This document shows, one piece after another, positions 1-46,118 of a stretch of DNA of 46,118 nt (its first letter is position 1; each line of letters begins with the position of its first letter). The position numbers and the translations under genes are program-made. The stretch spans positions 1 through 46,118 of the forward strand of contig CAMFIS010000008.1 in the NCBI GenBank assembly GCA_945952345.1, read 5' to 3'. Under the pieces are notes generated by a model. It was given only the letters and a program-made list of their open reading frames with translations. It was not told the DNA's origin and did no database searches. The DNA is from an uncultured Fimbriimonas sp. (lineage in GTDB: Bacteria; Armatimonadota; Fimbriimonadia; Fimbriimonadales; Fimbriimonadaceae).

Positions 1-121
1 TGTCTGCCTTATCGACGGCATGCTTCCGAACGCGTTTGGCGATGACCGTAAGGGCGAGGCTGGCGGCAACCGACATAGCCGAGACGAGAATTCTGCGCTT
101 GAGTGAGTTCGTATGCGTCAT
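1..121 (-). CDS. N-terminus of a membrane-anchored protein, cut by the left edge
   Basis: An ATG at 121 (minus strand) opens a frame that stays open for 40 codons to the left edge. A GAGGTG Shine-Dalgarno lies about 5 nt upstream of the ATG. The product starts with a short polar stretch ending in KRR, then a hydrophobic segment (about residues 11-27), then a basic stretch (KRVRK). This looks like a single membrane anchor or a poor signal peptide. The gene is divergent from the ECF sigma factor, with 164 bp between the two starts, so the two may share a regulatory region. Function cannot be read from 40 residues. Confidence 0.6.
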   Translation of the reverse strand, partial: MTHTNSLKRRILVSAMSVAASLALTVIAKRVRKHAVDKAD

Positions 122-285
122 ATCGCACCTCACGTCGGCGGACCCGCAATTCTGTCTATTCATACGGAAATCTAATGACGATTTATAAGAATCGCTCTAT
201 CGTTTCGCCATACCGTCGCTTTAATAAAGTCAGCTTGGACAGGGTTCGTGTTTCCCCTGACAAGTTTGCTTAAGGAGCTAAATCA

Positions 286-840
286 ATGAGTGAAGCCAAG
301 GATCGAGCATTCGAACTTGTCTACAGGCGGTCGTACCCGAAGATGTTTAACTTCGCGCGTCGACTTTGCAATAACAACGACCAGGCAGAGGACGTTACCC
401 AGGAAGCCTTCATGAGGGCATACCTGGCATTTGACTCCTGCCAATCCGAAGCAAAGCTGGACAACTGGCTAATGCGGATCGTTCACAACGTTTTCGTGGA
501 TACGAAGCGAAAGGAGCGACGTCGCATTCAAGCCATCAATGAATCAAGCTTTGCCGATGAGGGGGGACTCGAGCAATTCGCGGACCCCGCCAGACTCATC
601 GAGGAGGCGCTGACCGGCGGGACTACCAATCCTGCTCTTGAAGCTGCCCTTCAGGATCTGGAACCAAGGGCGATGGAGCTTCTCCAACTCGCCTACGTCG
701 AAGACCTTCCGCATGCCGAAATCGGTAAGCGGCTTGGAGTGCGCACCGGCGCGGCCCGTTCCAGGGTCCACCGACTATGCGTGCATCTGAAGCGAGCGAT
801 CTCCGTCAATAACTTGTCGGGGGGTTGCCCCGCTACATAA
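286..840 (+). CDS. ECF-type RNA polymerase sigma factor (sigma-70 family)
   Basis: A 184-residue protein with sigma region 2 (about residues 10-80, including QAEDVTQEAFMRAY and the DNWLMRIVHN stretch) and a C-terminal region 4 helix-turn-helix (about 120-170, HAEIGKRLGVRTGAARSRVHRL). Regions 1 and 3 are missing, as in ECF (group 4) sigma factors, which direct RNA polymerase to stress or envelope-response promoters. AAGGAG at 272-277 supports the ATG at 286. An anti-sigma gene normally follows an ECF gene. Here the next gene downstream is convergent, so no partner is visible on that side; the divergent membrane-anchored fragment on the left cannot be judged. Confidence 0.93.
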   Translation: MSEAKDRAFELVYRRSYPKMFNFARRLCNNNDQAEDVTQEAFMRAYLAFDSCQSEAKLDNWLMRIVHNVFVDTKRKERRRIQAINESSFADEGGLEQFADPARLIEEALTGGTTNPALEAALQDLEPRAMELLQLAYVEDLPHAEIGKRLGVRTGAARSRVHRLCVHLKRAISVNNLSGGCPAT

Positions 841-863
841 GAGATCAGGCGAGCCAGGGTCCG

Positions 864-1637
864 TTACAGGTCGGGCCCTGGTTTCAACCGACCGGCAAAT
901 ACCTTACAGCAATAATCCAATCGAATCCCACCCTCACTCTGGTGGGATTCGTACATTTCGGCCAGCCGTTTTGCCAATTCTTCCCTCTCCGCCGTTCCTG
1001 CCGCGGGCATGTAGCTCGACGAGAACGATCGTCCGAGAAATCCATCCTTGTCCAGCACCTGAAAGTTATCCCACGCGACGAGCTTCGCATCGGCTTCAAA
1101 CCAATCCAGCAACTCCGCTTCGGTGCGATTTCGATGGCCTACTTCGCGATACTCGGCGGAAACGTCTTGGATCAGGGCTTCATAAGCTTCAGCGAACATA
1201 GACCCCGTGGCAACCCTCTCGTTCCAGACCAAGTAGATCCAACCATTCGGCTTCAAGACTCGACGAAACTCCGCTTTAGCAGCCGCCGGATCGAACCAGT
1301 GGAATGCTTGGGCTGCCGTTATTGCGTCGATGCTTACGCTTGGCAGACCGGTATCTTCCGCTGAAGAATGATTCGCCACAAACCTTGGGTTCGAGTCAAG
1401 CGCTTCCCTGGCCGCCGCGAGCATGCTGGCATTCGGTTCGACTCCAACGACATTCAATCCTCGACCAAGCAGAAGCTGACTGAATATTCCCGTGCCGCAA
1501 CCGATGTCGCCCACCACGGACAGGCGCCCCAAGTCTGAGTTTGAAACGATGAAGTCAATGACTTCGGCCGGATAGCTCGGGCGAAATTTTACGTAGTCCG
1601 AAACTCGATCGGTGAACCGCTCTTTCGGTGGAAGCAC
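864..1637 (-). CDS. class I SAM-dependent methyltransferase
   Basis: A 257-residue protein with the Rossmann SAM-binding motif I (VGDIGCGTGIFS, about residues 41-52), an acidic motif II (VGVEPN) and a post-motif region with AFHWFDP. This is typical of the Methyltransf_11/UbiE-like class. The N-terminal FTDRVSDYVKFRPSYP segment is conserved in this subfamily and supports a start near 1637, which is a GTG. The gene begins 4 nt after the murJ stop, so it is probably translated from the murJ transcript. The substrate cannot be inferred. It is convergent with the ECF sigma gene. Confidence 0.85.
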   Translation of the reverse strand: MLPPKERFTDRVSDYVKFRPSYPAEVIDFIVSNSDLGRLSVVGDIGCGTGIFSQLLLGRGLNVVGVEPNASMLAAAREALDSNPRFVANHSSAEDTGLPSVSIDAITAAQAFHWFDPAAAKAEFRRVLKPNGWIYLVWNERVATGSMFAEAYEALIQDVSAEYREVGHRNRTEAELLDWFEADAKLVAWDNFQVLDKDGFLGRSFSSSYMPAAGTAEREELAKRLAEMYESHQSEGGIRLDYCCKVFAGRLKPGPDL

Positions 1638-1641
1638 AAGG

Positions 1642-3261
1642 TCAGGCTACCTTAGACTTCGATCGGTCGAATCGCTTCATCACACGGTCCATGTATTCGG
1701 TCTCCGGCATCTGCAGCCACTTGGTGATGTAGTAGTATGCCCACATTGCAGCGCAGAACGTAATCGCCGTAACTCCGAGCGTCACAAACTTGTGGCCCCA
1801 CATTCGATTCGAGAGCGGTGTCCAAGCCACTGCCCCGCTCACAATAGCCACGCCGATCGATCCCGCCAACGATTTACCAAACGTGCTGATCATCGCGGTG
1901 TAATCGAACCCATCCAACTTCTTAGCCACGACGGCGCACATGACCACGACCATTAGGATCGGCGCAATGGAACCCGCCAACGGCAGAGCCTTGTAGTCAA
2001 GTGGCGTTCGCATGAGGGTTAGCAATAAACCGACAAAAACCACCGTTGTTCCCGTCCCAATGATGATCGGCGTCTTTGTATCCTGAATCGAATAGAAAGC
2101 CCGCATAAGAACCGGATGAAGACACCAAGCCCATATTCCCACGCAGAAAATCTGAAGACAGATCGCGATCTGCTGAGTTTGGGCCGCCGTGACTTTATCG
2201 CTCAAATAGAGTCCCGAAGAAATTTGGGGAGCAAGAATTGCCAGCAAGACGGAAGTCGGAATCGTCAAGTAGAGAACGGTACGTAGCGTTCGATCCAATT
2301 GATTCTTGAATAAGTCCATGCGCTGCTGGGCATAGAACTGAGTGAGGACCGGGAAGACAGCGATCGCGAGTGACTGCCCAAAGATCCCCAGCGGTGCCTG
2401 CATCAACTTATTGCTGAGGTCCAAAATCGTATTCGTTCCCAGAGTGAAGTAAGAACCGAATGCCAGCATGATCATCGCAAACACCCCTGGAAGCGAAAGG
2501 CCAAGGATGACCGGCAGCATGAGCTTGAAGACTTTCTTGACCCCCTCATGCTGGTGGTTAAACCCAGGATGAAACTCCATTCCAAGTTTGCGGATGCCAA
2601 GGTAAGGAATCACGAGATTGCCTACCACCGCGCCACCCGCAGCGCCCCAACACAATCCGCTGATAGCCGGTGAAACAAATTTGGAGAGCACCAATGCGCC
2701 GAAGATGATGCCTATGTTGTAAATATTAGGGCCGAGTCCAGGGATCGTAAAGACCTTTCGAGCGTACAACGTGCCCATCATCAGTCCGCCAAGGAAGAAA
2801 GCGAACTGCGCAGGCAAAAGGATCCGACTGAGCCCGACGATCTCGGGGATGAGACTCTTATCCGAGATGCCTCGAGCCAAAACACTTCGGTACAAAGGAT
2901 CGGCGAAGATTCCGCACAGTGTAACGAAAATCACCAGGAAGACGGAAACGATGCACATGACACCGCTAAAGACCTTCCAAGCATCCTTTCGACGATCGGT
3001 GTGCCAATACTCACTGAAGACGGGAATGAACGCCGAACTGAGTGCGCCACCCGAGATGAGGAAGAACAGCAGATCGGGCAGCATAAACGCGTACCGATAC
3101 GCGTCGGTCTGGCCGTTGATGCCAAATTCATGGGTGATGATCATGTCTCGGACGATTCCAAGAACACGACTCATGAGGAGCGAAGCGACCATGATGCCGC
3201 CGGCTTTGGCAACACCAGAGTTGACTTGCGATGACGACTCTTCGGTATTCGATTCGGACAT
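1642..3261 (-). CDS. murJ: lipid II flippase MurJ (MviN family)
   Basis: A 539-residue polytopic membrane protein with about 14 hydrophobic segments. Its N-terminal signature (SRVLGIVRDMIITHEFG, DAYRYAFMLPDLL, GGALSSAFIPVF) is diagnostic for MurJ/MviN of the MOP superfamily. MurJ flips lipid-linked peptidoglycan precursor across the inner membrane. Length matches the family. The ATG at 3261 has no visible Shine-Dalgarno and sits 6 nt past the U-tract of the trxA terminator, so initiation may be unusual. The methyltransferase gene follows with a 4-nt gap. Confidence 0.95.
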   Translation of the reverse strand: MSESNTEESSSQVNSGVAKAGGIMVASLLMSRVLGIVRDMIITHEFGINGQTDAYRYAFMLPDLLFFLISGGALSSAFIPVFSEYWHTDRRKDAWKVFSGVMCIVSVFLVIFVTLCGIFADPLYRSVLARGISDKSLIPEIVGLSRILLPAQFAFFLGGLMMGTLYARKVFTIPGLGPNIYNIGIIFGALVLSKFVSPAISGLCWGAAGGAVVGNLVIPYLGIRKLGMEFHPGFNHQHEGVKKVFKLMLPVILGLSLPGVFAMIMLAFGSYFTLGTNTILDLSNKLMQAPLGIFGQSLAIAVFPVLTQFYAQQRMDLFKNQLDRTLRTVLYLTIPTSVLLAILAPQISSGLYLSDKVTAAQTQQIAICLQIFCVGIWAWCLHPVLMRAFYSIQDTKTPIIIGTGTTVVFVGLLLTLMRTPLDYKALPLAGSIAPILMVVVMCAVVAKKLDGFDYTAMISTFGKSLAGSIGVAIVSGAVAWTPLSNRMWGHKFVTLGVTAITFCAAMWAYYYITKWLQMPETEYMDRVMKRFDRSKSKVA

Positions 3262-3267
3262 GAGTCA

Positions 3268-3304
3268 ATAAAAAAGTACGTCCGTTGGTTTCAAACGGAC
3301 GTAC
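3268..3304 (-). terminator. rho-independent terminator of trxA
   Basis: A perfect 11-bp stem (GTACGTCCGTT at 3276-3286 pairing with 3294-3304) has a 7-nt loop. On the minus strand it is followed by TTTTTTATT. It lies between the trxA stop (3332) and the murJ start (3261). Confidence 0.9.
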
Positions 3305-3331
3305 CTATTATGCTTGATCGCTTGTGAACGA

Positions 3332-3670
3332 TTAAGCGGAAGTCTTAATTGCTCGCTCGAGAAGAGCGGCGATCTGTGCCTTCGGGCCAGCGCCGACTTG
3401 CTTGTCGACAACCTTGCCGCCGCTGAACACCAGCAGAGCAGGGATGCTCATGACGCCATAATTCTGGGCCACTTCGCCAACCTGGTCGACGTCGATCTTG
3501 AAGACTTTGGCCTTCCCGGCGTATTCACTGGCCAACTCTTCGACGGCCGGAGCGATGGCTCGGCAAGGACCGCACCAAGGCGCCCAAAAGTCCACGAGAA
3601 CCGGAACGTCCGATCCAAGAACCTTCTCTTGGAATTCTGCCGAATTGTTGATTGCGAGGTCTGCTGCCAT
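3332..3670 (-). CDS. trxA: thioredoxin
   Basis: A 112-residue thioredoxin with the redox motif WCGPC at residues 32-36, preceded by VDFWAP, and the cis-Pro segment (SIPALLVF). It is a cytosolic dithiol reductant. The frame is open for another 31 codons upstream, but the ATG at 3670 gives the standard thioredoxin length and has GGAG about 13 nt upstream, so I take that start. A strong terminator follows, so it appears to be a single-gene unit. It is divergent from the secreted Gly-rich protein gene. Confidence 0.95.
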   Translation of the reverse strand: MAADLAINNSAEFQEKVLGSDVPVLVDFWAPWCGPCRAIAPAVEELASEYAGKAKVFKIDVDQVGEVAQNYGVMSIPALLVFSGGKVVDKQVGAGPKAQIAALLERAIKTSA

Positions 3671-3831
3671 GAATTTAAATCGTCTCCAATGACTGAATAC
3701 GTCTAGGGTACCCCTCGCGTGCGCATGAAACATATGAAAAATTAAGCGAGTCGGTAACCGCAAATCTGGAAGATGCGTCTATACTTTCGAACCGTTGACA
3801 TGGTTAAATGTCTTCTTGGAGGCCAGATAGG

Positions 3832-4740
3832 TTGAATAAAGGATTTACGTTTGTAGCTGCGATTGCACTCACTTCCCTTTTCGCTGTATCCATCGTGGAT
3901 GCAGGCACTTTTCAAAAGTCGAAGTCAAAGTCTAAATCGAAGCCAAAGTCGTCGAGCTCGCGGGTTGTTTCTGGACCCGAAACAGGGCTCCTCGGAGTCA
4001 AGCTGTACGACAGCGGACTTCGCGTCATTTCTCTGTACGGTAACCCGGACAGCATCACCGCAGTTGGCGGAAGCACGACCACAGCACCGGGCGCAGGCGC
4101 CCCTCCAGGTGGCTTTGGTGGTCCTTCGTCGGCTGGTGCAGCCGGCGGCCCGCCCCGTGGCGGCAATGCTGGTGGTGGAAGCCAACAGAGTGCCGCGCCA
4201 TTTATTCCTAGCGGATTAGTGCCAGGAGCTTTCGGCGATCCGGTACCGGATATGCAGCGCGGTGGCCCTGCGGGAGGCGGAAACATGTCCGCTCCTTCGG
4301 CTCCTCCAGGACAAGGTGGCCCAACCTCAGCTGGCGCTGGTCCTTCCGGTGGCGGCCCTTCGGGTCCGGCTGGTGCGGGCGGCGGTGCCGGTGGTGGAGG
4401 CGCAACCGAATCGGCTGTGTTTACGCGATGGACTTACAATCGAAACGGTAGCAAGCTGGGCTTCGTTCTTGACAAGTTCGATCGAGTCGTTCAAATCGAA
4501 GCGATTGGATTGCAGAATCAGAGAGTGAAGACTCGACGTGGCGTTGGTTTCGGTTCGTCGTTCTCGTCGGTCATGAAGGCATATGCTCCTTCGAACGATC
4601 CAGACGGCTACGACATCAGCGGAAACAACTTCACGATCCGATTCCTGACGCGAAACCGAGTCGCATTCCGGCTCACGCAGCTCAGCAACAAGAAGGCACA
4701 CGTGGTGACCGGTATTGTTGTCGCTGCCGGCAAGCAGTAA
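3832..4740 (+). CDS. secreted protein with BamE/SmpA-like repeats and a long Gly/Pro-rich insert
   Basis: A TTG start at 3832 is preferred over the in-frame ATG at 3808. TTG has GGAGG at 3818-3822 with a 9-nt spacer, and the product then begins directly with a signal peptide (MNKGFTFVAAIALTSLFAVS, cleavage near VDA-GTF). The mature protein (302 aa with signal) has a Lys/Ser-rich stretch, then a segment ending LRVISLYGNPDSI, then about 120 residues rich in Gly, Pro, Ala and Ser, then WTYNRNG...FVLDKFDRVVQIE and a second similar unit. The yG-x-P ... W-x-Y ... f-d-x-x-x-x-V pattern recalls BamE/SmpA-like folds interrupted by a flexible loop; that is inference. It is 6 nt upstream of dnaG and probably in the same operon. 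Not recognised as a named family. Confidence 0.7.
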   Translation: MNKGFTFVAAIALTSLFAVSIVDAGTFQKSKSKSKSKPKSSSSRVVSGPETGLLGVKLYDSGLRVISLYGNPDSITAVGGSTTTAPGAGAPPGGFGGPSSAGAAGGPPRGGNAGGGSQQSAAPFIPSGLVPGAFGDPVPDMQRGGPAGGGNMSAPSAPPGQGGPTSAGAGPSGGGPSGPAGAGGGAGGGGATESAVFTRWTYNRNGSKLGFVLDKFDRVVQIEAIGLQNQRVKTRRGVGFGSSFSSVMKAYAPSNDPDGYDISGNNFTIRFLTRNRVAFRLTQLSNKKAHVVTGIVVAAGKQ

Positions 4741-4746
4741 GGAACC

Positions 4747-6495
4747 TTGAATGACGACCGCGATGAGATTCGGCGAAGACTCGATATTGTCGAGCTAGTC
4801 AGTCAACGCGTACGTCTCAAAAGATCTGGCAAAAATTACTCGGGGCTCTGTCCGTTTCACGACGACAAGACCCCGAGTTTCCATGTCAGCCCCATCACCG
4901 GACGCTACAAGTGCTACGCCTGCGGTGAATCTGGAGATGTTTTCACCTGGGTCATGAAGACACAGGGCCTCGAATTCCGCGAGGCGCTCAAAATGCTCGC
5001 TGAACAAGCTGGCGTCCAACTCTCCAATTCCTTTTCCGGACCCAAGGTCGACAAGACGGAGCGAGATTTGCAACTCGCCACCATGCAGTCCGCGCTCATC
5101 TTCTTCCGTAACGAGCTGAAGCGAAACACCGCCGCCATGGGCTACCTCGACGGGCGGGATCTCGATGCCGGCGTCCAGGACATGTGGGAGCTTGGGTATG
5201 CCCCCGACGTCGGCGAGGCCCTTGCAATCCACCTGAACAAAGAAGGGCGGTCGTTAGCGATGGCCGAGAGCCTCTTCTTGACTCAGCAGGACCGATCGGG
5301 TGGCTATGGCGACAAGTTCCGTGGTCGGATCATGTTCCCTATCCGCGACGAACGAGGTGACCTCGTGGGATTCGGCGGACGTATCCTGGGCCAAGGCAAT
5401 CCTAAGTACATCAACAGCTCCGAGACGCCGCTGTACAACAAGAGCCGAGTGCTGTACGGCATGCACCGCGCCAAGGACCGGATCATGAAAGGGCGCCATG
5501 CCGTCCTGGTCGAGGGCTACATGGATGTCATCGCATGCCACCGAGCAGGTGTCATGGAAGCGGTCGCGAGCTGCGGAACCGCTCTGGCCGATGGCCAAGT
5601 CAAGCTCTTGAAACGGTTCTCGGATAAGGTTACGATTCTGTACGACGGAGACTCGGCCGGACAAAAAGCTGCAGAACGAGCAATTGAACTTTTCGAAGCC
5701 GATGACCTTCCCTGCCGCGTCGCGCTGCTGCCCAAAGGTGAAGACCCGGATACGCTGCTTAAAACCAAGGGTGCCGATGCAATTCGGCAAGTCATCCAAG
5801 GCGCGGAAACTCCGTTCGACTTCCGAGTGAGGATGCTAGAGTCTCGGTTGGGAGTGGATTCCGAAGAATTTTGGCAGCAGATTCCTACGCTTCTGGCAAC
5901 CGCTCCCAATGAGCTCGCCGTTGAGAAACATATCCTGCGCCTCGCCGGATTGCATCCTCACATTAAGAACCCCACCAATGCCATCCGCGCTTTGCGGCAA
6001 GACATCCGCTCCCAAAAGCGAGGCAAACCTCGTGGCCAAACCAGTGGCAAGAGCAGCGGCTCTGCCATCGATACCCAGGTCCATTCGATTCATGTAGCAG
6101 AGGGCGTGATCTTAAAGGCGCTGTTGCACCCCGAGCTGAGGGCGAAGTTTTGGCCGATCGTTGCCCAACCAGAACTCTTCGCGACCACCACGGGTAAGTC
6201 CGCCCTGGAAGCTTTGTCCATCGCCTTTGGCGAAACTCCTCCGACTGGTCCACCAGCTGGTTGGCTCGCGAGCCTCGAAAACGAAGCCATTCTCCAGCTT
6301 TTCGCCGACTTGGAATTCGACGTTCGCTTTGGAGAGATTAATGAGGAGTACGTCAACGGTTCGGTCGAGTCACTGCGAACCTTGGCACGCGACCGCGAGC
6401 TGTATCAGGAGAAGGAATCTCTTTCGAAAGACGACGACGCTGCCCTTCGTAAATTTATGGACCGCCTGAAAGGTCAGAAGGGTGTGGACGATTAA
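4747..6495 (+). CDS. dnaG: DNA primase DnaG
   Basis: A 582-residue primase that makes RNA primers at the replication fork. The N-terminal zinc-binding domain has C35, H38, C56 and C59 (CPFHDDKTPSF, CYACGESGD). The catalytic core includes GRIMFPI and the TOPRIM elements VEGYMDV and LYDGDSAG. The C-terminal helicase-binding region is divergent. The start is TTG at 4747, right after AAGGA; it gives the usual DnaG N-terminus. An ATG at 4751 is out of frame. It is followed by rpoD, the classic dnaG-rpoD arrangement. Confidence 0.97.
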   Translation: MNDDRDEIRRRLDIVELVSQRVRLKRSGKNYSGLCPFHDDKTPSFHVSPITGRYKCYACGESGDVFTWVMKTQGLEFREALKMLAEQAGVQLSNSFSGPKVDKTERDLQLATMQSALIFFRNELKRNTAAMGYLDGRDLDAGVQDMWELGYAPDVGEALAIHLNKEGRSLAMAESLFLTQQDRSGGYGDKFRGRIMFPIRDERGDLVGFGGRILGQGNPKYINSSETPLYNKSRVLYGMHRAKDRIMKGRHAVLVEGYMDVIACHRAGVMEAVASCGTALADGQVKLLKRFSDKVTILYDGDSAGQKAAERAIELFEADDLPCRVALLPKGEDPDTLLKTKGADAIRQVIQGAETPFDFRVRMLESRLGVDSEEFWQQIPTLLATAPNELAVEKHILRLAGLHPHIKNPTNAIRALRQDIRSQKRGKPRGQTSGKSSGSAIDTQVHSIHVAEGVILKALLHPELRAKFWPIVAQPELFATTTGKSALEALSIAFGETPPTGPPAGWLASLENEAILQLFADLEFDVRFGEINEEYVNGSVESLRTLARDRELYQEKESLSKDDDAALRKFMDRLKGQKGVDD

Positions 6496-6582
6496 CGGAA
6501 AAAACTCGAAAAAAGTTCCATAGTTTCATTCAATTATCAAGAACATCTCGTAAGATGAATTTACGTTCTGGGAGGAGTCGGT

Positions 6583-7620
6583 TTGACGCCATTCGGAGCG
6601 ACGGATTTATTGGACGTTATGTCAGAACATGAAGGGCCAAGGGAACCTTCAGTCATTGGACTGAACCTAATCCGCTGCCCAGCAAGAAGGATCGCGATCG
6701 AAAACCTGGAGCGCCAGAAGCCAGTGTTTTTCGACGAAGAGGGGGAACAGCAGGACTTTCTCGACGAGTTCGAGGAAGGCTATGAAGATTCCGTCCACAT
6801 GTGGTTTCGCAAGATTGGCCGCATTGCATTGCTGAGACCGGAACAGGAATACGAGCTTTCCAACCACGCCGCCAATGGCTGCGAAGACTGTAAGAAGCTG
6901 CTGATCGAATCGAACCTGCGCTTGGTAGTCAGCATCGCCAAACGCTACGTGGGCCGTGGCCTCTCGATTCAAGACCTGATCCAGGAGGGCAACATGGGCC
7001 TCATCCGTGCGGTCGAGAAATACGACCCGGGCCGAGGATTCCGCTTTAGCACGTACGCCACTTGGTGGATTCGCCAGGGCATCTCGCGCGCTATCTGCGA
7101 CCATGGACGTACCATCCGCGTTCCTGTCCACACTCTCGAAGCGGTCAACCGTATGATGAAGGTGGCTGGACAGATGCAGCAGCAGTTGGGCCGCGAAGCG
7201 ACATTAGGCGAATTGTCCAGCAAGCTGAACATCAGCGTCGACCGTCTTCAAGATTTCAACCGCGCCACTCAGGGCACTATCTCGCTCGATTCTCCGGTGG
7301 GAGATGCGGACGACATGGCGCTTGGCGAGTTCATTCAGAACAACCAAGAAACCCCGATGGACGCCGCGTTCCGCACAGTTCTCCGCGGCCAGATCGAATC
7401 GATTCTCGATACGCTGACCGAACGAGAGAAAGAGGTCGTGATGCTGCGCTTTGGATTGGTCGATGGCCTGCCAAGAACGCTTGAAGAGGTGGCTCGCCAC
7501 TTCTGCGTCACTCGCGAGCGCATCCGACAAATCGAGCAGAAGAGCCTCAAGAAACTGAAGCATCCGTCGCGCATCAAGCCGCTAAAGGAATTACTCGACG
7601 ACTCGGCAAATTGCGCCTGA
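6583..7620 (+). CDS. rpoD: primary RNA polymerase sigma factor RpoD/SigA
   Basis: A 345-residue sigma-70 factor. It has region 1.2 (around residues 65-100), region 2 with the -10-recognition helix ([20 protein letters not shown], then [11 protein letters not shown]), region 3, and region 4.2 ([20 protein letters not shown]). The long acidic region 1.1 is essentially replaced by a short tail, so the protein is compact. TTG at 6583 is preceded by GGAGGAG (6571-6577) at 5 nt, which supports this start. TAAGAT at 6551-6556 could be a -10 box for separate expression. Its position after dnaG supports the housekeeping assignment. Confidence 0.93.
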
Positions 7621-7635
7621 CCCAACCTTTCGGCG

Positions 7636-7641
7636 TAAACT
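7636..7641 (+). promoter_or_regulatory. -10 box TAAACT of the peroxiredoxin-like gene
   Basis: TAAACT ends 7 nt before the ATG at 7649. This places the expected transcription start at or next to the start codon (candidate leaderless mRNA). No clear -35 was found. Confidence 0.45.
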
Positions 7642-7648
7642 AAGGGTG

Positions 7649-8152
7649 ATGCACGCACCGTTAACCACCGTCACTCTGCATACGGGCGAAACCAAGGATC
7701 TCAGCGACTTCTATAAGGATGGCTCGCTGGTGCTCGTTTTCCTGCGTCACCTTGGTTGCATCTTCTGCCGAGAGCAGATCGCCGAGCTACGGCCGCACAC
7801 CGATCTCAACATCGTTCTGGTCTCGATGGCAAAAGCCCAGGAGGCCGAGGACTTTCGCGAGAAGATGGAGATTCCCCAACCGGTGATCTCCGATCCGAAC
7901 AAGCTGTTGTACGAAGCTTTTGGTCTTCGGCGCGGGAGCTTCAGCCAAATCGTTAGTCCGACCATCATGCGCAAGGGTATTGGAACCTTCAATAAGGGGA
8001 ATCGGCCGGGCATGATGAAGCACGACCCATGGATGCTGGCTGGTGTGTTCCGTGTCGATCCCGACGGCGAGGTGAGCTTCACCCACTACTCGTCGGATAT
8101 CTCGGACAATATGTCAGGTGATGAGATCGCGCGGCTACTCAAGCAGAAATAG
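7649..8152 (+). CDS. peroxiredoxin-like (AhpC/TSA family) redox protein
   Basis: A 167-residue thioredoxin-fold protein. The segment LVLVFLRHLGCIFCREQ carries a CxxC at residues 37-40, as in the AhpC-TSA_2/SelL-related group rather than classical peroxiredoxins. FRVDPDGEVSFTHYS near the C-terminus is typical of that group. It is probably a cytosolic thiol oxidoreductase; the substrate is unknown. The start may be ATG 7649 or GTG 7646. The 3' end overlaps the convergent monophosphatase gene by 18 bp. Confidence 0.8.
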   Translation: MHAPLTTVTLHTGETKDLSDFYKDGSLVLVFLRHLGCIFCREQIAELRPHTDLNIVLVSMAKAQEAEDFREKMEIPQPVISDPNKLLYEAFGLRRGSFSQIVSPTIMRKGIGTFNKGNRPGMMKHDPWMLAGVFRVDPDGEVSFTHYSSDISDNMSGDEIARLLKQK

Positions 8153-8884
8153 CTGACTTTCGGCGGGGAAGATTCCCCACGGCTTTGGAATCTTTTCGTC
8201 TTTGACCCAGTCTCGCTCGTCGAATGGAGTTCCATCGAGGAAGGCAATCTTGCCCCCGAGTTCCCTGCCTGCGAGGATGGAGGACGCTATGTCGTACAGC
8301 TTCTCGTTGACGCCGTACAAGGCTCGGTAATACTGGCGGGCGGTGAATGCGCCGTCGATCACAAACGCTCCGCTGAGTCGGTACTTGCCGAACACATTGG
8401 CGGGTTTGGTTCGGGCGATCGTCTCGTTCACGCTTACAAGGTCGGTTGGAGCGATGAGTCCGGGCTTGATGGGATCCATCTTCTCCCCATTCCAAAAAGC
8501 GCCACCATCGCGCTCGGCAGCGAGGATGGCTCCCAGCTCGGGTAAGACGATGACACCGAGACGAATGCTGTCCGCGTCCATCAGGGCTACCGAGATGCCC
8601 CACAGCGGCAGGCCGTGGGCAAAGTTCGAAGTCCCGTCGATCGGATCGATGAGCCAGATTCCGTTCGGCCCCATTGGTTCGAAGCCGTACTCCTCGCCCC
8701 AAAACGTAGCGCCTTCCCATTGGGGGCCGAGCTCTGCCTTCAGCCACAGCTCGGTTTCTCGGTCCACGTTGGTGACGTGCGAACCGTCGCCTTTAAGCTC
8801 CACTCGCCGATCGGCTTTCTCCAGTAAGGCTCGCTGGCCAGCGGCATCGACGATGGAGACAAGACGCGAAAGCTCGGGGGACAT
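8135..8884 (-). CDS. inositol monophosphatase family phosphatase (histidinol-phosphatase-like)
   Basis: A 249-residue Mg-dependent phosphatase. It has the family motifs VTNVDRETE, GEEYG and the metal-binding WLIDPIDGTSNFAHG (about residues 80-94). The C-terminal WDxAAG motif is replaced by YDIASS, so Asp is kept and Gly lost, as in histidinol-phosphate phosphatases of this superfamily. Substrate therefore uncertain (histidinol-P, inositol-P or similar). The start is ATG 8884 or the adjacent GTG 8887; a TAATAT box lies 6 nt upstream of 8884. Confidence 0.85.
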   Translation of the reverse strand: MSPELSRLVSIVDAAGQRALLEKADRRVELKGDGSHVTNVDRETELWLKAELGPQWEGATFWGEEYGFEPMGPNGIWLIDPIDGTSNFAHGLPLWGISVALMDADSIRLGVIVLPELGAILAAERDGGAFWNGEKMDPIKPGLIAPTDLVSVNETIARTKPANVFGKYRLSGAFVIDGAFTARQYYRALYGVNEKLYDIASSILAGRELGGKIAFLDGTPFDERDWVKDEKIPKPWGIFPAESQLFLLE

Positions 8885-8890
8885 CACACC

Positions 8891-8896
8891 ATATTA
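8891..8896 (-). promoter_or_regulatory. -10 box TAATAT of the monophosphatase gene
   Basis: On the minus strand TAATAT is followed by GGTGTG and then the ATG at 8884. The 6-nt gap suggests a leaderless transcript. Confidence 0.5.
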
Positions 8897-8953
8897 GACC
8901 TTATGAACGAGAAAAATGACCGGCAGAACTGCACCTTGTGGAGAATTCGTGGG

Positions 8954-8959
8954 TATACT
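8954..8959 (+). promoter_or_regulatory. -10 box TATACT of tRNA-Gly
   Basis: TATACT ends 13 nt before the tRNA 5' end, consistent with a short pre-tRNA leader. A -35 element at the right distance is not clear. Confidence 0.6.
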
Positions 8960-8972
8960 TTTGTTTCCGCGA

Positions 8973-9047
8973 GCGGGCATAGCTCAGTGGTAGAGCGACT
9001 CCTTGCCAAGGAGTAGGTCGCGGGTTCGAATCTCGTTGCCCGCTCCA
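8973..9047 (+). tRNA. tRNA-Gly(GCC)
   Basis: A 75-nt cloverleaf. The acceptor stem GCGGGCA pairs with TGCCCGC. The D arm follows GCTCAGTGGTAGAGC. The anticodon stem ACTCC/GGAGT has loop TTGCCAA, giving anticodon GCC. The T arm has loop TTCGAAT. The discriminator is T and the CCA end is encoded. Confidence 0.97.
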
Positions 9048-9074
9048 TTTCTTTTGCGGACCTCCCATACACTA

Positions 9075-9127
9075 GGAGCGGTGAGCGTCTCGCTCACCAT
9101 TTTTGCGGGCTGGAAGCCCACAACTCC
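9075..9127. repeat. dispersed two-hairpin palindromic element, copy 1
   Basis: Outer GGAG (9075-9078) pairs with CTCC (9124-9127). Inside are hairpin 1 (GGTGAGCG/CGCTCACC, 9080-9098, loop TCT), a linker ATTTTT, and hairpin 2 (GGGCT/AGCCC, 9107-9119, loop GGA). The GCGGGCTGGAAGCCCAC core recurs at 37871-37887 in an element with the same architecture. Hairpin 1 plus ATTTTT could also end transcription of the tRNA. Confidence 0.75.
9080..9104 (+). terminator. possible tRNA-Gly terminator inside the repeat
   Basis: An 8-bp perfect stem with a 3-nt loop is followed by ATTTTT, 33 nt after the tRNA end. It is also arm 1 of the dispersed repeat, so terminator function is an inference. Confidence 0.5.
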
Positions 9128-9456
9128 CAAGGAGCCTCCCTTCGCTTGTTTGTTCGGCTTCCTACCAAAAGCGGCATTATGCGAAAAAGCTTCCTAACTT
9201 TCCTTGGCTGCAACGGGTGCAACGGAGATCGGCGAAGCAGAAATCATTACTTTTAGTATACCTTTGTCTACTTTAATGGTCGAGTCCTCCCGTATCGCTG
9301 CCTCAGTAGCAAGGGATGAGGTCAGGCGGTGAAGGAGTCACGCTGCGCTTCTGAGGCTAAGAATGCTCTCGCTTGGCCGTTCCCAAGAGAATTCCATTGC
9401 GTATGCTGATCGGTCCCTGAGTCCGATGGGTGGTACGATGACTTAAGGACGCGACT

Positions 9457-9753
9457 ATGCGCTATCCAAACTACGATCCCGGATCATCGGCGAAGCGAGG
9501 CATATGGCTCGGCATCATCGTTGCCATCGTTGGGCTGCGAATCTGGATCGTTGAGCGGAATCAGCCGGCAGAAATAATCAATCAGGCGCACTTGGGCCTC
9601 TTCTTGGGTGGCCTTGGATTGTGCTTTGCTTTGATGTGTTGGTACTTATTGTCCCAGATGAATTCCAAGCAGTCTGGTAGTGAACAGTGGGACGATTGCC
9701 AAAGCCGAATTCGTGATCTGATGAAACACGAGCGGTCCCGATCGAAGAGGTAG
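9457..9753 (+). CDS. small membrane protein with two hydrophobic segments, unknown function
   Basis: A 98-residue product. AAGGA lies 7 nt before the ATG, which supports it as a real gene. There are two hydrophobic segments (about residues 15-31 and 45-65) joined by a polar loop, and a basic C-terminal tail (KHERSRSKR). I do not recognise the family. It stands alone between two gene-poor stretches. Confidence 0.6.
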   Translation: MRYPNYDPGSSAKRGIWLGIIVAIVGLRIWIVERNQPAEIINQAHLGLFLGGLGLCFALMCWYLLSQMNSKQSGSEQWDDCQSRIRDLMKHERSRSKR

Positions 9754-10181
9754 GATTCTCCAGCAAGAAATATGGAGTGAGAAGCTCTGTCCGAAGAGTT
9801 GGTTTGACGGACTGCTTAGAAGCTCTATAGCCTTTCTTAAAGAACACGCATCGACGGGTCTTCACTCATTCGGAAGCGAAGACTCCACTGCATCGATACG
9901 TGCCACCCTTTCATATTTTGATTTTGGCGATTTATTTGGGGTTGTTTTAGCCTCAACCCCGCGGCATGGAAGATTGGATGTTTGTCGAACCTTATTGGAG
10001 TTGAGGCAGCCTTCCGAACATGGCGGCTCGATCAACTATTTGTGTGGGCGGGACCCCCACAGCTCCCGAAGAGCAGCGAAGCAGGCTTCGTCCAGATGAA
10101 ACTTCGTTTCGTTCCCCTCGCAAGCTCGGCGGGATCCAACGACGGGCCAAAGCTCAAACAGGTTTGAGCACTCCCAAACGG
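9754..10181. other. 428-bp stretch without a gene
   Basis: It contains a 7-bp hairpin GGGGTTG/CAACCCC (9938-9944 with 9954-9960) without a U-tract. It also holds a second hairpin TGTGGG/CCCACA (10043-10061) followed by GCTCCC, which resembles arm 2 of the dispersed element at 9075 and may be a diverged copy. No frame has a convincing start. Confidence 0.5.
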
Positions 10182-10853
10182 TTAGCTTCCCCAAAGAGCT
10201 TCTGCAACTGACACTCGTCGCACTTCCCCGCCGACGTCCATCAGCAGCTCGCCATCCTCGGACAAGCCTAGGGCCATTCCCATCACGCCATCCGAGGTTC
10301 GGAAGACCTTGTCCTTCGTCGAGTCGTACCGATCCCAGACTGGCATGATCGAGGACCAGGCAAGCGGAACCTCGGGCCAGGCGAGGAGGGCAGAGTGGAA
10401 CCGAGAAAAGGCGGAAGCAGGTTCGATGGCCGGTCTTCCCTCTCCGACCAGACTCGTCGCCCGCATAGCGATTTCGTCCGGAAAGGACATGGGACCAAGA
10501 TTCAATCCAATCCCGACAATCGGAACGTCGTCAACAATCTCGGCGAGGATCCCCGCTACCTTTCGCCCATTCAGCACCAAGTCGTTCGGCCACTGAATGC
10601 GGAGATCGAAGCACTGGGCGAGGCAGAGTCCCATCCACATCCCGATGAACTGGGGCGATTTGAAACCACGATACGACGGCAACGCAAACGTCATCGCCAG
10701 CGACGAGCCCCGCGTGGCGTGCCAGCCGCGATCATAGCGACCGCGTCCGGCGGTTTGCTCGGTCGTCCAATACACTCCTGACAACCGCGAGCGTCCCAGG
10801 TCTTGCGTGGAAGGAACCGAGTCGAAGTACTCGACCGGTTCGCTCAGGGTCAC
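10182..10853 (-). CDS. birA: biotin--[acetyl-CoA-carboxylase] ligase
   Basis: A 223-residue biotin protein ligase. It has the biotinyl-AMP-binding motif TAGRGRYDRGW and the WPNDLVLNGRKVAGILAE segment. These enzymes attach biotin to carrier lysines, and the biotin carrier at 26932-27369 would be one substrate. There is no N-terminal winged helix, so it is a monofunctional ligase without the E. coli BirA repressor function. It overlaps the nadC stop by 4 nt (ATGA), so the two are translationally coupled. Confidence 0.92.
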   Translation of the reverse strand: MTLSEPVEYFDSVPSTQDLGRSRLSGVYWTTEQTAGRGRYDRGWHATRGSSLAMTFALPSYRGFKSPQFIGMWMGLCLAQCFDLRIQWPNDLVLNGRKVAGILAEIVDDVPIVGIGLNLGPMSFPDEIAMRATSLVGEGRPAIEPASAFSRFHSALLAWPEVPLAWSSIMPVWDRYDSTKDKVFRTSDGVMGMALGLSEDGELLMDVGGEVRRVSVAEALWGS

Positions 10854-11695
10854 GAAAGCTCCATATGAAATGGAACCGAAATCACCGAGTGCGTGATGCT
10901 GCCAACCGAGATGACATCTGCACCAGATTCCGCCACCGACCGAATTGTGTCGAGGGTGATTCCGCCGCTCGCCTCAAAGATCGCTTTACCTTTAAAGCGC
11001 TGAATGATCGCCGCCATCTCCCGGGGCGCCATGTTGTCCAGCAAGATCACATCGCACTTGGAGGCCACGGCTTCTTCAACCTGAGCCTCATTCTCGCACT
11101 CAACTTCGATTTTGACCATGTGGCCAATGCTCTTTCGCACCTGTTCCACCGCCGCCCCAATCGAACCATGCGCGCGAATATGGTTGTCCTTGATCATCGC
11201 GCCATCGTAGAGTCCCATGCGATGATTAAAGCCGCCGCCGCACCGAACGGCGTACTTTTGCAGCATCCTGAGTCCAGGAATTGTCTTGCGGGTTTCGATG
11301 ATTCGACACCCGGTACCCTCGATCTCCTTAACGAGTTTCGAGGTTGCGGTGGCGACGCCACTCAGGGGCATCAAATAGTTGAGAGCCGTTCGCTCGTATT
11401 GGAGGGCGTCGATGGCGCGCAAGACTCCTTTGGCCACGATTTGTCCGGGCACGATGGTATCGCCGTCGTTCGCCAGAATCTCAAGAGATTCATCTTCAAG
11501 GCGAGGCGAGAACAAATACTCGGCGATGCCAAGTCCACAGATAACCCCCGAACCCTGAGCCTCGATATACCACTCGACGAGGATTTCCTCGGGAATCGCC
11601 GACGCGGTCAGGTCTCCGGTTCCAATGTCTTCCTGTAGGGCGGCCTCAACTTGATGTTCCCATCCAAAAGGCTCTGGTGCTAGCCATGCGCTCAC
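10850..11695 (-). CDS. nadC: nicotinate-nucleotide pyrophosphorylase (quinolinate phosphoribosyltransferase)
   Basis: A 281-residue enzyme converting quinolinate and PRPP to nicotinate mononucleotide in de novo NAD synthesis. Motifs: ALQEDIGTGDLT at the N-terminus, RKTIPGLRMLQKYAVRCGG, and NHRMGLYDGAMIKDNH in the active-site barrel; EASGGITLDTI lies near the C-terminus. The start is GTG at 11695, with TAAACT 6 nt upstream and no Shine-Dalgarno. It is followed by birA with a 4-nt overlap; nadA and nadB are not in the window. Confidence 0.95.
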   Translation of the reverse strand: MSAWLAPEPFGWEHQVEAALQEDIGTGDLTASAIPEEILVEWYIEAQGSGVICGLGIAEYLFSPRLEDESLEILANDGDTIVPGQIVAKGVLRAIDALQYERTALNYLMPLSGVATATSKLVKEIEGTGCRIIETRKTIPGLRMLQKYAVRCGGGFNHRMGLYDGAMIKDNHIRAHGSIGAAVEQVRKSIGHMVKIEVECENEAQVEEAVASKCDVILLDNMAPREMAAIIQRFKGKAIFEASGGITLDTIRSVAESGADVISVGSITHSVISVPFHMELS

Positions 11696-11701
11696 ATGAC
11701 T

Positions 11702-11707
11702 AGTTTA
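11702..11707 (-). promoter_or_regulatory. -10 box TAAACT of nadC
   Basis: TAAACT on the minus strand is followed by AGTCAT and then the GTG start (gap 6 nt), a leaderless arrangement. Confidence 0.5.
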
Positions 11708-11715
11708 CTGTTCGA

Positions 11716-12228
11716 TTATTTTTTGCCACCAATGTAGTGTGCGGAAATGATCACGTTGTTGTCTTTCTTATTATGAAAGGCCTCGAACTGCAGTCTGGCG
11801 CCGCCGTCGAGGGCCACAAACACTCGCTTCATATCGGTACCTTTGTCCATCGGAGTCTTCTCGATCTTGCCAACCTTTGCCGCTTCAGTTTCCAGGTACG
11901 TTCCAATTTTGTCGAAGTCATCCGTGCTCGTGTATTTTCTGTGATAGCTCGTGGTGCCGTCGCTCGGCATTTCGAGGGATGTGTACGGCATCACCTTCGC
12001 GCCTGGGTACGGCGGAATCTTGAAGACGTCGTCGCCAAACTTCAACTTCTCTTGGGGCATTCCGTCATCTTTCGACTTGTCGGCGACCGTTCCTGTTGCA
12101 TCTGGAGCTTTGGCCGAGTTCGGCATTGGATCTCCGACGGTTTGATTTCCGGATGCGGTCTTATCGGATCCTCCGCCCGAGCACCCTACGAGGCAAGCAA
12201 AAACAACGAGAAGCGACAGAGACTTCAT
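11716..12228 (-). CDS. lipoprotein of unknown function
   Basis: A 170-residue product with a lipoprotein signal peptide: MKSLSLLVVFACLVGC, the lipobox Cys being residue 16 and followed by SGGG. A Ser/Asp/Lys-rich linker comes next. The C-terminal domain (about 65-170) begins with FKIPPYPGAKV and ends with LQFEAFHNKKDNNVIISAHYIG; the YPGA opening resembles other uncharacterised periplasmic domains. It lies between the Gfo/Idh cluster and nadC. TACAAT lies 7 nt before the ATG. Confidence 0.8.
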   Translation of the reverse strand: MKSLSLLVVFACLVGCSGGGSDKTASGNQTVGDPMPNSAKAPDATGTVADKSKDDGMPQEKLKFGDDVFKIPPYPGAKVMPYTSLEMPSDGTTSYHRKYTSTDDFDKIGTYLETEAAKVGKIEKTPMDKGTDMKRVFVALDGGARLQFEAFHNKKDNNVIISAHYIGGKK

Positions 12229-12235
12229 ACTCGGG

Positions 12236-12241
12236 ATTGTA
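12236..12241 (-). promoter_or_regulatory. -10 box TACAAT of the lipoprotein gene
   Basis: TACAAT is followed by CCCGAGT and the ATG at 12228 (gap 7 nt). No Shine-Dalgarno is present, giving a candidate leaderless transcript. Confidence 0.5.
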
Positions 12242-12267
12242 ACACTAATCGCTATTTCGCGGCACAG

Positions 12268-13281
12268 CTATCGCGTTTGTCCGCGCTTTGCAATGGCCCG
12301 GTCGGTGCAATCCACCGCAATCTCGGTCGCGACAATCGCATCCTGGGGCGAGGCGAGATCGCCGATTTCTCCCGTGTGAAGGAAACGGGAGAATTGGGCG
12401 TACATCCCATCGAAGTTTTTTTCACCGTGCCCCGGAATCGAGATCACGCCCTCTCCATTGCGGCACTCCAAAATGTATCCATCCCGGTCGTATCGGGCGA
12501 CGCCGCCCGTGCCAATCACTTCGTAGGTAAAGACCGAGCGTGGAGAGCGAGCGGTATGGCCATATGTAAAGCTCACCTCAATCGAGGCGGTCACTCCATT
12601 CTCGAGTTGTAAATTTGCGATCACATGGTCCGGAGATTCATAGTTGGAAACCCACGCACCGAATCCATCCCAGCTCTTGATCTCCAATCCGGTCATCCAC
12701 CGAATCAAGTCGATCTGATGAACGCCGCAATCGACGAGCGGTCCGCCCTCCAGCATTCTCCCTCGCCACATCGGACTCTCGATCCACTTGCCGGCATCAT
12801 CCTGGATCCATTGTCCATGCAGATTCCAGGTGTACACCATCTTGATGTGCCGTACCTTGCCGAGCGCGCCTTCTTCGATCCACCGCTTAATCTGCAAAGC
12901 CGAGGGACTAAACCGATACACGAAACCGACAAAGAATCCTTTACCGCTGTCTTCCATCACCGCGATCATGTCCGCGGCTTCATCCTCATTGGTGGCGATG
13001 GGCTTTTCGCACAACACGTGTACTTCGTGTTCGGCACACAACATCACATTATCGTGATGGGTGAACAAAGGTGAGGCAACGACGACGGCATCGAGGCCAG
13101 ATTTGAAAAAGTCCTCTTCGTTGGTGAAGGGCTGGCCACCAAATTTTTCTGCGTAGGATTTTGCTCGCCCAGGAATGGGGTCGAAAAGCGAAGCGATCTC
13201 CAATTCGTGGATTCGCTGGATAGCCGGAAGGTGGCCAAAGTCGGCCACCGAACCACAGCCCATCAATCCGATGCGAGCCAT
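12268..13281 (-). CDS. Gfo/Idh/MocA family oxidoreductase
   Basis: A 337-residue NAD(P)-dependent dehydrogenase. The N-terminal Rossmann fold starts with RIGLMGCGSVADFGHLP. The family signature CEKPIA lies at about residues 91-96. The C-terminal alpha/beta domain contains GGPLVDCGVHQIDLIRWM. Members oxidise sugars, inositols or related hydroxy substrates; the substrate is not evident. An AGGA lies 10 nt before the ATG. It is last in a three-gene set with a small lipoprotein (19-nt gap) and a second Gfo/Idh/MocA gene. Confidence 0.92.
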   Translation of the reverse strand: MARIGLMGCGSVADFGHLPAIQRIHELEIASLFDPIPGRAKSYAEKFGGQPFTNEEDFFKSGLDAVVVASPLFTHHDNVMLCAEHEVHVLCEKPIATNEDEAADMIAVMEDSGKGFFVGFVYRFSPSALQIKRWIEEGALGKVRHIKMVYTWNLHGQWIQDDAGKWIESPMWRGRMLEGGPLVDCGVHQIDLIRWMTGLEIKSWDGFGAWVSNYESPDHVIANLQLENGVTASIEVSFTYGHTARSPRSVFTYEVIGTGGVARYDRDGYILECRNGEGVISIPGHGEKNFDGMYAQFSRFLHTGEIGDLASPQDAIVATEIAVDCTDRAIAKRGQTR

Positions 13282-13300
13282 GGTTCGGGTGTCCTAGAAA

Positions 13301-13660
13301 TTAACCTCGTCCGCCGACCGCTTGGAAGGAACTCGGGTCGCCTTGGTTAACCGGTCCGTTGCTGTGCGACGCGCCAGGATTCTCACCAGGCTGGGTACCA
13401 CTTCCTTTAGCAGGCTGGTCGCGGTCGACATTCATCACCGTTCCCGGACCTTTCTTCGCGCCAGCGCCATACTGAGTAGCATCCTTGGTTCCGCCGGTTG
13501 CGTCGGCAATACCACCATTTCCATACTTGTCGCCTTTGACGGGTGACTTGAAATCGGCCTTGGTTGTTGCGCTAATAAAGCTGTCGGGGCTTTTGAAGTG
13601 ACAACCAGACGCGCACAGCATGAGTGCGAGAACGACGGGGATACCGATCCTTGTCTTCAC
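13301..13660 (-). CDS. small lipoprotein, low complexity
   Basis: A 119-residue product with signal MKTRIGIPVVLALMLCASGC, the lipobox Cys at residue 20. The mature part is rich in Gly, Lys, Asp, Asn and Thr and appears largely disordered. The start is GTG at 13660, with GAGG from the overlap with the upstream stop. It is flanked on both sides by Gfo/Idh/MocA genes in the same direction (gaps of 14 and 19 nt), so it is probably co-transcribed with them. Function unknown. Confidence 0.75.
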   Translation of the reverse strand: MKTRIGIPVVLALMLCASGCHFKSPDSFISATTKADFKSPVKGDKYGNGGIADATGGTKDATQYGAGAKKGPGTVMNVDRDQPAKGSGTQPGENPGASHSNGPVNQGDPSSFQAVGGRG

Positions 13661-13674
13661 TTATTCAATTTACC

Positions 13675-14751
13675 TCAGAACGATACGTCGACCAATTCCT
13701 CGCGGCCGGTCTCGCTGCTCTTATAAAGCGCATCGAAGATGGCGTTCAAGATGAGGCCGTTCAGCCCAGGGACTGGCGATTCTTTGCCATCCAGAATTGC
13801 GTTGACGAACGCAACGACTTCGGCGGTGTGGGCCGACTCGACATGCGGAATGTTCTTCGGCTTCATGTCGAAGAGTTGCTTGTCCTTCTCGGTGTAAATC
13901 TCGATCGGGTCGTCGCCCCAGATTCGGACCGAGGCTCCGGCCTTGGTACCAAACAACTGTGTCTTCATAATGTCGTTCTCTTGCTGGTTCGCCATGAACG
14001 AGCTCTCGAGCGAGACCACCGCGCCATTGTCGAACTTGATGAGGCCAACGGCGAAGTCTTCGACGGTGAACTTGGCTCGGTCGTACTCGCCGAAGTTGTT
14101 GGTCAGTTCAGGGTTCTTGCCCATCATGTCCCAGGTCTTTCCGCTTGCCGAAACCGGCTTGGGGTAACCCATGAGGAAGAGGGTGAAGTCGAGGATGTGT
14201 ACACCAATATCGATCAGCGGACCGCCACCTTGCTTTTCCTTGTCGATGAACACGCCCCAATGGGGAACGCCTCGACGGCGGAGAGCTTGAGCGCGAGCGA
14301 AGTAGATGTCGCCCATGTTGCCCTGCTCGATGTAGGACTTCATGAATCGGCCCGGACCGCTGAATCGGCTTTGAAGAGCAACCTGAAGAATCTTTCCGCT
14401 CTCTCGTGCGGCCACGCACATTTCTTTGGCTTCCGCAGCATTCATCGCCAGCGGCTTTTCGCACAAGACGTGGACGCCCGCCTTCAGCGCGTCGATCGTA
14501 GGATCTTTGTGAAATTTGTTGGGAGTGGCGACCGAAACGGCATCCACCACACCATCGGCCAGCATCTGCTTGTAGTCGGTGTAGACCTTGCCGACACTGA
14601 ATTTATCGGCGGCTTCCTGGGCGATTTTTTCGTTGACGTCGCAGACCGCAACCATCTCACAGAGGTCGGGCATCGTTGCGTATCCGCGCATGTGACAGCC
14701 CTGAGCAATACCTCCGGAGCCGATAATTCCAATTCTAAGCTTCTTTGACAT
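13675..14751 (-). CDS. Gfo/Idh/MocA family oxidoreductase
   Basis: A 358-residue NAD(P)-dependent oxidoreductase. The Rossmann motif is RIGIIGSGGIAQGCH and the signature CEKPLA lies at about residues 97-102, preceded by LKAGVHVL. The C-terminal domain includes GGGPLIDIGVHILDFTLFLMGYP. It is only moderately similar to the neighbouring Gfo/Idh/MocA protein, so this is not a recent duplication. Two such genes with a lipoprotein suggest a sugar-derivative catabolic cluster; substrate unknown. Confidence 0.93.
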   Translation of the reverse strand: MSKKLRIGIIGSGGIAQGCHMRGYATMPDLCEMVAVCDVNEKIAQEAADKFSVGKVYTDYKQMLADGVVDAVSVATPNKFHKDPTIDALKAGVHVLCEKPLAMNAAEAKEMCVAARESGKILQVALQSRFSGPGRFMKSYIEQGNMGDIYFARAQALRRRGVPHWGVFIDKEKQGGGPLIDIGVHILDFTLFLMGYPKPVSASGKTWDMMGKNPELTNNFGEYDRAKFTVEDFAVGLIKFDNGAVVSLESSFMANQQENDIMKTQLFGTKAGASVRIWGDDPIEIYTEKDKQLFDMKPKNIPHVESAHTAEVVAFVNAILDGKESPVPGLNGLILNAIFDALYKSSETGREELVDVSF

Positions 14752-14772
14752 GAACCAAGGAAAAGATACCCC

Positions 14773-15567
14773 TTATCGGACCTTGGTTTTGTCTTCGTCG
14801 AATTCGAATTCTTGCGCAGTTTCGATCATGTCCACTTCATCGTCAAGAGATGGCGGATTAGTGTCCTCTCGCCGCGTGGCCCAAAAGCCTCCCCCGAGGG
14901 CGATGAGGAGTAGGACGGTCCAAAACAAACCAGGATGAAGCTCGGGAATGTGTGCGTTCGTAGGATGGAGCTTTGACCAGCAGTTCGCCGAGATTAGCGC
15001 AAGCTTGACTCCCACCCAACCGACAAGCAAGTAAGCAACATGATCGAGCGATGGAAAGCGATCGAGAAGCTTGATGAACGCGCTGGCAGCAAAGCGAAGC
15101 AAAACGATTCCCGCAATTGCTCCGAAGAAGACCACCCATATTTTCGATTGTTCGTTGCCGACGAACGTGATGCCAGCCAATACCGAGTCGACCGCGAACG
15201 CGATATCCGTGATCTCTACCACGAGAACCGTTCCCCAGAAGCTGCGCTGGACGGGTTTGACGTCTTTCTTGCTAGCCGCACCCAGGAAATGCTTGACGGC
15301 AACAAACAGGAGGTAGCCCGCGCCCAAGGCCTGGAGCCACCATTGCTTGAGCACAATGGTTGCAAACAGGATGGCAATGAGACGGAAGACGAACGCACCA
15401 CCAAGGCCGTACAACAGCGCCTTCTTCTGCCGGTCCTTCGGCAGGTGCTTCACCATCATCGCGAGCACGAGGGCATTGTCGGCTGAGAGCAGTCCCTCGA
15501 GCACGGCTAAGGCTATGATGGTAGCCAGATCTCGAACCTCGACGACCTGTCCCCAAGGACCCTTCAT
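14773..15567 (-). CDS. TerC family integral membrane protein
   Basis: A 264-residue polytopic protein with about seven hydrophobic segments. The family motif EGLLSADNALVLA near the N-terminus carries membrane-embedded acidic residues (E, D, N), and a second EITDIAFAVDSVLAG lies in the middle. TerC proteins are implicated in metal-ion export (manganese, or tellurite resistance). AGGAGA lies 6 nt before the ATG at 15567. The gene is divergent from the FmdB-type gene, with 42 bp between starts. Confidence 0.9.
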   Translation of the reverse strand: MKGPWGQVVEVRDLATIIALAVLEGLLSADNALVLAMMVKHLPKDRQKKALLYGLGGAFVFRLIAILFATIVLKQWWLQALGAGYLLFVAVKHFLGAASKKDVKPVQRSFWGTVLVVEITDIAFAVDSVLAGITFVGNEQSKIWVVFFGAIAGIVLLRFAASAFIKLLDRFPSLDHVAYLLVGWVGVKLALISANCWSKLHPTNAHIPELHPGLFWTVLLLIALGGGFWATRREDTNPPSLDDEVDMIETAQEFEFDEDKTKVR

Positions 15568-15609
15568 TCCATTCTCCTAAACTGTTCGTTCACAATAATT
15601 AGAAAGCCT

Positions 15610-15876
15610 ATGCCTACCTACGTCTACGAATGCACCGCATGCAATACCACCTTCGAGGTCGAACAACGGATCACCGAAGATGCCCTGAAGGATTGTGAGT
15701 GCGGCTCAAAAGGTACCGTAAATCGCATTATCCAACCCACGGCAATTATGTTCAAGGGTTCGGGTTTCTACGTCAACGATTCCTCGGGCAGTTCCACTTC
15801 CACCAAAAGTAGCGACACCGAGGCATGCACCGGCAATCCAGCTTCCTGCGCCTGCTCGACGCCCGACCCAGAATAA
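15610..15876 (+). CDS. FmdB-type zinc-ribbon protein
   Basis: An 88-residue protein starting MPTYVYECTACNTTFE, the hallmark of the FmdB/CxxC_CXXC_SSSS family. Cysteines are at 8, 11, 29 and 31; the second pair is C-x-C rather than the usual C-x2-C. A segment with the family pattern (IMFKGSGFYVND) follows, then a Ser/Thr-rich tail with three extra cysteines. The family is called regulatory, but its role is poorly defined. A second, longer FmdB-like gene lies at 18347. Confidence 0.85.
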   Translation: MPTYVYECTACNTTFEVEQRITEDALKDCECGSKGTVNRIIQPTAIMFKGSGFYVNDSSGSSTSTKSSDTEACTGNPASCACSTPDPE

Positions 15877-15905
15877 GGTCCTGCAGTCGCGACCTATGTA
15901 CTAGC

Positions 15906-17171
15906 ATGCCGAAGCCGAAGCAGCAGACCTTAGTCACACTTGGTGTCATCGGTGCGGTTGCAGTCGGTGTCGGCTGGCTTCAGTATTCAAAGTTTCGGGA
16001 GCGGGCCGCCCTCAATACATTGCGTGAGCAAAGGGTCTTCGAGTTTACGAACGGCACAAGAAAGCCAATGAAAGGCCCCTACCTCGAACGAGGGAACAAG
16101 GACGACTTTCAATTCACATCAATCGATCTCGGATATGTTCGCCTCGTGGCGATGTCCGAGAACGGGGATATGATTTTGCAGCCGCCCCCGGTTGTTACGC
16201 CCGGAGCTAGCGCTCTGACCGATCAGCCAATGACGTTTCGCCGCGCCGACGGGAACAGTCAGGCGATTGGCACTCCGACCAAGGTTTTTCTTACTCCGGG
16301 CGGAGTTCTCTATGCGGCCTATTCCACTCCTAATGGTGTGCGTATTCTCCGGGACGGCAAAGTCTGGCTCGATCCGTCTACATCGACCCAATCCGTATCG
16401 TCGGGATTCGATTTTCTGAAGGCCACATACGTGACCGACCAACGCGCTTATCTGCCGGTGAAGAATGGCAAGATCCCTTTCCTCGCTCCCGACCTGAGTC
16501 GTGGCGAGATTCAATTGCCGGCGAGAATGGAGCTGACAACGATTCAGGCGTCATCGAAGCTGGGCGACTACGCCGTCCTTCGAGAAAAGGAACCTGAGAA
16601 TCCGGCGTATCCTCAAGTCCAGATCGCCAAGATCGAAGCGACGGGCTTGACGATGCTGGAGCTTCCGAAGTCCTGCCCCAATCCCACGATGAGCATCAGC
16701 CGGGATTGTCTGTACTTCCTACCCGAAGACGCCCAAGCCGACCGGCGACTGGTCCAGTTTCGTCATAACGAATGGACCATCGAACTGCCTCCCCCCAACA
16801 CGGTCAAGTTAGAGTTTGCGGGTGGGATCAATTCCAGTCTAGCGGTCCTTTTCGCCACGACACCGCCGAAGACGTTGCAGCCCAAAATGCCGAGGACGAT
16901 GATGGTCGGGGGACCGATCATCGTTCGTCAAGGCAAGTATTACAGCTTCGACGACGTCATCGATCCCTACAAGGGGCCGCCAGTTCGCATCGCTCCAGGT
17001 TTGCAAAGCTTTTGGGGATACGACTTGGTTGGACAGGACTCTCGGCAAATCGACGAGAACGGCGATTTTGTCGTGACGCGAAAGGTGGGAGACCAGCTGC
17101 ATTTGGTGATCTTAAAGCCGACTTCTGCACCGCAGCCGATAACACTCCAGCCTCCCGTTCCCGTAAGATAG
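15906..17171 (+). CDS. membrane-anchored protein of unknown function, paralogue A of a tandem pair
   Basis: The ATG at 15906 gives 421 residues with an N-terminal membrane anchor (about residues 9-27). The frame is open further upstream but would then overlap the FmdB gene. The rest is a soluble, probably extracytoplasmic domain rich in beta-strand-like segments. It aligns by eye with the next gene product: GPYLERGNKD / GPYLELGNSD, LTPGGVLYAAYSTPNG / MTPGGKVYAIYPTSNG, and LPKSCPNP...RDCLYFLPED / LPDWCANP...RDRMYLNPDD. Not recognised as a known family. Confidence 0.75.
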   Translation: MPKPKQQTLVTLGVIGAVAVGVGWLQYSKFRERAALNTLREQRVFEFTNGTRKPMKGPYLERGNKDDFQFTSIDLGYVRLVAMSENGDMILQPPPVVTPGASALTDQPMTFRRADGNSQAIGTPTKVFLTPGGVLYAAYSTPNGVRILRDGKVWLDPSTSTQSVSSGFDFLKATYVTDQRAYLPVKNGKIPFLAPDLSRGEIQLPARMELTTIQASSKLGDYAVLREKEPENPAYPQVQIAKIEATGLTMLELPKSCPNPTMSISRDCLYFLPEDAQADRRLVQFRHNEWTIELPPPNTVKLEFAGGINSSLAVLFATTPPKTLQPKMPRTMMVGGPIIVRQGKYYSFDDVIDPYKGPPVRIAPGLQSFWGYDLVGQDSRQIDENGDFVVTRKVGDQLHLVILKPTSAPQPITLQPPVPVR

Positions 17172-17177
17172 GACAGG

Positions 17178-18332
17178 GTGAATCGTTGGAAGGCGCTTCT
17201 GATCTTGCCGACATTGGGCGCGATCGGCACAATTGGCCTCTTTGGCCGAGCGTATTACCGCGAATACAAGACCTTGCACCTCCGCTTGTCAAGGCACGAT
17301 CTGCTACGAAACCCAAACCGGCCCGTGCTTTCCGGTCCTTACCTGGAACTCGGCAACTCTGACGAACTCAAGGTCACTTGCGACGATCTGGGCGAGGCGA
17401 TCCAGCCTCAGATGTCGGAAAGCGGCGACCTGCTCTACCTTCACATCGAACACGAAAAGACAAGGAACAAGAAAGGCGTCGCGAGGGCGAGCACCGAATT
17501 TCGACTCCGCCACGTCGACGGCACAACTCAGTCCTTTCCGCATGCAACTCGCGTTATCATGACTCCAGGTGGCAAGGTGTACGCCATCTATCCCACCAGC
17601 AATGGCTATCGGGTCGAGCAGAATGGCCGTCAAATCGTCGACGACAAGAGTCACCTGGGATATGACTTCTTGGAAACTTCGATTCCTGGCGACGACGGCT
17701 TGATCCTTTCGAGCGAGGACCGGTCATTTGGCCGGATCGCCTATGGCCCTGTAAAGACCTGGGTCACGATGCCGAACGAAACGGTCATCGGTGGGTGGCA
17801 GTCATCATCCACGCTCGGGACTTACGGGGTTGTAAGTTCGCAAAACCTCGGCCGGTATCTGTTTCCGCAAAACGAATTGGCCCACTTCGTCGAAGGCAAG
17901 CTCGCGTTCATGGGCCTGCCAGATTGGTGCGCGAATCCGTTTTTGGTCATGTGCCGGGACCGGATGTACCTAAACCCGGATGACATCTTGGTTGATAGCC
18001 GAGTGTACGAACTTCACGATGGCGTCTTCACGTGCCTTCCCTGCCCACCCAAGTCGCACAGCGTCGATTTGGTTTGTGGGAACTCCAAACGCGAATTCAT
18101 CGTCCGGGCCAACGAGACCAGTTCCGATGGGAAATCGATCGTGGCTACCGATTATTTCGTTCGCGGCAACAAGTGTTACGACCTCAAGTCTTTGCTTGCT
18201 CAAGTCAACCTGCGTCCTTCGCCATCGGCTCTCGGCGTGCTCACATCCGAGTCCCGGTTCATGGCCGAAAATACGTCGTTTGCGATCCTGCTGAATGCGC
18301 ACTTGTATTTGGTCAAGGTCGCCGCACGCTAG
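17178..18332 (+). CDS. membrane-anchored protein of unknown function, paralogue B of a tandem pair
   Basis: A 384-residue product starting at GTG 17178 (AGGA 4 nt upstream), 6 nt after paralogue A, so the two are co-transcribed. The N-terminal anchor is at about residues 5-24 (LLILPTLGAIGTIGLFG). The extracytoplasmic part shares the blocks listed for paralogue A, including GYDFLETS versus GFDFLKAT. The repeated strand-turn pattern suggests a beta-rich fold, possibly a propeller; that is inference. Function unknown. Confidence 0.75.
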   Translation: MNRWKALLILPTLGAIGTIGLFGRAYYREYKTLHLRLSRHDLLRNPNRPVLSGPYLELGNSDELKVTCDDLGEAIQPQMSESGDLLYLHIEHEKTRNKKGVARASTEFRLRHVDGTTQSFPHATRVIMTPGGKVYAIYPTSNGYRVEQNGRQIVDDKSHLGYDFLETSIPGDDGLILSSEDRSFGRIAYGPVKTWVTMPNETVIGGWQSSSTLGTYGVVSSQNLGRYLFPQNELAHFVEGKLAFMGLPDWCANPFLVMCRDRMYLNPDDILVDSRVYELHDGVFTCLPCPPKSHSVDLVCGNSKREFIVRANETSSDGKSIVATDYFVRGNKCYDLKSLLAQVNLRPSPSALGVLTSESRFMAENTSFAILLNAHLYLVKVAAR

Positions 18333-18333
18333 G

Positions 18334-18339
18334 TATCCT
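18334..18339 (+). promoter_or_regulatory. -10 box TATCCT of the second FmdB-like gene
   Basis: TATCCT ends 7 nt before the GTG at 18347; there is no Shine-Dalgarno at a usable distance. Confidence 0.35.
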
Positions 18340-18346
18340 CTTCCCC

Positions 18347-18676
18347 GTGCCGATCTTCGAGTTTCGGTGTAAAGCTTGCGGTAAGAAATTCTCCACTTTG
18401 GTCGGAATGGTCGCCGGAGCCGACACCACTGCCTGCCCGCACTGCAATAGCGCAGACACCGAAAAACTCGTTAGTCGGGTCGCAAAGTTTCGCTCCGAAG
18501 ACGCGAGAATCGACGAAATGGCGGATCGACTTGATATGATGGATGAACCGGAATCGGGATCGGAGCTCAGGAGCATTGTCCGCGAACTCGGAAAAGCCGC
18601 CGACGACGATGCCAGCGAAGAACTCGAGGCAATGTTCGAGTCCGATATGGAAGGCACAGGAGACACCGAAGATTGA
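18347..18676 (+). CDS. FmdB-type zinc-ribbon protein with an acidic tail
   Basis: The GTG at 18347 gives a 109-residue protein starting MPIFEFRCKACGKKFS with zinc cysteines at 8, 11, 30 and 33 (CKAC, CPHC). The frame extends upstream, but only over the previous gene. After the zinc ribbon comes a highly acidic, helical tail (EDARIDEMADRLDMMDEPES, then many Asp/Glu). The 3' end overlaps the tdk start (TTGA), so translation is probably coupled. Confidence 0.82.
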   Translation: MPIFEFRCKACGKKFSTLVGMVAGADTTACPHCNSADTEKLVSRVAKFRSEDARIDEMADRLDMMDEPESGSELRSIVRELGKAADDDASEELEAMFESDMEGTGDTED

Positions 18677-19254
18677 AGACCCTTGGAAAACTGACCGTGG
18701 TGTGCGGAAGCATGTATGCCGGGAAGAGCGAAGAGCTCATTCGTCTGGCGCGCCGCAGCCTGTATGCCAAGAAGCGAGTGCAAGTCTTCAAGCCAAGCAT
18801 CGATGATCGCTATCACCAGACCATGGTTGTCTCGCACATGGGCGTTCAGCACGAAGCCGAGACGGCCAAGAATGTGGCTGAACTCCAAATCAAGGTGAAG
18901 AAAGACACGCAGGTTCTTCTTATCGAGGAAGTTCAGTTCTTCGACGAGAAGATTGTGGATTTCTGCGTCGCGATGGCCGATCGTGGGGTTGATGTGATTT
19001 GTGCGGGTCTCGATCAAGATTTCCGGCGGCAACCGTTTGGCCCGATGCCAAAGCTCTTGGCCGCTGCCGACGAGGTCATCAAGCTTCGGGCGATCTGTAT
19101 GAAGTGCGGCGCTCCGGCTTCACACACGTACCGAATGGTGGACGGCAAACCCGCCCACTGGGACGACCCCATCGTGCTGATCGGGGCAACTGAAAGCTAT
19201 GAGGCGCGATGCCGAAATTGCTTCGAAATCCGAAAGGGGCGAAAGAAGAGTTAG
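18673..19254 (+). CDS. tdk: thymidine kinase
   Basis: A 193-residue type II thymidine kinase, which phosphorylates thymidine in nucleotide salvage. The P-loop GSMYAGKS is at residues 12-19. The Walker-B-like region is VLLIEEVQFFDE, the lid region is LDQDFRRQPFGP, and a zinc site is formed by CMKC and CRNC. The start is TTG at 18673, overlapping the previous stop, with AGGAG 10 nt upstream. The 3' end overlaps the convergent gene by 4 bp. Confidence 0.95.
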   Translation: MKTLGKLTVVCGSMYAGKSEELIRLARRSLYAKKRVQVFKPSIDDRYHQTMVVSHMGVQHEAETAKNVAELQIKVKKDTQVLLIEEVQFFDEKIVDFCVAMADRGVDVICAGLDQDFRRQPFGPMPKLLAAADEVIKLRAICMKCGAPASHTYRMVDGKPAHWDDPIVLIGATESYEARCRNCFEIRKGRKKS

Positions 19255-19934
19255 TCGGCGACGCGAGTCATCTTCAGCTCAATCTTCTTCATCGAAGCTT
19301 CACCGATCTTCGGATTGTCCAACGTAACTTCCAGCTTCTGGAGCGAGAAATCGCTCACTCGGACAAAGATCGTTCCGTCCGATTCACCGGACGTATCCTT
19401 CTTCGAGAGCTTGCCCTTAATGCTTAATTTGAGGCAATCCTGATCGCCGACTTTCTCGATCCCTTCCAGTTTGCAATGCAGCGTTCCGGCGTCGATTTCT
19501 TTATCCCAGCTTTCGCCGACCTTGACTGCGTGGTCGGGTTCTTCCGAGATCAAGTCGCTCATGAGATTTGAGACCGGATCGTCCTCGTCGTCGCCCTCTT
19601 TCTTGACTTCTTTGCCGTCTTTGTCGTACTTGTGTACGACCGGATCGGTTTTTTCGACGGCAGACTCTTGGCCGTTGACCTTCATCGTGCCTTCGAGAGT
19701 TGTCTCTTCCATCTCGTACGCGCCGTCTTCAGCCACGCTCACCACCTTGTAGCGATCTTTGGATTTGAGTTGAATCTCGGACATGTCGTCCACGATCGTC
19801 ATTTCGGACTCGTATGTCTCCACCGCGTCCTTCTTGTACACCTGTTTGAGGGTGTAGGTGTCGTCCGCTCGAAACCCGGCCAGGCTGAGCACTGCGATGG
19901 AAAGCGGGAGCAGACGAGAGAGTTTCATGTTCAT
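19251..19934 (-). CDS. secreted protein, member 1 of three tandem paralogues
   Basis: A 227-residue product with a signal peptide (cleavage near LAGFRA-DD). The mature part starts YTLKQVYKKDAVETYES, contains HAVKVGESWDKEI, and ends with a beta-rich half (KLEGIEKVGDQDCLKLSIKG). These blocks recur in the next two genes upstream. A clustered Asp/Glu/Lys stretch (EVKKEGDDEDD) lies in the middle. The family resembles DUF6263-like secreted proteins, from memory only. Function unknown. Confidence 0.75.
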   Translation of the reverse strand: MNMKLSRLLPLSIAVLSLAGFRADDTYTLKQVYKKDAVETYESEMTIVDDMSEIQLKSKDRYKVVSVAEDGAYEMEETTLEGTMKVNGQESAVEKTDPVVHKYDKDGKEVKKEGDDEDDPVSNLMSDLISEEPDHAVKVGESWDKEIDAGTLHCKLEGIEKVGDQDCLKLSIKGKLSKKDTSGESDGTIFVRVSDFSLQKLEVTLDNPKIGEASMKKIELKMTRVAD

Positions 19935-19984
19935 AGTATTGTTCGACTTTGTTTCGAATCTCAGAGCACTCGAGAATATTGAGG

Positions 19985-20647
19985 CTATTCCTTCAGGAAT
20001 TCCGATCGCTCAAGGTAGTGAACCACTGGAACGTCGGGCAAGACGACGTCGTCGGCATTGATCTCGCGATACATCACTTGACCGTCCTTGGTTCGGAACC
20101 ACTCGTCTACCTTAAAGGTACCGGTGACGCCATTCGTGAAAGTTCCCTTGCGGGTGACCTGAATGCACTCCTCACCGTTGAACTTCTTGATCTGCCCGGC
20201 TGTAACTTTGTATTCGGTATTCGCGGTCTTGTCGTTCCAGGTTTCGCCAACCACGACGGTATGATCCTTCAGCTTCATGTGAACCTCCTGCATGAAGAAG
20301 GCGAGCGGATCCGACTGTAAAGTTGCCTTGTCTTCCTCTTCGTCGAAGCGTTGACCAAAGGAGTTTTGCCGATATCCAAGCACTTCACCCTTGGCGGACT
20401 CTTTCTCGCCGCCATTCACCTGTCGAGTGCCGTCCGTGTACGTCTCTTCGATGTCTTGAATGCCGTGGCTGTTTACTTCGACGCACTTGTGTTCGGCGGT
20501 CACGTCCCAAATGGTCTTCTTGTCGCCGATCTGGAAGCTGATCAGCGTTTTCAGCTTGTAGGACTCCCCTTCCTTGAGAGCCCGCGATATCGGAATCTCA
20601 CTCAAGACGGGGCTGAGCATGGCTAAGGCAAGCAAGATTCGAATCAC
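19985..20647 (-). CDS. secreted protein, member 2 of three tandem paralogues
   Basis: A 220-residue product with a signal peptide (MIRILLALAMLSPVLS), starting at GTG 20647. Shared features with its neighbours are the opening EGESYKLKTLISFQIG, the central HTVVVGETWNDKT and the GQIKKFNGEECIQVTRKG block. It is the most diverged of the three. A TAAGAT box lies 8 nt before the GTG and no Shine-Dalgarno is seen. The hairpin at 20699-20723 separates it from member 3, so it probably has its own promoter. Confidence 0.75.
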   Translation of the reverse strand: MIRILLALAMLSPVLSEIPISRALKEGESYKLKTLISFQIGDKKTIWDVTAEHKCVEVNSHGIQDIEETYTDGTRQVNGGEKESAKGEVLGYRQNSFGQRFDEEEDKATLQSDPLAFFMQEVHMKLKDHTVVVGETWNDKTANTEYKVTAGQIKKFNGEECIQVTRKGTFTNGVTGTFKVDEWFRTKDGQVMYREINADDVVLPDVPVVHYLERSEFLKE

Positions 20648-20698
20648 GACTAATAATCTTAACCGTGCTCGGCGAAATTAGTTCACGGATAAGCAAAG

Positions 20699-20723
20699 AA
20701 GGGAGGCGAATTTCGCCTCCCTT
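20699..20723 (-). terminator. terminator after member 3 of the secreted paralogues
   Basis: A 12-bp perfect stem (AAGGGAGGCGAA at 20699-20710 with 20712-20723) has a 1-nt centre. On the minus strand it is followed by CTTTGC. It lies 24 nt after the stop at 20747. Confidence 0.7.
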
Positions 20724-20746
20724 ATCATCGATTAAGTTCGGAGAAC

Positions 20747-21445
20747 TTACTTAACTCGCTCGGTGGTCATCGAGCCGGACAGAGCGACCGGAGCCGCTGG
20801 AACCGGAACGTTGGTCCACTTGGAAACGGACTTGATGAGACCGCAATCTGCCTTAGAAATCCAAACGGTTCCTTCGGAGCTTGCCGGCGTATCGCCTTCG
20901 GTTTCGGCCGTCTTGAATTCGATCTTGAAAGCATCGTCGCCGTCGATCTTCTCTTCGCCAACAATCTTGTAAGTCGACTTTACGCCAACTGCTTTCGTGT
21001 CCTTGTTCGCCGCAATCGTTCGATCCCAGGTCGAGCCGACCTTAACCGCATCGGTCGGAGGAATGAACGACATCAGGTTCTGCATTCGGTAGGTCTTTTC
21101 GTCGATATTGTCACCGCGGATCTCTTTGATCTCGCCGTTTGGCTTCAACACGATCACCATCGCAGGCTGACCCTCGATCGGAATCTCGGTGCCTTGAACA
21201 ACGGCTTTACCTTCGATGACGCCGTCTTCGGTGGTTACCGTGCCGTCTTCGGCGATCTCTTTCACCTTGCTTTGATTGAGCATGGTCACGCTGACTTCCG
21301 TACCTTGGAGGTCGAACGTACCCTTCATTCTCATCTTGGTGACACTGTCTTTCTTAAAAACGTATTTGAGTACAACACCATCGACCGCGTAGGCTGTGGC
21401 CGCCGTGAGCAGAAGCGCGATACCCGTGAATTTGAGAGCTTTCAT
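20747..21445 (-). CDS. secreted protein, member 3 of three tandem paralogues
   Basis: A 232-residue product with a clear signal peptide (ALLLTAATAYA-VDG). AAGGGA lies about 5 nt before the ATG. The mature part starts VLKYVFKKDSVTKMRMKG and contains DAVKVGSTWDRTI, YKIVGEEKIDGDDAFKIEFK and GTVWISKADCGLIKSVSKW. This is the most regular member of the three-gene family and carries its own terminator. Confidence 0.8.
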   Translation of the reverse strand: MKALKFTGIALLLTAATAYAVDGVVLKYVFKKDSVTKMRMKGTFDLQGTEVSVTMLNQSKVKEIAEDGTVTTEDGVIEGKAVVQGTEIPIEGQPAMVIVLKPNGEIKEIRGDNIDEKTYRMQNLMSFIPPTDAVKVGSTWDRTIAANKDTKAVGVKSTYKIVGEEKIDGDDAFKIEFKTAETEGDTPASSEGTVWISKADCGLIKSVSKWTNVPVPAAPVALSGSMTTERVK

Positions 21446-21544
21446 CTTTTCCCTTTTCGTCTGTTAGGACGATTGTAATTGCTATCAAGTACGAGCAAAT
21501 CCCATTCGGGTTGCGCCCATACTGAAAAATAGGTCTTCTTGATT

Positions 21545-21769
21545 ATGGAATCAACCGGCAAGCTTTTGATGGTTTTAGGCATCATTCTCTTTGCGGTGGG
21601 ACTCCTGTTAACATTTTCGGGTCGGCTTCCTTTTCGCATCGGAAGATTGCCCGGTGATATTGTCTACGAACGAAATGGCCTCGGTATTTACATTCCCATC
21701 ACAACTATGATCCTGGCCTCGATCATTTTAACGTTCATCGGCTGGCTCGTTTCGAGGTTTCAGCGTTGA
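21545..21769 (+). CDS. DUF2905 family membrane protein
   Basis: A 74-residue protein with two transmembrane segments and the central motif GRLPFRIGRLPGDIVYE, diagnostic of DUF2905. The function of the family is unknown; it often lies near queA, ruv or HAD-type genes. The ATG at 21545 is preferred over the TTG at 21539. The stop overlaps the TTG of the HAD gene (TTGA), so it heads a coupled plus-strand operon that includes queA. Confidence 0.88.
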   Translation: MESTGKLLMVLGIILFAVGLLLTFSGRLPFRIGRLPGDIVYERNGLGIYIPITTMILASIILTFIGWLVSRFQR

Positions 21770-22470
21770 CGCCCAAGCTCGTCACGTTCGATTGTGCCAA
21801 TACGTTGTTGTGGACGGATTGGCAGCCTCACACCTTCGCTGTTCGTTGCGGAACAATGGCCGGGCTGATTCTGCCTGACAATGCCGGCGATATCTATTTG
21901 AAACTTTTGATGCCGAAGATGCCCGAGTTTTGGCGGGTCAACCAAATGCGCTCGTTTGAAGCGTGGCGTTCTTTTTGGGTGGCCCAAGTCCAGGATTGGC
22001 TGAATGCGATGGAGTTATCGCGGGACAATGCGCTCGATCTTCACCTCATTGGCGAACGAGAATTGTTCGAATTGCCATCATCGACCTTCCGCCGGTTCGA
22101 CGACGTCATTCCCGTTCTCGAAGGCCTTCGGTTGAAAGGGACCAAACTGGCCATCCTCTCAAATTGGGATCACTCATTGCATCGATGCGCTCAGGCGCAT
22201 GGGCTCACACCCTACTTCGACGCGATATTTGCCTCGCTGGAAGAAGGTGTTGAAAAGCCAAATCCTGGCTTCTTCCAAGTTGCGCTTAATCATTTCGGGG
22301 TTTCACCGGGCGAGGTTTTTCACGTCGGCGATGATCCGATCGACGATTTGCAAGGAGCGCAGGACATGGGAATTCCGGTGGCATTGATCGACCGCGCGGC
22401 CGCCCAGCCAGATAAGCCCGTGATCTCATCGCTCACTCAGCTTGAGGAGGCTTTCTCCTGGTACGACTGA
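21766..22470 (+). CDS. HAD superfamily hydrolase
   Basis: A 234-residue HAD subfamily IA-type protein. Motif I is FDCANTLLW: the nucleophile Asp is present, but the second Asp of DxD is Ala, as in haloacid-dehalogenase or REG-2-like members. Motif II is LAILSNWD, motif III has the lysine in EKPNPGFFQ, and motif IV is VGDDPIDDLQGA. Substrate unknown. The start is TTG 21766, overlapping the DUF2905 stop, with GAGG about 9 nt upstream. The 3' end contains the ribosome binding site of queA. Confidence 0.88.
   Translation: MTPKLVTFDCANTLLWTDWQPHTFAVRCGTMAGLILPDNAGDIYLKLLMPKMPEFWRVNQMRSFEAWRSFWVAQVQDWLNAMELSRDNALDLHLIGERELFELPSSTFRRFDDVIPVLEGLRLKGTKLAILSNWDHSLHRCAQAHGLTPYFDAIFASLEEGVEKPNPGFFQVALNHFGVSPGEVFHVGDDPIDDLQGAQDMGIPVALIDRAAAQPDKPVISSLTQLEEAFSWYD
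22444..22450 (+). promoter_or_regulatory. Shine-Dalgarno GAGGAGG deciding the queA start
   Basis: GAGGAGG lies inside the end of the HAD gene, 7 nt before the CTG at 22458. No ATG, GTG or TTG exists in the queA frame between the in-frame stop at 22443 and TTG 22518. Confidence 0.7.
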
Positions 22471-23483
22471 GCGATTTCGACTACGACCTTCCTGAAGAGC
22501 TCATCGCCCAGACTCCGTTGCCGGACCGGGCCGCGTCTCGCCTTCTCCACCTCGAACCCGCGACCGGCGCAATTCATCACCGATCTTTTCGCGATGTTGT
22601 CGACATCTTGGAGTCCGGCGATGTTCTGATCCTCAACAACACACGCGTCAACTCCTGGCGGCTGATCGGACAAAAGTCGACCGGCGGAGTGGTCGAAGCG
22701 CTGGTGTTGAAAGACCTTGGCGGCGGAGATTACGAATGTCTCCTCAAACCAGCTAAACGACTAAAACCAGGAACAGTCTTTATGGTTGGCGAAGGACTGA
22801 TGGGAACGGTACAGCCTGGCGGCGACGAGGCCATCCGGATTGTGCACTTCACCACAACAGGGCCGGATCTCGCCCAAGCGCTTTCGAATGCTGGGCACAT
22901 GCCCCTTCCGCCATATATCACGGAAACGCTTGACGACCCTGAACGGTACCAAACCGTGTTTTCGCACACGCCCGGAAGCGCTGCCGCACCCACCGCAGGC
23001 CTCCACTTTACAGAAGAAATCCTTCAAGAATTAGGCAAAAAAGGTATACAAATCGGATACGTTACATTACATGTTGGGATCGACACATTTCGTCCAATTC
23101 AGGTCGATGATGTGTCCCATCATAAAATGCATGGCGAAATGTGTGAGATAAACCCAGAGACCGCCGTTCTCATCAATAAGGCCAAAGGCCGAGTGATTGC
23201 TGTGGGTACCACTGCGGTGCGTACGCTCGAATCGTTCGCCGATGGTTTGGGGAAGGTCACGTCGGGGGTTATGGAGTCAAGGATGTTTATTACACCTGGG
23301 TATCAATTTCAGGTTGTGGATGGGATGTTCACCAACTTCCATTTTCCCAAGACGACCATGCTGCTCATGATCAGCGCTTTGGCAACTCAAGAACGAATCT
23401 TGGAGGCCTATCGCAGCGCGATCGAACACCGCTACCGATTCCTCAGTTTCGGAGATTCGATGCTCCTTCTCAACTCAAAATAA
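22458..23483 (+). CDS. queA: S-adenosylmethionine:tRNA ribosyltransferase-isomerase, apparent CTG start
   Basis: QueA transfers and isomerises the ribosyl group of SAM to build epoxyqueuosine in tRNA. The conserved N-terminus (LSDFDYDLPEELIAQTPLPD) is encoded upstream of the first standard start (TTG 22518). That TTG would remove about 20 conserved residues. CTG 22458 follows GAGGAGG at 7 nt and yields 341 residues starting (M)VRLSDFDYDLP, matching the family length; CTG 22467 is the alternative. Other motifs: VLILNNTRVNSWRL, SAAPTAGLHFT, HHKMHGEMCEI and FITPGYQF. It overlaps the HAD gene by 13 nt. Confidence 0.88.
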   Translation: MVRLSDFDYDLPEELIAQTPLPDRAASRLLHLEPATGAIHHRSFRDVVDILESGDVLILNNTRVNSWRLIGQKSTGGVVEALVLKDLGGGDYECLLKPAKRLKPGTVFMVGEGLMGTVQPGGDEAIRIVHFTTTGPDLAQALSNAGHMPLPPYITETLDDPERYQTVFSHTPGSAAAPTAGLHFTEEILQELGKKGIQIGYVTLHVGIDTFRPIQVDDVSHHKMHGEMCEINPETAVLINKAKGRVIAVGTTAVRTLESFADGLGKVTSGVMESRMFITPGYQFQVVDGMFTNFHFPKTTMLLMISALATQERILEAYRSAIEHRYRFLSFGDSMLLLNSK

Positions 23484-23512
23484 CTCGGACTAACACACGA
23501 TAGGGAACCAGA

Positions 23513-24034
23513 ATGAAGAAAACATTTGATCCTCTTCAATACATTGAAAGTGCCTTTCTCGATCATTCGAAGGAATCGAATGAGAAGGACCTTCCCAGCA
23601 TTAAGAAGTACGTAGCGGGTCAAGTGAAGCTGCCGCGAGGCAAGTTCCGTAAGACGGAAATGAGTGCGCCCCGTCCCCGTCGAAAGGCCAACGTGGTCGT
23701 TTCGAACGCCGTCGATCCTGACCTGCAATTCATCTGGAAAAAGATTCCCAACAGCGTCACGTTCCTCGCTTCGTTGTACGACGATGGAGTGACCTCCAAC
23801 TACTATCGTGGCGAATTCAAAGAAACGCGGCAAGAACTTATCAAGCGTTTGCTCGATCCCCAGCTCACCCTTGAGGAAGTCAGCCGACTCCTGGGCGTAT
23901 GCCCAACGACGGTCCGCCGATACACCAACCGTGGCTGGCTGACCCACCATCGCACTGCCGGTGGTCAGCGAAGGTTTCTGCTCAGCGACCTCGTGACGTT
24001 TGTCGAGACCCACGGTCGGTTCCCAGAAGGATAG
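23513..24034 (+). CDS. DNA-binding protein with MerR-like helix-turn-helix
   Basis: A 173-residue protein. The C-terminal third (about 120-168) is a MerR/excisionase-type winged HTH: LTLEEVSRLLGVCPTTVRRY, then NRGWLTHHRTAGGQRRFLLSDL. The N-terminal part is basic and Pro-rich (KLPRGKFRKTEMSAPRPRRK) with no recognised domain. AGGGA lies 6 nt before the ATG. It lies between queA and a glycosyltransferase, 29 nt after queA. Probably a transcription regulator; target unknown. Confidence 0.85.
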   Translation: MKKTFDPLQYIESAFLDHSKESNEKDLPSIKKYVAGQVKLPRGKFRKTEMSAPRPRRKANVVVSNAVDPDLQFIWKKIPNSVTFLASLYDDGVTSNYYRGEFKETRQELIKRLLDPQLTLEEVSRLLGVCPTTVRRYTNRGWLTHHRTAGGQRRFLLSDLVTFVETHGRFPEG

Positions 24035-24054
24035 CGTAGACTAATGCGAGAGTC

Positions 24055-25242
24055 TTGAAACCTCTCCGCATTGCCATGTTCTCTGACAGTGTATTGCCAA
24101 TGCGCAATGGCGTCAGCATCAGCATCGATCTGCTCGTTCAAGAACTCCGCAACAAGGGGCACCAGGTGTATATGTTCGCCCCACGCTTTCCGGGCTACAC
24201 GGAGAGCGACCCCAACACCATTCGATTCCGCGCCATCGAGACGCCGTGGGCCAAAGGGCACCCGATCGCTTATCCGCCGTACTGGAGAAAGCTACGACGA
24301 TTTCGCCAAAACCACTTCGATATCATCCATACCCACACACCCTTCATTGTTGGATTCGTTGGCATGCGGTGGGCCGAATCGCACGAGATTCCCCTGGTCT
24401 CGACTTACCACACCCTTTACGACCGGTATACGCACTACATGTCGGCACTGCCTCGTCGCTATCTTCGCTTTCGTGTGGCCAAGCACACCAACTTCTATTA
24501 CAACAGCGCGAACGAGGTGATCACCCCGAGCGAGGTTGCCAAGCGTTGGCTTCTGCGTCATGGCGTCGAGAGCCCCATTACCGTCATTCCCACAGGAACT
24601 CCCAGGCCCCAAATGATTCCTCGTGCTGAGGCTCGCCAAATGTTGGGCATTTCGCTCGACCAACGCGTGTTACTTTACGTGGGACGACTCGCGAAGGAAA
24701 AAAACATGGAGACGCTGCTGGAGACCGCCAAGCTGGTGACCGAGCAAGACCCTCGCGCCCGAATGTGGATCGTGGGCGATGGCCCCCACCGCGAGGAATG
24801 CCTCGCGGTCTCTTCTCGGTTGGGGATTGGGGACAAAGTGCGCTTCGTTGGCTCGGTACCTCGTCAGGAAGTCGACAAGTATTATGCGGCGGCCGACCTG
24901 TTTACGTTCGCCAGCGTGACCGAAACTCAAGGATTGGTGCTGAGCGAAGCCATGCAATATGGGATTCCCGCGGTTGCCGTCGATGGCGGCGGGGCGAGCG
25001 AGTCGATCGTCGAGGGCGAAAACGGGTTTGCGACGAAGAACGATCCGGTCGAGATGGCCGAAACTATCGTCGACGTCCTCGCCAACGAGGCACTTTACGA
25101 ACAACTTTGCCGAGGCGCAGAAAAAACGGCGAGGCAAAATACGCCCGAAGCCATGTGCGACCGAGTGCTGGAGGTCTATCGACGGGCCATCGACGGAGGA
25201 GAAATTTCGCTTGTATCCCAGACAAGAAGCTACGCAAACTAA
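24055..25242 (+). CDS. glycosyltransferase family 4 (GT-B), diacylglycerol/phosphatidylinositol glycosyltransferase-like
   Basis: A 395-residue GT-B enzyme. The N-terminal domain starts RIAMFSDSVLPMRNGVSISI and contains DIIHTHTPFIVG and STYHTLYDRYTHY. The C-terminal nucleotide-sugar domain has YVGRLAKEKNMETLL, IVGDGPHREE and the EX7E-type SVTETQGLVLSEAM. This set matches retaining GT4 enzymes that glycosylate membrane lipids. The start is TTG 24055; a TAGACT box ends 12 nt upstream. The 3' end overlaps the next gene by 32 nt and supplies its ribosome binding site. Confidence 0.9.
   Translation: MKPLRIAMFSDSVLPMRNGVSISIDLLVQELRNKGHQVYMFAPRFPGYTESDPNTIRFRAIETPWAKGHPIAYPPYWRKLRRFRQNHFDIIHTHTPFIVGFVGMRWAESHEIPLVSTYHTLYDRYTHYMSALPRRYLRFRVAKHTNFYYNSANEVITPSEVAKRWLLRHGVESPITVIPTGTPRPQMIPRAEARQMLGISLDQRVLLYVGRLAKEKNMETLLETAKLVTEQDPRARMWIVGDGPHREECLAVSSRLGIGDKVRFVGSVPRQEVDKYYAAADLFTFASVTETQGLVLSEAMQYGIPAVAVDGGGASESIVEGENGFATKNDPVEMAETIVDVLANEALYEQLCRGAEKTARQNTPEAMCDRVLEVYRRAIDGGEISLVSQTRSYAN
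25195..25201 (+). promoter_or_regulatory. Shine-Dalgarno GGAGGAG deciding the start of the presenilin-like gene
   Basis: GGAGGAG sits inside the glycosyltransferase gene, 9 nt before the TTG at 25211. This supports translational coupling and that start codon. Confidence 0.75.
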
Positions 25243-26215
25243 GGTCGGCTACCGGGACTTCGCCATCATCCTGGTCGCGATGGGCGCCATACGAGCCGTC
25301 ATTCCCTTTATCCCGGTTCCGAACGCCGCACAGACTGCCGTTAACTTTGTCATTCTTGTTGGCACATTTTGCCTCACCGTTTACGCGATCTATCGGGCGA
25401 TGTCCGAGACTCCGGGCCCAAAGCCAGCCCTTCTCTTCCTCCTATCCGGCGTCTTTCTCCAGGTGATGGCGATCTTCGTCCTTGCGCCCTTGGCCGGAAA
25501 GTCGGGACTTGGAGCGATCGGCGTCGGCATCCTGAACAGCACCGGCCTTATGGTCTGGTGCGTCGGCCTCGGGGCACTCATTGCGAGCCTGCTCCGCGAG
25601 AAGAACATTCTTATCCCGGTCGGAATGTTCCTCATTGGGTACGACATGTTCCTGGTTCTGGCTCCGAAAGGATTCGTCCAACAATCGCTGAAAGCCGACC
25701 CAAGTGTCTTCCAGAAAATGGCGCTGGCCATTCCCAAGGTATCTTCGTCGTCGCAGAATATTGCCAACGCGGTGGCAGCCACGGCGGCCTATGTCGGACC
25801 AGCCGACCTGGTCTTCCTCGGCGCGTTTTTCCTCGCCATGTTCCGGTTTCAGATGCGTCCACGGGAGACGCTTCTGTGGATGATTCCGGCCCTTATCTTA
25901 TACATGTTGGTCGTCTTGTTCACGGGATGGAACTTGCCCGCGTTGGTGCCAATTGGGTTGGTTACCTTGCTGGTAAACCGAAAGGAATTCAAACTGAGCA
26001 AGGACGAGTGGGCGTCGACAGTGGTACTGCTCGTCATCATCGCAGGCGTGCTGGGATTCCTGGCTACGAGGAAGCCAAAGCCGCCAGTTGCGCCTTCGCC
26101 GTCGGCGGTTTCTGCAAGGTCGTCAGAATCGGCAAACTCGCCTGGGCCAGCAGATTCAAATCAACTCCTGTCGACAGACCCGACCGCTCGGCAAAATACA
26201 CCAAATCCTCCGTAG
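25211..26215 (+). CDS. polytopic membrane protein, candidate presenilin/SPP-like intramembrane aspartyl protease
   Basis: A 334-residue protein with about nine hydrophobic segments (roughly 17-36, 41-63, 72-95, 101-128, 132-151, 184-211, 219-238, 241-256, 268-286) and a disordered Pro/Ser-rich tail. Two segments carry buried aspartates: GYDMFLV (YD at 144-145) and VGPADLVFLG (GPAD at 196-199). A later segment carries NLPALVPIG (PAL at 243-245). The order YD, GxGD, PAL, with one transmembrane segment between the last two, is the active-site signature of presenilin and signal peptide peptidase (family A22). The deviation is GPAD instead of GxGD. The TTG start is supported by GGAGGAG. The tail overlaps the convergent HMG-CoA lyase gene by 152 bp. 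The assignment is by motif only; it could be an unrelated membrane protein. Confidence 0.5.
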   Translation: MYPRQEATQTKVGYRDFAIILVAMGAIRAVIPFIPVPNAAQTAVNFVILVGTFCLTVYAIYRAMSETPGPKPALLFLLSGVFLQVMAIFVLAPLAGKSGLGAIGVGILNSTGLMVWCVGLGALIASLLREKNILIPVGMFLIGYDMFLVLAPKGFVQQSLKADPSVFQKMALAIPKVSSSSQNIANAVAATAAYVGPADLVFLGAFFLAMFRFQMRPRETLLWMIPALILYMLVVLFTGWNLPALVPIGLVTLLVNRKEFKLSKDEWASTVVLLVIIAGVLGFLATRKPKPPVAPSPSAVSARSSESANSPGPADSNQLLSTDPTARQNTPNPP

Positions 26216-26939
26216 CGAGATTTCCACCCGCGCCCTTGGCGTATGGGCATCCGCCCAGGCCGGCCGCGCTGGAGTCGAAGCTATTGTATCCGAGGTCGAG
26301 GGCTGCGGCCACGTTGGCGATGGCGGTTCCCCGGGTGTCGTGGAAGTGCCAGACGATCTTGCTCTGATCCAGGCCGCTGAGTTCTGTGTGGAGCTGTTTG
26401 ACTTCTTGTGGGACACCCACGCCGATCGTGTCGCCGAGGGATATTTCGTCGACGCCGATCTCAAGGAGACGGTCGATGACTTCTCTCACTCTTGACGGCT
26501 CGATTCGACCAGCGTACGGACATTCGAAAATAGTGCTGACGTAGCCCCGCACAAAGCCCTTGAAGTTGGATCGAATCCTGGCGAAGACTTCGAGCGATTG
26601 CTCGACCGTCATGTTGATGTTCTTTTGGGTAAAGGCGTCGCTGGCGGCGGTGAACAGGGCGATCCTTTCGACGCCCAATGCTTGGGCTCTTTCGAGTCCT
26701 TTTTCGTTCGGAACCAGGGTCGAGTAGATGCCGCCGGGGGGCAGCATCGGCCAGAGATCTTCCACATCGCCGAGTTGTGGAACCCACTTGGGCGAGACGA
26801 AACTGCTTACTTCGATCTCCTTAAGACCTGCCTTGAGGAGGTTGGCGATGAGCTGGGCTTTCTGTTCCGTGGGCACGGCGATGGCCTCGTTCTGTAAACC
26901 ATCTCGTGGCGAAACTTCTACAATTCGAATGTCAGCCAT
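26064..26939 (-). CDS. hydroxymethylglutaryl-CoA lyase
   Basis: A 291-residue TIM-barrel enzyme of the HMG-CoA lyase/homocitrate synthase family. Features: VEVSPRDGLQNE (catalytic metal and substrate residues), EVSSFVSPKWVPQ, FHDTRGTA (metal histidines) and the HMG-CoA lyase signature GLGGCPYAKGAGGN with its active-site Cys. It cleaves HMG-CoA to acetyl-CoA and acetoacetate, the last step of leucine breakdown. The start overlaps the biotin carrier stop by 8 nt. It is the last gene of a four-gene overlapping operon and overlaps the convergent membrane protein gene by 152 bp. Confidence 0.93.
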   Translation of the reverse strand: MADIRIVEVSPRDGLQNEAIAVPTEQKAQLIANLLKAGLKEIEVSSFVSPKWVPQLGDVEDLWPMLPPGGIYSTLVPNEKGLERAQALGVERIALFTAASDAFTQKNINMTVEQSLEVFARIRSNFKGFVRGYVSTIFECPYAGRIEPSRVREVIDRLLEIGVDEISLGDTIGVGVPQEVKQLHTELSGLDQSKIVWHFHDTRGTAIANVAAALDLGYNSFDSSAAGLGGCPYAKGAGGNLATEDLVYFAERSGLSTGVDLNLLAQASLPILTTLQKPPTAKAQLAALASS

Positions 26940-27369
26940 TGCCTTTTGGTTCTACGACAGCGAGTAACTCATCGCTCGTCACCTGTTGACCTTTCGTTGC
27001 CGAAAGTTTGGTTACCACGCCATCGAAAGGCGCATTGAACGGCTGCTGAGTCTTCATCGCTTCGAGCACGAGAATCTTTTGGCCGGCCGATACTTCTTCG
27101 CCTTCTTGTACGAGTACATCCACAACCTGGCCCGGCATCGGCGCTCGATATTCGCCACTCTTGGTGGCTCCGCCGGAGCGCGATCTCGTCGGCCGGGTAT
27201 CTAGTCGATATTGGTTGCCTCGGTAGGAAATGAGAATTGAATCTCCGTCGCGGATGGCGAGCGCGGAGAACGAACCGTTGGGAGTGTGAACCTGCAACCG
27301 GTCGGGCAGGCGGGCCACATCGAATGTTTGATCGAACTCGATGGCTTCCCCGCCCAGGTAATACTTCAT
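26932..27369 (-). CDS. biotin carboxyl carrier protein (acyl-CoA carboxylase type)
   Basis: A 145-residue protein starting at ATG 27369, which overlaps the previous stop (ATGA). A longer in-frame extension lies inside the upstream gene and is rejected. The N-terminal half resembles the BT/hammerhead part of methylcrotonyl- or propionyl-CoA carboxylase alpha subunits. The C-terminal biotinyl domain begins YRAPMPGQVVDVLVQEG and carries the biotinylation site EAMKT (Lys; the usual Met after it is Thr). Next to HMG-CoA lyase, a role in methylcrotonyl-CoA carboxylation is likely (inference). The biotin carboxylase and carboxyltransferase subunits are not in the window. Confidence 0.88.
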   Translation of the reverse strand: MKYYLGGEAIEFDQTFDVARLPDRLQVHTPNGSFSALAIRDGDSILISYRGNQYRLDTRPTRSRSGGATKSGEYRAPMPGQVVDVLVQEGEEVSAGQKILVLEAMKTQQPFNAPFDGVVTKLSATKGQQVTSDELLAVVEPKGNG

Positions 27370-28073
27370 CGTTTCGACTCCATGTATTCTCTGGCCGCCT
27401 CGACGAATGAGCGGAAAAGGTTTTGCGTTGCTGCGTCTTCCGGCGTCCTTTCCGGGTGCCACTGGACTCCTACAAAAAACGGTTTGCTGGCATCTTCGAT
27501 CGCTTCCACTGTTCCGTCGTCATGCTTGGCGACGACCGCAAGTCCGGACCCCACTCTGGCGACGGCTTGGTGGTGGTAGCTCTTCCCTTCTACCCGCTCA
27601 GTTCCCGCGAAGGTACTCAGTTTGGAAGCGCCGACCAGTTCGTACGGCTGGAGGGTTCCGCCGGTGTGCTCATCGTTTTCGACCACGTCGGGCAGATGCT
27701 GTATCAAACTTCCGCCTCGCTTCACGTTGATAAATTGGCAACCGTAGCAAATGCCCAGCGTTGGCAATTCAGGGTCGATGAGAGAAAAAAGTCGATCCTC
27801 CATCTCCCAGCGCTTCGGGTTCATCAGTTCAGCTTTGGGGTGGTTTTCCTCACCAAAATGGCGCGCGTCCATGTCCGCTCCGCCCGGGATGAGCCAGCCA
27901 TCGATACTCTTCGCAGCCCATTCGAGATCGGTCAATGGGGAAATCAAGATTGGGTTTCCGCATGCCTCGGCAACGCGAGATGCGTAATTCCAGTTCAGCA
28001 TTAGTTTGCCGTTCGACCGGTCGTTGGAGTCATCAAACTCTGCGTCGACGGTGATCCCAATCAGCGGCCTCAT
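27366..28073 (-). CDS. gamma-glutamyl-gamma-aminobutyrate hydrolase-like class I amidotransferase (peptidase C26)
   Basis: A 235-residue class I glutamine-amidotransferase-fold protein. The start is RPLIGITVDAE. GWLIPGGADMDARHFGE forms the oxyanion region, TLGICYGCQFINV carries the nucleophilic Cys, and VGVQWHPERT carries the catalytic His and Glu. Family members cleave gamma-glutamyl bonds (PuuD in putrescine catabolism). It overlaps the E2 stop and the biotin carrier start by 4 nt each, so it is tightly coupled in the operon, although its role there is not obvious. Confidence 0.9.
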   Translation of the reverse strand: MRPLIGITVDAEFDDSNDRSNGKLMLNWNYASRVAEACGNPILISPLTDLEWAAKSIDGWLIPGGADMDARHFGEENHPKAELMNPKRWEMEDRLFSLIDPELPTLGICYGCQFINVKRGGSLIQHLPDVVENDEHTGGTLQPYELVGASKLSTFAGTERVEGKSYHHQAVARVGSGLAVVAKHDDGTVEAIEDASKPFFVGVQWHPERTPEDAATQNLFRSFVEAAREYMESKR

Positions 28074-29620
28074 GCCAGGATAGCTCCGATGTTTTCGACG
28101 TACTCCTTCACCTTATTCAGGAACTCGGCGGCACCAACGCCGTTGCAGAGTCGGTGATCGAAGGTCATGGTCACGTTCACGACCTTCTGGAGGCGGCCGG
28201 CTTCGTCGATGTCTCTGAAGGTTTCGCCGAGGAAGATGGTGGCCATGCTCGGAGCTACGACTACCGGAATCGCGTCGCGCAAACCAAATGCTTGCATATT
28301 GGTCAGCGAGACGGTCACGGCCTCATGGGCTTGATCCTTTCCGCTTCGAGCCAAGTCGATTCGGTCTCGGGTTGCCGTGGCAAAGTCCTTCCAATCGAAC
28401 GTGTCGGCGCTGTCTACCACCGCGATCACGAGTTCGTCTCCCGGCAGCGAAACCGCGATTCCCAACGATACGAAGTCGTAAGTGCGGATCGTGTCGTCAC
28501 CGGCAAGACTGCTGCGGAACGCTGGAAATTCGGCCATCGCCTTCGTCACTGCATAGGCGAACATCGTGAAGCCACTCGGCTGGAACTTGCCGCCACCGGC
28601 TTTCAGCTTCGCTCGCTCTTCCTCGATCGGGCCCCACTTGGTGACCACCGTCATGGTTCCGGGAACAACGAGCGCGTTCGAGCGCACCATGCGGCTGTTA
28701 AGAACTCGCTGCTTGCCCGGCATTTGGCGTTCGGTGTACTTGATTCCGCTTGCCGAGACTTGCGCCTTGCCGACCACGTTTGGCGTCCCTCCACCGGCGA
28801 GGAACACGTCGATGTCAGCAGGCATCAGCTTGCTACCCGGGAACGGAATTCCGACAAGGGTTTCTGGAGAGATGCCTTTCTCTTTGGCGTAAGCCCTCGA
28901 TCTCGGCGGAATGCCTTGCAGTCGAACGTTCCCCTCGCTCCTTTGGGGAGAGGGGTTAGGGGTGAGGAAGTTTGTGCCGACCGAGGCCGGTTGCGAGGTG
29001 GCCGCCCCATGGCTCGGAGCACTCTGCACCGACGTCCCGGCACCAACCTTCATTCGTCCAACCTCAGCTCCAATCGGAACCACGTCGTCCACCTTCGCGG
29101 TCCACTCGATCAGCGTCCCGGCGTACGGCGACTCAACATCCATGACCGCCTTGTCGGTCTCCATCTGATAAATCGGATCGTCTCGTTTGATCTCATTGCC
29201 GGGGTTCTTGAGAAAGGCGACGATGCGAGCCTCCTGCAGCCCCTCGCCTATTTGAGGAACGAAGAGGGATGCGATACTCTCCCCCTCGCCGCCTTTGGGG
29301 AGTGGGGGCTCGGGGGTGAGGGGCTGCGCCTCTGCGCTCTGTGCGCTGGGCCCAGAGCCAGGACCCGTCTCAAACTTGGCAATCTCCGCTCCAATCAGAA
29401 CGATATCGTCAACCTTTGCCGACCAAGAAACCAATACGCCGTCGACTGGCGACTCCACATCCATGACCGCCTTGTCCGTCTCCATCTGGTAGATCGGCTC
29501 ATCCCGCCTCACCTTGTCGCCTGGCTTCTTCAGGAACGCCACGACACGAGCCTCTTGCAGGCCCTCACCAATTTGGGGAATGTTGATGGATACGATCGGC
29601 ATCTTTGGTTCTCGTGCCAT
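28070..29620 (-). CDS. 2-oxoacid dehydrogenase E2 (dihydrolipoamide acyltransferase) with two lipoyl domains
   Basis: A 516-residue E2. Two lipoyl domains (about residues 8-85 and 120-200) each carry METDKAVMDVESP with the lipoylated Lys. Then come an E3/E1-binding domain (IPPRSRAYAKEKG) and the catalytic acyltransferase domain ending in TFDHRLCNGVGAAEFL. The active-site HxxxDG reads HRLCNG, so the usual Asp is Asn. Both linkers contain repeat-derived peptides (LTPEPPLPKGGEGE and LTPNPSPQRSEG). The operon with HMG-CoA lyase and a biotin carrier suggests a branched-chain 2-oxoacid substrate rather than pyruvate; that is inference. E1 and E3 are not in the window. Confidence 0.92.
   Translation of the reverse strand: MAREPKMPIVSINIPQIGEGLQEARVVAFLKKPGDKVRRDEPIYQMETDKAVMDVESPVDGVLVSWSAKVDDIVLIGAEIAKFETGPGSGPSAQSAEAQPLTPEPPLPKGGEGESIASLFVPQIGEGLQEARIVAFLKNPGNEIKRDDPIYQMETDKAVMDVESPYAGTLIEWTAKVDDVVPIGAEVGRMKVGAGTSVQSAPSHGAATSQPASVGTNFLTPNPSPQRSEGNVRLQGIPPRSRAYAKEKGISPETLVGIPFPGSKLMPADIDVFLAGGGTPNVVGKAQVSASGIKYTERQMPGKQRVLNSRMVRSNALVVPGTMTVVTKWGPIEEERAKLKAGGGKFQPSGFTMFAYAVTKAMAEFPAFRSSLAGDDTIRTYDFVSLGIAVSLPGDELVIAVVDSADTFDWKDFATATRDRIDLARSGKDQAHEAVTVSLTNMQAFGLRDAIPVVVAPSMATIFLGETFRDIDEAGRLQKVVNVTMTFDHRLCNGVGAAEFLNKVKEYVENIGAILA
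28931..28967. repeat. interspersed repeat inside the E2 gene, copy A
   Basis: A CCCCTCGCTCCTTTGGGGAG core is followed by AGGGGTTAGGGGTGAGG. It encodes LTPNPSPQRSEG in the linker after lipoyl domain 2 and closely matches copy B at 29281. Confidence 0.75.
29281..29323. repeat. interspersed repeat inside the E2 gene, copy B
   Basis: The same layout as copy A (CCCCTCGCCGCCTTTGGGGA, then GTGGGGGCTCGGGGGTGAGG). It encodes LTPEPPLPKGGEGE in the linker between the two lipoyl domains. Confidence 0.75.
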
Positions 29621-29646
29621 AAGTTTGACATAGAGCCAAAGCCGGA

Positions 29647-30378
29647 TTAGGACTCAAAGCGACAAATGACGGGATAGTGATCGCTGGGATAGACCGATCC
29701 TCGAGGCGAGACTAACACTTGAACGTCCGATGCCACCAAGTCCTTTGAAGCAAAAATGTGATCGATGTGGTCGCCGATCGTCCCGCCGACGAAGTCGTGA
29801 AACGTCGCCACTCGGTTGCCCGCCGTGACGAATTGGGCGCCTTCGGCCCGAGCCAAGGGAATCATTTCCTTCCAATCCGGTTCGGAATTAAAGTCCCCAA
29901 CCAAGATCCACTTGGACGCAGGCAATCCCCTAAGAACCAGGTTTGCGCTCGCCACGCGAGATGGAACACTCTCGTGGTCCCAGTGGGTGTTCATGAACGT
30001 CAGTCCATCTTCAAATTCCACCCACGAGCAGATTCGAGTAATGCGGTTCCCCCAGGTCATCGAGTTTGGGACGGTGGGCTGATTCGACAGCCAAAATGTG
30101 CCCTTCGCCTTGAGAGTAAAAAGTCCGCGCCGCCACAAAATAGAACACTGCTCGCCCGCGTGCTCGCCATCCTCTCGCCCCACAGAGTAATGGTCATACT
30201 CCGGCAGTTCGGACAGCAAGTATTCAAGTTGAAAGTCGAAGACTTCCTGCAATCCAATAAGGTCACAGTTGGCGTTGCGGATTGTCTCTGCCGTCAGTTC
30301 CTTGCGCTTCGCCCAGTGGTTCGGTCCATCCTCGGCCATGCCGTTGCGGATATTGAAGGTCATGACGCGAAGGCTCAT
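29647..30378 (-). CDS. endonuclease/exonuclease/phosphatase (EEP) family protein
   Basis: A 243-residue EEP-fold hydrolase. Motifs: MTFNIRNG (metal Asn), IGLQEVFDFQ (metal Glu), MNTHWDHES, VGDFNSEPDW (catalytic Asp and Asn) and YPSDHYPVICRF (catalytic Asp-His). It may act on nucleic acid or on a phosphoester or lipid; the sequence does not decide. The ATG at 30378 is chosen because the family starts just before the RVMTFNIRNG strand; 17 further in-frame codons upstream are not conserved. A short palindrome (30382-30395) lies just upstream. Confidence 0.9.
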   Translation of the reverse strand: MSLRVMTFNIRNGMAEDGPNHWAKRKELTAETIRNANCDLIGLQEVFDFQLEYLLSELPEYDHYSVGREDGEHAGEQCSILWRRGLFTLKAKGTFWLSNQPTVPNSMTWGNRITRICSWVEFEDGLTFMNTHWDHESVPSRVASANLVLRGLPASKWILVGDFNSEPDWKEMIPLARAEGAQFVTAGNRVATFHDFVGGTIGDHIDHIFASKDLVASDVQVLVSPRGSVYPSDHYPVICRFES

Positions 30379-30381
30379 CAA

Positions 30382-30395
30382 GCTCAATTTTGAGC
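30382..30395. promoter_or_regulatory. palindrome just upstream of the EEP gene
   Basis: GCTCAATTTTGAGC: two 6-bp half-sites around TT, 4 nt upstream of the ATG at 30378. It could be an operator or a small hairpin in the leader. Confidence 0.3.
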
Positions 30396-30413
30396 AATTT
30401 TGATGCCAAAAGA

Positions 30414-30438
30414 GGATGGCAATCGCCATCCCCGTAAG
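30414..30438 (-). terminator. terminator of the PEP-CTERM gene
   Basis: A 7-bp stem (GGATGGC at 30414-30420 with 30425-30431) has a 4-nt loop and on the minus strand is followed by TCTTTTGG. It lies 41 nt after the stop at 30472. Confidence 0.6.
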
Positions 30439-30471
30439 GTCTTTTTAGGTGAATTGGTTGTCGTGGGGCGA

Positions 30472-31338
30472 CTACTTCTTCGCGCGTCGCTTGCGAATCA
30501 TCGCCAGGGCGCCGAGGCCAAGGGCACACATCGACGTCGGTTCGGGAACCGCTTCGAAGTTGAACGTCTTGTTGTTGCCGCCAAAGCCGATCTGGAGGTT
30601 ATCCATTCCGCCCTGGAAGGTGCCATTGAACGAGCCAATACCTGCGTTCACGCTGATAACTTGATAACCTTGACCCGAGAGAATGCTCTTCCAATCGGCG
30701 AAGGTTCGCTCATGGTTCGTTCCTGCGCCTGGATCATAGAGCGTATTCAGATCGCTCGATCCTCGGAGCCACATGCTCGAAGCGTTATTGAAGATATCGA
30801 CCGTGTTCCACTGATTGTAGTTGAACGTGCCGAAATGGCCCGGACTCCAAGCGGTGTCAAAGATCAACTGGCCGTACTTGTTACCGGCTGCCGCGCTGAA
30901 GAGCTCGAGCCGCAAGATTGGAGCCTGGTTACCGCTATCCGGCGAGAGGGCCGTGTAGAGGTCTGCGCCGAATGCCGACAGCGAGTCGAACGATCCCAGA
31001 CTGCCAGCAGAATCGCCAGCGCCAGTAAAGCCGGTACTCATCGCGATTTCAGCTTTGCCGCCAGCCGTGCCGTTGGTCGCAAACCAAACCGAACCGTTGC
31101 CGCTCTGCGGGAGGTTTGTGTTGATTCCAACCGTTCCGTTATTCTTGGTTTCTCGGTAGGTGACCTTTTCGGGTCCGCCGCCGCCGACGTTGGTAACCAT
31201 TTGGTTAGCCGCGCTGGAGCCGGGGTTGGTGAAATAGTCGCCAGGAGCAAAGCTGTTGCTCCAGACGGTCTGCGCCTGGGCCGCAACTGCGCCGCCAAGC
31301 AAGCCTAATACTAAAGTAATTTTCACTGGGTTCTTCAT
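30472..31338 (-). CDS. PEP-CTERM sorting domain surface protein
   Basis: A 288-residue exported protein. A signal peptide (KITLVLGLLGGAVAAQA) is followed by a Gly/Asn/Ser-rich domain with no recognised enzyme motifs. The C-terminal PEP-CTERM tail has VPEPTS at its start, a hydrophobic helix (CALGLGALAMI) and a basic end RKRRAKK. Such proteins are sorted to the surface by exosortase/EpsH-type transpeptidases; no exosortase gene is in the window. The ATG at 31338 with GAGG 6 nt upstream is preferred over the TTG at 31350. The terminator follows. Confidence 0.9.
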   Translation of the reverse strand: MKNPVKITLVLGLLGGAVAAQAQTVWSNSFAPGDYFTNPGSSAANQMVTNVGGGGPEKVTYRETKNNGTVGINTNLPQSGNGSVWFATNGTAGGKAEIAMSTGFTGAGDSAGSLGSFDSLSAFGADLYTALSPDSGNQAPILRLELFSAAAGNKYGQLIFDTAWSPGHFGTFNYNQWNTVDIFNNASSMWLRGSSDLNTLYDPGAGTNHERTFADWKSILSGQGYQVISVNAGIGSFNGTFQGGMDNLQIGFGGNNKTFNFEAVPEPTSMCALGLGALAMIRKRRAKK

Positions 31339-31446
31339 GGGTTCCCTCAAACAGAACCGATTGTAAACCCGTACTTCACCTAGCTGGGCAATTTACGCGC
31401 AAATTTTATGAAAACCTGGAAATAATGCAGGCAAAATAGCTCAATA

Positions 31447-31480
31447 TGCATTAAAATGCACGCAACTATACTAGCTAGTA
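31447..31480. promoter_or_regulatory. two palindromes upstream of the PEP-CTERM gene
   Basis: TGCATTAAAATGCA (31447-31460) and TACTAGCTAGTA (31469-31480) are perfect palindromes within 34 bp, between the end of the 98-residue gene and the PEP-CTERM gene. They are candidate operator sites or part of a terminator; no run of T follows. Confidence 0.4.
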
Positions 31481-31487
31481 AGAACAC

Positions 31488-31784
31488 CTAAGCGTGAATG
31501 GTATTCGCCAAAAGTTCGTTCGCCAACTCTTCGAGGACCACACCCACATACCAAACATCATGGTCGTTCTCGGGCGACTCGTGCCAGTCGTACAAGTAGC
31601 CGGTGACCAACTCTGCAGCTGGCAGCCGGTCGATCAATTTGTACTTGGGCATGTAGGTCTCCTTCAGCACCGGATAAAAGTCGCTGGGGAGAGGTGGCTG
31701 CATCAGCCGATAGTCATCCGTGACGTCCACAATGACAATTCGCGCAAGGTTATGTTCCCATAGATTTCCGCAAAGTTCCGCCAT
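31488..31784 (-). CDS. small protein of unknown function
   Basis: A 98-residue protein with GGAAGGAA about 8 nt before the ATG, which supports it as a gene. There is no signal peptide or membrane segment. It is rich in Leu, Asp, Glu and Tyr, with a hydrophobic strand (RIVIVDVTDDY) near the N-terminus and an acidic amphipathic C-terminus (VVLEELANELLANT). It lies 51 nt after motB and may be read with it. I do not recognise it. Confidence 0.65.
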   Translation of the reverse strand: MAELCGNLWEHNLARIVIVDVTDDYRLMQPPLPSDFYPVLKETYMPKYKLIDRLPAAELVTGYLYDWHESPENDHDVWYVGVVLEELANELLANTIHA

Positions 31785-31835
31785 TGAAAGTTTCCTTCCT
31801 GAGTCCAGACGGGACAGAGGAAGGAAAAGGCGCGA

Positions 31836-32735
31836 CTATAAATGCGGACCTTGAGCAGTCGGAGCGAGCAGGTTGATCGGCTTGTCTCCGCCGAACCCAA
31901 TGGACGCTCGCGTTTTCGCGTTGCTCATGAACTTCGCGTTTGGCGGCGCCGCCGTCTTGCCCCAGGGTAGGAGCAGCGCCACTCGTCGGTTGCCCGGCGC
32001 GTAGGGCTTGCCGGGGAACTTCAGCCGGGTATCGGCAAAGCCACGAACCTCTTTAAATCTCTTCTCCGGAATTCCATCCAGAGCCAATTCCTTGCGAAAG
32101 GCGCTGGCTCGTTGGGTACTGAGTTCCCAGTTCGTGTACTCCTTTCCGGCGTAGGCTTGCCGATCCGTGTGGCCCTCCAACACGATGTAACGACCGGTGT
32201 AGCTCAAGAGCGGTTCGATGCTCTTAATGACCTTTTTACCGAGAGGACTGATCGTCGCGCTGCCAGTCTCGAAGAAAACACTCTCCACGTCTTCCATAAA
32301 CTCGATCTGGATTCCTTCCTGCGTGCTTGAAACCTCGATATTCTTCATGGTTGGGAACGCGCCGGTCCGCTCTTTGACCGCGTCTTGAATAGCTTTGCGT
32401 TCCGCATCGTCGTCTTTACGAATGCCATCGATACCGTCCGATGGACTCGTTCCATTTCCTTGCGGCTTGGTCCGGTCGGGACGAGCCGTGGAATTGCCGA
32501 CCATCTTGATGACCTCTTTGGTGTGCGGAGGATTCTTCATGAATCCGGCCGGATCGTTGAAATATCCTTGAATCGATGCCTTCGTGTCGTCGGATAGACC
32601 CATGATCCACAAGACCATGAAGAAGGCCATCATAGCGGTAACGAAGTCCGCGTAGGCAACCTTCCACGAGCCGCCGTGGTGGCCGCCGTGGCCGACCACT
32701 TTTTTCTTTTTGATGATGATTGAATCGTTTGCCAT
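31836..32735 (-). CDS. motB: MotB-type stator protein (OmpA domain)
   Basis: A 299-residue protein. A Lys- and His-rich N-terminus leads to the single transmembrane plug/ion-channel helix YADFVTAMMAFFMVLWIM, with the proton-binding Asp at residue 30. A linker and a C-terminal OmpA-like peptidoglycan-binding domain (LEGHTDRQAY, LSTQRASAFRKEL, NRRVALLLP) follow. With MotA it forms the stator that converts ion flow into motor torque. It is separated from motA by 107 bp filled with heptamer repeats. No other flagellar genes are in the window. Confidence 0.94.
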   Translation of the reverse strand: MANDSIIIKKKKVVGHGGHHGGSWKVAYADFVTAMMAFFMVLWIMGLSDDTKASIQGYFNDPAGFMKNPPHTKEVIKMVGNSTARPDRTKPQGNGTSPSDGIDGIRKDDDAERKAIQDAVKERTGAFPTMKNIEVSSTQEGIQIEFMEDVESVFFETGSATISPLGKKVIKSIEPLLSYTGRYIVLEGHTDRQAYAGKEYTNWELSTQRASAFRKELALDGIPEKRFKEVRGFADTRLKFPGKPYAPGNRRVALLLPWGKTAAPPNAKFMSNAKTRASIGFGGDKPINLLAPTAQGPHL

Positions 32736-32739
32736 TCTT

Positions 32740-32781
32740 TAGCCTCTAGCCTCTAGCGATTAGCGATTAGCGATTAGCCCT
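32740..32781. repeat. heptamer array 1 between motA and motB
   Basis: Six heptamers in phase: TAGCCTC twice, TAGCGAT three times, TAGCCCT once. The array starts 4 bp upstream of the motB start codon. Confidence 0.85.
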
Positions 32782-32807
32782 CGGTCATACCACTCTTGCT
32801 TATCTTG

Positions 32808-32842
32808 CTAGTGGCTAATGGCTCGTGGCTAGTGGCTAATGG
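32808..32842. repeat. heptamer array 2 between motA and motB
   Basis: Five heptamers in phase on the plus strand: CTAGTGG, CTAATGG, CTCGTGG, CTAGTGG, CTAATGG. On the minus strand they read as TAGCCAY-type units, so the array is inverted relative to array 1. It ends directly at the motA stop codon (32843-32845). Confidence 0.85.
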
Positions 32843-33700
32843 CTAGGCCGCCTTCTCCTTCACCGCATTCTCCATTTCAGTGAATCCGGGTCGGACGGTC
32901 GGTTCGATATTTCGACGAGCGAATTCGACACAGGTGATCGGAGCCTCGCCTCGAGCGAAGCTGAACAGGGCGTGGCGCATACAGTTCATGTACATGCCTT
33001 CACTCTGAAGCCGCAACTCCATTGCTTTGGACAACGGAGACAGTATGCCGTACGCGATAAGAATTCCCATAAACGTTCCGACAAGGGCTGCGGCAACGGA
33101 CTCACCGATCGCGGCCGCCTCGCCGCCGATCTTGCCCATCGTGATGATAACGCCAAGAACCGCCGCGACGATTCCGAATCCAGGCATCGCGTCCGAAGTC
33201 GTCTGAATTGCTTGTGCGGGCAGCATCGCATGATGATGGGCGACCTCAAGGTCGAGTTCCATCATCTCGCTTAAATCATGGGGGCCAACTGAGCCGGAAA
33301 GAATCACCTTCAGCGTATCGCAGAAGAAGTCTGACGCATGGTGGTTATTGATGAAGGTCGGATACTTCCCAAGGATCTCCGACTTCGCCGGTTCCTCGAT
33401 GTGCTTTTCCAACCCAAGCAAACCTTCCTTTCGGGCGACGTTGAAGAGTTGGTACATCATCTTCAACAAGTCGGTAAAAGCGTCCTTGGTATAAGGATCG
33501 GGCTTCATAATGCCCAGCGATCCTTGGATGGCGCCTTTCACGCCCGCCATTCCGTGGCCGGCCATCAGCGAACCGAATCCTGCACCAACGAGAATGATGA
33601 TCTCGTTGATCTGGATGAGCACGCTCATGTTGCCGTGGTGCATGATGTAGCCCACAATGACGGCAACAAGAACCACCACCACGCCGATTATCGTAAACAT
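32843..33700 (-). CDS. motA: MotA-type stator protein
   Basis: A 285-residue inner-membrane protein of the MotA/TolQ/ExbB family with four hydrophobic segments (two at about residues 1-50, two at about 165-220). Features include the GAGFGSLMAGHG region, the cytoplasmic loop, and the conserved DAMPGFGIVAAVLGVIITMGKIGG with the proline near the ion path. It works with MotB downstream. AGGG lies 7 nt before the ATG. The stop codon abuts heptamer array 2. Confidence 0.94.
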   Translation of the reverse strand: MFTIIGVVVVLVAVIVGYIMHHGNMSVLIQINEIIILVGAGFGSLMAGHGMAGVKGAIQGSLGIMKPDPYTKDAFTDLLKMMYQLFNVARKEGLLGLEKHIEEPAKSEILGKYPTFINNHHASDFFCDTLKVILSGSVGPHDLSEMMELDLEVAHHHAMLPAQAIQTTSDAMPGFGIVAAVLGVIITMGKIGGEAAAIGESVAAALVGTFMGILIAYGILSPLSKAMELRLQSEGMYMNCMRHALFSFARGEAPITCVEFARRNIEPTVRPGFTEMENAVKEKAA

Positions 33701-33733
33701 TTCGCCCTAAAACCCTCAGGACAGTTGTTCCAC

Positions 33734-33774
33734 CAGGTAGTGGAATTAACAGGTGGTGAAATTACCAGGTTCTC
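33734..33774. repeat. 16-bp direct repeat upstream of motA
   Basis: CAGGTAGTGGAATTAA (33734-33749) and CAGGTGGTGAAATTAC (33750-33765) are adjacent, followed by a partial third unit CAGGTTCTC. It lies in the motA upstream region and could bind a regulator. Confidence 0.55.
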
Positions 33775-33784
33775 AAAACAAAAG

Positions 33785-33819
33785 AACCCCACCCGAGGCT
33801 GCCCTCGGATGGGGTTTTT
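33785..33819 (-). terminator. terminator of the TlpA-like gene, possibly bidirectional
   Basis: AACCCC-AC-CCGAGG (33785-33798) pairs with CCTCGG-AT-GGGGTT (33803-33816), with a 4-nt loop. The minus strand continues with CTTTTGTTTTG; the plus strand has TTTTT. It lies 13 nt after the stop at 33832. Confidence 0.8.
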
Positions 33820-33831
33820 CCATGTTTTGAC

Positions 33832-34911
33832 TTAGTTGCCTTTCAGGAGTTTGGCAACTTCTTCGATCATCTTGCCAATCGCGTCCTTTCGGGTTGCGGG
33901 CTCGTAGGTATCGAGTGCGGCTTTCGCCTTTTCGACCCAAGGGCCAGCGGCATCTTTGTCACCGCTGGTGGCCAAGGCTCGAGCGTGGTAAGCGTAGATC
34001 AAAGCTGCGACCTTCGGATCGGCTGCGTTGGCGTACTTCTCCGAAATCTTGAGCATTCCTGCTTTGCTGTCACCCTTGAGGTTGGGAGCGAGCGCACCGG
34101 CCAGCGAGCACCAGGTAGCGCCTGGAATCGCGATCTTTGGCTCGTACTTCACGATGTTCTGATATACGAACTCAGGATTCGCTTGCAGACCCGCATTGAT
34201 GATGTCAAAGAAGCCCTGCATCTTGTTCTTGCTTCCATCGATGTAGGCATCTACAGCAGCTTGATCGCCAGCCTTGACTTGCATGGCGAGCTTGGCTCGG
34301 GCTTCATCGGCAGCTCTTTGGGCGGCCATGCCAGCATCAAACTTGGTCTTGAACGCTTGCAGGTCCCACGTGTGGTTGGAAACCTGAGTCAGCGGATCCT
34401 CCATGTTTGCCGGGTGGCCGATCCAGGCAATCTTGCCTTCGTCGTTCACGATGAAGGCGCAAGGAATTCCATTCTGCCCCGCAGGCGTCATCCAATTCTT
34501 ACCAATCGTGTCGTTCTGATCATCGAGCACGATGTTGTAGCGCATGTTCTTGTCGTTGTTCTTTACCCACTCGGAAACGCGCTTGGTGTGGACGTCGAAA
34601 TCCTCCTTAACCTTCGGGTCTTTGGTGCGACAGTCGTAGCAGTTGACGCTGACCACGTTCACTTTGTCTTTGAACTTTTCAGCCATCTCGCTCAGGTGAG
34701 GCATCTGTTGAATGCAGGGTCCACACCAGGTCGCCCAAAATTCGACGACGTAGGTCTTTCCTTTTTCAATCTTGCCGATCTTTTCGCCTTTCACGAAACC
34801 TGCAACTTTGAATTCGGGGGCATTATCGCCAATGGTTAAAATCTTGTCTGCGGCGGCAAAAGCTGAGATCGCCAACGCGGAAACAAGTGCAAATGCGGTC
34901 CGGATACGCAT
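33832..34911 (-). CDS. secreted TlpA-like thioredoxin-fold protein
   Basis: A 359-residue exported protein. A signal peptide (ALVSALAISAFAA-ADK) precedes a TlpA/ResA-type domain (about 25-185) with ATWCGPC (Cys 63 and 66) and the cis-Pro strand NGIPCAFIVNDEGKIAWIGHP. The C-terminal half (about 195-359) is Ala/Lys-rich and helical, resembling TPR-like repeats. It is probably a periplasmic disulfide reductase with a protein-binding tail. It is divergent from mutL. An AGGGA lies 4 nt before the ATG, within a TATGAT -10-like context. Confidence 0.88.
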   Translation of the reverse strand: MRIRTAFALVSALAISAFAAADKILTIGDNAPEFKVAGFVKGEKIGKIEKGKTYVVEFWATWCGPCIQQMPHLSEMAEKFKDKVNVVSVNCYDCRTKDPKVKEDFDVHTKRVSEWVKNNDKNMRYNIVLDDQNDTIGKNWMTPAGQNGIPCAFIVNDEGKIAWIGHPANMEDPLTQVSNHTWDLQAFKTKFDAGMAAQRAADEARAKLAMQVKAGDQAAVDAYIDGSKNKMQGFFDIINAGLQANPEFVYQNIVKYEPKIAIPGATWCSLAGALAPNLKGDSKAGMLKISEKYANAADPKVAALIYAYHARALATSGDKDAAGPWVEKAKAALDTYEPATRKDAIGKMIEEVAKLLKGN

Positions 34912-34983
34912 GATTCCCTATCATACGGTTTTCGAGAGCCAAAAGAGTCCTAAATGTTGGTTTTCACCGCCCGTTCTTTCACA

Positions 34984-36798
34984 ATGAAAGGTATTCAATC
35001 CCTTTCTCATTCTCGCATTCAGCTTCTCGACTCGCACACGATTAACCAGATCGCGGCGGGCGAAGTGGTGGAGCGCCCGGCTGCCGTCGTAAAGGAGCTG
35101 GTCGAGAACGCCATCGACGCGGGCGCGACCCGAATAGATGTTGAACTCGAGAGCGCAGGGCGAGATCTCATCCGCGTGAGCGATAACGGTAGCGGGATGA
35201 CGCCCGAGGAAGCTCGTCTCTGTTTGGAGAGGCATGCAACCTCGAAGATTCGTGGCTTGGACGACTTGAACGAAGTGATGTCGCTCGGCTTTCGAGGTGA
35301 GGCGATTCCGTCGATTGGCTCGGTTTCACGGATGACGATTTCCACCGCACCGGCCGACGGCATGCGTACGGTTGTTCGGGTTGAGGGCGGACAGATTCTG
35401 CCCGAAACCGCGGAGGCTGGTCCTCAAGGAACCACAATTCGGGTTGAAGACCTTTTTTACAACACACCAGTTCGGCTGAAGTTCCTCAAGAGCGACACGA
35501 CCGAAGTCGGGCAAGCGGTTGACTTCGTGATGAAGTATGCGTTAGCGTATCCTTCCGTGGCGTTTGGGCTCACCCATAACGGGCAGAGGGTATTGCAGAC
35601 CTCGGGAAGTGGCGATCAATTGGAGGCGATCTCGGACATTTGGGGTCGAGACACGGCTCGGTCATTGGTGCCGGTTGATTCTCGACTCGGTGGGATTCGG
35701 ATCGTCGGGTTCGTCTCGCCACCGCACGTCACCAAGCCCAACCGTAATCTGCAATATCTCTATGTCAACGGACGCCCAATGAAGAGTCGGACGCTGACGA
35801 TTGCTTTGGACCAAGCGTTTCGCGATCTCACTCCCGAGCGCCGCTTCCCTTTGGTTGCTTTGAACATCGAGATCGAGCCGTCGCGGATCGACGTCAATGT
35901 CTCGCCCACGAAGAGCGAGGTTCGGTTTCAGCAGGAAGGGATCGCGTTCGAAGGCTTGCGAGTCTGTATTCGGGAAGCTTTGCTCGCGCACGGCATGATG
36001 CCCAGCGCAGCGCAGATCGCAATGGCGAACCAGGCTTTGCGTCAAGCTCAGGCCCCAACCGATTGGTCGATCTACGCGCAATCTCCTCTGCCGACCCAGG
36101 CGGTGACGCCCTTGGAGCAAGTGCCGACCATTTCCGATCTTGGCGTGAATTCTTCCCAGCTGGATCCATTCTTTGTCGCTCCGAAAATCGCCAACGAGGC
36201 GATGCCCTATATTCAGCTTCTCGACGATCTTCGCATTATTGGGCAGGCAATGAAGACTTTCATCATCGCCGAGACCAAACATGGCTTGGTCATCGTAGAT
36301 CAGCACGTGGCGCACGAGCGGATTCTTTATGAATATCTTTGTGGTCTCAAGCGATCGACGCTGATTGAGAAGCAGAGTTTGTTAATGCCACAGACGCTGC
36401 ATCTCGATCGTCGAGCGGCTTTGCTTCTCGAAGAAAAGTTGGAGGAGATTCGCTCGGTTGGGTTTGACTTAGAGTCCTTTGGCGGCGATGCATATGTTGT
36501 TCGCTCGATACCCGCCGCGCTGCGGGGCAAGGATCCGATCAAGTATCTCAAGGACCTCATCGACGAACTGGTGGAGTCTTCGGTGACGCGCAAACTGGTT
36601 CCAACCCGCGAGCAGATTTGGATTATGTCGTCGTGCAAGATGGCGGTGAAGGCGGGCGATCCGCTGAGTCACGCGGAAATGGAGAAGTTGATGGTGGACT
36701 TGGCGACGACGGAGAATCCGTACCATTGTCCGCATGGCCGCCCGATCACGGCGACGCTGACACACGATGACTTGCTGAGGTTGTTTAAGCGGATCTAG
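34984..36798 (+). CDS. mutL: DNA mismatch repair protein MutL
   Basis: A 604-residue GHKL ATPase. The N-terminal motifs are INQIAAGEVVERPAAVVKEL, ENAIDAGAT, DNGSGM and SLGFRGEAIPSI. The transducer domain ends in RIDVNVSPTKSEVRF. The C-terminal dimerisation/endonuclease domain has DQHVAHERILYE and CPHGRP, so it keeps the metal-binding endonuclease motifs of organisms without MutH. The ATG at 34984 is preferred; a TTG at 34954 would add 10 non-conserved residues. mutS is not in the window. Confidence 0.96.
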   Translation: MKGIQSLSHSRIQLLDSHTINQIAAGEVVERPAAVVKELVENAIDAGATRIDVELESAGRDLIRVSDNGSGMTPEEARLCLERHATSKIRGLDDLNEVMSLGFRGEAIPSIGSVSRMTISTAPADGMRTVVRVEGGQILPETAEAGPQGTTIRVEDLFYNTPVRLKFLKSDTTEVGQAVDFVMKYALAYPSVAFGLTHNGQRVLQTSGSGDQLEAISDIWGRDTARSLVPVDSRLGGIRIVGFVSPPHVTKPNRNLQYLYVNGRPMKSRTLTIALDQAFRDLTPERRFPLVALNIEIEPSRIDVNVSPTKSEVRFQQEGIAFEGLRVCIREALLAHGMMPSAAQIAMANQALRQAQAPTDWSIYAQSPLPTQAVTPLEQVPTISDLGVNSSQLDPFFVAPKIANEAMPYIQLLDDLRIIGQAMKTFIIAETKHGLVIVDQHVAHERILYEYLCGLKRSTLIEKQSLLMPQTLHLDRRAALLLEEKLEEIRSVGFDLESFGGDAYVVRSIPAALRGKDPIKYLKDLIDELVESSVTRKLVPTREQIWIMSSCKMAVKAGDPLSHAEMEKLMVDLATTENPYHCPHGRPITATLTHDDLLRLFKRI

Positions 36799-36828
36799 TT
36801 GGCATATTAACAAAAAATGTCATAAACT
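36799..36828 (+). promoter_or_regulatory. promoter of parDE
   Basis: -35 TTGGCA (36799-36804), an 18-nt spacer and -10 TAAACT (36823-36828) end 7 nt before the parD ATG. There is no Shine-Dalgarno, so the transcript is probably leaderless. The promoter starts directly at the mutL stop. Confidence 0.7.
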
Positions 36829-36835
36829 GTTATTC

Positions 36836-37069
36836 ATGAACGTTTCGCTTACGCCGGAACTCGACAAGTTTGTCGCGTCCAAGGTCGACTCAGGAGAATA
36901 TGCCACGGCATCGGAGGTCGTTCGGGATGGCCTGAGGATGCTGAAGGCAGCTGAAGATGCTCGTCAAGCAAAACTGGAAGCGCTTCGCGAGGAGATTCGA
37001 AAAGGGATGGAAGGTCCGTATCACGACCTTGAGGAAGTCCTTCGTGAGCTGAAGGCAAAGTACGAATGA
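36836..37069 (+). CDS. parD: ParD-type antitoxin (ribbon-helix-helix)
   Basis: A 77-residue antitoxin of a type II toxin-antitoxin pair. The N-terminal ribbon-helix-helix MNVSLTPELDKFVASKVDSG, then YATASEVVRDGLRML, forms the DNA-binding dimer. The charged C-terminal helix (about 45-77) would wrap the toxin. The 3' end overlaps the toxin start by 4 nt (ATGA). The pair is inserted between mutL and ruvC. It is expected to repress its own promoter at 36799-36828. Confidence 0.92.
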   Translation: MNVSLTPELDKFVASKVDSGEYATASEVVRDGLRMLKAAEDARQAKLEALREEIRKGMEGPYHDLEEVLRELKAKYE

Positions 37070-37356
37070 AGGCGCGCATATCTGATCGCGCAAAGATCGA
37101 CATCCTCGATATTCATGACTACATTGCTGCCGGCAGCAAGCGATATGCAAAAGAAACTCTCGCCAAATTCACGGCTAAATTCATGATCATTCGAAGTCAC
37201 CCTCTGTCAGGTACTCCGTGTGACGAACTTAGCAAGGGTCTGAGAAGCTACCCTGTTGGTTCTTACATTATTTTTTACCGCGTAGAAGACGAGATCGTTA
37301 TCGAGAGGATTATTCATTCGTCAAAGGACATTGATTCAATCATGGGGTCGAATTAA
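37066..37356 (+). CDS. parE: ParE-type toxin (RelE/ParE superfamily)
   Basis: A 96-residue toxin. Features: RISDRAKIDILDIHDYIA, then a helix, SHPLSGTPCDEL, GLRSYPVGSYIIFYRVEDEIVIERIIHSSKD. This is the compact RelE/ParE fold; ParE toxins of this type poison DNA gyrase. It overlaps the antitoxin by 4 nt, and its stop TAA directly abuts the ruvC ATG, so ruvC may be translated from the toxin-antitoxin transcript. Confidence 0.93.
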   Translation: MKARISDRAKIDILDIHDYIAAGSKRYAKETLAKFTAKFMIIRSHPLSGTPCDELSKGLRSYPVGSYIIFYRVEDEIVIERIIHSSKDIDSIMGSN

Positions 37357-37833
37357 ATGCTGACACTCGGAATCGATCCTGGTCTTGAACGCGTAGGCTA
37401 CGGCGTGGTCCGCAAAGTCGGCTCGAAGATCGAGTGCCTCGACTACGGCCTGATCAAGACGCCGAAGATCCTCATTCCCGAGCGGTTGAAGATTATTCAC
37501 GACGGCGTGGTCGAGCTCATCGCCAAGCACCAGCCCGATGCCCTCGTCACCGAGCGTCTGCTATTTACCAAGAACGTCACGACGGGCATGGACGTCGCCA
37601 AGGCTCTCGGAACAATTTTGCTTGCCGCCGCCGATACGGGCATTCAGTGGACGGAATACTCGCCGCCCGAAGTTAAGCAAGCGGTGGTCGGAACCGGCGC
37701 GGCGGATAAGAAGCAGGTGACGTTTATGGTTCGGCGATTGTTGGCTCTCAAAGAAGACCCGAAGCCAGACGACGTAGCCGACGCATTGGCGATCGCGATT
37801 TGCCACTGCTTCCGCGCCAACTTCCCGAAGTGA
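37357..37833 (+). CDS. ruvC: Holliday junction resolvase RuvC
   Basis: A 158-residue crossover junction endodeoxyribonuclease. Catalytic acidic residues are in LGIDPGLERVGYG (Asp 6), VTERLLF (Glu), and the C-terminal KPDDVADALAIAICH (two Asp). It resolves four-way junctions in recombination. The ATG follows the parE stop with no gap and there is no clear Shine-Dalgarno, so it depends on upstream translation or a start not visible here. ruvA and ruvB are not adjacent. Confidence 0.95.
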   Translation: MLTLGIDPGLERVGYGVVRKVGSKIECLDYGLIKTPKILIPERLKIIHDGVVELIAKHQPDALVTERLLFTKNVTTGMDVAKALGTILLAAADTGIQWTEYSPPEVKQAVVGTGAADKKQVTFMVRRLLALKEDPKPDDVADALAIAICHCFRANFPK

Positions 37834-37837
37834 TTCT

Positions 37838-37893
37838 GGGGGCGTGGCCATCTTGGCCGCGATTATCTACGCGGGCTGGAAGCCCACGCCCCC
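37838..37893. repeat. dispersed two-hairpin palindromic element, copy 2
   Basis: An outer stem GGGGGC (37838-37843)/GCCCCC (37888-37893) encloses hairpin 1 (GTGGCC/GGCCGC, 37844-37860), a 10-nt linker, and hairpin 2 (GGGCT/AGCCC, 37873-37885, loop GGA). Hairpin 2 is identical to that of the element at 9075 while arm 1 differs. It fills the gap between convergent ruvC and gapN and may act as a two-way terminator. Confidence 0.8.
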
Positions 37894-37898
37894 AAGGG

Positions 37899-39518
37899 CT
37901 AAAACAGAAAATCTGTCGTCAAGAAGTTGCTGCTTCTCGCGGCCAGAATCGAGTTCACCAAGTCGCGATTCGCTTCCGAATAATCCGTCGCCACCAGTGT
38001 CCGAATCGAGAAGCGCTTCAGCGCATCCGAGACCGACAGCGTCCCTTCTGCCGACGCCTTTCGACCCGTGAACGGGAAGGTGTCCGGGCCGCGCTGGCAC
38101 TGAACGTTTAGGTTTACACGCGAAACTTGGTTCACCATCGCGTCGATGAGCGGCCCCATCACCTTCGGATCGTATCCAAACAAGGAAACCTGCTGGCCAA
38201 ACTGGGTCGCCGTTGCGTACTCCATCACTTCCGAAATGTCCTCGTAGGCTCGAATCGGGATGATCGGACCGAACTGTTCCACTTCGTGAAGCTGCATTTC
38301 CGGAGTCACCGGATACACGATCGCGGGCTTCATGAAGTTCTCGATCACTTCCCCACCGCCGGGGTTCATGACCTTCGCGCCCATCGAGGTCGCTTCGTCG
38401 ATTAGACTTCGGAGCCACGTCGCTGCTTTCAGATCCGCCAGAGGCGTGAGCATCACGCCCGGTCGCCAGGGCAAACCGGCGGGCAATGCGTCGACCGCCT
38501 TAGAAAGCTCCTCGATGACCTCATCCACACGTGACTTGTGAACAAACAGAATCTTCAATGCCGTACACCGCTGGCCGTTGAAGCCAAGCGTCCCTGCGAT
38601 CAACTGCGGGATCGTCACCTTCATATCCGCATCTGGCAGCACAACCGCGAGATTTTTCGCATCCAACGAAAGGATTGACTTCAAGCGGTGGGGTTTTGGG
38701 TGGTACGTCTTGAGCTGGTCCGCCGTCTTCGAGGAGCCAATGAACGCGAGCAGTTCGATGCCACCCTCTTGCAGAATCGGCGGGATGATTTCGTTTCCGC
38801 GGCCATTGATAATGTTCACGACACCAGCTGGGAAAGAATCGCGAAAAGCCTCGAGCAAGGGCGTGTTCAGCAGCTGCCCAAAACGCGGAAGTTTCGAGAT
38901 CACCGGGTTGCCCATGATGATCGCCGGGAGGAGCGTGGTGAACGTCTCGTTGAGCGGATAATTATAAGGTCCCATGCATAAAGTTGGACCAAACGGCGAA
39001 CGGCGGATCTGAGCAAGGAAGCCTTTCTCTACGCTAAACCCGGAGTTGCGGCGATCCAAATCCTTCAGGGCTTGGATGGTGTCCTCGATGTATTGAACGG
39101 TACGATCGAATTCTTTTTGGGCGTCCGGCAGGTTCTTACCGATCTCCCACATGATGAGCTCGACGACAGTTTCGCGAACCGCCTTCATGCGAGCGACGAA
39201 CCCTTCCACCGCTTCGATGCGGGCAGGAACGGTCATGGAGGGCCATTTGCCTTGGCCGTTGTTCCACGCGGACTTGGCCGCTTTCAAAGCGTCTAAAGCT
39301 TCGTTCGCGTCGAGCACGGGAGCGTGCCCCAGCTTGGGGCGGACAATGCCCCCATTCCAGTCGAAGAAGAGGCAGGATTGAACTTCGTTGGTCTGCCCTG
39401 ACCACTCACGAATCTCTCCGCCAATGAGATAAGTATTCCCTTTGACGACTTCTGGGACGGCACGGCCGTCGGATTGCCAGTTCAAAGGGTCGGTGGCGGG
39501 AATTGTTGCGGTAGCCAT
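37899..39518 (-). CDS. gapN: NADP-dependent glyceraldehyde-3-phosphate dehydrogenase (non-phosphorylating, ALDH superfamily)
   Basis: A 539-residue aldehyde dehydrogenase-fold enzyme. The Rossmann region is GPYNYPLNETFTTLLPAI. The catalytic Cys is in FNGQRCTALK. The C-terminal CQRGPDTFPFTGRKASAEGT, then VSDALKRFSIRT, is characteristic of one GapN subfamily. It oxidises glyceraldehyde 3-phosphate directly to 3-phosphoglycerate, making NADPH. The segment LSLDAKN lies where ALDHs usually have a Glu (LELGGK), so the general base may be the Asp. ATG 39518 is preferred over GTG 39527. Confidence 0.88.
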   Translation of the reverse strand: MATATIPATDPLNWQSDGRAVPEVVKGNTYLIGGEIREWSGQTNEVQSCLFFDWNGGIVRPKLGHAPVLDANEALDALKAAKSAWNNGQGKWPSMTVPARIEAVEGFVARMKAVRETVVELIMWEIGKNLPDAQKEFDRTVQYIEDTIQALKDLDRRNSGFSVEKGFLAQIRRSPFGPTLCMGPYNYPLNETFTTLLPAIIMGNPVISKLPRFGQLLNTPLLEAFRDSFPAGVVNIINGRGNEIIPPILQEGGIELLAFIGSSKTADQLKTYHPKPHRLKSILSLDAKNLAVVLPDADMKVTIPQLIAGTLGFNGQRCTALKILFVHKSRVDEVIEELSKAVDALPAGLPWRPGVMLTPLADLKAATWLRSLIDEATSMGAKVMNPGGGEVIENFMKPAIVYPVTPEMQLHEVEQFGPIIPIRAYEDISEVMEYATATQFGQQVSLFGYDPKVMGPLIDAMVNQVSRVNLNVQCQRGPDTFPFTGRKASAEGTLSVSDALKRFSIRTLVATDYSEANRDLVNSILAARSSNFLTTDFLF

Positions 39519-39568
39519 AAGTTGCACTTATAGTTTGCCCCAACTCGCCGCCACCAGCGGCTCAAGTC

Positions 39569-40660
39569 CTAAAACTTAAGCTGAACGCGGAAGGTAATCG
39601 TTCGGTACGACCGCTGACCGGCCGCATTGTTCGGGTTCTTGTTCCAGTCGGTTCCAAGCGTAACCCTTAGATTTGAAGCAAGCTCCTTCGCGAACGCCAA
39701 TCCGTACAGAGTTTGCAGATCGCCCGAGACGTCGGTGTTGCGGTCGAACATTTCGTATCGCCCGATGAACGTATCCGTGGGGGTGAAGTGATAGTCGATA
39801 TTGACGTGGCCACCCGATGTCGGATTCGCGCCTGCGGCTGCGGCCAACGGCACTCGGTCTTTACCGATCATGTACTCAGATCGCACGTCGAGCTTGGAAT
39901 TCTCTGGGTGCCATCGAAGATCGGCATAGAAGAAGCGTCGATCCGTCGATGCCAGGTTGACGGCGCCGGATACGTAAGATGGTCGCTTGCCTGCCATTCC
40001 CGAGAGTCCGCCTTCGAACGCGCCGTGTTTCATACGCACACCACCGACCGGGAGCACTTCACCCTTGGTGGTCTGGTCGACCTGTTCCGGGTCGTTCACC
40101 GTCAGCGAATCGAACGCGCCGACGAACCAATAGTTACTGGCGTCGCCATTCTGGTACAGGAATCCTTTTCCGGCCTCCGAGTTGAAGAAGGTCTGCTCGT
40201 ATACAGACCGCTCGAGCCAAAGCATGTTGGCGGTCGAGTAGTTGATCTCATATCCGAGGGGCATGTTCTGCGCACCAATCATAAAGGTTGGACCGGATAC
40301 TTCCTTGGTTCCGTTCGGCCGGTACTGCACATAGGCATCACGAACCTGGGCCGTCGTTTGGTTGCTGCCGCTGGCAAATTCAACCATCAACTTGGCCGTC
40401 GTCTTCTCGTCGCCGACGTAGTTGTAGATAAGCCTTGCCCGGCGAGTTCGGAAGAATCCTGAATTCTTGGTGGCTTGATCCGTGCCGAAGAACTGCTCCT
40501 GCAGAAGACCACCGACAGTGCCGTAGTTCTTGGTTGGAGCACTGGACTGGACCGGCATGTTCCGTGGAACTTCAAACTTGGCAGGCTCGAAAATAGTGTC
40601 CGAGGCAAAACCGACGCATACAAGGCTCAAGGCCGCTAGAGAGAACAATCCCCGCTTCAT
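39569..40660 (-). CDS. outer membrane porin (phosphate-selective porin O/P-like)
   Basis: A 363-residue exported beta-barrel. A signal peptide (MKRGLFSLAALSLVCVGFA-SDT) is followed by alternating strand patterns such as FFRTRRARLIYNYVGDEK and AKLMVEFASGS, and a C-terminal strand ending in aromatic Phe (ITFRVQLKF), as outer-membrane barrels require. The RRARL segment and overall layout resemble porin O/P. ATG 40660 starts the signal peptide; the 20 further codons upstream are rejected. It is divergent from hslU with a palindrome between. It shows that the host has an outer membrane. Confidence 0.82.
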   Translation of the reverse strand: MKRGLFSLAALSLVCVGFASDTIFEPAKFEVPRNMPVQSSAPTKNYGTVGGLLQEQFFGTDQATKNSGFFRTRRARLIYNYVGDEKTTAKLMVEFASGSNQTTAQVRDAYVQYRPNGTKEVSGPTFMIGAQNMPLGYEINYSTANMLWLERSVYEQTFFNSEAGKGFLYQNGDASNYWFVGAFDSLTVNDPEQVDQTTKGEVLPVGGVRMKHGAFEGGLSGMAGKRPSYVSGAVNLASTDRRFFYADLRWHPENSKLDVRSEYMIGKDRVPLAAAAGANPTSGGHVNIDYHFTPTDTFIGRYEMFDRNTDVSGDLQTLYGLAFAKELASNLRVTLGTDWNKNPNNAAGQRSYRTITFRVQLKF

Positions 40661-40686
40661 TGAGATGGGATCGTACCGATATATTA

Positions 40687-40701
40687 TTAACAGACTGTTA
40701 A
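40687..40701. promoter_or_regulatory. palindrome between porin and hslU
   Basis: TTAACAGACTGTTAA: 7-bp half-sites around one base, followed by a third half-site (TGTTAA at 40705-40710). It overlaps the -35 region proposed for hslU and lies about 27 bp upstream of the porin start; a likely operator. Confidence 0.5.
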
Positions 40702-40721
40702 CTTTGTTAATAACGTTCACT

Positions 40722-40727
40722 TAATCT
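40722..40727 (+). promoter_or_regulatory. -10 box TAATCT of hslU
   Basis: TAATCT ends 5 nt before the ATG at 40733. TTAACT at 40698-40703 with an 18-nt spacer could be the -35. Confidence 0.4.
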
Positions 40728-40732
40728 ACAAA

Positions 40733-42154
40733 ATGCCCTTACAGGGGGCTTTAGATTCAAAACCGGACATAATGAACGTTGTGAACGTTCCTCCCATCGA
40801 AGAGTTGACGCCCCGCCAAATCGTCGATGAGCTCGACAAATACATCATCGGACAGACTGCCGCCAAGCGTGCGGTCGCCGTTGCTTTGCGAAATCGCTAC
40901 CGACGCCAGCAGCTTCCCCCGGCTGAGCGAGACGACGTTCAACCCAAGAATATTTTGATGATCGGCCCCACCGGCGTGGGCAAAACCGAGATCGCCCGCC
41001 GTTTGGCCCAGCTCGCCCGGGCTCCGTTTGTGAAGGTCGAGGCAACCAAGTTCACCGAGGTCGGTTACGTGGGCCGCGACGTCGAATCCATGGTGCGTGA
41101 GCTTGTCGCGACTGCAGTTCGGCTTGTGGAGAAAGAGCGGATGCAGCAGGTCCAGGACGATGCCGAGCGATACGCCCTCGACCGCATCGTCGATCTTCTC
41201 GACTCCGAAGTCGGCAGCTCGACGTTCTATCCCGACGAAGACGAGATCATTGATTGGGAAAAGCGCGCGGCGGACGAGCAAGCCCGTAAAGAACAAATTC
41301 GGGCTGAGCTCGAGCGTGGCGGCTACCGCGACAACATGATCGAGTTCGATGTCGAAGAACCGTCGAGCCCATTCATGCAAGTTTTTACTCCCGGCGGAAT
41401 GGAAGAGATGGGCTTCGACATGAACCAGCTCACCAATCCGTTTGGCAACAAGCGCGTGATGCGCAAAGCCACCGTGGCTGAGGCCTTCACCATCCTCGCC
41501 GAGGAAGAGGCGGGCAAGCTCATCGACCGCCACAGCGTTCACCGCGAAGCCGTCATCCGAGCCGAACAGACCGGCATAATCTTCATCGACGAGATCGACA
41601 AGGTCGCGGGCAAGAGCGGCGGCAGCGGGCCCGACGTCAGTCGCGAAGGCGTCCAGCGCGATCTGCTTCCGATCATCGAAGGCTCGACGGTTCAGACCAA
41701 GTTTGGGCCGGTTAAAACCGAGCACATTCTCTTTGTGGCTGCTGGCGCGTTCCACATTTCCAAGCCCAGCGACCTCATTCCGGAGCTTCAGGGTCGACTT
41801 CCGATTCGAGTGGAATTGGAATCACTCAGTTCGGAGGATTTCCGCAAAATCCTCACCGAACCTAAAAACGCATTAATCCGTCAGTATCAGAGTCTCCTTA
41901 AAGTCGAAGGGGTCGACGTGGTGTTCACGTCCGATGCGATCGATGAAATCGCCAGGATGGCTGAACAAGTCAATAAATCGACCGACAATATTGGTGCTCG
42001 CCGTTTGCAAACGATGATGGAACTATTGCTGCACGAAGTCTTGTTCGATGCGCCCGAGAAAGCGCCAAAGAACGTGTCTTACGACGCAACGAAAGTTCGA
42101 TCGACTCTTGAGGAGTTCGTGGCAAACCTGGAAAAGGCGAAGCTAATGGTGTAA
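40733..42154 (+). CDS. hslU: ATP-dependent protease ATPase subunit HslU (ClpY)
   Basis: A 473-residue AAA+ unfoldase of the HslUV protease. The N-terminus TPRQIVDELDKYIIGQTAAKRAVAVALRNRYRR is diagnostic. Walker A is GPTGVGKTE, the pore loop is GYVGRD, Walker B is IIFIDEIDKV, and the C-terminal sensor region is TDNIGARRLQTMMELLLHE. ATG 40733 has a well-placed -10 box; ATG 40772 would give a shorter N-terminus closer to E. coli HslU. The peptidase gene hslV, usually next to hslU, is absent here. Confidence 0.95.
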   Translation: MPLQGALDSKPDIMNVVNVPPIEELTPRQIVDELDKYIIGQTAAKRAVAVALRNRYRRQQLPPAERDDVQPKNILMIGPTGVGKTEIARRLAQLARAPFVKVEATKFTEVGYVGRDVESMVRELVATAVRLVEKERMQQVQDDAERYALDRIVDLLDSEVGSSTFYPDEDEIIDWEKRAADEQARKEQIRAELERGGYRDNMIEFDVEEPSSPFMQVFTPGGMEEMGFDMNQLTNPFGNKRVMRKATVAEAFTILAEEEAGKLIDRHSVHREAVIRAEQTGIIFIDEIDKVAGKSGGSGPDVSREGVQRDLLPIIEGSTVQTKFGPVKTEHILFVAAGAFHISKPSDLIPELQGRLPIRVELESLSSEDFRKILTEPKNALIRQYQSLLKVEGVDVVFTSDAIDEIARMAEQVNKSTDNIGARRLQTMMELLLHEVLFDAPEKAPKNVSYDATKVRSTLEEFVANLEKAKLMV

Positions 42155-42156
42155 GC

Positions 42157-43503
42157 ATGGTTAAGCCGGGATTGGCTGCTCTACTCGTTGTTGCAATCGC
42201 AAGTGTTGCGAGCGCCCAGACCGCGCCTTATTGGACCGACGCAGAAAAGGACCAGATTCGGCAGTGGTGGTCTGAGCCGGGCCGATACGTGATCACGCCG
42301 ACGGACAAATACGTGGTGCGCCTCACCACTCAAGGCTCGCAGTGGCTGTGGGATTACAACCACCTCCGAGGCAAGGGAAAGACTCCGCCGACCCAGATTC
42401 CGGGCGCTTCGAACGATGAAGAAGCGACGTGGGAAAAGTGGATCAACGCCAAGGTCGCTTATGACCGTTACCTCGCAGCTTGTGCCGCCGAAACGCTAAA
42501 TGCCAAGGCGCAACACCGCGACCCGAAATATCCAGTCGAAGTTGCTCAGCCCGATCCGGCCAGCGCCGATCTCATCGCGCGATTTGGCGCCCCTCCGGCT
42601 TTTGCCGCTAACGTTCGCCCCAACAAGATTTCGGTCATGTTCGACGACATCAAGCTGAATTACAGCGACAACGTCGACATGCGCCCGCGCTACGCCTACT
42701 ACCGATTCGATAACGGAGTGAACTCCGAAGGCGACGCGATCAAATCTCTGCCTCCGGCCGAACTGGATTCGATCATCAAAGAAGCGGGATACGACGATTC
42801 TGACGCCAAGGTTTTCAAATCAGTCTCCGTCCTCGAGGGCGGTTTCGATTCGATCAACACGTACGACACCGGCTTTATTTCGGTCGGTTTCATTCAATTC
42901 GCCTCATTGAAAGAAGGCGGCGGATCGCTCGGACACGCGATGATTCAGTACAAGCGCGAGCAGCCCACGGACTTTGACAAAGACTTCCATCGCTTCGGCA
43001 TCGACATCACGCCGGACGAGAAGATCGTGGCCCTGGATATGGATTCGGGCGACGAGAAGATTGGCCCCGACGCAAACACGCAGGTCATCAAAGATAAGCG
43101 ACTCATCGCTGCATTCCAGCGCGCGGGTAAATTCCGCCCGTTCCGTCTGCTGCAGCTTCGCGCGGCAAAGCTGATCTATTGGCCGATGGATGACAAGGTG
43201 ACTTTTAATCTTGGCCACACCAAGGTCACGCGGCCGCTTTCCGATTTCGTCCATTCCGAAGCGGGCAAGGCGATCTTCCTCGACCGCAAAGTGAATACGG
43301 GCAACATCGGCTCGGTTGGCAGCGCACTGCAAACCATCGCCGAAGCCGCCAAGGTCGATACTCCGGAGGATCTCGCCAAGTACGAGGCCCTGCTCATAAA
43401 GTGCTTCTACTATCGTTTTGATCCGATGAAGAGCGCCGAGTTGGCGAAGCCAGAGCCGTGCGACATGATCCAGAGTGTTCTGAACAAATACGGTCGTGGC
43501 TGA
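42157..43503 (+). CDS. secreted protein with a lysozyme-like segment
   Basis: A 448-residue exported protein (signal ALLVVAIASVASA-QTA). The central region (about 220-260) reads SVLEGGFDSINTYDTGF, then ISVGFIQFASLKEGGGSLG. A Glu followed by FDSINTYD and SxGFIQF recalls the catalytic Glu and the S-x-G-x-x-Q of lysozyme/lytic transglycosylase folds. The rest is helical and charged. The ATG is 2 nt after the hslU stop, so it is probably co-transcribed. A peptidoglycan-active role is inference; no family name is certain. Confidence 0.6.
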   Translation: MVKPGLAALLVVAIASVASAQTAPYWTDAEKDQIRQWWSEPGRYVITPTDKYVVRLTTQGSQWLWDYNHLRGKGKTPPTQIPGASNDEEATWEKWINAKVAYDRYLAACAAETLNAKAQHRDPKYPVEVAQPDPASADLIARFGAPPAFAANVRPNKISVMFDDIKLNYSDNVDMRPRYAYYRFDNGVNSEGDAIKSLPPAELDSIIKEAGYDDSDAKVFKSVSVLEGGFDSINTYDTGFISVGFIQFASLKEGGGSLGHAMIQYKREQPTDFDKDFHRFGIDITPDEKIVALDMDSGDEKIGPDANTQVIKDKRLIAAFQRAGKFRPFRLLQLRAAKLIYWPMDDKVTFNLGHTKVTRPLSDFVHSEAGKAIFLDRKVNTGNIGSVGSALQTIAEAAKVDTPEDLAKYEALLIKCFYYRFDPMKSAELAKPEPCDMIQSVLNKYGRG

Positions 43504-43601
43504 TTCCGCTCCCTCATCAGTTTTGGCAATGCAATACCAGAAGCTCGTTGTGTGCCTCGGAATCCATCACAAGTACTGCCAACTTCCAGGAATTCAGAGG
43601 A

Positions 43602-44387
43602 CTAGAACTTACTGAGAATCTTCCCGTCTTTTCCAAGCTTGGAAATCTGTGGACCAATGTTCTCGTAAGTGGGAGCATATGTGTTGAGCGACGGGAAGAG
43701 ATAGTCCTTTCTATCATTCAAAACATCAGGGTTCTTCCTGAAAGGATCTAACCAGTCGTCATACTCCTTCGGAGCTTTGAACGATGGATCAGCCTTTTTT
43801 GCAAGCCGAAGGTACCTGTCTGCGGAGTACCAGTGAGTCCTTCCCATTTCCCAGTTTGCCAGCCAGAAGTACATTTGAGCAAGCGGAACCTGCGAGTACT
43901 TCCTAGGGTCTGAACGTTCGCAATTACCGGGAATGGAAATCGGAGTCACTTCAAACAATTCTGTTCTGATCTTATCGGCTTTCGCTTGACTACCGTATTT
44001 GGATGTGAGGTACCAATACCATGGTCTCATATCGTTGGCACCGGCCACACCACGAGTTGTATTCTTATCGAGCGGGTCACCTTCGAAGAACAACTTCATG
44101 GATCGGTAGGCATTGAACTGATCTCCTTTCATCAGATCCAAGCTACTTCTTTCTCGGAGAAGCTGAAATTTGTCCTGCTTCAGACCTTCGGCAATGATAA
44201 GTTGCTCTTCGGCTCCTTTCAGGTCGCCCATCTTAACGAGTTCGTAGAACTTGCAAGTTCTATCAAAGACGAGCTTTTCAACCTCAGTCATTTGGTATTT
44301 GACTAGCGGTTGGTCGTGCTGTTGCGCAAAGCCGCTGAACGTAAGTCCAAAGGCAATAGCAGAAATGCTGAATACTCGATGCGTCAT
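43602..44387 (-). CDS. secreted protein of unknown function
   Basis: A 261-residue exported protein with signal peptide MTHRVFSISAIAFGLTFSGFA. The mature part is helical, rich in aromatic and charged residues (DMRPWYWYLTSKYGS, MYFWLANWEMGRTHWYSADRYLRLAKKAD), which suggests TPR-like helical hairpins. GGGGAG is very close to the ATG. TACAAT about 22 nt upstream on the minus strand may be the -10. Convergent with the previous gene. I do not recognise the family. Confidence 0.65.
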   Translation of the reverse strand: MTHRVFSISAIAFGLTFSGFAQQHDQPLVKYQMTEVEKLVFDRTCKFYELVKMGDLKGAEEQLIIAEGLKQDKFQLLRERSSLDLMKGDQFNAYRSMKLFFEGDPLDKNTTRGVAGANDMRPWYWYLTSKYGSQAKADKIRTELFEVTPISIPGNCERSDPRKYSQVPLAQMYFWLANWEMGRTHWYSADRYLRLAKKADPSFKAPKEYDDWLDPFRKNPDVLNDRKDYLFPSLNTYAPTYENIGPQISKLGKDGKILSKF

Positions 44388-44532
44388 AACTCCCCTTTGC
44401 CCTTCTGTTATTGTATGCGCTTCTTCAGAAATGGAGCGAGCGAAAAAGGAACAGCTCTTGGTCTTGGACCTAAATATTCTGTGAGGATGCGTAGGTCAGC
44501 CTCGGTCTCCTCTAGGTCGTGGCGGGTCCCAG

Positions 44533-45252
44533 CTACCAGGCCAGTCGATCCTGCATGTGGAAGAAACCGCCCGTCGGACCATCGTCGGGCAGAGTTGCTA
44601 ACCACACTGAAGTCTTCACTCCCTTCTCAAGGGTCAGGGGTGCGCCGGGCCCGCCCATTTCGGTCTTAACCCAACCCGGATGCGCCGAGTTCACCTTGAT
44701 CGCCGTCCCCGCGAGATCCTTCGAAAGAATCGCCGTGAATGAGTTGAGGGCCGCCTTGCTGGAACCGTACGCTAAGCTTCCCCAATCACCAAATTTAGTG
44801 GATGGATCGCTTTGCAAGGTTGACGATCCAAGTACGGAGCTCACATTCACAATTCGTCCGGCAGGAGATTTCCGAATAAGCGGCAATAGAAGCAACGTCA
44901 GTTCCACTTGAGCAAAGAAGTTCACATCAAACGTCGACCTGAGCGCACTGGGTGAAAGGTCGGAGGGTCGAACGCCGTAGTCCAGCAATACGCCCGCATT
45001 GTTCACCAACACATCCAAATGCCCGTCGAGCGCTTCGATGTGGTTTACGACAGTCGGAAACGTCGACGGCGCAGACATGTCGAGGTGGACGAACTCCGCC
45101 TGAATTCCCTCCGAGGTGAGTTCTTTCTCCGCTGCTTCTCCCCGGGAAATATCTCGCGACCCGATATAGACCTTGTATCCAAGCCGGCCCAATTGCCGAG
45201 CCGTCTCCAATCCAATGCCTTTATTGGCGCCTGTGATCAAAGCATTCTTCAT
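44533..45252 (-). CDS. short-chain dehydrogenase/reductase
   Basis: A 239-residue SDR. The cofactor motif is TGANKGIG (residues 7-14), NNAG follows LDVLV, the catalytic Ser is in IVNVSSVLGS, and YGSSKAAL carries the catalytic Tyr and Lys; HPGWVKTEMGG follows. The TGANKGIG form and overall pattern match carbonyl-reductase-like classical SDRs, probably NADP-dependent. Substrate unknown. It is divergent from the phosphatase gene with 73 bp between. Confidence 0.92.
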   Translation of the reverse strand: MKNALITGANKGIGLETARQLGRLGYKVYIGSRDISRGEAAEKELTSEGIQAEFVHLDMSAPSTFPTVVNHIEALDGHLDVLVNNAGVLLDYGVRPSDLSPSALRSTFDVNFFAQVELTLLLLPLIRKSPAGRIVNVSSVLGSSTLQSDPSTKFGDWGSLAYGSSKAALNSFTAILSKDLAGTAIKVNSAHPGWVKTEMGGPGAPLTLEKGVKTSVWLATLPDDGPTGGFFHMQDRLAW

Positions 45253-45314
45253 GACCTTGTTCTACGATGCTCGCTCGGACAACTGCACGCGAGCGCAGAA
45301 ATAGACCGCTGCGC

Positions 45315-45320
45315 TAGACT
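45315..45320 (+). promoter_or_regulatory. -10 box TAGACT of the phosphatase gene
   Basis: TAGACT ends 5 nt before the GTG at 45326; no Shine-Dalgarno is present. Confidence 0.45.
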
Positions 45321-45325
45321 ATTCA

Positions 45326-45811
45326 GTGCCCAAAGTCTCCGTCCTGTTCGTCTGCCTCGGAAACATCTGTCGCAGTCCGATGGCGGAGTCGATCTTCCGA
45401 GCCAAGGTCATGAAGGCGGGGCTCGCCGAAGAAATCACTATCGACTCGGCCGGCACCGGCAACTGGCATATCGGTGAGAATCCGGATCCGCGGACGATCC
45501 GGGTTCTTGCCGAGAATAACATCCATATTTTTAGCCGCGCTCGGCAGGTTCGCAGCCAAGACTTCCAAGTATTCGATTACATCATCGCCATGGACGGCGC
45601 GAACATTCGCGACCTCAAGAACTGGCAAAGCTCCAACCACGACAAACTTTCTCTGATGCTCGAATGGTCGAATCCCGGATCGCAGGCGGAGGTGCCAGAT
45701 CCATATTACGGCGATATGACCGAGTTCAACGCCGTCTACGAGCTTCTCGACGAAGCAACCGACAAACTCCTCGCCGATATTCGCGAGAAATCCCAAATCT
45801 CCCGAACGTAA
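45326..45811 (+). CDS. low-molecular-weight protein tyrosine phosphatase
   Basis: A 161-residue LMW-PTP. The CX5R P-loop CLGNICRS has nucleophile Cys 10 and Arg 16. The general-acid loop is VPDPYYG (Asp, with two Tyr). DSAGTGNWHIGENPDPRT is also typical of the family. In bacteria these enzymes often reverse tyrosine-kinase control of exopolysaccharide export, or act on arginine phosphate. The start is GTG 45326, directly behind a -10 box. Confidence 0.94.
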   Translation: MPKVSVLFVCLGNICRSPMAESIFRAKVMKAGLAEEITIDSAGTGNWHIGENPDPRTIRVLAENNIHIFSRARQVRSQDFQVFDYIIAMDGANIRDLKNWQSSNHDKLSLMLEWSNPGSQAEVPDPYYGDMTEFNAVYELLDEATDKLLADIREKSQISRT

Positions 45812-45843
45812 CGAGCGTCCCTGGCGTTGATAGATGGTAACGC

Positions 45844-46070
45844 ATGACAATCGTTCCCCTCATCGTAGGCTATTTCGCGATTCAGTGGAATCGAGGCAAC
45901 TACCTGGGCAAGACTCCCGAACAGATCGTGGCGATGGGCCGCAAGAAATGGTCGGACCTCTACGAGGAAAAAGTTGGAGGCAGCACGGCCGACACGGTTT
46001 TGGGCCAGGAAAAGTTTGGCGAGGCACTTCGCAACCTGAATGATCGGGCGATGAAGCGCATGCCTTCTCC
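45844..46070 (+). CDS. N-terminal part of a hypothetical protein, cut by the contig end
   Basis: 75 codons from ATG 45844 up to the adapter junction. The product begins TIVPLIVGYFAIQWNRGNYLGK and continues with a charged helical region. A frame that appears to continue to 46113 does so only by translating adapter bases, so its last residues are artificial. There is no clear ribosome binding site. The real C-terminus is missing; function unknown. Confidence 0.6.
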
Positions 46071-46118
46071 CTGTCTCTTATACACATCTCCGAGCCCACG
46101 AGACCGAGGCTGATCTCG
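46071..46118. other. Illumina Nextera adapter and index (library contamination)
   Basis: CTGTCTCTTATACACATCT (46071-46089) is the transposon mosaic end. It is followed by CCGAGCCCACGAGAC (46090-46104), an 8-nt index CGAGGCTG (46105-46112) and ATCTCG, the start of the P7 sequence. This is not genomic DNA. Confidence 0.98.

Follow-up and report, generated by a model that had tools for sequence, protein, structure and literature searches.

Presenilin, an Alzheimer's-linked enzyme, cuts proteins inside membranes. In presenilin-1 (PS1), five helices precede the first Asp, and the G384A substitution in the human protein is a familial Alzheimer's mutation. Enzymes of A24, the other GxGD family, likewise depend on a pair of Asp, of which one belongs to GxGD, and we know of no PAL motif among them. 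An archaeal root has reportedly been proposed for presenilin, in the title of work by Raut et al. from 2021. Outside eukaryotes, presenilin-like GxGD proteases were introduced for archaea, as described in PMC2947513, where signal peptide peptidase (SPP) appears opposite to presenilin in orientation. PMC13026331 names type II proteins as targets of SPPs and SPPLs and type I proteins as targets of presenilins, and places the TM6-TM7 loop of SPP in the lumen. Among the papers listed by searches of open-licence PubMed Central, we recognised none that deals with a bacterial member. One passage of PMC8396450 speaks of a "bacterial presenilin homologue", by which the archaeal PSH is suspected to be meant.

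We report here on a gene of an uncultured Fimbriimonas sp., carried by a stretch of 46,118 nucleotides (hereafter the window) of a 3.96-Mb draft genome (304 contigs, 92% complete), and originally predicted to encode a bacterial presenilin/SPP-like protease.

The Gene and its Motifs

The open frame at 25211..26215 on the forward strand was confirmed and translates to 334 amino acids from a TTG codon. This start is supported by a probable ribosome-binding site read by eye, the Shine-Dalgarno-like GGAGGAG (25195..25201, forward strand) nine bases 5' of the TTG, and by the length of many homologues (334 aa), whereas one record of the same protein (P0002) has 311 aa and hence a later start. Homologues were collected by two protein searches, returning 107 and 189 proteins (120 of the latter being listed); the few named ones come from Fimbriimonas, Fimbriimonadaceae, Fimbriimonadales and Armatimonadetes bacteria, names that point to Armatimonadota, family Fimbriimonadaceae, for the window genome. 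Three alignments were built from them: A1 (P0001 and 36 of the 107 proteins of the first search), A2 (140 rows: P0001 with 139 of 142 further listed proteins, leaving out P0002, P0029 and P0079) and A4 (the window fragment and 138 A2 proteins, P0102 being also left out).

The original prediction read three motifs in the order and spacing of family A22, and all were recovered: D145 (codon 25643..25645), preceded by Y144; GPAD at residues 196-199 (25796..25807), a GxGD-type motif with D199; and PAL at residues 243-245 (25937..25945), all on the forward strand. D145 and D199 are the predicted first and second catalytic Asp, D145 being the equivalent of PS1 D257. In the structural model, D145 lies in helix 5, D199 in helix 6 and PAL two helices after D199. 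Both Asp are invariant in the 140 aligned near homologues, together with G80, G121, P136, G196, A198, P243 and P247, and such invariant columns make the motif pattern more than chance. The PAL proline occurs in 140/140 and the exact triplet in 116 of the 140. The window protein shares GxAD with every one of the 140 near members (exact GPAD in 131 of the 140), and the residue before D145 varies (F in 82 and Y in 40 of the 140), the window protein having Y.

A second set comprised 50 divergent homologues from 39 Armatimonadota families, picked so as to sample widely the 261 genomes with a family match described below. The equivalents of D145, D199, G196 and E266 are each present in 50/50, P243 in 48 and L245 in 47. 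E266 (codon 26006..26008, forward strand) lies where the additional, ninth helix of the C terminus begins to rise, at its foot, and has, to our knowledge, no counterpart in A22. The third motif reads PAL in 21, PGL in 16, PLL in 6 and PVL in 2, with five singles. At position 198, 35 of the 50 have Gly and 15 have Ala, the second motif being GPAD (10), GFAD (5), GLGD (8), GIGD (8), GPGD (7), GVGD (7), GFGD (2), GAGD (2) or GGGD (1). Three distant homologues (L081, L098 and L104) even carry GLGDFIF, exactly as in presenilin-1. The presence of GPAD in place of GxGD, the weak point of the prediction, is thus largely resolved by the 35 distant GxGD members, the window protein itself still having GxAD. 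To judge from these alignments, GPAD would be a variant of an older GxGD.

In the archaeal PSH, G219A slows proteolysis, as do presenilin G384A and the equivalent change in SPPL2b, according to PMC2947513. The window lineage carries an Ala of this PSH G219A / PS1 G384A type as its natural state. By analogy, its enzyme is expected to work more slowly or more selectively than those with GxGD, rather than to be dead, because both Asp are kept.

Predicted Fold and Membrane Orientation

About nine hydrophobic segments had been noticed in the protein, and the model indeed has nine helices taken as membrane helices, including helix 5 (residues 134-150), helix 6 (197-212) and a short eighth helix (245-255) opened by PAL. 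Between the catalytic helices, DSSP assigns two strands (172-176 and 190-195) joined by a loop (residues 172-195, 25724..25795, forward strand). The predicted structure matches the presenilin fold: presenilin, SPPL2a and PSH are the best VIA-align matches and the top 19 rows all belong to A22, with the caveat that helical models can attain such Z through a common arrangement. Foldseek alone gave nothing significant (best E 0.058, no match at E 0.001), and a model restricted to helices 5-8, of low quality (pLDDT 63.8), yielded no useful match. In the structural alignment, P243 falls on PS1 P433 and SPPL2a P463 if the ends are ungapped.

Lys and Arg are richer on the predicted loops of the N-terminal side in 140/140 near, 46/50 distant and 7/7 outside-phylum homologues, and in 134/140, 46/50 and 6/7, respectively, when both tails are included. 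In the near set, no single loop carries more Lys and Arg than the one joining the catalytic helices (3.2), but this loop is 44 residues long. The positive-inside rule, applied to these predicted loops, would put the N terminus in the cytoplasm and the D145-D199 loop on the other side, an orientation of the SPP type.

Sequence Relationship to Family A22

No curated library model, including PF01080, PF04258 and PF06550, matched the window protein over its cut-off, only weak hits being obtained, and no PDB sequence matched it. When 140 members were scanned against Pfam (25 of the 62 families listed), Presenilin was the family with the largest number of matching members (13, best E 0.016, all below the cut-off); other membrane families were matched by fewer members, some at better E. 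Single members reached Cyt_bd_oxida_II at 3.2e-5, DUF2157 at 1.1e-4 and CbtA at 2.1e-4, all unrelated membrane families, and the Presenilin match was absent in 17 of 20 members scanned singly. In the three weak Presenilin matches that were inspected, the D145 equivalent lies on Pfam profile position 185, where PS1 D257 falls. L157, one of seven relatives from outside the phylum, matches Presenilin at E 0.0033; as a yardstick, the PS1 C-terminal fragment matches the sister family A22B at only E 0.006. Such single matches weigh little, because PF01080 also matches the window genome at E 0.027 in one place, on another contig and not in this gene, and gives sub-cut-off matches in 7 of 14 control genomes. 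The place on the other contig (L032, G000:C10:9465-9893, 13.5 bits) is below the cut-off and probably due to chance.

A profile of 65 bacterial sequences (L158 cut to 330 residues; E-values for single comparisons) matched PS1 250-467 at E 1.8e-4 (probability 49%, 0/100 shuffles as high), GxGD and PAL being aligned and the first Asp not. Once PS1 290-376 was cut out, YD, GxGD and PAL were all in register (E 8.6e-5, 60%, 0/100 shuffles as high). The significance comes from the GxGD-PAL half, since PS1 378-449 alone gave E 9.9e-5 (0/60 shuffles as high) and PS1 250-300 alone E 0.11 (3/60 as high); the first-Asp region of PSH (155-205) was equalled by 2/60 shuffles. Against a PSH alignment (A3, 29 proteins of 120 listed among 4662 of PSH type), the same profile reached E 0.0094 (4%, 0/100 shuffles) with the Asp pair in register. 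Smaller profiles gave one aligned column (A2), E 0.0096 or E 0.07 (2/60 shuffles as high), and the comparison with one PSH sequence by itself was equalled by 28/60 shuffles. As controls, four unrelated multi-helix ORFs of the window scored at most 13.5. In 201 Armatimonadota genomes, PF06550 gave 5 weak matches and none over the cut-off. Homology of the protein to presenilin and SPP is very probable.

Distribution

With a profile of the near homologues, the family was found in 261 of 291 Armatimonadota genomes, with a single match in most, and in 183 of the 194 with a completeness of 90% or more and a contamination of 5% or less. A broader profile found it in 203 of 393 genomes of at least 90% completeness, that is, 197/205 inside Armatimonadota and 6/188 outside. 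The family is thus conserved across a phylum, and is unnamed in Pfam and NCBIfam. The genomes without a family match include five that are 97% complete, G047 and G241 (family f1, genus g29) and G089, G102 and G115 (family f18); gene loss with genome reduction is possible in g29, given the small size of its genomes (1.5 Mb). Tandem presenilin-like genes occur in G134 of family f26 (G134:C1:5630794-5631594 and 5631754-5632590, forward strand), most others having one.

The six outside genomes encode seven proteins, all with both Asp (7/7) and with GxGD (5), GLTD (1) or GVSD (1) as second motif. Across a 22-row alignment with six of these relatives (A6, L158 left out), two Asp and two Gly make up the invariant columns, these Asp being the catalytic pair. 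L158 itself (G405:C4, another phylum) sits in a far longer frame, of 740 aa within the locus and 1134 as reported, and may be a fusion; the same genome has a second copy, L152, of 319 aa.

Gene Neighbourhood and Known Protease Families

The gene is preceded on the same strand by two neighbours recognised by Pfam and synteny, encoding a MerR/HTH_17-type DNA-binding protein (23513..24034) and a GT4 glycosyltransferase (24055..25242), the latter overlapping the protease-like gene by 32 bases. Among 30 near loci (L002-L031, flanks mostly of about 1.5 kb, L002 and L011 looking like one genome), 27 have the GT4 gene upstream, and 29 have a convergent HMG-CoA-lyase-like gene downstream. The proposed coupling to a glycosyltransferase therefore stands for near relatives and breaks down further away, with 0/50 distant loci having a GT4 gene upstream on the same strand, which rules out a general glycosyltransferase partner. 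Being seen only near, this coupling says little about function. A downstream gene of one cluster, of which an example looks by eye like a leucyl-tRNA synthetase, is present in 17/50 distant loci. No phylum-wide shared partner was found in the short flanks of the loci examined, which suits a solitary housekeeping enzyme.

Two other places of the window were noticed by eye. On the reverse strand, 19251-21445 holds three consecutive ORFs of 220-232 aa that look alike, with signal-like N termini and shared VKVGESWDK-type patterns, read as tandem secreted paralogues; an ORF at 30472-31350, also on the reverse strand, has a PEP-CTERM-like tail, VPEPTSMCALGLGALAMIRKRRAKK, suggesting an exosortase-type sorting system in the genome.

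The window genome (92% complete) has a match to M50 proteases and a separate gene matching PF01478 (A24), and S49 (SppA) was not found in it. Within the taxonomic family of the window genome, S49 matched only in G011, G014 and G017 among 70 genomes at least 90% complete. Phylum-wide, it was found in 85/205 genomes (74 over the cut-off), many also carrying the presenilin-like gene, and this coexistence rules out a simple replacement of SppA as a general rule.

Proposed Function and Alternatives

Computed support comes from the predicted fold, the similarity of the catalytic half, the two Asp and the PAL proline that never vary in the near set, and the loop charge pattern. Taken as a whole, these models and alignments point with good likelihood to a bacterial di-aspartyl intramembrane protease, and the original reading is supported by the conservation of both Asp and by the A22 enzymes found as best structural matches. 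Protease activity is predicted with similar assurance. We class the protein as a homologue of the A22 superfamily that probably works in the same way, and outside the presenilin, SPP and PSH families proper, because no curated model accepts it and because of its own GxAD motif.

D145 and D199 would pair within the membrane and activate a water molecule, cleaving helices as these unfold in the bilayer. The two strands preceding D199 may hold the edge of the substrate, and PAL would shape the active site. The predicted SPP-like orientation leads us to expect N-in substrates, such as left-over signal peptides and type II anchors. The cellular role may then be that of a housekeeping membrane-clearance enzyme. 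Clearance of signal peptides is a tentative prediction, with nearly balanced prospects, against which speak SppA beside the family in many Armatimonadota and the M50 protease in the genome.

The same chemistry could instead serve a dedicated signalling protease, acting on a single type II regulator or envelope protein, or on a small number of them, rather than on signal peptides at large. The single match per genome in most rows agrees with this somewhat unlikely role, a slow GxAD site could suit regulation, and HTH and glycosyltransferase genes adjoin within one family; it is opposed by the changing neighbours, with no phylum-wide partner in the short flanks, and by the leucyl-tRNA synthetase-like gene of the distant loci, which looks like a housekeeping setting. 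A relative that kept the presenilin fold and its acidic pair for another purpose (pseudo-enzyme, scaffold, scramblase or channel) is improbable: GPAD replaces GxGD in the window lineage, and other functions are compatible with the sequence of a protein known here by computation, but both Asp are among the few invariants of the near and distant sets, the usual sign of kept catalysis. Finally, an A24 member of the prepilin peptidase or FlaK type, cutting after class III signal sequences, can practically be dismissed: FlaK is called GxGD-type in an abstract, but PAL is present here, the leading structural matches are A22, PF01478 is matched by a separate gene, and no PF01478 or A24 NCBIfam match was obtained for the window protein, nor among the Pfam families listed for the 140 members (25 of 62) or in NCBIfam for 28 members.

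Comparison with Known Systems

If a bacterial intramembrane protease of the A22 type is the right reading, the class of presenilin-like proteases extends to a third domain. Its members would be small, apparently solitary candidate enzymes for work on mechanism and inhibitors, would offer a natural comparison of GxGD and GxAD at the PS1 G384A position, and would bring new sequences bearing on the origin of presenilin. More speculatively, and rather doubtfully as a joint reading, the family might form its own deep bacterial branch of presenilin/SPP, present in nearly all of one phylum and sporadic elsewhere, with a catalytic-core sequence closer than that of PSH to eukaryotic presenilin and one lineage having fixed the G384A-type change; if so, the archaeal root of presenilin would need re-examination.

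Compared with presenilin-1 (A22A, the catalytic subunit of gamma-secretase), the window protein has GPAD, four model helices before the first Asp, one more helix after PAL, a predicted membrane orientation that is opposite, and about 45 residues in the loop that links the catalytic helices, versus about 105 in PS1 (E277-L381). SPP and SPPL2a (A22B) have QPALLY where the window protein has PALVPIG; the model differs from them by its extra C-terminal helix, and the sequence match of the window family to them is weaker than to PS1. The archaeal PSH/MCMJR1 (PF06550) has PPL before its last helix (PMC2947513), whereas the window family has PAL, PGL or similar.
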